Part shown: one piece after another, positions 1-33,928 of the stretch
Layout of the letters: every line of letters starts with the position of its first letter
Position numbering within the stretch: the first letter of the stretch is position 1
Assembly (NCBI GenBank): GCA_902577905.1
Contig: CACHAQ010000016.1
Span: forward strand, 1-33,928
Origin: an uncultured Alphaproteobacteria bacterium
GTDB taxonomy: Bacteria; Pseudomonadota; Alphaproteobacteria; HIMB59; GCA-002718135
Length of the DNA: 33,928 nucleotides
Direction: 5' to 3'
Position numbers and translations under genes: made by a program
The notes under the pieces: generated by a model
The model's input: the letters and a program-made list of their open reading frames with translations, nothing else
What the model was told of the DNA's origin: nothing
The model's database searches: none

Positions 1-349
1 CTGCATAGGAGAAACCTTAGAACAAAAAGAAAAAAACTTAACAGAAGAAATTTTAACTTCACAAATTAAGGATAGTGTTCCAAATTTAGCAAATCATCAA
101 AATGCATTAATTGCTTATGAGCCAGTTTGGGCAATAGGAACTGGATTAACGCCAACCTTAGATGAAATAAATCAAGCTCACGAATTAATCAAAAATTTTG
201 ATCAAAAGTTTATTGACTTTAAAGTGCTTTATGGAGGTTCTGTTAAGTCTTCAAATTCAAAAGAAATTACTAACTTGAGCCATGTAGATGGCTGCTTAGT
301 TGGTGGGGCTTCATTAAAAGTTGATGAATTCAATACAATTATTTCTTGA
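1..349 (+). CDS. tpiA: Triosephosphate isomerase, C-terminal part (cut by window edge)
   Basis: TpiA interconverts dihydroxyacetone phosphate and glyceraldehyde 3-phosphate in glycolysis and gluconeogenesis, in the cytoplasm. The frame is open from base 2 to a TGA at 347-349, and the 5' part lies outside the window. The visible part begins with CIGET. It holds the catalytic-glutamate and mobile-loop segment YEPVWAIGTG, the phosphate-binding LYGGSV motif and the closing GGASL motif, all hallmarks of the TIM family. secG follows after 30 bases on the same strand, a common proteobacterial neighbourhood. Nothing in the visible part looks damaged. Confidence 0.95.
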   Translation, partial: CIGETLEQKEKNLTEEILTSQIKDSVPNLANHQNALIAYEPVWAIGTGLTPTLDEINQAHELIKNFDQKFIDFKVLYGGSVKSSNSKEITNLSHVDGCLVGGASLKVDEFNTIIS

Positions 350-379
350 TTAATGAAATCAATTTAATATAAGCGCAAT

Positions 380-685
380 ATGACAACTTTGGTAATAATT
401 CAGCTTATACTTGCACTTGCCTTGGTTATATTAGTTTTATTACAAGGATCTGATAACGATAGTTTGGGACTTGGTGGTGGAACTTCAACTGGAATGATGT
501 CAGCTCGAGGTACTGCAAACCTACTTTCTAGGCTAACTGCAATAACTGCTGGTTTATTCATGGTAATGAGTATCGTTCTTACAATTACAGCCTCTATTGG
601 TTCAGATCGCAATGTTTTAGAGTCACTTCCTTCAATTAATACCGAAGAAACTTCAGAAGAACCAACTATACCCGAAAATAATTAA
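380..685 (+). CDS. secG: Preprotein translocase subunit SecG
   Basis: SecG is the small membrane subunit that associates with SecYE and assists SecA-driven export. The 101-residue product has two hydrophobic helices (about residues 3-22 and 53-73). They are separated by a glycine-rich loop with the LLQGSD and LGLGGG signatures. The C-terminal tail, from about residue 75, is polar and acidic, as in alphaproteobacterial SecG. It lies between tpiA and pyrG, and its length is normal for the family. The ATG at 380 starts right at the first membrane helix, and no longer start is plausible. Confidence 0.93.
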   Translation: MTTLVIIQLILALALVILVLLQGSDNDSLGLGGGTSTGMMSARGTANLLSRLTAITAGLFMVMSIVLTITASIGSDRNVLESLPSINTEETSEEPTIPENN

Positions 686-693
686 TAATATCT

Positions 694-702
694 TGCTATA
701 AT
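694..702 (+). promoter_or_regulatory. Extended -10 promoter candidate for pyrG
   Basis: The 47-base gap between secG and pyrG contains TGCTATAAT, a perfect TGnTATAAT extended -10 box. It lies about 30 bases before the pyrG ATG. No convincing -35 hexamer is seen at the usual distance, which is tolerated by extended -10 promoters. This would give pyrG and downstream genes a start site near 709. It is a sequence match only, and such matches are frequent in AT-rich DNA. Confidence 0.42.
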
Positions 703-732
703 AAGATCTATTATGTATCACGGTATTCCGTA

Positions 733-2346
733 ATGCATTTTGTTTTTATTACGGGTGGAGTAGCATCATCTCTTGGAAAAGGTATAGCCTCAGCTTCTCT
801 TGCAACACTTCTAAAAAGTAGAAAATTTAAAGTAAGAATAAGAAAGTTAGATCCTTATTTGAATGTGGATCCAGGAACAATGAGTCCATATCAACATGGA
901 GAAGTTTATGTTACAGATGATGGTGCAGAAACAGATTTAGATCTTGGTCATTATGAAAGGTTCACAAATCAATCTGCTAAACAATCAGATAGTGTATCGT
1001 CAGGTAAGATTTATTCTAATGTTCTTCTAAAAGAAAGAAAAGGAGATTACCTTGGCTCAACAATTCAGGTAATTCCTCACGTTACCAATGAAATAAAATC
1101 ATTTATTAATAGTGATTTAAAAAATGAAGATATTGCCATTTATGAAATTGGAGGAACAGTAGGAGATATTGAATCTCTTCCGTTCTTAGAAGCAATACGA
1201 CAAATTAGAAATGATAAAAATATATCATCAGCTTTAATTCATATGACTTATATTCCATACTTAAGTTCTGCGGGTGAGTTAAAAACGAAACCTACTCAAC
1301 ATTCAGTTAAAGAACTTCTCAATGCTGGTATTCAACCAGACATCATTATGTGTAGATCTGAACAACCAATAGATAAGGACTCCATCTCTAAAATATCTTT
1401 ATTTTGTAATGTAAAAAAAGATTCCGTAATCCCAGCATTGAATGCTAAATCAATTTATGAAGTTCCTTCATTGTATTCTAAATATGGTTTGGATGAGGTT
1501 CTCCTAAAACAATTAGGTTACAAACCAAAAAATCACAAACTAAATTTAAAGCCTTGGATTGATCTTCAAAAAAAAATTAAAAAGATAAAACATAAGGTTA
1601 AAATCGCAGTAGTAGGAAAATACACAAATCTCAAAGATAGTTATAAATCACTAAATGAAGCATTGGTACATGGAGGTATAGAAAATTCTGCTGAAGTAGA
1701 TATTCAATGGATTAATTCTGAAAAAGAAAACAACGTTAGTTTAATGAAAAAATTAAAAGGTTGTGATGGAATTTTAATTCCGGGTGGTTTTGGTATTCGT
1801 GGTATTAATGGAAAAATCAATGCCATAAAATATGCAAGAGAAAACAATATTCCCTTTTTTGGAATATGTCTTGGAATGCAGTTAGCAGTTATTGAAATAG
1901 CACAAAATGTACTAAAAATTAAAAACGCTCATTCTTCAGAATTTAAGAAAACTAATAAATCAGTTGTAGGATTAATGACAGAATGGGTAAATAAAAATAA
2001 GATCGAAAAAAGAGATAAAAATAGTGATAAAGGTGGAACGATGCGTCTTGGAGCATACAGAGCTATTTTGAAAAAAAATTCAAAAATCTTTTCTATATAT
2101 AAAAAGAAAGTAATTAGTGAGAGACACAGACATAGGTATGAAGTAAATCAGAAATTTCTATCAAAATTTGAAAACAAAGGTTATTATTTTAGTGGTATGT
2201 CACCAGATGGATTATTGCCTGAAGTGCTTGAGAGTAAAAAACATAAATGGTTTATAGGAGTTCAATTTCACCCAGAGTTAAAATCAAGACCATTGGATCC
2301 GCATCCTCTTTTTGTGTCATTTATAAAGGCTGCAATTAATGATTAA
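733..2346 (+). CDS. pyrG: CTP synthase (glutamine-hydrolysing)
   Basis: PyrG converts UTP, ATP and glutamine to CTP, the last step of pyrimidine nucleotide synthesis. The 537-residue protein has the expected two domains. The N-terminal amidoligase domain carries GGVASSLGKG and KLDPYLNVDPGTMSP (about residues 8-55). The C-terminal class I glutaminase domain begins near residue 288, with the nucleophile Cys379 in GICLGMQ and the His513/Glu515 pair in FHPE. Length is typical of the family. The protein starts directly at the first beta strand (MHFVFITGG), and an ATG at 713 runs into a stop after six codons. It overlaps kdsA by 8 bases, which suggests translational coupling. Confidence 0.98.
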   Translation: MHFVFITGGVASSLGKGIASASLATLLKSRKFKVRIRKLDPYLNVDPGTMSPYQHGEVYVTDDGAETDLDLGHYERFTNQSAKQSDSVSSGKIYSNVLLKERKGDYLGSTIQVIPHVTNEIKSFINSDLKNEDIAIYEIGGTVGDIESLPFLEAIRQIRNDKNISSALIHMTYIPYLSSAGELKTKPTQHSVKELLNAGIQPDIIMCRSEQPIDKDSISKISLFCNVKKDSVIPALNAKSIYEVPSLYSKYGLDEVLLKQLGYKPKNHKLNLKPWIDLQKKIKKIKHKVKIAVVGKYTNLKDSYKSLNEALVHGGIENSAEVDIQWINSEKENNVSLMKKLKGCDGILIPGGFGIRGINGKINAIKYARENNIPFFGICLGMQLAVIEIAQNVLKIKNAHSSEFKKTNKSVVGLMTEWVNKNKIEKRDKNSDKGGTMRLGAYRAILKKNSKIFSIYKKKVISERHRHRYEVNQKFLSKFENKGYYFSGMSPDGLLPEVLESKKHKWFIGVQFHPELKSRPLDPHPLFVSFIKAAIND

Positions 2347-3169
2347 CATCAATTTAAAAAATTTTTCTATCTCAAATAATTCTCCATTTGCTCTAATTGC
2401 AGGTCCATGTGTAATAGAAAATGAAAGTCACTCATTGATGATTGCAGAAGAACTAAATAAGATATGTGATGAAGTTGGAATTAATTTAATTTTTAAATCT
2501 AGTTTTGATAAGGCAAATAGATCAAGTATTAATAGTGATAGGGGTATTAATCTCGATGAAGCATTAAAAATCTTTGAAAAAATTAAAAATAATTTTAATT
2601 TACCAATACTAACCGATGTTCATAATGAGGATCAATGTAATCAATTAAGTGAAGATAGTATTATCGACATTATTCAGATCCCTGCGTTTCTATGCCGTCA
2701 AACAGATTTATTACTAGCTGCTGGTAGTACAAATAAAATTATTAATGTCAAAAAAGGTCAATTTTTATCACCAACTGAAGTTAAAAATATTTTCACAAAG
2801 ATAGAAACTACAAATAATAAAAATATAATGATAACTGAAAGAGGAACATCTTTTGGTTACAACACACTAGTAAATGATTTTAAAGGTTTAGATATTATGA
2901 AAAAATATGAGTATCCTGTTATTTTTGATGCAACTCATTCCGTTCAACAGCCAGGAGGATTGGGTAATAAAAGTGGTGGTCAAAGAGAACATATTCCTTC
3001 ATTATGTAAAGCTGCCATATCTATTGGTATAGCTGGTTTATTTTTAGAAACACATAATGACCCAGATAATGCCCCTAGTGATGGACCAAACATGATTAAC
3101 ATAAAAGATTTAAAAAATTTATTAATTCAACTTAAGCAATTTGATGATATAGCAAAAAATAATGCCTAA
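2339..3169 (+). CDS. kdsA: 3-deoxy-D-manno-octulosonate 8-phosphate synthase (KDO-8-P synthase)
   Basis: KdsA condenses phosphoenolpyruvate with arabinose 5-phosphate to make KDO-8-phosphate for the lipopolysaccharide core, so it implies a Gram-negative outer membrane. The 276-residue protein shows [47 protein letters not shown] and [13 protein letters not shown]. Residue Cys24 in IAGPC occupies the position that separates metal-dependent (Cys) from metal-independent (Asn) enzymes, so a metal-dependent enzyme is inferred. It lies between pyrG and eno and overlaps each by 8 bases. That fits its use of PEP, the product of enolase. Confidence 0.97.
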
Positions 3170-4442
3170 AATAACAAATATAAAAGCAAGACAAATAATA
3201 GATAGCAGAGGAAATCCTACTGTTGAATGCGATATAGAGTTTGAAAATTCTACATTTGGAAGAGCTGCTGTTCCAAGCGGAGCATCTACAGGAGTGCATG
3301 AAGCTTTAGAATTACGAGATAATGACAAATCTAAGTATAAAGGTAAAGGAGTTTTGAAAGCAGTAGGAAATATTAATGATACAATTTCTAATGAACTAGT
3401 TGGAAAATCATTTGAAGATATTTCTTCTTTTGATGATTTTTTATTACAACTTGATGGAACGGAAAATAAATCAAATTTAGGCGCTAATGCAACGCTTGCT
3501 GCAAGTTTAGCCTTTGCAAAATGTTTAGCTTCTTCTGAAGGTTATGAATTATATTCTTTTCTTGGTAAAGAACATACAATGAGTCTTCCAGTTCCAATGA
3601 TGAATATTGTTAATGGTGGATCTCATGCAGATAACGATGTTGATATTCAAGAATTTATGGTTGCTCCAATTGGTGCAAATAATTTTTCAGAAGCACTTCA
3701 ATGTGGTTGTGAAATATTTCATTCATTAAAGTCACTTTTAAAATCAAAAGGCTTAAACACAAATGTTGGTGATGAAGGTGGATTTGCTCCTAACATTAAT
3801 ACTTCTAGTGAAGTCATAGAAACAGTTTTGAAATCAGTAGAGGATGCAGGTTTTAAACCTGGAAAAGATATTTATCTTTCACTTGATGTTGCATCAACTG
3901 AATTTTACAAAAATAATAAATATGATTTACAAGGAGAAAAAATTGTTTTGTCTTCTGATGAGATGATAAAATATTTAGAGAAATTGGTAAATGCTTATCC
4001 CATTTATTCTATTGAAGATGGAATGTCAGAGGATGATTGGGATGGTTGGTCTAATTTAACATCAACAATAGGCAAAAAAGTTCAGTTAGTTGGTGATGAT
4101 TTATTTGTTACAAATAAAAAAAGATTACAAAAAGGTATTTCAGAGAGTGCAGGAAATTCAATTTTAGTCAAAGTAAATCAAATAGGTACTCTAAAAGAAA
4201 CTTTGGAGTCAATAAAATTAGCAAAAGAAAATAATTTCACTACTATAATTTCACATCGTTCTGGTGAGACTGAAGATACGACGATTGCGGATTTATCAGT
4301 TGGTGTCTCAGCAGGTCAAATAAAAACAGGATCATTATCTAGAACAGATAGAACGGCAAAATATAATCAATTATTACGGATTGAAGAAGCATTAAAAAGC
4401 AAAGCAAAGTATGCTGGTTCTTCTATCTTAAATAATAATTGA
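3162..4442 (+). CDS. eno: Enolase
   Basis: Enolase dehydrates 2-phosphoglycerate to phosphoenolpyruvate in glycolysis. The 426-residue length is standard. Conserved segments appear in order: [26 protein letters not shown] (substrate loop), [24 protein letters not shown] with the catalytic glutamate, SLDVASTEF and [10 protein letters not shown] (Mg ligands), [15 protein letters not shown] with the catalytic lysine, and [10 protein letters not shown]. The active-site set appears complete. The start overlaps the end of kdsA by 8 bases. The stop overlaps a TTGACA sequence that may serve the next gene. Confidence 0.98.
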
Positions 4443-4469
4443 CAGTCTCCATCTTAAATATGCTATTTA
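4439..4469 (+). promoter_or_regulatory. Possible promoter for ftsB
   Basis: A perfect TTGACA (4439-4444) overlaps the eno stop codon. A TGC-TATTTA extended -10-like box (4461-4469) lies 19 bases further on, only 8 bases ahead of the ftsB ATG. The spacing is longer than ideal and the -10 is imperfect. If it is used, the ftsB message would have almost no leader. Confidence 0.35.
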
Positions 4470-4477
4470 TATAGAAA

Positions 4478-4789
4478 ATGAACAAATCATTAGTTTTAAA
4501 AAATAAATTTTATTTTTATTTATCTTTTTTGCTATCTTTTTTTCTATTTGTTTATCTTATATATTTTCTTGTAAATGGTGAGAGGGGATTATTAAAATAT
4601 TTCAGTCTTAAAAATCTAAATCTTCAATACAATGAACAATATATGTCTTTAAAAAAGGAAAATGAATTTTACTTGGATAAAATTAAACGATTACAACCTA
4701 ATACTATAGATTTGGACTATTTAGATGAGACATTTAGGAAAGTTACAGGATTTACTTCAGAAAACGAAACAGTTATTATTATAGAATAA
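4478..4789 (+). CDS. ftsB: FtsB/DivIC-family cell-division protein
   Basis: FtsB links FtsL and FtsQ in the divisome at the inner membrane. The 103-residue product has a short cytoplasmic N-terminus, one membrane helix (about residues 12-32) and the family motif NGERGLLKY at about residues 33-41. A heptad-like coiled coil follows (about 45-72), and the C-terminal LDYLDETFRKVTGF block matches the usual LDEEaR/LG region. Its position between eno and pdhA is the usual alphaproteobacterial site for this gene. The sequence is divergent, as is normal for FtsB, so the call rests on the motif, topology and context together. Confidence 0.85.
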   Translation: MNKSLVLKNKFYFYLSFLLSFFLFVYLIYFLVNGERGLLKYFSLKNLNLQYNEQYMSLKKENEFYLDKIKRLQPNTIDLDYLDETFRKVTGFTSENETVIIIE

Positions 4790-4799
4790 ATCGATTTAT

Positions 4800-4826
4800 T
4801 TGACAAAAAATCACCCTAATTATAAT
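4800..4826 (+). promoter_or_regulatory. Promoter candidate for the pdhABC-lipA operon
   Basis: The 50-base gap after ftsB holds a consensus TTGACA (4800-4805) and a consensus TATAAT (4821-4826). The spacer is 15 bases, shorter than the preferred 17. Transcription would start near 4833, leaving a leader of only about 7 bases before the pdhA ATG at 4840. Two perfect hexamers make this the best sigma70-type promoter I see in the window, although the spacing is suboptimal. Confidence 0.55.
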
Positions 4827-4839
4827 TAAAGATTATCTT

Positions 4840-5802
4840 ATGAAAAAACTTCAAAAAGCAGATTATATCAAGATGTATTCCTTTATGCTCAAGATTAGAA
4901 GATTTGAGGAAAGAGCAGCCCAACTTTACGGAATGGGTAAAATAGGTGGTTTTTGTCATCTGTATATTGGTCAAGAAGCTGTTGTTGTGGGTATATTGAT
5001 GACAATTGATAAGAATGACTCAGTTGTAACAACTTACAGAGATCATGGCCATATGATTGCTAGAGGGCTAGATCCTAAACGTATTATGGCAGAGTTGACT
5101 GGCAGAGAAGATGGCTATTCTGCTGGTAAGGGCGGTTCAATGCATATGTTCTCCAAAGAAAATAATTTTTACGGCGGGCATGGTATTGTGGGAGCTCAAG
5201 TACCAATTGGAACAGGTATTGCATTCACGCATAAATATAACAGAGAAAAAAATATATGCAGAACATATATTGGTGATGGGGCAATGAATAATGGACAAGT
5301 TTTTGAAGCTTTTAATCTGGCAGCCTTATGGAAACTTCCTGTTTTATATATTATTGAAAATAATAAATATGGAATGGGCACATCTGTTGATAGGGCAGCA
5401 GCTGGATTAGATTTATATAAAAGAGGAGAGGCATTTGGTATTCCTGGTGAGAAGGTAGACGGAATGAATGTATTTTCAGTTATTGAAGCAGCAGATAAAG
5501 CAGGTAAATATGTTAGAGAAGGGAATGGACCTTATATTATTGAAGTACAAACTTATCGATATAGAGGGCATTCAATGTCAGATCCTGCAAAATATAGAAC
5601 GAAGGAAGAATTAGATAACTATAAGCAAACTGATCCTATTGAAATAGTTAAAGCAGAAATATTAAAGAAAAAAATTGCAACTAAAGATGAAATTGAAAAA
5701 ATTAATAAAAATACTTTAGAAGAAATAAAAAATGCAGCTGAATTTGCAACTAATAGCCCTTTCCCAAAGGACAGTGAGCTTTATACGGACGTTTATTTAT
5801 AA
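4840..5802 (+). CDS. pdhA: Pyruvate dehydrogenase E1 component, alpha subunit
   Basis: PdhA, with PdhB, performs the thiamine-diphosphate-dependent decarboxylation of pyruvate and passes the acetyl group to lipoyl-E2. The 320-residue protein has the ThDP motif GDGAMNNG (145-152) running through to ENN (173-175). It also has the YRDHGH and GKGGSMHMF substrate-channel segments (66-104) and the RYRGHSMSDPAKYR loop near residue 241. Length matches alphaproteobacterial E1-alpha of the two-subunit type. pdhB follows after 3 bases, so the two subunits should be co-translated. Confidence 0.97.
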   Translation: MKKLQKADYIKMYSFMLKIRRFEERAAQLYGMGKIGGFCHLYIGQEAVVVGILMTIDKNDSVVTTYRDHGHMIARGLDPKRIMAELTGREDGYSAGKGGSMHMFSKENNFYGGHGIVGAQVPIGTGIAFTHKYNREKNICRTYIGDGAMNNGQVFEAFNLAALWKLPVLYIIENNKYGMGTSVDRAAAGLDLYKRGEAFGIPGEKVDGMNVFSVIEAADKAGKYVREGNGPYIIEVQTYRYRGHSMSDPAKYRTKEELDNYKQTDPIEIVKAEILKKKIATKDEIEKINKNTLEEIKNAAEFATNSPFPKDSELYTDVYL

Positions 5803-5805
5803 ATT

Positions 5806-7185
5806 ATGAGCACAGAAATTTTAATGCCTGCATTATCTCCAACAATGACAGAAGGTAATCTGTCTAAGTGGTTAATTAAGAAAGGGGATACTGTTAAAGC
5901 TGGTGATTTGATTGCAGAAATTGAAACTGACAAAGCAACAATGGAAGTAGAGGCGGTAGATGAAGGTGTTGTTCTTGATCTTTTATTTAAAGAAGGAGAG
6001 GCCAATATTCCAGTAAATAAAGCTATAGCTATTATTGGTGATCCAAATGAAAAAGTTGAAGTAAAAAAAGAAGCTCCCGTAGAAAAAGTGATTGAAGAAA
6101 AGAAAATTGAAAAAAATATTGAGACAAAAATTGAGACAAAGAAAGATAATATAATCGATACACCATCACCTAAAATAGAAGAAGATACAAATTTAAGTTC
6201 AGAAGAAATTACTATGCGCCAAGCACTAAGAGACACTATGGCTGAAGAAATGAGAAAGAATAATAAAGTTTTCATACTTGGAGAGGAAGTTGCCGAGTAT
6301 CAAGGTGCGTATAAAGTAACGCAAGGTCTTCTTCAGGAATTTGGCAAAGAAAGAGTATTAGATACTCCTATTTCTGAACATGGATTTACTGGATTAGCTG
6401 TTGGAGCAGCATTTAAGGGACTGAGACCAATCTTAGAATTTATGACTTTTAATTTTTCTATGCAAGCAATTGATCAAATTATAAATTCAGCAGCAAAAAC
6501 ACTTTACATGTCTGGAGGACAAATTAACTGTCCTATTGTTTTCAGAGGACCTAATGGTGCTGCGGCCCAAGTTGCTGCACAACATAGTCAGGATTTTTCT
6601 TCCTGGTATTCTCAAGTGCCAGGTTTAAAAGTTATTGCGCCATCTACTCCTTATAATGCAAAAGGTTTGTTAAGATCTGCAATATCAGATCCAAATCCCG
6701 TAATTTTTTTAGAAAATGAAATTCTTTATGGATTAAAAGGTCCTGTTAATAATGACATTAACTTCTCAATACCAATTGGAAAAGCAAATATAGAAAAAGA
6801 AGGAAAAGATTTAACGATTGTAACGTATTCAATAATGTTGCAGAAATCAAAAGAAGCTGCATTAAGACTAAAAGAGGAATACAATTTAGATATAGAAATT
6901 ATTGATTTACAAACTTTACGACCTTTGGATACAGAAACAATTTTAAATTCAGTTAAAAAAACTAATAGACTAATTACTGTCGAAGAGTCCTGGCCATTTG
7001 GTAGTGTTGGTTCTGAAATTGCAAATATTGTTCAAAGAGATGCATTTGATTATTTAGATTCACCAGTGATAAAAGTTAATAGTGCGGATGTTCCAATGCC
7101 ATACGCATTGAGCTTAGAAAAATTATATCTTCCTCAAGTTGATGATATTATAAATGCTGCAAAAAAAGTAAGTTATATAAAGTAA
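5806..7185 (+). CDS. pdhB: Pyruvate dehydrogenase E1 component, beta subunit with N-terminal lipoyl domain
   Basis: This is the partner of PdhA in the E1 enzyme. The 459-residue protein is longer than a plain E1-beta (about 325) because a lipoyl domain occupies residues 1-80. The lipoylated Lys43 lies in [12 protein letters not shown] charged Lys/Glu-rich linker (about 85-130) is followed by the E1-beta body, starting at [11 protein letters not shown] and carrying [14 protein letters not shown] and [19 protein letters not shown]1-beta with its own lipoyl domain is typical of Alphaproteobacteria. The lipoyl domain closely matches that of PdhC at protein and DNA level. The stop codon abuts the pdhC ATG with no gap. 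Confidence 0.97.
5819..5837 (+). repeat. Direct repeat, copy 1 (lipoyl-domain coding sequence)
   Basis: A 19-base sequence inside the pdhB lipoyl-domain codons (TTTTAATGCC followed by TGCATTATC) recurs exactly at 7199-7217 in pdhC, 1380 bases away. Nearby codons for [15 protein letters not shown] are also near-identical in the two genes. The repeat reflects duplication or gene conversion of the lipoyl domain, not a mobile element. Confidence 0.8.
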
Positions 7186-8415
7186 ATGGCCATTAAAGTT
7201 TTAATGCCTGCATTATCACCCACAATGTCAGAGGGTGTAATTAATAAGTGGTTAGTTAATGTTGGTGATACTGTTTCAGCTGGAGATATATTAGCTGAAA
7301 TTGAAACAGATAAGGCAACAATGGAAGTTGAGGCAGTTGATGAGGGAGAAATTACACATTTAATTGATACAACACCAGATAAACAAATTGCTGTTAATTC
7401 TGTCATTGCTCTGATTAATGGTAGCAAAGATGAAAGATTAGAAGATTATAATGATAAAGATCAAACTGTAAGCAGTGAAGAAAAAAATGAAGTTTTAGAA
7501 ACATCTAAAGTAAATACTGAAGTAGATAACAGTCAAATAATAGAAAGAAGTAAAGATACAAATACTAAACAAAATACTAATTTTGCTTCACCGTTTGTTA
7601 AAAAATTTTCGAAAGATAACAATATTGATCTAACTCTTATTAAAGGGTCTGGGCCTGATGGTAGGATAATAAAAAAAGATATTCAAAATTTTGAACTTCA
7701 TATCAATGATGAAAATATTTCTGTAATTGAGCCATCTAATATTAGAAAAATAATTGCTGAAAGAACAACACAAACAAAAAATGAGGTTCCACATTTTTAT
7801 CTTACAATTGAAACAAGAATGGATAAGCTAATAAATTTAAGAAAAAAAATAAATTCAAATAGTAATATCAAAATCTCGTTTAATGATCTCATTGTAAAAG
7901 CATGTGCAATGGCAATAGCGAAAAATCCAGAAACAAATATTTCTTGGGTGAATGGTAAAATTCATCAATATAAAAATATCGATATTTCAATAGCGGTAGC
8001 GTTAAAAGAAGGATTGATTACACCTATTGTTAAAGAAGCCGATACAAAAGGATTAGCTGAAATCTCAACAGAAATTAAATCATTAGTAAAAAAAGCTAAT
8101 CAAAATAAATTATTACCAGAAGAATATAGTGGAGGATCTATAACTATCTCAAACTTAGGCATGTTTGGAATCACAGAATTTCAAGCAATTATTAATCCGC
8201 CACAATCAAGTATTATTGCAATTGGATCTATAATTGAAAAACCTGTTGTGAACTCTGGCAGTATTGAAATAGGACATACAATGAAATCTACTATTTCAGC
8301 AGATCATAGATCACTAGATGGTGCCGTTGCGGCAAAATTACTCAAAGATTTTAGCGATATTTTGGAAGATCCCTTCCAAATATGGTTGAATAGCATGGAT
8401 ATGGAAGTTATTTAA
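7186..8415 (+). CDS. pdhC: Pyruvate dehydrogenase E2: dihydrolipoamide acetyltransferase
   Basis: E2 forms the core of the complex and transfers acetyl from lipoate to CoA. The 409-residue protein has a single lipoyl domain (1-80, Lys43 in ETDKATME) and a flexible linker. A peripheral-subunit-binding domain follows (about 133-170, FASPFVKKF with [13 protein letters not shown]). The catalytic domain runs from about residue 180, with the acetyltransferase signature ADHRSLDGA near the C-terminus; its His and Asp are the catalytic residues. The expected next gene, lpd (E3), is absent, and lipA follows after 5 bases. Confidence 0.97.
7199..7217 (+). repeat. Direct repeat, copy 2 (lipoyl-domain coding sequence)
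   Basis: Exact 19-base match to 5819-5837, at the same place within the lipoyl domain of pdhC. It marks a duplicated lipoyl module shared by E1-beta and E2, and a possible substrate for recombination that would delete most of pdhB. Confidence 0.8.
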
Positions 8416-8420
8416 CCTAC

Positions 8421-9356
8421 ATGAGTGGACCACGTCATCCTGAAAAAGTTAAAAATAAATCAAATCCAATCCCTAAAAAACCAAGTTGGATTAGAGTAAA
8501 AGCACCAACTTCAAAATTTTTCAAAGAAACAAATAAACTCCTAAAAGACAAAAAAATTGTAACTGTATGCGAAGAAGCTGCATGTCCAAATATAGCTGAA
8601 TGTTGGCAAAAAAAACATGCAACATTTATGATACTCGGAGATATATGTACTAGAGCTTGCGCATTTTGTAATATTAAAACTGGCAAACCTCATTATATTG
8701 ATCACGGTGAAGCTATAAGAATTGCTGAGTCAGTTAAGCAATTGAATTTAGAACATGTTGTAATTACAAGTGTTGACAGAGATGACCTAATAGATGGTGG
8801 AGCGCTACATTTTATCAACGTAATAGATTCAATTAAATCTTTAAATCCAAGTTGCACAATTGAAATTTTAACTCCTGACTTTAAAAATAAACCTGAAGCT
8901 ATAGATATTTTATCTAAAAATTTACCTGACGTCTTCAATCATAACTTAGAAACAGTGCCAAGATTATATCCATCAATTCGTCCGGGTTCACGTTACTTTG
9001 TAAGTTTAAATTTACTTAGTCAAATTAAAGAAAAAAATCCAAGTATATTTACAAAATCCGGTCTAATGGTTGGTTTAGGTGAAACTAAAGAAGAAGTATA
9101 TCAGGTAATGGATGATTTAAGAGCAGCTAATGTTGATTTTATTACAATAGGGCAATACTTACCTCCAACACCGAAACACGCTAAGCTAGAAAAATTTATT
9201 ACTCCTCAAGAATTTGATGAATATAAAAAAATGGCATACGCAAAAGGATTTCTAATGGTGGCATCATCACCGCTAACTCGTTCAAGTTATCATGCTTCTG
9301 ATGATTTTAAAATCATGCAAGAAAATAGGAAAAATAAACTTTATTCAATTCAATGA
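8421..9356 (+). CDS. lipA: Lipoyl synthase (radical SAM)
   Basis: LipA inserts two sulfurs into octanoyl groups carried on lipoyl domains, here most directly those of PdhB and PdhC encoded just upstream. The 311-residue protein has both iron-sulfur clusters. The auxiliary cluster motif is Cys50-X4-Cys55-X5-Cys61 ([12 protein letters not shown]). The radical SAM motif is Cys76-X3-Cys80-X2-Cys83 (CTRACAFC). The C-terminal RSSYHA motif supplies the serine ligand of the auxiliary cluster. Length is typical. It overlaps the next gene by 4 bases (ATGA). No lipB is seen in the window. Confidence 0.97.
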
Positions 9357-9790
9357 AATCTTCAAATAGAGAGGAAATAGTTGATCACGACGCAAAAGGA
9401 CTTTTTGATATTGTTTTAGATATCGAAAGTTATCCATATTTCATTCCTTGGTGTTCAGCAATGAGAATTCATTCAAAAAATAAAAATGAAATATATGCTG
9501 ATATGGTAGTTTGGTATAAATATTTTATGCCCCAAACTTTTGGTTCTCACGTCACTTTTGATAAAAAAAAACTTTCAATAAGTACAACTTATATTGAAGG
9601 ACCTTTAAAAGACCTTAAAACTAATTGGATTTTTGAATCATTAAAAAAAAATCAAACAAGAATTCATTTTAATGTTGAATTTGAATTTAAACGATTTTTT
9701 CACCAAAAAATTGCTGAAGCCTTTTTTCCTTTAATTGAAAACAAAATGATTGAATCATTTAAAGTTCGTGCTGATGAAATTTTAGATTAA
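9353..9790 (+). CDS. COQ10/RatA-type START-like protein (probable ubiquinone-binding)
   Basis: This is a 145-residue single-domain protein of the polyketide cyclase/START-like superfamily. In alphaproteobacteria and mitochondria the COQ10 branch binds ubiquinone and helps its delivery or synthesis. The family features are the start with Asp/Glu-rich strand and [18 protein letters not shown] (about 17-34), the [12 protein letters not shown] segment (about 83-94) and the amphipathic C-terminal helix ending KVRADEI. Coupling to lipA by an ATGA overlap is common in Alphaproteobacteria. The RatA toxin name is often applied to the same family, but toxin activity is not suggested here. Confidence 0.85.
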
Positions 9791-10246
9791 TTGATTAATT
9801 TTGCTAAATATAAAATCTCTAGTTTTTCTCTGTATGTCCAATCGTTTCCCTTTGTATATTTTCTTGAAAATATAATTATTTTTATTAACTTTAATTCCAA
9901 TATACACTAATCCAACTGGCTTTAACTTTGCCCCGCCATTTGGACCTGCTATACCAGTTGTAGAAATACAGATTTTTGTTTTTTCATTTTTATACAGACC
10001 ATTTATCATGTCCTCAGCTACTTCTTTACTTACAGCTCCAAATTTAGAGAGATTAGTTTTTGAAACAGATAAATATTTAGATTTAGCTTTATTTGAATAA
10101 CTAATAATCCCGTAAGAGAAAATTTTTGAAACTCCACTATATTTTGTGATAGTGTTTGCTATTAGCCCACCTGTGCATGACTCAGCAACTGAAATTGAGA
10201 TATTTTTTTTTATTAATTTATCTATAACTTTTTTAATAATAGGCAT
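9782..10246 (-). CDS. pncC: CinA C-terminal-type nicotinamide-nucleotide amidohydrolase
   Basis: The 154-residue protein corresponds to the stand-alone CinA C-terminal domain, which deamidates NMN to nicotinate mononucleotide and so recycles NAD breakdown products. Signatures are SVAESCTGGLIANTIT (about 19-34), FSYGIISYSNKAK, GAVSKEVAEDM and TGIAGPNGGAKLKPVGLVYIG. The nucleotide-processing N-terminal domain of full CinA is absent. It is last in the minus-strand ispDF-pgpA-pncC run and overlaps pgpA by 14 bases. Its 3' end overlaps the 3' end of the convergent COQ10-like gene by 9 bases. Confidence 0.9.
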   Translation of the reverse strand: MPIIKKVIDKLIKKNISISVAESCTGGLIANTITKYSGVSKIFSYGIISYSNKAKSKYLSVSKTNLSKFGAVSKEVAEDMINGLYKNEKTKICISTTGIAGPNGGAKLKPVGLVYIGIKVNKNNYIFKKIYKGKRLDIQRKTRDFIFSKINQLI

Positions 10247-10709
10247 TTACAATATAAAGAATTATTATTGTATATATTCCTGCTATTAAATCATCAAGAA
10301 TTACACCAAAAGCTGATTTAAGTTTCCTATCTACTATGTTGGCTGGAAAAATTTTAAATATATCAAAAAAACGAAACAAAATAAAAATTAGCGCTATTGT
10401 TACATAAGGATTTATTATTTTAATTTGATCATAAAATATTAAAATTAAGTATACTCCTAAGAATTCATCAATAACTATTATTTTTGAGTCATGTGATTGG
10501 TTGTGTGAAGAGAATTTATTAATAAAAAATAAAGATAGTAAAAAGATTACAAAAAAAATAACTACAAATATATCTAAAGAAATAATTTTATATTCAACAA
10601 TAGGAAATAAAATAACTATTGATAAAAAAGATGCAAAGGTTCCTGATGGTATTAATTTAATGTATCCAGCAAAAGATAAAGATACAAAAAAATTAGCTAA
10701 TTTTATCAT
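10233..10709 (-). CDS. pgpA: Phosphatidylglycerophosphatase A
   Basis: PgpA dephosphorylates phosphatidylglycerol phosphate to phosphatidylglycerol at the inner membrane. The 158-residue protein has about four hydrophobic helices. It also has the family's acidic motifs: DSKIIVIDEFLG (usually DPxEIVxDEvvG, about 74-85), FRFFDIFKIFP (about 112-122) and the GVILDDLIAGIY block (about 133-144), whose aspartates are catalytic. It is more AT-rich in codon choice and more Ile/Phe-rich than standard PgpA, but the motifs are intact. It overlaps ispDF by 17 bases and pncC by 14. Confidence 0.9.
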   Translation of the reverse strand: MIKLANFFVSLSFAGYIKLIPSGTFASFLSIVILFPIVEYKIISLDIFVVIFFVIFLLSLFFINKFSSHNQSHDSKIIVIDEFLGVYLILIFYDQIKIINPYVTIALIFILFRFFDIFKIFPANIVDRKLKSAFGVILDDLIAGIYTIIILYIVNAYY

Positions 10710-11832
10710 TTGTTATATGAGCTATTGACTCTGCTGCAATTCCTTCGCCATTACCAATAAAACCAATTTTTTCATTGGTAGTTGCTTTAATAGACACAGA
10801 GCTATTTTTAATTTGAAGTAATGTTGAAATATTTTTAATCATTTTTGAAACATATTTATTAATTTTAGGTTTTTCAGCTATTATATTTATATCTAGATTG
10901 ATAACAGAATAACCTTTTTCTTTAAGTTTATTTCTACAATAAATAATGAACTTAGATGAATCTGCATTTTTCCATTTTTTATTTGTGTTTGGAAAGTGAT
11001 AACCTATGTCTCTCATAGAGAGTGCTCCAAGAATACTATCACAAATTGCATGCAGTACAACGTCCGCATCAGAATGACCAATTAATTTAGAGAAAGGAAT
11101 TTTAATACCACCTAATTTTAATCCATTTTTGGTTTTTTTATCAATTTGATGAATATCATAACCAATACCATATTTTGTTATGGGCTTTCTGTATAAATTA
11201 AATAACTGAATATCTTCTGGGTAAGTAATTTTAATATTATTTTTTTCACCTTTGAGAAAATTTATTTTTATTTTTGACTTTTGTAATAACCCTGCATCAT
11301 CATTAAATTCAAAATTTTTATATTTGATATGTTCTTTTAATATTAAATTATAATTAAAACCCTGAGGTGTTTGTACATTAATTGCTTTTGTTTCCAATTT
11401 ACTTTTCTTTATTAGTTGTCTGTCATTATATTCGACATATGGAATTGCATTAGTATTTTTTCCTAATTTGGATATAATTCTTTTAATTAATTTATTACTA
11501 CATAAAGGACGCGCAGCATCATGTATTAATACATTTTTAATTTTAAATTTTTTTAAATTTTTTAAAGCATTAAAAGATGAAATTTGTCTTGTAATGCCAG
11601 GTTTTGAATAGGTAATTTTTATTTTCTCAGAAACAGCCTTATGATTAAAGTAAGTGTTTTGATATTTTTTATCTATTGAAATATTAATAATATCGAAGTT
11701 TGATAAATCTAAATTTGAAATAAAATAATTTAAAAAATTTGTATTCCCAATTTTTAAGAATTGTTTTGGAATTTTTTGACCAAATCTCTTTCCTTTTCCA
11801 CCAGCTAGAATTACAAGTGCATTTTTCATCAT
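10693..11832 (-). CDS. ispDF: Bifunctional IspD/IspF (MEP isoprenoid pathway)
   Basis: The 379-residue fusion catalyses two non-consecutive steps of the non-mevalonate isoprenoid pathway: CTP-dependent cytidylylation of MEP (IspD) and cyclisation to MEcPP (IspF). The IspD part (about 1-215) has LAGGKGKRFGQKIPKQF, HDAARPL and TPQGF. The IspF part (about 220-379) starts at YGIGYDIHQI, with the Asp and His metal ligands, and carries GHSDADVVLHAICD, DIGYHFPN and KATTNEKIGFIGNGEGIAAE. IspDF fusions are common in Alphaproteobacteria. Two adjacent ATGs (11832 and 11829) are equally possible starts. Confidence 0.96.
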   Translation of the reverse strand: MMKNALVILAGGKGKRFGQKIPKQFLKIGNTNFLNYFISNLDLSNFDIINISIDKKYQNTYFNHKAVSEKIKITYSKPGITRQISSFNALKNLKKFKIKNVLIHDAARPLCSNKLIKRIISKLGKNTNAIPYVEYNDRQLIKKSKLETKAINVQTPQGFNYNLILKEHIKYKNFEFNDDAGLLQKSKIKINFLKGEKNNIKITYPEDIQLFNLYRKPITKYGIGYDIHQIDKKTKNGLKLGGIKIPFSKLIGHSDADVVLHAICDSILGALSMRDIGYHFPNTNKKWKNADSSKFIIYCRNKLKEKGYSVINLDINIIAEKPKINKYVSKMIKNISTLLQIKNSSVSIKATTNEKIGFIGNGEGIAAESIAHITNDKIS

Positions 11833-11844
11833 TTTAATTTATAT

Positions 11845-11852
11845 ATTATACT
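11845..11852. promoter_or_regulatory. Overlapping divergent -10 boxes between ispDF and ntrY
   Basis: The 59-base divergent gap contains a perfect minus-strand TATAAT (11845-11850), 13 bases before the first ispDF ATG. A plus-strand TATACT (11847-11852) sits 39 bases before the ntrY GTG. The -35 regions are weak on both sides. If both are real, the overlapping boxes would make the two promoters mutually exclusive. Confidence 0.33.
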
Positions 11853-11891
11853 GTTTTACTATCATTATTTAAAAACTAACTAAAGTATACA

Positions 11892-14036
11892 GTGTTTAAC
11901 CTATCAAAATTACTTAAATCTATTCATCTTTCAAGATTATCTTTTTATTTTTTAATCTTTTTAATCATATTGAGTTTTTCGATCACATTCTACTTAATGC
12001 TTCCAAATAACGATCTAGTGAAAGATCCAAGAAGACTACAATTTTTTTTATTGGCGGATGTAATTTTTGTCATTTTATTGATATCCATAATTATTAGACA
12101 AATTGTATTGATCTTAGTGAGAAGAAGAAAAAGTTATGATGAATCTCGATTATATATAAAATTTGTAAATTTATTTGCTGCAATGGCTTTAGGACCAGCC
12201 ATTGGTTTAGTTATTATAACATCATTATTCTTTAATTTAGAATTAAGAACTTGGTATGGTGATGCTGTAAGGGATGCGGTTGTAAATTCTAATATTGTAG
12301 CAAGAAATTATGAAAATGAAATACAGGCAGAAATTGTGTCTGATACTCAGTTAATAATGAGAGAAATATTAAAAGTTTCTCAAAACAATGAGGTTAATAT
12401 TCAATCAATTAGAACAGCTTTAAGTGAATTTATTAACTTAAGAACAATTTCAAGTATTTATATTTTTAATACGGAAGGCAACATATATTTAAGTTTAAAA
12501 GATCCTGATAATAAAAATTTTTCAGTGCCATCAAATGAAATATTTAAGATTGTTAATCAAAATCGTGTTTATATTTTTCAATTAAATAAAAATTCTATTA
12601 CAGCTTATAAAAAAATAAATTTTTTAAATGATGTTTACATGCAGGTTAATAGAAATCTAAATACCAATATCTGGGATCATATTAGCGCTACAAAAGAGGC
12701 ATTTGAAATTTATACTATGAAAGAAGAGGAAAGTTCAGGGATTCAAATAACTTATTCAATGATATTTGTTCTTTTTTCCATTTGTTTTATATTAGTGGCT
12801 ATTTTGATTGGATTTAATCTAGCTAGCAATCTTAGTAAACCAATTACAAATTTAATCAAATCAGCGAATAAAATATCAGAAGGGAATTTTGATGCTAAAG
12901 TTAGTGAGGCAGATCAATTTCAAGAGATAAAAGTATTACTATCGTCTTATAATAAAATGATTTCTGAAATTGAGAATAAACAAAATGAGTTAATATCAAA
13001 AAGTCAAGAAGATGAAGAAAAAAGAATTTTTATTGAGGCGATTTTAAGTCTTTTAACAATAGGTGTAATTTCTTTAGATAAAAATTTTAATATTTTGTTA
13101 TATAATAAAACTTTAACAAAACTATTTAGAAGCACTAAAAGTTTTAAAATAAATGAAAATTTTCTATCCTATTTCCCTGAATGGAAAAAAATATTTGAGA
13201 ACTTTGAAACCTCAAATAAAGTATTATTAAATTTTCAATACGATTTTACATTATATGATGATCAGAGGAATTTTAATATTAGAGTCATTAAAGAGATTAA
13301 TGATAATAAAATTGAGGGATATGTTGTTGCCCTAGATGATGCTACATCTTTAATTTTAGCAGAAAAACATGCTGCTTGGTCTGATATAGCAAGAAAGATA
13401 GCACATGAAGTTAAAAATCCTCTTACCCCTATTAAACTTTCTGCTGAAAGAATAGAAAAGAAATTTTTAGATGCAAAAACAGATAAGGAAGATATTTCAC
13501 TTCTAACTAAAACAATATCAAGGCAAGTAGATGATATTGGAAAGTTAGTTGATGAATTTTCATCTTTTGCTAGAATGCCTGAAGCAGAAATTAAGCTTGA
13601 TAACCTATCAAAATGTTTAGAAGAGGCATACCTTTTATATTTCAATACAAGAAAGGATATAAATCTTAATTTAAGTAAACCTGAAAATGATATTTATTTT
13701 CATTTTGACACTCTTCAAATCTCAAGATGTTTCAGTAACTTAATTAAAAATGCTATTGAAGCTGTAGAAAAAATACCTAACCCTGCAGTAGAAGTATTAA
13801 TGGCTACTGATGCTAAAAATATAAAAATTGAAATAAAGGATAATGGCGTGGGAATTGATGAAAAAATGTTGAGTAAAATTTTTGAGCCTTATTTTACTAC
13901 TAAAACAAAAGGAACCGGTCTTGGTCTATCTATTGTAAAAAGAATTATTGAAGATCATGGCGGTAAAATAAAAATTGAGAAAAATAAAAATATGGCAGGA
14001 ACAACATCACTAATTAATTTTGAATACAATGCATAA
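11892..14036 (+). CDS. ntrY: NtrY-type membrane sensor histidine kinase
   Basis: NtrY is the sensor of the alphaproteobacterial NtrYX system, linked in other species to nitrogen metabolism, redox or envelope control. The 714-residue protein has membrane helices at about 17-37, 50-76 and 92-114. An extracytoplasmic region (about 115-285), a fourth helix (about 287-309) and a HAMP linker follow. After a PAS-like region (about 380-480) come the HisKA domain, with phospho-acceptor His505 in IAHEVKNPLTP, and the HATPase domain (NLIKNAIEAVE, DNGVGID, TGLGLSIVKRI). All kinase boxes look intact. The start is a GTG. It overlaps ntrX by 17 bases. Confidence 0.95.
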   Translation: MFNLSKLLKSIHLSRLSFYFLIFLIILSFSITFYLMLPNNDLVKDPRRLQFFLLADVIFVILLISIIIRQIVLILVRRRKSYDESRLYIKFVNLFAAMALGPAIGLVIITSLFFNLELRTWYGDAVRDAVVNSNIVARNYENEIQAEIVSDTQLIMREILKVSQNNEVNIQSIRTALSEFINLRTISSIYIFNTEGNIYLSLKDPDNKNFSVPSNEIFKIVNQNRVYIFQLNKNSITAYKKINFLNDVYMQVNRNLNTNIWDHISATKEAFEIYTMKEEESSGIQITYSMIFVLFSICFILVAILIGFNLASNLSKPITNLIKSANKISEGNFDAKVSEADQFQEIKVLLSSYNKMISEIENKQNELISKSQEDEEKRIFIEAILSLLTIGVISLDKNFNILLYNKTLTKLFRSTKSFKINENFLSYFPEWKKIFENFETSNKVLLNFQYDFTLYDDQRNFNIRVIKEINDNKIEGYVVALDDATSLILAEKHAAWSDIARKIAHEVKNPLTPIKLSAERIEKKFLDAKTDKEDISLLTKTISRQVDDIGKLVDEFSSFARMPEAEIKLDNLSKCLEEAYLLYFNTRKDINLNLSKPENDIYFHFDTLQISRCFSNLIKNAIEAVEKIPNPAVEVLMATDAKNIKIEIKDNGVGIDEKMLSKIFEPYFTTKTKGTGLGLSIVKRIIEDHGGKIKIEKNKNMAGTTSLINFEYNA

Positions 14037-15360
14037 AGTTTTAATTATAGATGATGAAAAAGATATTTGTTTTCTTATTTCAGAAATTTTAAAAGATGAA
14101 AATTATAATACTTTAATTGCACTTAATTCAGATGAAGCAATTAGTAAATTCAATGAAATTAAACCTGATTTAGTTATTTTAGATGTATGGCTATCTAATA
14201 GTAAATTAGACGGTATTGAAATTTTAAAAGAATTCAAATCAATCAATAGCAATATTCCAATTATTATTATAAGTGGTCATGGTACTGTTGATCTTGCAGT
14301 AAAATCTATAAAAAATGGAGCATACGACTTTTTAGAAAAGCCATTCAATAGTGATAAATTAATTATTCTTACTAAGAGAGCAATAGAAAGTTCATCATTA
14401 TTGAGCGAAAATAAAAATTTAAAAGATACCTTAATTCAAAGTATACCACTAATAGGGAAATCAGAATTCATTAAAAAAATTAACAAACATTTAAATGAGC
14501 AGAGTTCAAGTAATTCAAGATTATTAATTGAAGGGCCATTTGGAACAGGAAAAAAACATTTTACAAATTTAATACATCAAAATTCTCAATATAAAGATAA
14601 GCTTCCTATATCAATTGATTTTAAAAAACTTACAAATGAAGCATTGGATAATATGTTTGCGGAAAATAAAAATGCAATTAATGAAAATATTTTTTATCGA
14701 TCAAACAATAATTCACTAATACTACTCAATATTGAAACTCTACCAAATATTTATCAAAAAAAACTTTTAAATTTTTTAGAAAACAAAAAATTTTTTGAAG
14801 ATCTTGATATTAAATTAAATCATAAAATTATTACAATTACTGAGAAAAATTTAGAAATAGAAATTGAAAAGGGTAATTTCATTAAAAGACTATATGATAG
14901 AATTTCAACAGACTTTATAAAATTTAAATCTCTTTCTGACAGGAGAGATGATATTCTTCCTATTCTTGATTTTTATTTAAATGAAAAAAGTGGAGGAAAT
15001 ATAAATTTTAAATTTTCTTCTAAAGCTTTAACTAAGTTACAAATGTATGATTGGCCTGGAAATATATCTCAATTGATAAACTATGTAGAGAAAAGTCTAA
15101 TACTTAATCAAGATCAAAATGTAAAAGAATTGGAGGTCGATGATTTAGCACTTCAAATGGGAGATGACACTGCGTCAAATTCTTCAAATAATTCACTAGA
15201 TTTGTCTTTAAAAGAAGCAAGATCTGAGTTTGAAAAAAATTATTTAATATCGCAAATTAAGAGATTTAATGGTAATATAACAAAAGTTTCTGAGTTTACA
15301 GGAATGGAGAGAACTGCTCTTTATAGAAAGTTTAAATCACTAGATATTAAAGTAGATTAA
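14020..15360 (+). CDS. ntrX: NtrX-type response regulator with degenerate AAA+ domain
   Basis: The 446-residue partner of NtrY has a receiver domain with Asp11/Asp12, phospho-acceptor Asp55 and Lys107, then an NtrC-like AAA+ region and a C-terminal Fis-type helix-turn-helix (about 400-444). Walker A is kept (GPFGTGKK, 172-179). The GAFTGA loop that contacts sigma54 is absent. The Walker B acidic pair is replaced (LLNIE around 235-239 in place of FLDEI). The sensor II arginine is also replaced (NISQL for NVREL, around 348-352). It is therefore probably a DNA-binding regulator acting without sigma54 or ATP hydrolysis. A second in-frame ATG at 14029 is a possible start. Confidence 0.93.
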   Translation: MNTMHKVLIIDDEKDICFLISEILKDENYNTLIALNSDEAISKFNEIKPDLVILDVWLSNSKLDGIEILKEFKSINSNIPIIIISGHGTVDLAVKSIKNGAYDFLEKPFNSDKLIILTKRAIESSSLLSENKNLKDTLIQSIPLIGKSEFIKKINKHLNEQSSSNSRLLIEGPFGTGKKHFTNLIHQNSQYKDKLPISIDFKKLTNEALDNMFAENKNAINENIFYRSNNNSLILLNIETLPNIYQKKLLNFLENKKFFEDLDIKLNHKIITITEKNLEIEIEKGNFIKRLYDRISTDFIKFKSLSDRRDDILPILDFYLNEKSGGNINFKFSSKALTKLQMYDWPGNISQLINYVEKSLILNQDQNVKELEVDDLALQMGDDTASNSSNNSLDLSLKEARSEFEKNYLISQIKRFNGNITKVSEFTGMERTALYRKFKSLDIKVD

Positions 15361-15367
15361 TTAATAA

Positions 15368-16732
15368 ATGAAAACAATTATTTGTGGAGCTGGGGATGTT
15401 GGCTATAGCATAGCTGATAAATTATCACGCGAAAATTTTGAAGTTACTGTTATTGATGAAGACGAAAATAAATTAAGTAAAGTATCTGAAACTTTGGATG
15501 TAAAAACTATAAATGGCATTCCTAGTATGCCATCAGTTTTAGAGAATGCCGGAGCTAATGACTGTGAAATACTGATTGCAGTAACAAAGAGTGATGAAAC
15601 AAATATGGTTACTTGTCAAATTGGCCATTCTTTATTTAAAATTAAAAAGAAAATAGCAAGAATCAGACAACAGGATTATTTAAAAAATGATTGGAAAGAT
15701 TTATATAATGATGAAAATTTTCCAATAGATGCAATAATTTCGCCAGAACAAGAGGTTGCAAAAGGTATATTTAGAAGATTAATCTCTCCAGGAACTATAG
15801 ATATGGTTGAGTTATCTGATAAAAAATTGAAATTAATTGGATTAAAATGTGAAGATAATTTTTTACATTCAGGTCTAACTGTTAGAGAATTATCTCAAAA
15901 ATTTCCTGATTACCTTGCTAACATAATGTTTATATTTAGAGGTGATCAAAAATTTACTGTAAATTCATCTACAAAAATTGAAAAAAAAGATACAATCTTT
16001 TTAGTTGTTGAAACTGACAATTTGACTGATGTTTTATCTGAGTTTGGACATCAAGAGTTACAAGCAAAAAAAGCAGTTGTTATTGGTGGGGGCAACATTG
16101 GATTTTCATTGGCACAATTAATTGAAAGTTCTGAGACTTACATAAAAACTGAATTAATTGAAGCTAACAAAGAACGTGCTGAATTTCTTGCGTCAAATTT
16201 AGAAAATATTACGGTTACATGTGGAGATGGATTAGATAATCAGATACTTGAAGAGGTAAATATATCAGAAGCTGGTTATTGTATATCTATTACTGAAGAT
16301 GATGAAGTTAATATATTATCTTCCCTATTGGCTAAAAGAGCAGGTGCTGAAACATCAATAACTTTGATTAATAATAGTAATTATTCATCTTTGTTATCTA
16401 ATATAGGTGTTGATATGACCATAGATCCAAAAATAATAACAATTTCTAAAATTTTAGAAAAAGTTAGAGGCGTAAAAATAAGAAACGATTATTCAATAGG
16501 CGAAGGTTTTGGAGAAGTAATTGAGGCAGATATTCAGTCAGAATCATTTCTTTGTAATAAAAATCTTAAAGAGTTAGAATTACCAAAAGGTATACGTATT
16601 GGGTCAATTGTGAGAGATAAAAAAATTATAATTCCTAATAGTCAAACTGTTTTTAAAGAGAATGATGATGTTGTTTTTTTTGCTGAAACAAACTGCATAA
16701 AAAAACTAGAGAAACTTTTATCAAAAGTTTAA
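15368..16732 (+). CDS. trkA: Trk potassium-uptake system regulatory subunit TrkA
   Basis: TrkA is the cytoplasmic NAD(H)-binding regulator that gates the TrkH potassium channel. The 454-residue protein contains two RCK units in tandem. Each has a Rossmann fold (GAGDVG at 7-12; a second at about 237-243, GGGNIG) followed by a TrkA-C domain. This two-unit form matches proteobacterial TrkA. It lies 7 bases after ntrX, a linkage of NtrYX with trkA seen across Alphaproteobacteria. No trkH is present in the window. The product is intact and of normal length. Confidence 0.95.
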   Translation: MKTIICGAGDVGYSIADKLSRENFEVTVIDEDENKLSKVSETLDVKTINGIPSMPSVLENAGANDCEILIAVTKSDETNMVTCQIGHSLFKIKKKIARIRQQDYLKNDWKDLYNDENFPIDAIISPEQEVAKGIFRRLISPGTIDMVELSDKKLKLIGLKCEDNFLHSGLTVRELSQKFPDYLANIMFIFRGDQKFTVNSSTKIEKKDTIFLVVETDNLTDVLSEFGHQELQAKKAVVIGGGNIGFSLAQLIESSETYIKTELIEANKERAEFLASNLENITVTCGDGLDNQILEEVNISEAGYCISITEDDEVNILSSLLAKRAGAETSITLINNSNYSSLLSNIGVDMTIDPKIITISKILEKVRGVKIRNDYSIGEGFGEVIEADIQSESFLCNKNLKELELPKGIRIGSIVRDKKIIIPNSQTVFKENDDVVFFAETNCIKKLEKLLSKV

Positions 16733-16736
16733 TCTA

Positions 16737-17582
16737 ATGCCAAATTTTGCTTTTATAAATAACAAATTTGTAAATTTTAAATCTGCAAAAATTCATATAG
16801 AGGATAGAGGATTGCAATTTGCAGATAGCGTTTATGAAGTTATCGCAGTTTTGGAAAATAATTTAATTGATTTAGATTTTCATCTTAAGAGATTAAAATA
16901 TTCTCTTCGTGAATTAGAAATTAAATTTACAATCAATAAAAAAAACCTAAATAATATTTTTCTAAATCTAATAAAAAAAAATAAAACAAGAAATGGAATA
17001 ATATATTTACAAATTACAAGAGGTATTCAGTTTAGAGAACATAAATATCAAAAAAATTTAATCCCAACTTTGATTATATACACAAGAAATAAAATTTTTA
17101 ATTTACCTGGAAAAAAATTTGTAGGAGTAAATACAATTACATTCCAAGATCTTAGATGGAAAAGACGTGATATTAAAACAGTAAATTTACTTCCAAATAT
17201 TATAGCAGCAAACATGGCCAAAAAGAAAAATGCTTATGAAGCAATTTTAATACAAAATGGAAAAGTAACTGAGGGCACATCTTCTAATATTTGGATTATA
17301 AAAAGAAATAATTTAATAACTCATCCAGCTAATTCCGATATTTTAAAAGGAGTAACTAGAACATCTCTTTTAAAAATAATAAAAAAAACTAGCCTTAAAC
17401 TAATTGAAAAACAATTTACCCATAAGCAATTAATTAATGCTGACGAAGTATTTTTAACAAGCTCTGGAAGTTTTATTACTCCTATTTTAAAAATTGATAA
17501 TAAAAAAATAAATAATGGTAAAATTGGCAATATCACATTGAAATTAGCAGAAATGTATACTGAAGCATGTATAAATGGATAA
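16737..17582 (+). CDS. dat: D-amino-acid aminotransferase (class IV, PLP)
   Basis: This fold-type IV aminotransferase probably interconverts D-alanine and D-glutamate with their keto acids, supplying cell-wall D-amino acids or using D-amino acids as nutrients. In the 281-residue protein, Lys147 (RRDIKTVNLLPN) is the PLP lysine and Glu179 (VTEGTSSN) is the conserved PLP-ring glutamate. Arg100 and His102 (QFREHKY) match the Arg-x-His pair that binds the substrate carboxylate in D-amino-acid transaminases, which argues against a branched-chain enzyme. It starts 4 bases after trkA and overlaps the next gene by 8 bases. Confidence 0.88.
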   Translation: MPNFAFINNKFVNFKSAKIHIEDRGLQFADSVYEVIAVLENNLIDLDFHLKRLKYSLRELEIKFTINKKNLNNIFLNLIKKNKTRNGIIYLQITRGIQFREHKYQKNLIPTLIIYTRNKIFNLPGKKFVGVNTITFQDLRWKRRDIKTVNLLPNIIAANMAKKKNAYEAILIQNGKVTEGTSSNIWIIKRNNLITHPANSDILKGVTRTSLLKIIKKTSLKLIEKQFTHKQLINADEVFLTSSGSFITPILKIDNKKINNGKIGNITLKLAEMYTEACING

Positions 17583-18381
17583 TATAAAGCAAGAGGACAT
17601 TGAGGACATTTGTTTTAACGTAAGTCAAAATATCATATTGCCAAAATTTAAAAATTTATCAGAAGATGAAATTAATTATAAAAATGGATCTGATTTAGTA
17701 ACAGCAGCTGATATAGAGGCAGAAAAAGAATTAAAAAAAAATTTGTTAAAAATTTTACCTACTTCAAATTTTATAGGTGAAGAGGAATATTCTAGAAATG
17801 AAAATATATTAAATTTTTATAATGAAGATGCATATTGTTGGACTGTTGACCCAATAGATGGAACAACAAATTTTGCTAATGGTAGAGATAAATTTGCAAT
17901 TATGATAGCCTTAACATTTAAAGAAAAAATTTTACGTTCTTGGATATATAAGCCACTAGAAAAAATTATGTGTTCAGCTATTGTAAATGAAGGGGCTTAT
18001 ATCAATAATAAAAAAATTGTTACAACAGAGGTAAATATAATTGAAGAAACTATAGGGTCGATAAGCACAAAGTATTGGGAGCCAGGATTAAAAGATAAGT
18101 TAAAAACATTTAAAAACATATTCAAAGAAGTTAACTCTTATAGATGCATTGGTTTTGAATATATAGATATAGGTATTGGGATTAGAAATTTTTCTATTTT
18201 ATCAAAACTATCTCCCTGGGATCATATTCCAGGTATTCTTTTTGTTAGAGAAGCAGGTGGTGCCGACATAGATTTTGATAAAAATAAATATGACTTTACA
18301 AAAAAGAATAAGAATTTAATTGTTAGTAATTCAGAAGATTTGAGTTTAAAAATTTTAGAAAAATTTGGAGAAATTTTATGA
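17575..18381 (+). CDS. Inositol-monophosphatase-family phosphatase
   Basis: This is a 268-residue Mg-dependent, Li-sensitive-type phosphatase of the IMPase/FBPase/CysQ superfamily. Metal-ligand motifs are present: DLVTAAD (40-46), GEEE (68-71), WTVDPIDGTTNF (89-100, Asp92 and Asp95) and PWDHIPGILFVREAGG (about 213-228). The substrate could be inositol phosphate, histidinol phosphate, 3'-phosphoadenosine 5'-phosphate or a sugar phosphate, and sequence alone does not decide. It overlaps dat by 8 bases and the downstream dehydrogenase by 4, so it belongs to the same transcript. Confidence 0.88.
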   Translation: MDNIKQEDIEDICFNVSQNIILPKFKNLSEDEINYKNGSDLVTAADIEAEKELKKNLLKILPTSNFIGEEEYSRNENILNFYNEDAYCWTVDPIDGTTNFANGRDKFAIMIALTFKEKILRSWIYKPLEKIMCSAIVNEGAYINNKKIVTTEVNIIEETIGSISTKYWEPGLKDKLKTFKNIFKEVNSYRCIGFEYIDIGIGIRNFSILSKLSPWDHIPGILFVREAGGADIDFDKNKYDFTKKNKNLIVSNSEDLSLKILEKFGEIL

Positions 18382-19250
18382 GTATTAAAAATGTTTCTTT
18401 TATTGGCTTAGGAGTAATGGGTTATCCAATGGCAGGTCATCTTCAAAATAATGGTTATAATGTAACTGTTTATAATAGAACAACTGCTAAGGCAGAAAAA
18501 TGGGTACAAGAATATAAAGGTAGCATGGCTAAAACTCCTGGTGACGCTTCTCAAAACTCTGAAATAGTTTTTATGTGTGTTGGACGCGATGAAGATATTA
18601 TTGAAGTAATGGAAGGTGAGGATGGAATTCTTTCAAAAGTAGCTGAAGGATCGATTATTGTTGATCACACAACAGCTTCTGCAGAGATAGCAAGAAATTA
18701 CTATCAAAAACTTAAAGATAAAAAATTAAGTTTTCTTGATGCACCCGTATCTGGTGGTCAAGCAGGTGCAGAAAATGGTGTTCTCTCTATTATGATAGGT
18801 GGGGATGAAAAAGATTATAATACTGTAAAACCAGTTCTCACATCTTATGGCAAAGCAGTTGAACTTATAGGTCCATCTGGATCTGGTCAAATAGCTAAAA
18901 TGATAAATCAAATTTGTATTGCAGGGTTAGTGCAAGGTTTATCTGAAGCAATGGCTTTTGGAAAAAAAGCGAATGTGGATATGGAAAAGGTTCTTAGCGT
19001 TATATCAAAGGGTGCTGCTCAATCGTGGCAAATGGAAAATAGATATAGAACTATGCTTGATGGAAAGTTTGATTATGGTTTTGCTGTAGATTGGATGCGT
19101 AAGGATTTATCAATATGTTTTAAAGAGGCCGGCAAAAATGGCGCAATACTTCCTGTTACAAAAATAGTTGATAAATATTATGAAGAAGTTCAAAAAAATG
19201 GTGGGAATAGGTTTGATACATCATCCTTAATGACTCTTGTAGACAAATAA
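18378..19250 (+). CDS. Beta-hydroxyacid dehydrogenase (3-hydroxyisobutyrate/tartronate-semialdehyde type)
   Basis: This is a 290-residue NAD(P)-dependent dehydrogenase of the 6-phosphogluconate-dehydrogenase-like family. It has a Rossmann motif GLGVMG (10-15), the substrate-binding DAPVSGG near residue 121 and catalytic Lys174 in GSGQIAKMINQ. Members reduce or oxidise short beta-hydroxyacids such as 3-hydroxyisobutyrate, 2-hydroxy-3-oxopropionate or gamma-hydroxybutyrate, and I cannot choose between these. It is coupled to the phosphatase by an ATGA overlap. Its stop codon directly abuts the ATG of the EamA permease. Confidence 0.88.
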   Translation: MSIKNVSFIGLGVMGYPMAGHLQNNGYNVTVYNRTTAKAEKWVQEYKGSMAKTPGDASQNSEIVFMCVGRDEDIIEVMEGEDGILSKVAEGSIIVDHTTASAEIARNYYQKLKDKKLSFLDAPVSGGQAGAENGVLSIMIGGDEKDYNTVKPVLTSYGKAVELIGPSGSGQIAKMINQICIAGLVQGLSEAMAFGKKANVDMEKVLSVISKGAAQSWQMENRYRTMLDGKFDYGFAVDWMRKDLSICFKEAGKNGAILPVTKIVDKYYEEVQKNGGNRFDTSSLMTLVDK

Positions 19251-20165
19251 ATGTCAAGAAACTTAATGTTAGCAGTCATATTGTTAATAGCTTCTTCTTT
19301 ATTTTGGTCAGGAAATTTCTTTTTTGGAAAAGTTGCTCACATAACTGATCTTTCACCATTTAAATTAAGTTTTTTTAGATGGTCTTTAGCTTTGCTTTTA
19401 TTACTACCTTTCACCATTAAAAGCATTTTGGTAAATTTTAAGTATTACAAAGAGAACTTTTTACTAATGACTACATTAAGTATTTTAAGTGTTACAATAT
19501 TTAACTCATTTACATATATTTCATTGCAGACAACTTTAGTTTTAAATTCAACTATAATGGCATCTACTGCACCTGTAATTATGATTGGTTTCTCTTGGCT
19601 AATGTTTCGAACTAAAATCTCTAAACTTCAACTAATTGGTATAATTTTATCTTTATTAGGTGCTTTATCTATAATTTTAAAAGGAAATTTAAATAATCTA
19701 TATACTCTTAATTTTACTATTGGTGATATTTGGATGTTTGCTGCTGTAATATCTTGGTGCTTATATTCCGTCCTGTTAAAAAAGATGGATACATCAATCC
19801 CTCAACTAGCAAGCTTAGAAGTAATGATTATTATTGGCTTATTTTTTATTATTCCATTTTATCTTTTTGAATCTTTTAATGGTACCTTTTTACTTTCATC
19901 TTCTTATGACTTTTTCATTATTATTTATGTTGCTATCTTTGCAAGTATTGCTGCTTATTTTGCTTGGAACAAGGGTGTCTATTTAATTGGACCAAATAGA
20001 GCTGGTTTATTTTTACACTTTATACCTGTCTTTGCTGCAATTTGGGCAATAACTTTTTTAAATGAAAGTTTTGCAATATTTCATATTGTAGGTGTTTTTT
20101 TTATAATTACAGGAATTATATTATCTAATATAAGATTTAAAAATGAACAAAATAGTCAAAACTGA
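19251..20165 (+). CDS. EamA/DMT-family membrane transporter
   Basis: The 304-residue inner-membrane protein has about ten hydrophobic helices arranged as two repeated EamA halves (about 5-140 and 155-295). Typical signatures are the first helix with SSLFWSGNFFFGKVA, LSLLGALSIIL at the end of the first half and SIAAYFAWNKGVYLIGPNRAG in the second. The family usually exports amino acids, nucleosides or other metabolites. Its place directly after the dehydrogenase, with no intergenic base, suggests a substrate related to that operon. It overlaps msrB by 23 bases. Confidence 0.88.
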   Translation: MSRNLMLAVILLIASSLFWSGNFFFGKVAHITDLSPFKLSFFRWSLALLLLLPFTIKSILVNFKYYKENFLLMTTLSILSVTIFNSFTYISLQTTLVLNSTIMASTAPVIMIGFSWLMFRTKISKLQLIGIILSLLGALSIILKGNLNNLYTLNFTIGDIWMFAAVISWCLYSVLLKKMDTSIPQLASLEVMIIIGLFFIIPFYLFESFNGTFLLSSSYDFFIIIYVAIFASIAAYFAWNKGVYLIGPNRAGLFLHFIPVFAAIWAITFLNESFAIFHIVGVFFIITGIILSNIRFKNEQNSQN

Positions 20166-20538
20166 TCAGGAATGGAAATCTCTTCTCACAGAAGATGAAT
20201 ATTACGTAACAAGACAAAAGGGAACAGAACCACCTTTTTCTGGTAAAAATTTTGAAATTATTAATGGCGGTATTTTTAAATGTAAATGCTGTGGTAATGA
20301 ATTATTTAATAGTTCTACAAAATATGATTCTTATTGTGGATGGCCAAGTTTTTTTGAGCAAATATCACCTGAAGCAATTAAAACAGAGACTGATAGATCT
20401 CATGGAATGGTGCGTATTGAAATTATGTGCGCCAAATGTGATGCTCATTTAGGCCATGTCTTTGATGACGGTCCAGAGCCTACTGGCAAAAGATATTGTG
20501 TAAATTCACTTTCTATTAATTACGAAGAATTTGAATAA
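20143..20538 (+). CDS. msrB: Peptide methionine-(R)-S-oxide reductase
   Basis: MsrB reduces the R form of methionine sulfoxide in oxidised proteins. The 131-residue protein has zinc-binding CxxC pairs at CKCCGNELF and CAKCDAHLG, the YDSYCGWPSF block, the catalytic cysteine in RYCVNSLSINY and DDGPEPTGKRYC leading to it. Length is standard for a stand-alone MsrB. The start lies inside the end of the EamA gene (23-base overlap) and the stop overlaps the next gene by 8 bases. An alternative ATG in another frame within this gene gives no recognisable protein. Confidence 0.95.
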   Translation: MNKIVKTDQEWKSLLTEDEYYVTRQKGTEPPFSGKNFEIINGGIFKCKCCGNELFNSSTKYDSYCGWPSFFEQISPEAIKTETDRSHGMVRIEIMCAKCDAHLGHVFDDGPEPTGKRYCVNSLSINYEEFE

Positions 20539-21712
20539 TACTTTTTATACACTCCTATTTTCATCAATAGGTCATGCACTCATGCATATGTTTGCAGCAT
20601 TTTATTTTGTAATCGTCCTGACGATAGAAAAAGAATGGAATATTTCTTACGATCAATTAATTAGATTATGGTCTCTTGGAGCTCTACTAATTGGTTTAGG
20701 GGCAATTCCTTTTGGGTGGTTAAGTGATAAATGGTCCCGTTCAGGAACAATGACAATTATGTTTATTGGAATGGGGTTAGCCTCCATTTTATGTGGTTTA
20801 AGCACATCAGTTTCTTTTTTATTTTTTTCCTTATCACTTCTCGGACTTTTCTGTTCAATTTACCATCCTGTAGGCATTCCTTGGGTGATTCATGCAGCTA
20901 ACAAACAGGGAAGAGCGCTTGGTGTAAATGGTATTTTTGGTGGGGTAGGGATTGGCTCTGGAGCATTTGTAGCTGGTACTCTAATAGAATTACTAAATTG
21001 GCAACTAGCTTTTATATTACCTGGTTTAATATCAATTATTATTGGGTTTATTCTTATTTACTTAATCTTAATTGATAAAATATCTTACAAAAATTATTTT
21101 ATTAAAAATGATAATCAAGATCATTCACGTAATGAGATGATTTTAATTGCATTAATAATGCTATTATCAATGTTTGCTCTTGGATTATCTTTTCACAATA
21201 CACAAACAGCCTTACCAAAAGTATTTGAAATACGAATTGGTAACACAAGTTCAATTCAAATTGGATTTATGATAGCAATTATCTATTTTATTTCTGGTGC
21301 AACAACATTTGTTGGAGGCTTACTTGCTGATCGATTTAATTTAAAAACTATTTACTTAATTGGTATATTTCTTCAGTTTCCTTGCTACCTAGGAATAGCT
21401 TACATATCTGGTTACTCTTTAGTAGTGTTATGTATTCTAGCTGCCGTATTTAATGCAAGTATTCTGCCTACAGAAAATCTTCTACTTGGAAGGTTTACAC
21501 CTCAAAAGTATCATGGTGTTGTATATGGAATTAAGTTTATTCTAGCATTTGGATCAGGACCAATTTCGGTATTCTTAATTTCAGAAATATATTCCATAAC
21601 TTTAGAGTTTACTTATTTGTTTTTAATTAATGCAATAATGATGGCTATAGTTTCAATCTTTATTATTTTCTTACCCATTGAAGGTAATCAAAGAACAGTT
21701 ACTCAGGATTAG
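20531..21712 (+). CDS. Major facilitator superfamily permease
   Basis: The 393-residue protein has about twelve membrane helices and the MFS cytoplasmic-loop motif between helices 2 and 3 (GWLSDKWSRSG, about 58-68), with a weaker counterpart in the second half (GGLLADRF). The segment YHPVGIPWV, with the GRALGVNGIFGG stretch that follows, recalls FSR-like drug/metabolite transporters. The substrate is not predictable. The start is a TTG that overlaps the msrB stop by 8 bases; starting at a later ATG would delete much of helix 1. The 3' end overlaps a convergent small gene by 14 bases. Confidence 0.87.
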   Translation: MNNTFYTLLFSSIGHALMHMFAAFYFVIVLTIEKEWNISYDQLIRLWSLGALLIGLGAIPFGWLSDKWSRSGTMTIMFIGMGLASILCGLSTSVSFLFFSLSLLGLFCSIYHPVGIPWVIHAANKQGRALGVNGIFGGVGIGSGAFVAGTLIELLNWQLAFILPGLISIIIGFILIYLILIDKISYKNYFIKNDNQDHSRNEMILIALIMLLSMFALGLSFHNTQTALPKVFEIRIGNTSSIQIGFMIAIIYFISGATTFVGGLLADRFNLKTIYLIGIFLQFPCYLGIAYISGYSLVVLCILAAVFNASILPTENLLLGRFTPQKYHGVVYGIKFILAFGSGPISVFLISEIYSITLEFTYLFLINAIMMAIVSIFIIFLPIEGNQRTVTQD

Positions 21713-21926
21713 ATTTTATCTTCTCAAGATAATTAATAACTTCATTAAACTTTTCATCAGGTATATCTTTATAGGTCATACCAAAATGATTTTTTACCTC
21801 TAAAGCAACATGAGCATAAGGATTTCTACCCTTAGGATGATTGGGGTGGTCAGGTAATTTTCCTATTAAAAAATCACCTGTTTCTTGAATTAGCTTCCAA
21901 ATTTTAGATGCGTTTTCTTTATTCAA
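21699..21926 (-). CDS. Small conserved-looking protein with an ORF6C-like segment
   Basis: This is a 75-residue hydrophilic protein with no signal peptide or membrane helix. Residues about 35-70 (NPYAHVALEVKNHFGM, then YKDIPDEKFNEVINYLEKI) follow the pattern of the ORF6C/antirepressor C-terminal domain of phage regulators (aromatic-x3-F-x-V-x-S/T-Y-K-x-I-P-x3-F-x-E). This is inferred from memory of the pattern, not from a search. The only possible start is TTG, one base after the peptidase stop, so it should be translated by coupling. The tight coupling and natural composition support a real gene. Function is unknown. Confidence 0.6.
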   Translation of the reverse strand: MNKENASKIWKLIQETGDFLIGKLPDHPNHPKGRNPYAHVALEVKNHFGMTYKDIPDEKFNEVINYLEKIKSNPE

Positions 21927-21927
21927 C

Positions 21928-23250
21928 TTATCTAGCTAAAGCACCCATTGGATCCCAAGGTGCAAGCGCTACTGGTTCCATATCTAAGTATTTTAAAAGT
22001 CTTTTGTTTAAATATTTTTTATCGATGACAACTTCATAGGTATATTCATCAAACCATTCATCGGTCATCATCATATATCCTTGGTTACCACTTTTTGTTC
22101 CCCAGCTATTTTCAATTTTCCATTTAGTTGAATTTCTTTTTTTAATATCGACACCTGTTAAAAGCATGGCATGAGTCATTTCACTATCACCGTACTCCAA
22201 ACGAGTTTGTTTATTCATCTTAAATGAAGTTTGAAAAACATTTTCATAGTCATAAATGCCCATATCAAGTACACCCATATCACGACTAAAACGTTTCCCA
22301 ACATCACAACCAAACCACACAGCTTCATTGTTTTTTATTGAATCCATAGCAGATTTTTTTAATTCTTTAATATCTACATTTAAATATTTAATAATTTGTC
22401 CTTCAACAACGTTACCAAGATATTCTACTGTGTACATTGTATTAAATTTTTTATTGCTCATTGGAGCATGAATTAAGCAAACTTTATCTTTAATATTGAT
22501 ATCTGCATATTTTTTGCAGAAATCAATCGGTGTCATATCTGAAATGACAATATGTCTATTATCTTTATTTCTTGTAGACCAATTGATAACATCTGGTGGT
22601 TGACCTAGAAACATTGCCAGTAAATTATAGATTGTTTCAATCATATCTTTTTTAAGAGCTGCAGAATTTTTTGCTGGTTTTTTTCTTAGTATAGACGAAA
22701 ACTCTCTTAATTTGTGCGTAAGAATATAATTCATAGCACCAGATTTACTACTATGATTTGTTTCAGGCATTACGTCTTTAGGTACTGCACCGTACTTATT
22801 AATTAAGTTTACAAACATATCCCACTGTCCACCATCTTGAACAGGTGCTTTTAAAAGATGTGTTATTAATCTGCTTTCATATGATTCATCTCTTGATTTG
22901 ATAATATTCTCTAAAAAATAGTTCGCTTTCTCTAACTTATCCCAAAACATGAAATAATTTTGTGAAAACTCAAATGTATTTAATTCAAGGCTATCAACAA
23001 CTTGCAAACGCATAAGATTTAATCCTGCAAATCCCCAACATCTACCCGATGCCATTTGGTTTGTTGCAGGCAGTTCTTTTTTAATTAGATTAGAAAAATT
23101 ATGATTTATTTGACTAAAGTTTTCCCAATTGAGTGCAACATTGGCTAAATCATTTTTTATTAATGCATTTCGTGAAGCTGTATTTTTATTATTTCTTAAA
23201 AATTTATTTTTGAAAGTTTTTATTGTTGATAGAGATATATTTTTTGCCAT
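21928..23250 (-). CDS. pepC: Bleomycin-hydrolase/aminopeptidase C family cysteine peptidase (C1B)
   Basis: This is a cytoplasmic papain-fold aminopeptidase that normally forms a hexameric barrel. The 440-residue protein matches family length. Catalytic residues are visible: Gln65 (oxyanion hole), Cys71 in SGRCWGFAG, His360 in THAMLLTG and Asn381 in ENSWG. No signal peptide is seen. The C-terminus reads EPVALAPWDPMGALAR. In the family this arm lies in the active site and sets aminopeptidase specificity. The extra basic residue after GALA resembles the yeast homologue, whose terminal lysine is self-cleaved. It lies 30 bases after topA and 1 base before the small TTG-started gene. Confidence 0.93.
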   Translation of the reverse strand: MAKNISLSTIKTFKNKFLRNNKNTASRNALIKNDLANVALNWENFSQINHNFSNLIKKELPATNQMASGRCWGFAGLNLMRLQVVDSLELNTFEFSQNYFMFWDKLEKANYFLENIIKSRDESYESRLITHLLKAPVQDGGQWDMFVNLINKYGAVPKDVMPETNHSSKSGAMNYILTHKLREFSSILRKKPAKNSAALKKDMIETIYNLLAMFLGQPPDVINWSTRNKDNRHIVISDMTPIDFCKKYADINIKDKVCLIHAPMSNKKFNTMYTVEYLGNVVEGQIIKYLNVDIKELKKSAMDSIKNNEAVWFGCDVGKRFSRDMGVLDMGIYDYENVFQTSFKMNKQTRLEYGDSEMTHAMLLTGVDIKKRNSTKWKIENSWGTKSGNQGYMMMTDEWFDEYTYEVVIDKKYLNKRLLKYLDMEPVALAPWDPMGALAR

Positions 23251-23280
23251 ATTCTCTATTTAAAACTATTTCAGCTTAAT

Positions 23281-25806
23281 TCAATTCTTAACTGTTTTTT
23301 TCTTTTTTTTGAGACCCATTTTAGCTTTTCTTTCATCAATTAACCTAATGGCATCTTCTAGTTTTAAGTTATCTATTGTTTGATCACCAAGAATTGATGC
23401 ATTTATTTTCCCACATTTTACATATGGTCCAAATTTTCCATCGTGGGCAGTAATATTTTTCTTTTCCGTTGGATGCTCTCCAAATGTTTTTAACGTCGCA
23501 TTACCTCTCTGTGTAGGTTTAGCAATTAATTCAATGGCTCTTTCAAGTTCAATATCAAGAATGTTATCTGTTTTTTCGAGAGCTTTATATTTTTTATCAT
23601 GCAAAATATATGGGCCATACATTCCTATACCTGCACTAACCGTTTTATTTGTTTCTGGATGAAATCCTAATTTACGTGGTAAACCAAGTAGTTGGATTGC
23701 TGTGTTTAATCCTATTTCATCTGGTTCAAAATTTTTAGGAATAGAAACTCTTTTTGGTTTCTTTTCTTTTGTCCCTTCACCAACTTGCATATAAAATCCA
23801 TATGGACCTTTACGAAGTGTAATCATTTCTCCTGTTTCAGGATAAATACCAATTTCTTTTGGTCCACTAAGTGCAGTGCCATCTTTGTCATTTAATTGAT
23901 TAAACTGAACCGTGTATTTGCAATCAGGATAATTAGAGCAACCAATAAAACCTCCAAACTTGCCAACTTTTATTCCTAGTCTTCCATTATCACAGGTTGG
24001 ACATTTCCTTTTTTCATCTGCTCCGTTTGGCGGAAAGAAATGAGGACCCAGGGCTTCATCTAAAACATCAATGACTTCTCTGTTTGATTTACCTACAGTT
24101 TCATCGCAAAGTTGTTTAAATGTTTCCCAAAATTTTCTTAGAACCTCTTTCCAATCAAGTTTACCATCAGAAATTTCATCAAGTTGATTTTCAAGATCAG
24201 CGGTAAAATCATATTCGACATATTGATTGAAATATTTCTCTAAAAATATCGATACTATTCTTCCTCTATCATGAGGATTAAAACGTTTTTTATCTAAAAT
24301 TACATAATCTCTATCTTGTAGAACTTTAATAATAGAAGCATAAGTAGATGGTCTGCCAATACCAAGTTCTTCAAGTTTTTTAACTAAGCTTGCTTCGGTG
24401 TAACGAGGAGGAGGGGAGGTAAAATGTTGTGTCTTTTCAACTTCTTTGAGATTTAAACTCTCTCCTTCACTCATGGAAGGAAGAATTGTCTCTTTTTCTT
24501 CATCTTTATCATCATCTTTAGCTTCTTGATAAACTTTGTACATTCCAGGAAACTTAATTGTTGATCCATTTGCTCGTAAAACAATTTTTTTATCTTCGTT
24601 TATAATATCAACAGCTACTTGATCTAATACAGCACTTGCCATTTGTGAACTTACCGCTCTTTGCCATATAATTTCATATAACTTGTATTCTTCTAAAGTA
24701 ATGTATTGCTTAATATCTTTTGGTGTTAGATAAATATTTGTTGGTCTAATGCATTCATGTGCTTCTTGGGCATTTTTAGCTTTAGATTTATAAACTCTTG
24801 GTGCTTCTGGTAAATAGTTTGCACCATAATTATCAGTAACAAAACCTCGAACTTGGTTAATAGCTTCTTTTGACATGACGACACTGTCTGTTCGCATATA
24901 AGTTATTAAGCCAGTTGTTTCTCCTTTAATATCTGTTCCTTCATAAAGGCGTTGAGCTGTGCGCATTGTTTGACTAGCACTAAGACCAAGTTTACGACTA
25001 GACTCAATTTGCATTGTAGATGTAGTAAAAGCAGGGTAGGGATTTCTTCTAGCTTCTTTTTTAGTAATATTTCCAACAGTGAAAGTAGAATTTTTAATAT
25101 CATTAAAAATTTTTGTAGCTTCACCCTCATTTTTAATATCAAGTTTATCTACTTTATTCCCATCATAAACTGTAAGTCTGGAATTAATGATTTTATCTTC
25201 TTTATTTCTAAACTCACCTTGTAAAGACCAATATTCCTGTGGAATAAATTTTTCTATTTCAAGTTCTCTCTCACTAATTATTCTTAAGGCTACAGACTGA
25301 ACTCTACCAGCTGATTTTGAACCTGGTAACTTTCTCCATAGCACTGGAGAAAGTGTAAAACCAACAAGAAAATCTAACGCTCTTCTTGTAAGATAAGCAT
25401 TTACTAAATTTTCATCAATTTCTCTTGGCTCTTTAAGACTATCAAGAACTGCATTTTTTGTAATTTCATTAAATGTAACACGGTGAATATTTAATTTTGA
25501 AAGTGATGAATTATCTCTAAGTAGTTTTTCTACATGCCAAGCTATGGCTTCACCTTCACGGTCAGGGTCAGTGGCTAGATATAAATTTTCAGATTTTTTT
25601 GCTGCATCTGTTATTTCTTTTATTACTTTTTTTCCACGATCACTGGTTTCCCATTTCATTTGGAAATCATTTTCAGTATCTATCGCATCATTTTTTGCTG
25701 ATAAATCTCGAACATGTCCCACACTTGCGAGAACTTTGAAGTCAGAGCCTAAATATTTATTAATAGACTTTGCCTTTGATGGTGATTCAACAATTAATAC
25801 ATTCAT
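23281..25806 (-). CDS. topA: DNA topoisomerase I
   Basis: This type IA topoisomerase relaxes negative supercoils. From the ATG at 25806 the protein is 841 residues and starts MNVLIVESPSKAKSI, as the family does. A TTG at 25821 would add five residues and is less likely. It has a Toprim domain with ATDPDREGEAIAWH, the catalytic Tyr303 in ITYMRTDS, and one C4 zinc ribbon (CPTCDNGRLG...GCSNYPDC, about 605-640). At least three Gly-Pro-Tyr topoisomerase C-terminal repeats follow (GPYGFYM, GMYGPYI, GKFGPYV). The tail is lysine-rich. dprA, often adjacent in relatives, is missing. Confidence 0.97.
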   Translation of the reverse strand: MNVLIVESPSKAKSINKYLGSDFKVLASVGHVRDLSAKNDAIDTENDFQMKWETSDRGKKVIKEITDAAKKSENLYLATDPDREGEAIAWHVEKLLRDNSSLSKLNIHRVTFNEITKNAVLDSLKEPREIDENLVNAYLTRRALDFLVGFTLSPVLWRKLPGSKSAGRVQSVALRIISERELEIEKFIPQEYWSLQGEFRNKEDKIINSRLTVYDGNKVDKLDIKNEGEATKIFNDIKNSTFTVGNITKKEARRNPYPAFTTSTMQIESSRKLGLSASQTMRTAQRLYEGTDIKGETTGLITYMRTDSVVMSKEAINQVRGFVTDNYGANYLPEAPRVYKSKAKNAQEAHECIRPTNIYLTPKDIKQYITLEEYKLYEIIWQRAVSSQMASAVLDQVAVDIINEDKKIVLRANGSTIKFPGMYKVYQEAKDDDKDEEKETILPSMSEGESLNLKEVEKTQHFTSPPPRYTEASLVKKLEELGIGRPSTYASIIKVLQDRDYVILDKKRFNPHDRGRIVSIFLEKYFNQYVEYDFTADLENQLDEISDGKLDWKEVLRKFWETFKQLCDETVGKSNREVIDVLDEALGPHFFPPNGADEKRKCPTCDNGRLGIKVGKFGGFIGCSNYPDCKYTVQFNQLNDKDGTALSGPKEIGIYPETGEMITLRKGPYGFYMQVGEGTKEKKPKRVSIPKNFEPDEIGLNTAIQLLGLPRKLGFHPETNKTVSAGIGMYGPYILHDKKYKALEKTDNILDIELERAIELIAKPTQRGNATLKTFGEHPTEKKNITAHDGKFGPYVKCGKINASILGDQTIDNLKLEDAIRLIDERKAKMGLKKKKKTVKN

Positions 25807-25855
25807 AAATTTTGGCCCCAAATTTCAGTTTAAAGATAATTCGTCAAGAAATTTT

Positions 25856-25877
25856 AAAAAAAAGTATATTTTTACTT
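25856..25877 (-). terminator. Weak terminator-like hairpin after plsY
   Basis: Read on the minus strand, AAGTA and TACTT form a 5-base-pair stem with a 6-base loop, overlapping the plsY stop codon and followed at once by a run of T. The stem contains only one G-C pair, so it is weak. If functional it would separate plsY from topA, which has 65 bases of its own upstream space. Confidence 0.28.
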
Positions 25878-26477
25878 GGATAATTTAATTTTACTTTCAG
25901 TTTTGTTTATGAGTCTTTTAATGTTTTCTGTGTGTTTAAGATAAATAATTAAAGTTAAATAAATAAAGAAAATTAGAATATAAAAATTAAAATTAATAAA
26001 AATATAATAAGCTGGAGCTACTAAAACTCCAATTAAAGATCCAAGAGAAGAGTATTTACTTACAAAAGCAGTAACAAGCCATACTAATAAAAATAAAAGT
26101 GCAATGTAAGGATTAAGACCAAATAAGAAACCAATATACGTTGCTACACCTTTTCCACCTTTAAATTTTAACCAAACAGGATAGATATGACCTAATATGG
26201 CAAAGTGACAGAGAAGTATTTTATTCAATAAAGAAATATCTTGAAAATATATTTGTAAAATGAGGAATGGAAGAAAACCTTTAAAAATATCAAAACAAAG
26301 AACAATGAATGCTACAAATTTATTTCCTGTTCTTAAAACATTTGTTGCACCTACATTTCCAGAACCAACCTTTCTAATATCTCCCAAGTCAAATAATTTT
26401 GTAAAAATCAATGCAAAGGGTAATGATCCTATTACATAGAACAATATGATTAATGATAAACTACTTACTAAAGTCAT
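25872..26477 (-). CDS. plsY: Acyl-phosphate glycerol-3-phosphate acyltransferase
   Basis: PlsY transfers an acyl group from acyl-phosphate to glycerol 3-phosphate, the first step of phospholipid synthesis, at the inner membrane. The 201-residue protein has about five membrane helices and the three cytoplasmic motifs: GSLPFALI, SGNVGATNVLR (about 38-48) and the KFKGGKGVAT glycine-rich motif (about 105-114). The ATG overlaps the 3' end of pyrB by 17 bases. In many alphaproteobacteria pyrC lies between pyrB and plsY, and here it is absent. Confidence 0.95.
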   Translation of the reverse strand: MTLVSSLSLIILFYVIGSLPFALIFTKLFDLGDIRKVGSGNVGATNVLRTGNKFVAFIVLCFDIFKGFLPFLILQIYFQDISLLNKILLCHFAILGHIYPVWLKFKGGKGVATYIGFLFGLNPYIALLFLLVWLVTAFVSKYSSLGSLIGVLVAPAYYIFINFNFYILIFFIYLTLIIYLKHTENIKRLINKTESKIKLSK

Positions 26478-27606
26478 CTCTGTTTTTAATAATTAAATCT
26501 AAGCATGCCATTCGTATAGCAACACCCATTGCGACCTGTTCTTGTATTAAGCTCCTCGTGACGTCATCAGCAAGTTTTGAGTCTATTTCTACACCACGAT
26601 TCATTGGGCCTGGATGCATAACGAACGCATTTTTTTTTGCATATTTAAGTTTATTGTAATCTAATCCATACTTTTTAAAATAAGTCTTTTGATTTGGCAT
26701 TATTTTCCCAACTATTCTCTCTTTTTGAATACGTAGCATCATAACAATATCACAATTTTGTAATCCCTTTTTCATTTCCGTATAAACATTCACAGGAAGT
26801 TTATTTAAACTTTTTGGTAACCATTCCTTAGGTCCAATAACATTTATTTTTGCACCTAGCTTTGAGAGTATTATTATGTTTGATCGCGCAACACGACTAT
26901 GTAAAATATCTCCGCATATAGCAATTTTTAATTTTGAAAAATTTTCAAATTTATTTTTTATAGTAAGTGCATCTAATAACGCTTGTGTAGGGTGTTCATG
27001 ACTTCCATCACCTGCATTGATTACAGAGGCATCGACTGACTCAGAAATTTTTTTACTAATTCCTTCCTCCGGATGTCTGATAATTAAAACGTCAGGATTC
27101 ATTGAATTAATAGTAGTCATAGTATCGAGTAAGGTTTCACCTTTATTTATAGAACTATCTTTTACCATCACATTAATGAGATCTGCTCCCAATCTTTTAG
27201 CAGCAACTTCAAAACTTGTTCTTGTTCTTGTTGAATCTTCAAAGAATAGATTAAATATTGTTCTTCCTTCTAGAACATTTATTTTTTTAATTTTCCTTTT
27301 ATTAAAAAATATATATTTTTTAGATTCATCTAAAATGTGCTCAATTTCTTTCTTGGTTAAATCAGCTGTTTCTACTAAATGAATTTTTTTAAAAATATTT
27401 TTCGTTCGTTTTAGATTTATATTTGTTTTTGAAGAAATTGATGAATAATATTTTAAGGCTATTCTTTCTGCATCTTTAAGAATTTTTGAACCTGTAGATG
27501 ATCTGATCGCTTTTAATTTTGGCAACTTTACTTTCATTTGCCAATATTTTGAATTTTCTCTTTTGTATAATTTTATGTGTCCTGATTTAAGTAGCTTTGA
27601 ATTCAT
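26461..27606 (-). CDS. pyrB: Aspartate carbamoyltransferase with N-terminal integrase-arm-like extension
   Basis: The catalytic part (from about residue 68) condenses carbamoyl phosphate with aspartate in pyrimidine synthesis. It has STRTRTSFE (125-133), the loop lysine Lys155 (INKGETLLDT), His205 in EHPTQALLD, and HPGPMNRGVEI. The whole ORF is 381 residues against about 310 for the family. Residues about 8-60 (SGHIKLYKRENSKYWQMKV, then IRSSTG and DAERIALKYY) match the N-terminal arm-type DNA-binding domain of phage tyrosine integrases, by pattern recognition. ATGs exist only at residues 1 and 24, both inside this extension. No GTG or TTG lies near the catalytic boundary, so a translated fusion is the simplest reading. 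Confidence 0.92.
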   Translation of the reverse strand: MNSKLLKSGHIKLYKRENSKYWQMKVKLPKLKAIRSSTGSKILKDAERIALKYYSSISSKTNINLKRTKNIFKKIHLVETADLTKKEIEHILDESKKYIFFNKRKIKKINVLEGRTIFNLFFEDSTRTRTSFEVAAKRLGADLINVMVKDSSINKGETLLDTMTTINSMNPDVLIIRHPEEGISKKISESVDASVINAGDGSHEHPTQALLDALTIKNKFENFSKLKIAICGDILHSRVARSNIIILSKLGAKINVIGPKEWLPKSLNKLPVNVYTEMKKGLQNCDIVMMLRIQKERIVGKIMPNQKTYFKKYGLDYNKLKYAKKNAFVMHPGPMNRGVEIDSKLADDVTRSLIQEQVAMGVAIRMACLDLIIKNRDDFSK

Positions 27607-27635
27607 ATGTGTTAATAATGTGTAAGTATGTGTAA
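27607..27635. repeat. Three direct repeats upstream of pyrB
   Basis: The 38-base gap between ruvX and pyrB holds ATGTGTTA (27607-27614), ATGTGTAA (27618-27625) and ATGTGTAA (27628-27635). The repeats are spaced 11 and 10 bases apart, about one helical turn. The first directly abuts the pyrB start codon. On the pyrB strand they read TWACACAT. This is the layout of an operator or of integrase arm-type sites, but with short AT-rich units chance cannot be excluded. Confidence 0.55.
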
Positions 27636-27644
27636 ACTAATTTA

Positions 27645-28103
27645 TTAATTATTTCTATATCTATCTAAATATCCTTGTAAGATATAAGCAGCCGATTGTT
27701 GATCAAGTTTACTTTTTATCTTTGTTTTACTTAAATCTGCTTTTCTCATTTCTTTAAAGATTACATCTGATGAAAATCTTTCATCCCAAAGAGCTGTAGG
27801 TTTTTTAAAAAAGGTTTGAAGATTAATATTAAAATCTCTTACTAATTTGCTTTGTTTGTTTTCACTATTATCAAGGCTAATCGGCAGACCAAGAATAAAT
27901 CCACCAATTTCATACTCTTTCAAAATATCTTTCATGATAATTAAATCTTTATTAGTTCCTTTTCTTTGGATAATTGATAGGGGTGTAGCGATTATTTTTG
28001 ATCTATCGCTTACTGCAACACCAATCGTTTTAGCTCCTAGGTCTAGACCTACAAGTATTTGTGATGTATTAAGGCCATCGATTAAATTATTTTGATCATT
28101 CAT
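27645..28103 (-). CDS. ruvX: RuvX/YqgF-family Holliday-junction resolvase-like nuclease
   Basis: RuvX is an RNase H-fold nuclease linked to Holliday-junction processing and 16S rRNA 5'-end maturation. From the ATG at 28103 the protein is 152 residues. It has VGLDLGAKTIGVAVSD with the first catalytic aspartate, LGLPISLD, the TALWDERFSS block, and the C-terminal aspartate in DQQSAAYILQGYLD. A longer in-frame start at 28142 would run across the gatC start and adds residues unlike the family, so the shorter start is chosen. It heads the minus-strand run with pyrB, plsY and topA. Confidence 0.92.
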   Translation of the reverse strand: MNDQNNLIDGLNTSQILVGLDLGAKTIGVAVSDRSKIIATPLSIIQRKGTNKDLIIMKDILKEYEIGGFILGLPISLDNSENKQSKLVRDFNINLQTFFKKPTALWDERFSSDVIFKEMRKADLSKTKIKSKLDQQSAAYILQGYLDRYRNN

Positions 28104-28108
28104 ATAAT

Positions 28109-28115
28109 GGAGCTC
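28109..28115. promoter_or_regulatory. Shared palindromic ribosome-binding site between ruvX and gatC
   Basis: Only 17 bases separate the divergent starts. They contain the palindrome GAGCTC (28110-28115). On the plus strand GGAG sits 8 bases before the gatC TTG. On the minus strand GAG sits 9 bases before the ruvX ATG. This supports both chosen starts, including the non-ATG start of gatC. Confidence 0.5.
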
Positions 28116-28120
28116 ATAAA

Positions 28121-28408
28121 TTGAAGATTGATAAAAATACAATAAATAAAATTGCTCGTCTATCTAGAATAAAGTTAGATGATAAAGAATCTGAAGATTA
28201 TATTAAGGATCTTAATTCCATTTTAGACTGGGTAGAGCAGTTAAATGAAGTAAATACTGAAAATGTAGAACCGTTAAGTAACATATCATCATCAATTTTA
28301 CCTAAAAGAGAAGATGTATCTAAGGATACGAATTCAAGTGAGGAAATTCTTGAAAATGCTCCTGATAAACTTGAAGGTTTTTTTGCAGTACCAAAGGTTG
28401 TAGAATAA
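28121..28408 (+). CDS. gatC: Aspartyl/glutamyl-tRNA amidotransferase subunit C
   Basis: GatC is the small subunit that stabilises the GatA-GatB complex, which converts Glu-tRNA(Gln) and Asp-tRNA(Asn) to Gln-tRNA(Gln) and Asn-tRNA(Asn). The 95-residue protein shows the usual N-terminal VxKIARLxRIxL-like stretch, NSILDWVEQLNEVNTENVEP and the C-terminal GFFAVPKVVE. The start is a TTG preceded by GGAG, and no ATG lies at the expected position. Its stop overlaps the gatA ATG by one base (TAATG), giving the gatCAB order typical of Alphaproteobacteria. Confidence 0.95.
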   Translation: MKIDKNTINKIARLSRIKLDDKESEDYIKDLNSILDWVEQLNEVNTENVEPLSNISSSILPKREDVSKDTNSSEEILENAPDKLEGFFAVPKVVE

Positions 28409-29832
28409 TGTCTAAGTCATCTTTGAAACAAACGTTAAAAGATCTCGAGACTAAAAAAATATCAATAAGAGAATTAAATCAGGATTATTTAAAAAGAATT
28501 AAGGAAAAAGATAATTTAAACGTATTTATTCATTTTAATGAAGACAATGTTTTAAAGCAGATAGATAACTTAGAGAAAGATAATTCAGTAAAAAAATTAA
28601 AAGGCATTCCGATTGCAATCAAGGATCTGTTTTGTACTAAAAGTATGCCCACAACCGCAGCTTCAAAGATTTTAGAAAATTTTAATCCAACTTATGAATC
28701 ATTTGTTACTCAAAAATTATTAGATGAAGGATCCATTTTTGTTGGTAAAACAAATCTTGACGAGTTTGCCATGGGCTCAGCTACTAATACAAGTTTTTTT
28801 GGAAATACAATTAATCCTTTATCAAAAGAGAATGAGCCTTTAGCTCCTGGTGGATCTTCTGGCGGTTCCGCAGCCGCAGTTGCTGCAGATTTGTGTTTGG
28901 GGGCAACTGGAACAGATACAGGCGGATCAATAAGACAACCAGCTAGCTTTTGTGGTGTTGTTGGTATCAAACCAACATATGGCTTATGTTCACGATGGGG
29001 TATAGCGGCATTTGCTTCTAGTTTGGATCAAGCAGGAATTTTTTCTCATAATGTTGAAGATGCTTCAATATTATTACAATCAATTGCTGGGTTTGATCAA
29101 AGAGATAGTACAAGTGCTAAAGTAAATATTCCAAATTATTTTGAAAATTTAGATGATGATCTAAATGGGAAAACTGTTGGTATTCCAAAAGAGTATTCTA
29201 TTGATGGTACACCAATGGAAATAAGTCAGATATGGGAAGATGCTATCAAGGTTTTAGAAAAAAAAGGTGTTAAAATTAAAAATATTTCACTTCCTCATAC
29301 TAAATATGCACTTCCTACTTATTATATAATTGCTCCTGCTGAAGCTTCCTCAAATTTAGCTCGTTACGATGGAGTAAAATATGGTTTTAGATCTGATGAA
29401 ATTGATTCTCTTGATGAAATGTATGAAAATACAAGAGCCCAAGGTTTTGGCAGAGAAGTAAAAAGAAGAATTTTAATAGGAACATACGTATTATCTGCAG
29501 GCTATTATGATGCATATTATCTTAAGGCACAAAAAGTAAGAAAATTAATTGCCGATGATTTTAATAAAGCTTTTAAAGAGTGTGATTTTATAGTTACTCC
29601 TACTGCACCAAGTGCTGCATTTCCCTTAAATGAAAAACAAAATGATCCTATCAAAATGTATTTAAATGATGTGTTTACGGTTCCTGCTTCTTTAGCTGGC
29701 CTTCCAGGTATTTCCATTCCCTTTGGGAAAGATAAAAATAATTTACCACTAGGTATTCAAATATTAGGAAAACACTTTGATGAACAGCAAGTATTCAATG
29801 CCGCTGTATCTCTAGAAAGATCATATGAATAA
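28408..29832 (+). CDS. gatA: Aspartyl/glutamyl-tRNA amidotransferase subunit A
   Basis: GatA is the amidase subunit that releases ammonia from glutamine for transamidation. In the 474-residue protein the amidase-signature catalytic triad is complete: Lys72 in IPIAIKDLF, the cis-serine in GGSSGGS (about Ser150) and the nucleophile Ser174 in [11 protein letters not shown]. The glycine-serine-rich amidase signature spans about 147-182. Length is normal. It overlaps gatB by 8 bases. Its presence implies that this organism relies on indirect glutaminyl- and/or asparaginyl-tRNA formation. Confidence 0.97.
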
Positions 29833-31300
29833 TTTAATAAAAGGTGAAAAGTACGATTGGGAAATAGTAATCGGCCTTGAAATTCATGCTCAAGTAAAAT
29901 CTAATTCCAAATTATTTTCTTCATCATCAACAAAATTTGGCTCTTCACCAAATAGTCAAGTATCTTTAGTTGATGCTGCTATGCCAGGAATGTTGCCAGT
30001 AATTAATAAGTACTGTGTTGAACAAGCAGTAAAAACTGGAATTGGTTTAAACGCTAAAATTAATAATTATTCAGTCTTTGACAGAAAAAATTACTTTTAT
30101 GCTGATCTCCCGCAAGGATATCAAATTAGCCAATATAAATATCCAATTGTTGGAGAAGGAAAAGTTACAATTGATTTTAAAGATGGGACATCAAAAGATA
30201 TTAGAATTGTAAGATTACATTTAGAACAAGATGCTGGTAAAAGTTTGCATGATCAAAATCCTTCAAAAACATATGTAGATCTTAATAGATCTGGTGTTGC
30301 CTTGATGGAAATTGTTAGTGAGCCTGACATTAGAACACCTGATGAAGCTGGTATGTATATATCCAAAATTAGATCAATTTTAATGTATTTAGATACATGT
30401 GATGGAAATATGCAAGAGGGTTCTTTAAGAGCTGATGTAAATATTTCAGTAAGAAAACCTGGTGATGAATATGGAACTCGTTGTGAAATTAAGAACTTAA
30501 ATTCTATAAAGTTCATTAAACAAGCTATTAATTATGAAGCAAAACGACAAATAGAAATATTGGAGTCCGGCGGTTCTATTGAGCAAAATACAATGCTCTT
30601 TAATACATCTACTGGCAAAACTAGACCCATGAGAAATAAAGAAGAAGCTCATGACTATAGATACTTTCCTGATCCAGATTTATTACCACTAGAAATTTCT
30701 AAAGAAGAAATAGGAAAAATTAAATCATCAATACCAGAGCTTCCAGATGAGCTTAAGAATAAATTTATTGAAACTTATAAATTATCTAATTATGATGCCT
30801 CAGTATTAACTGCAGAGAAACAAACATCTGATTATTTTAATGAAACAATTAATTCAGATTCAGAATTAAAAAATCATGCAAAAATAGTTGTAAATTGGAT
30901 TACTTCTGAATTATTTTCATTGTTAAACAAAAATAATCAAGATTTAAATAACTCTCCAGTATCACCTGAAAACTTAGGACAACTTGTAAAGTTAATTTCT
31001 ACAAATGAAATTTCTGGCAAAATTGCAAAAGATGTATTGGAGGATATGTTTTCTTCAGGAAAAACAGCTAGACAAATCGTAGATGAAAAGGGATTGCAAC
31101 AAGTTACAGATCAGGGTGAAATAGCAAAAGTTATTGATGAGGTAATTGCAGAAAATCCAAAAATGGTTGAACAGTATCTAGCAGGTAAAGATAAGTTGTT
31201 AGGTTTCTTTGTTGGACAAGCTATGAAATTAACTAAAGGAAAAGCTAATCCAAAAATGTTAAATGATATTTTAAAACAAAAATTAAATAAAAAAAATTAA
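29825..31300 (+). CDS. gatB: Aspartyl/glutamyl-tRNA amidotransferase subunit B
   Basis: GatB binds the mischarged tRNA, activates its side chain with ATP and receives ammonia from GatA. The 491-residue protein has the cradle domain beginning [13 protein letters not shown], then [56 protein letters not shown] and EIKNLNS. The YRYFPDPDL segment follows, and the C-terminal YqeY-like tail (about 345-490) ends [18 protein letters not shown], as in the family. Its 3' end overlaps the convergent small membrane gene by 18 bases. Confidence 0.97.
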
Positions 31301-31627
31301 ACGTAAAGAATAGCATCTATAAGCAACAATTATAAATGTTAAAACTATCCAAATAATACTTCCTTTGTAATTTTCTGCTGCTCTCCAAATTCCAATAGAA
31401 ATAAATATTGTCCAAATAAAAATAAAAATTTTTGAGATTAGTGCAAGATTAGTAAAATCTAAAAATGGTATTTGGGAAACAGAGCTATCTGTATTAAAAA
31501 AATAAATTTCAAGATTAAATATAATAAGCAAAACAATACCATTTAGCAGTTCACCAACTAACCAATAGGATTTCCAGAGTTTTATTTTTCCTTCAAAAAA
31601 ATCTTTTATTATTTTTGTATTAGTCAT
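31283..31627 (-). CDS. Small membrane protein of unknown function
   Basis: This is a 114-residue protein with three predicted membrane helices (about 21-44, 61-84 and 89-111). The N-terminus is charged ([15 protein letters not shown]), and a [11 protein letters not shown] segment lies between helices 2 and 3. I do not recognise a named family, although small proteobacterial membrane proteins with a G-x-W-R-x-A-x-x-Y-x-G turn feel similar. It overlaps the end of gatB tail to tail and lies 64 bases downstream of the DUF4198 gene on the same strand. It might therefore be co-transcribed with that gene. Confidence 0.72.
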
Positions 31628-31691
31628 CTTTATTTATCTTTAATATTATAATTATTCATAAAATTTTTAATAGCAATTCAAGACTCTTAAA

Positions 31692-32501
31692 TCATTTATT
31701 GGGAGTTTTTAATGTATAAGAAGTCCACAAAGAATGCCATTTAGCATAATTATCTTTTTTCTTATTACTACCTTCAATTATAACAACACTTTCAATTAGA
31801 TATTTTGTATTTTTCTTAAAGAGGTAGTCAAAATATCCACCCTCGTTTGTTCTAATATATTCTTTTCTAAAATAACCATTATTTAAACTCATAATAGAAA
31901 CCTTATGATCAGCTAATATTTTATTTTTATATTCTAATAGAATTCTTTTACTTTCATTAAAATTTTTAAGAGGATTATCTAAAAAAATTAATTCAAAGTC
32001 CATATTTGTATCGATATCTCTACCGTTAAAATTTTCTACACTAATTAATGATTTTGCATATCTTTTATAACTTTCAAAAAAATTATCTGGATATTTCTTT
32101 TCTTTATGTTTCTGAGCTAAATTTGGATATCCCTTTTCTCTTGTAAATATTTCAAATTTTACTAATTTTTCATATTCAACGTATTTAGTTACTGACTCAA
32201 TTTGTATTACATTTAATCCTTTGAACAATTTTTTAATATTAAGAGCAGGAATATCGCCTAATCTACCTTTAATTTTTACTTTATTATCTTTAGTATGCAG
32301 GAATGAAATTTTAAAATATTCTTTAGTAAATGGTATTGGTGACCCTTCAAAGTTTTCTCCTATGAATATATTGGCTATAGCTTCTTCATCATTTGATAAG
32401 TGATAATTTTTTGGATCAATCCAAAATTCATGACTAAAAGAGATATTAGATATTGAAGATAAGATTATAATTAATATTAATATTTTTAAATTAAATATCA
32501 T
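31692..32501 (-). CDS. Secreted DUF4198-family protein (putative metal-uptake accessory)
   Basis: The 269-residue protein has a signal peptide (residues 1-23, hydrophobic core LKILILIIILSSIS) with a likely cut before His24. That leaves a mature N-terminus HEFWIDPKNYHLS, the opening expected of DUF4198 proteins (HxFWxxP). The conserved GENFEGSPIPF segment and the later HKVSIMSLNNGYF and NEGGYFDYLFKKNTKYLIES strands fit the beta-rich family. Some DUF4198 proteins are linked to nickel or cobalt uptake. That role is inferred from the family and the divergent HupE-like neighbour, not shown here. Its start codon is one base from that neighbour's start. Confidence 0.8.
   Translation of the reverse strand: MIFNLKILILIIILSSISNISFSHEFWIDPKNYHLSNDEEAIANIFIGENFEGSPIPFTKEYFKISFLHTKDNKVKIKGRLGDIPALNIKKLFKGLNVIQIESVTKYVEYEKLVKFEIFTREKGYPNLAQKHKEKKYPDNFFESYKRYAKSLISVENFNGRDIDTNMDFELIFLDNPLKNFNESKRILLEYKNKILADHKVSIMSLNNGYFRKEYIRTNEGGYFDYLFKKNTKYLIESVVIIEGSNKKKDNYAKWHSLWTSYTLKTPNK
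32466..32471 (+). promoter_or_regulatory. -10 candidate for the HupE-like gene
   Basis: A TATAAT lies inside the signal-peptide codons of the opposite-strand DUF4198 gene, 31 bases before the HupE-like ATG. No good -35 is seen. It is listed because the intergenic space is one base, so any promoter must lie inside the neighbour. Confidence 0.28.
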
Positions 32502-32502
32502 T

Positions 32503-33660
32503 ATGTTCTCTTATATTAAAATTATAAAATTATATCTATTTTTAATTCTTGTTATTTTTATAAATTTATTTTCAACATCTTCTATTAGTCATGAAATTAA
32601 ACCATCTATTGCAGATTTTACCTATGATGAAAGTTATTTAAATTTTAAAATAAGATTAAACGCTGAATTGATATTATCTAATATTGATGCATCTACTGTT
32701 TCTAATACAGACTCTTCATCACTAAGTGAAATTTATGATAAATTTAGAATTTTAAGCAAAAAAGACCTTGAAGAAATGTTTCAAAATTCTTGGAGTGAAA
32801 TAAGTTCTAATATTGATATTAGAATTAATAATGAAACAAAGAAAATAAATTTAATTAAAACTGAAGTTGAAGATGTAAAAAATTTTGAAATAAGTAGAGA
32901 TACGCATGTTTATTTTAAAGTTTTATTGGATAAAAATTCTGAACAATTTACATTTAGGTGGTTTAAAAACTACGGCCCAATTATTTTAAGAGAGAATAAT
33001 AATAACAAATTAGAAGACGAATTAGTTACAGAATATTTACAATCAGGAATTGAATCAAGTCAATTTTCATTTAAGGAAAATAATTTTAGTAAAACATTTA
33101 ATAGCTTCGCAAAATTTTTTATATTAGGAATTCAACATATAATTCCAAAAGGATTAGATCATATTTTGTTCATATTTGGACTTTTTTTATTTTCATCATC
33201 TTTAAAAAAATTAATTTCTCAAATAACTATATTTACTATTGCTCATTCAATTACTCTCATATTTGTTTCTTTATCTTTAATGAGAGTCAATCCTCAAATT
33301 ATTGAACCTATCATTGCACTTTCTATAGTTTATATCGGATTAGAAAATATTTTTAAAAAATATATAAAAGAATATTTAAGATATGTTGTAATCTTAGTTT
33401 TTGGATTACTTCATGGTTTAGGATTTGCATTAGTTTTAAGTGATATAGGTTATAGGAGTAGTGATTTATTTATAAATCTCCTCTCATTTAATCTTGGTAT
33501 TGAAGTTGCCCAAATATCTATAGTATTGGTTTTATATCTATTGATTGCTTTAAATTTTGCAAAAAATAAAAATTACAGAATCTTATTTCAAGTGCCATCA
33601 TCATTATTAATATCCAGTATAGGGTTGTATTGGTTTTTTGAAAGAATTAATTTAATTTAA
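32503..33660 (+). CDS. HupE/UreJ-like membrane protein with large periplasmic domain
   Basis: The 385-residue protein has a signal sequence (1-29) with probable cleavage before His30 (HEIKPSIADF). A periplasmic beta-rich domain (about 30-195) follows, then a C-terminal membrane domain of six or seven helices (about 203-383). The membrane part carries the HupE/UreJ_2 signature: His212, Asp219, His220 (QHIIPKGLDHILF), His248 (FTIAHSITL), Glu281 and His304 (GLLHGLGFA). HupE/UreJ proteins are associated with nickel or cobalt transport. The metal here is not determined. It is divergent from the DUF4198 gene. Confidence 0.85.
   Translation: MFSYIKIIKLYLFLILVIFINLFSTSSISHEIKPSIADFTYDESYLNFKIRLNAELILSNIDASTVSNTDSSSLSEIYDKFRILSKKDLEEMFQNSWSEISSNIDIRINNETKKINLIKTEVEDVKNFEISRDTHVYFKVLLDKNSEQFTFRWFKNYGPIILRENNNNKLEDELVTEYLQSGIESSQFSFKENNFSKTFNSFAKFFILGIQHIIPKGLDHILFIFGLFLFSSSLKKLISQITIFTIAHSITLIFVSLSLMRVNPQIIEPIIALSIVYIGLENIFKKYIKEYLRYVVILVFGLLHGLGFALVLSDIGYRSSDLFINLLSFNLGIEVAQISIVLVLYLLIALNFAKNKNYRILFQVPSSLLISSIGLYWFFERINLI
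32521..32534 (-). promoter_or_regulatory. Twin -10 candidates for the DUF4198 gene
   Basis: Two minus-strand TATAAT boxes (32521-32526 and 32529-32534) lie inside the signal-peptide codons of the HupE-like gene. They are about 20 and 28 bases upstream of the DUF4198 ATG. The -35 regions are poor. Together with the plus-strand box at 32466 they form a roughly mirror-image arrangement. Confidence 0.3.
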
Positions 33661-33928
33661 TTAAATTTTTTATGGTTTCAATTATTAAAACACTAGAGAA
33701 AGAAGGTTTAATGACCTCTTATTTTAATAAGATTATTTGAAAACTGTGAGCATTATTAATTTAAATTATTTTATTATAATTACCTTTTTGAAAATTTTAT
33801 TGCTCCAATCAGTGGTTTAGTTAGATCTATTTTTATTACTGCCTTTATATAAACTACTTTATAATCTTTATTAATAAATGAAAATATTTAACTTTCTTTA
33901 TTATCAGTTGATCCATCATTTATAATTA
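33661..33928. other. Right-edge region without an intact gene
   Basis: These 268 very AT-rich bases follow the HupE-like gene to the window edge. Both strands are dense with stop codons. I see no tRNA or strong hairpin. A 14-base A/T palindrome followed by T bases at the HupE-like stop (33654-33671) is the only terminator-like element, and it is too weak to call. The right part contains a probable glycosyltransferase remnant on the minus strand, listed separately. Confidence 0.6.
33781..33928 (-). pseudogene. Probable remnant of a family 2 glycosyltransferase
   Basis: One minus-strand frame reads IINDGSTDNKES, a TAA, then IFSFINKDYKVVYIK and a stretch ending KPLIGAIKFSKR before a second TAA. 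IINDGSTD is the nucleotide-sugar-binding DGSTD motif of GT2 glycosyltransferases. The following FINKD-x-x-VVYIK and AIKFSK segments resemble what normally follows it, ahead of the DxD motif, which is missing. The in-frame stop and the lost C-terminal half suggest decay. The alternative is that a normal gene from beyond the edge simply ends at the first TAA (33888). The evidence is short and motif-based. Confidence 0.38.

Follow-up and report, generated by a model that had tools for sequence, protein, structure and literature searches.

Aspartate transcarbamoylase with an integrase-type N-terminal domain in a Pelagibacterales family: a predicted autoregulatory module with arm-site-like repeats

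Why does a core enzyme of nucleotide synthesis begin with a piece of sequence that resembles the DNA-binding end of a phage integrase? The question is raised by the pyrB gene in the window (the whole stretch of 33,928 nucleotides analysed here, from an uncultured alphaproteobacterium). The first-pass annotation, which gave the coordinates, strand and length of the reading frame correctly, took its product, the aspartate transcarbamoylase (ATCase) PyrB, to carry the arm-binding-like domain of a tyrosine integrase at its N-terminus (Table 1).

Table 1. Features of the pyrB locus, in window coordinates
Feature	Position	Strand	Description or basis
pyrB	26461..27606	-	381 aa; integrase-type N-domain followed by ATCase catalytic chain
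N-terminal arm-binding-like domain, residues 1–57	27436..27606	-	profile homology, predicted fold, dN/dS ~0.1
Variable linker, residues 58–74	27385..27435	-	least conserved stretch, whole-codon length changes, highest dN/dS
ATCase catalytic part, residues 75–381 and stop	26461..27384	-	Pfam, NCBIfam, ATCase alignment
Direct repeat 1, TTACACA, arm-type-like	27629..27635	-	sequence only
Direct repeat 2, TTACACA, 10 bp after repeat 1	27619..27625	-	sequence only
Direct repeat 3, TAACACA, 11 bp after repeat 2	27608..27614	-	sequence only
ruvX–pyrB spacer, 38 bp, holding all three repeats	27607..27644	-	

The catalytic part of the window PyrB contains both carbamoyltransferase domains (residues 76–217 and 225–371 in Pfam), scores 404 bits against the NCBIfam equivalog PRK00856 (aspartate carbamoyltransferase catalytic subunit, cut-off 263), and aligns through residues 76–373 with the whole chain of the B. 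subtilis ATCase (E = 6e-67). Chains of this type (PDB ids 2at2 and 3r7d) start at the equivalent of PyrB residue 76, and nothing in the aligned part corresponds to the extra domain. The core-binding and catalytic recombinase domains of tyrosine integrases are absent from the window PyrB, in which Pfam assigns residues 76–371 to ATCase.

The extension itself is present, but the length of about 65 residues first assigned to it is slightly short: the Pfam match starts at residue 76, and matches to PyrBs of the sister family f2 start at residues 70–79, which puts it at ~70–75 residues. ATG occurs in it only at codons 1 and 24, as annotated. The further claim that codons 25–80 contain no ATG, GTG or TTG overlooks a TTG at codon 28; because this codon sits within the N-domain, the conclusion that the catalytic part has no ordinary start close to it still holds. 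A mis-called start as the source of the extension is ruled out by its conservation down to PyrBs of 70–73% identity (L102, L103), in which Met24 is replaced by Ile or Leu. The linker speaks against it too: it is 16–19 residues long and changes by whole codons only across 80 intact sequences. In one genome (L093, the same stretch as L027), an A-run ~170–190 bases into pyrB, in the linker region, is longer by one A; the frame is broken there, by an assembly error or a real change.

The origin of the N-domain from an integrase N-domain is well supported by sequence comparison. The integrase-like pattern reported at first pass is far above chance in profile searches run in both directions. A profile built from ten PyrB N-termini (A1) matches in 16 of 385 genomes of the class; two of these matches are PyrB fusions, and the other 14 are full or partial integrase ORFs, the best at E = 6.1e-8. 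The reverse profile, built from 119 integrase-family N-domains and run against 4433 ORFs, recovers 88 fused PyrB ORFs in all, the window PyrB among them (E = 7.5e-7), and the next ORF follows at E = 0.68. Arg16, Trp22, Gln23 and Arg35 are invariant across 17 PyrB and 15 integrase N-domains. Curated libraries are silent here: no Pfam, PHROGs or NCBIfam model, arm-binding families (Arm-DNA-bind) included, matches residues 1–69, an outcome that the first-pass annotation would have counted against its reading. The missing curated match says little, because three integrases of the same subfamily likewise receive no Pfam match in their N-domains.

The predicted structure of the domain is compatible with this homology. 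The AlphaFold model, whose input alignment included integrase rows, has four strands followed by a helix (β-β-β-β-α, pLDDT of 88.9), with the sheet packed on the C-terminal helix as in arm-binding domains, a feature seen in the predicted N-domain model only. The model of full-length PyrB is of too poor quality for use. Comparison of the domain model with sequences of solved structures gives nothing below E = 1.5.

The domain was also looked for in other collections. A tblastn search of phage records with the extension gives no match at E up to 10, and 52 stretches of viral contigs picked out with the 63-residue domain yield no confirmed case. Integrases resident in SAR11 genomes are not a near source, because the best of them scores only E = 0.059 (3.9 bits) against the PyrB profile. 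Three ORFs join the domain to other sequences. P0007 (245 residues, contig of 948 bases) couples the PyrB N-domain to IspH-type sequence and P0074 (223 residues, contig of 2716 bases) to sequence of the sigma-54 C-terminal type; both lie on short metagenome contigs and are probably assembly chimaeras. P0132 (387 residues, contig of 8086 bases) is an integrase of the same subfamily with a frame that continues into a short-chain dehydrogenase.

Three direct repeats, absent from the first-pass annotation and a new observation here, lie in the spacer between ruvX and pyrB, which reads TTTACACATACTTACACATTATTAACACATATG toward the start codon; the third ends one base short of that codon. An ACACAT triple of this kind does not occur in 100 shuffles of the window. 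The exact triple is present in 12 of 41 genomes, once in each and always directly before pyrB; it is found in none of 16 f2 genomes, and the reversed control pattern gives one match. All 44 unique sequences among the 81 upstream regions compared have CACA at positions −16 and −5, and 40 of the 44 have it at −26; the spacer positions −20, −18 and −7 vary. The four sequences in which the −26 CACA is shifted belong to more distant genera and carry three repeats at 11-bp spacing, of which the first is degenerate in three of the four. A looser repeat-pair pattern occurs exactly once per genome in the five fused genomes searched, each time at pyrB, and thus no second target was found; the unfused genome G528 has none. 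No canonical site of the sigma-70 type is recognised in the 38-bp spacer, which is a weak test in an AT-rich genome.

Repeats of the same kind accompany integrases. Upstream of the L298 integrase the sequence is TTACACA-N4-TTACACA-N3-TTACACATG, with spacings of 11 and 10 bp, and other integrases have repeat pairs spaced 11 bp apart. A strict TTACACA tandem lies within 200 bp upstream in 10 of 38 nonredundant integrase loci (near relatives L297 and L300 included, L296 dropped as a duplicate), compared to 0.18% in shuffles. It tracks similarity to the PyrB domain, with 9 of the 19 top loci against 1 of the 19 lower ones (Fisher p = 0.004 for a post-hoc split); a further 23 integrases of SAR11 genomes all lack it. 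Among 21 close integrases, which include four plasmid ones with a placeholder score, CACA pairs at 10–12 bp are present in 15 (0.9% in shuffles) and CACA triples in four (0.016% in shuffles). A phylum-wide sample of 398 genomes contributes 11 new loci; the strict pair is present in one and TAGCACA twice in a second, and the best-scoring of the 11, L392, has no tandem repeat within 200 bp upstream. The alphaproteobacterial subfamily thus often, but not always, combines this type of domain with such repeats. L392, L393, L400 and L401, from two genomes of another class, have very PyrB-like integrase N-domains (to E = 2.4e-11) preceded by ~25 residues and no upstream tandem repeats; these integrases may place their arm sites elsewhere.

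The repeats are likely the cognate sites of the N-domain. Alternatively, they could serve another protein and be unrelated to the extension. The obvious candidate is DnaA, whose box (TTWTNCACA) shares with all of the repeats the CACA core. That box requires a T at the second position ahead of CACA, where the repeats show no conserved T (T 19, A 17, G 7 and C 1 at position −18; A 29, G 9 and T 6 at −7), and DnaA boxes as the identity of the repeats are rejected on this ground. Any other owner would also have to account for the absence of the repeats where the domain is absent and for their presence at related integrases with no pyrB beside them, and we regard this explanation as highly improbable.

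The position of the third repeat, immediately before the start codon, would also suit translational control by a PyrB that binds these repeats in the leader of its mRNA, and double-stranded-RNA-binding folds do appear, at low Z, in the list of structural matches to the N-domain model. Against such an RNA target, the domain has its homologues in integrases, for which the known arm-type sites are stretches of DNA, the 10–11 bp phasing suits double-stranded DNA, and there is no Rfam match. An RNA-binding PyrB is therefore, in our estimate, very unlikely, and we favour DNA as the predicted target of the N-domain.

Among 61 relatives, 24 genomes (the window's own included) have a full-length match to PyrB from residue 1 or 2, and all 24 belong to the same genus. 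Of the 24 genomes of the sister family f2, 21 give a PyrB-grade match (E < 1e-60), which always begins at query residue 70–79. The extension is present in 74 of 79 loci from records of Pelagibacterales or uncultured Alphaproteobacteria; of the other five, contig ends truncate four, and the fifth is a Rhodospirillales PyrB that lacks it. Across the order, profile A1 matches 83 of 162 genomes, 82 of them in family f1 (genera g1, g277, g278, g279 and g281), and the single f2 match is weak (17.6 bits) and contains a stop. At least 20 g1 genomes give no A1 match; in the four of these that were examined (G079, G483, G484 and G019, two of them at least 90% complete) there is no PyrB-grade match at all, so pyrB itself was not found in those assemblies, through either a gap or a loss. 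Domain and repeats co-occur in five genera of this one Pelagibacterales (SAR11) family.

The exception is G528, the sole genome of genus g280, in which both domain and repeats are absent and PyrB begins MKNKFCYKNKHLIES directly behind the ruvX stop. In a six-protein tree, G528 groups with g277, g278 and g281 (support 97/98); a clade restricted to the fused rows is rejected (p-AU = 0.0216). In this tree g281 is a long branch, and the placement holds for the group and not for the forks inside it. A quick tree gives the same position, and the tree of PyrB only is unresolved. The placement and the rejected fused-only clade speak against g280 as the primitive unfused state; they favour, but do not prove, one gain in the ancestor of the family followed by joint loss of domain and repeats in g280. 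As for how the gain came about, we infer, in line with the first-pass annotation, that an integrated element decayed and left its first domain fused to PyrB.

The dN/dS values within the genus are 0.105 (N-domain), 0.14 (linker) and 0.036 (catalytic part); against relatives of 80–93% identity they are 0.084, 0.383 and 0.046, with dS near saturation. The N-domain is under purifying selection, weaker than that on the enzyme, and the linker is nearly free of it. The faster evolution of the N-domain relative to the catalytic part and its loss in one genus would fit a relic, in which neither domain nor repeats take part in binding any longer and the domain is kept as part of the folded enzyme, for solubility or assembly. 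However, at two of the three sites the noncoding CACA core never changes while the spacers vary; the cores are gone where the domain is gone, and a structural relic would not need them. We consider the relic unlikely.

f1 shares the gene order gatC / ruvX–pyrB–plsY–topA with the five f2 loci examined. PyrI was found in none of the eight family genomes searched, and no gene lies between pyrB and plsY in the window, in f1 or in the five f2 loci, hence there is no adjacent pyrC'. The extension might accordingly be thought to replace, through protein contacts, a lost ATCase partner such as PyrI or PyrC', an inactive form of dihydroorotase. Yet the five f2 loci also have no gene in the pyrB–plsY interval and have no extension, so loss of the partner and gain of the extension are uncoupled, and replacement of PyrC' was dropped for this reason. 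Since the domain, in addition, matches a DNA-binding family, we find partner replacement barely credible.

Autoregulation of PyrB is the best working hypothesis for these sequence patterns. PyrB residues 1–57 are homologous to the arm-binding domain of tyrosine integrases, and we think it probable that domain and repeats were captured together and now form a predicted autoregulatory module. The notion of a DNA-binding, self-regulating PyrB, raised at first pass, is strengthened as a prediction by three arm-site-like repeats that are kept and lost with the domain. The N-domain would bind the three repeats as DNA, and bound PyrB would repress transcription of pyrB, plsY and topA when PyrB is plentiful. 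ATCase catalytic chains are usually homotrimeric in solved relatives, and a trimer would match its three N-domains to the three sites, which lie on one helical face. Allosteric control may here be replaced by control of the amount of PyrB: PyrI was not found in the eight family genomes, so no allosteric chain is known for this job. We lean somewhat towards the fuller version, in which a mobile-element circuit, the integrase arm-binding domain plus its arm sites, was domesticated and the PyrB trimer sets its own level by reading three phased sites.

SAR11 genomes are small and poor in regulators. If correct, the proposed mechanism would make PyrB an integrase-derived trigger enzyme, in bacteria that rank among the ocean's most abundant. 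A mobile element would seemingly have supplied a core enzyme with a ready-made switch, protein and DNA parts both, and this would be co-domestication of a DNA-binding domain together with its sites, with the unfused sister genus g280 as a natural control. No description of such a PyrB–integrase-domain fusion was found in the open-licence literature, as judged by titles and the beginnings of abstracts.

The closest parallels are integrases that regulate themselves. Integrase N-domains bind arm-type DNA sites, and IntS of the KplE1 prophage is reported to bind its own promoter and repress its own gene; single mutation of most arm sites did not relieve this repression, and among 1273 tRNA-associated integrase genes, 61.5% are predicted to have a similar layout (PMC2951348). 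Like KplE1 IntS and P4-like integrases (e.g. PDB id 3rmp), PyrB has the domain at its N-terminus, with a predicted sheet-plus-helix fold, and its gene is directly preceded by tandem repeats ~11 bp apart; by profile, its domain is homologous to an uncurated alphaproteobacterial subfamily of integrases. Unlike them, it has no core-binding or recombinase domain, and the partner of the domain is a metabolic enzyme. A second parallel is trifunctional PutA, an autogenous repressor of the put regulon with a small ribbon-helix-helix DNA-binding domain on a metabolic enzyme (PMC5293562). Both proteins have a small N-terminal domain of DNA-binding type on a metabolic enzyme, with candidate operators at their own gene. 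They differ in that the PyrB domain is of the integrase type, with arm-type-like sites, and that repression by PyrB is predicted.

In four f1 genomes (L274, L275, L276 and L292), a tyrosine recombinase with a frame of 355–365 residues has an inverted repeat, TTACGATAACTGTAATTATCGTAA, just upstream. Many genomes of the genus have PF00589 matches with a frame of this size, but none was found in the window's own assembly. A scan of viral contigs for three ACACAT gave at least 80 loci, and among those listed the domain match is never better than E = 1.1. Phage-type integrases in SAR11 genomes (L279, L283 and L285–L291) have, by eye, ~11-bp tandem repeats right before their starts, possibly a general rule for arm-type sites, each type with its own motif: TGTCACAA, GTACCAC, GTTGCACT, TTGCCCT, GGTCACA or ACCGACG.
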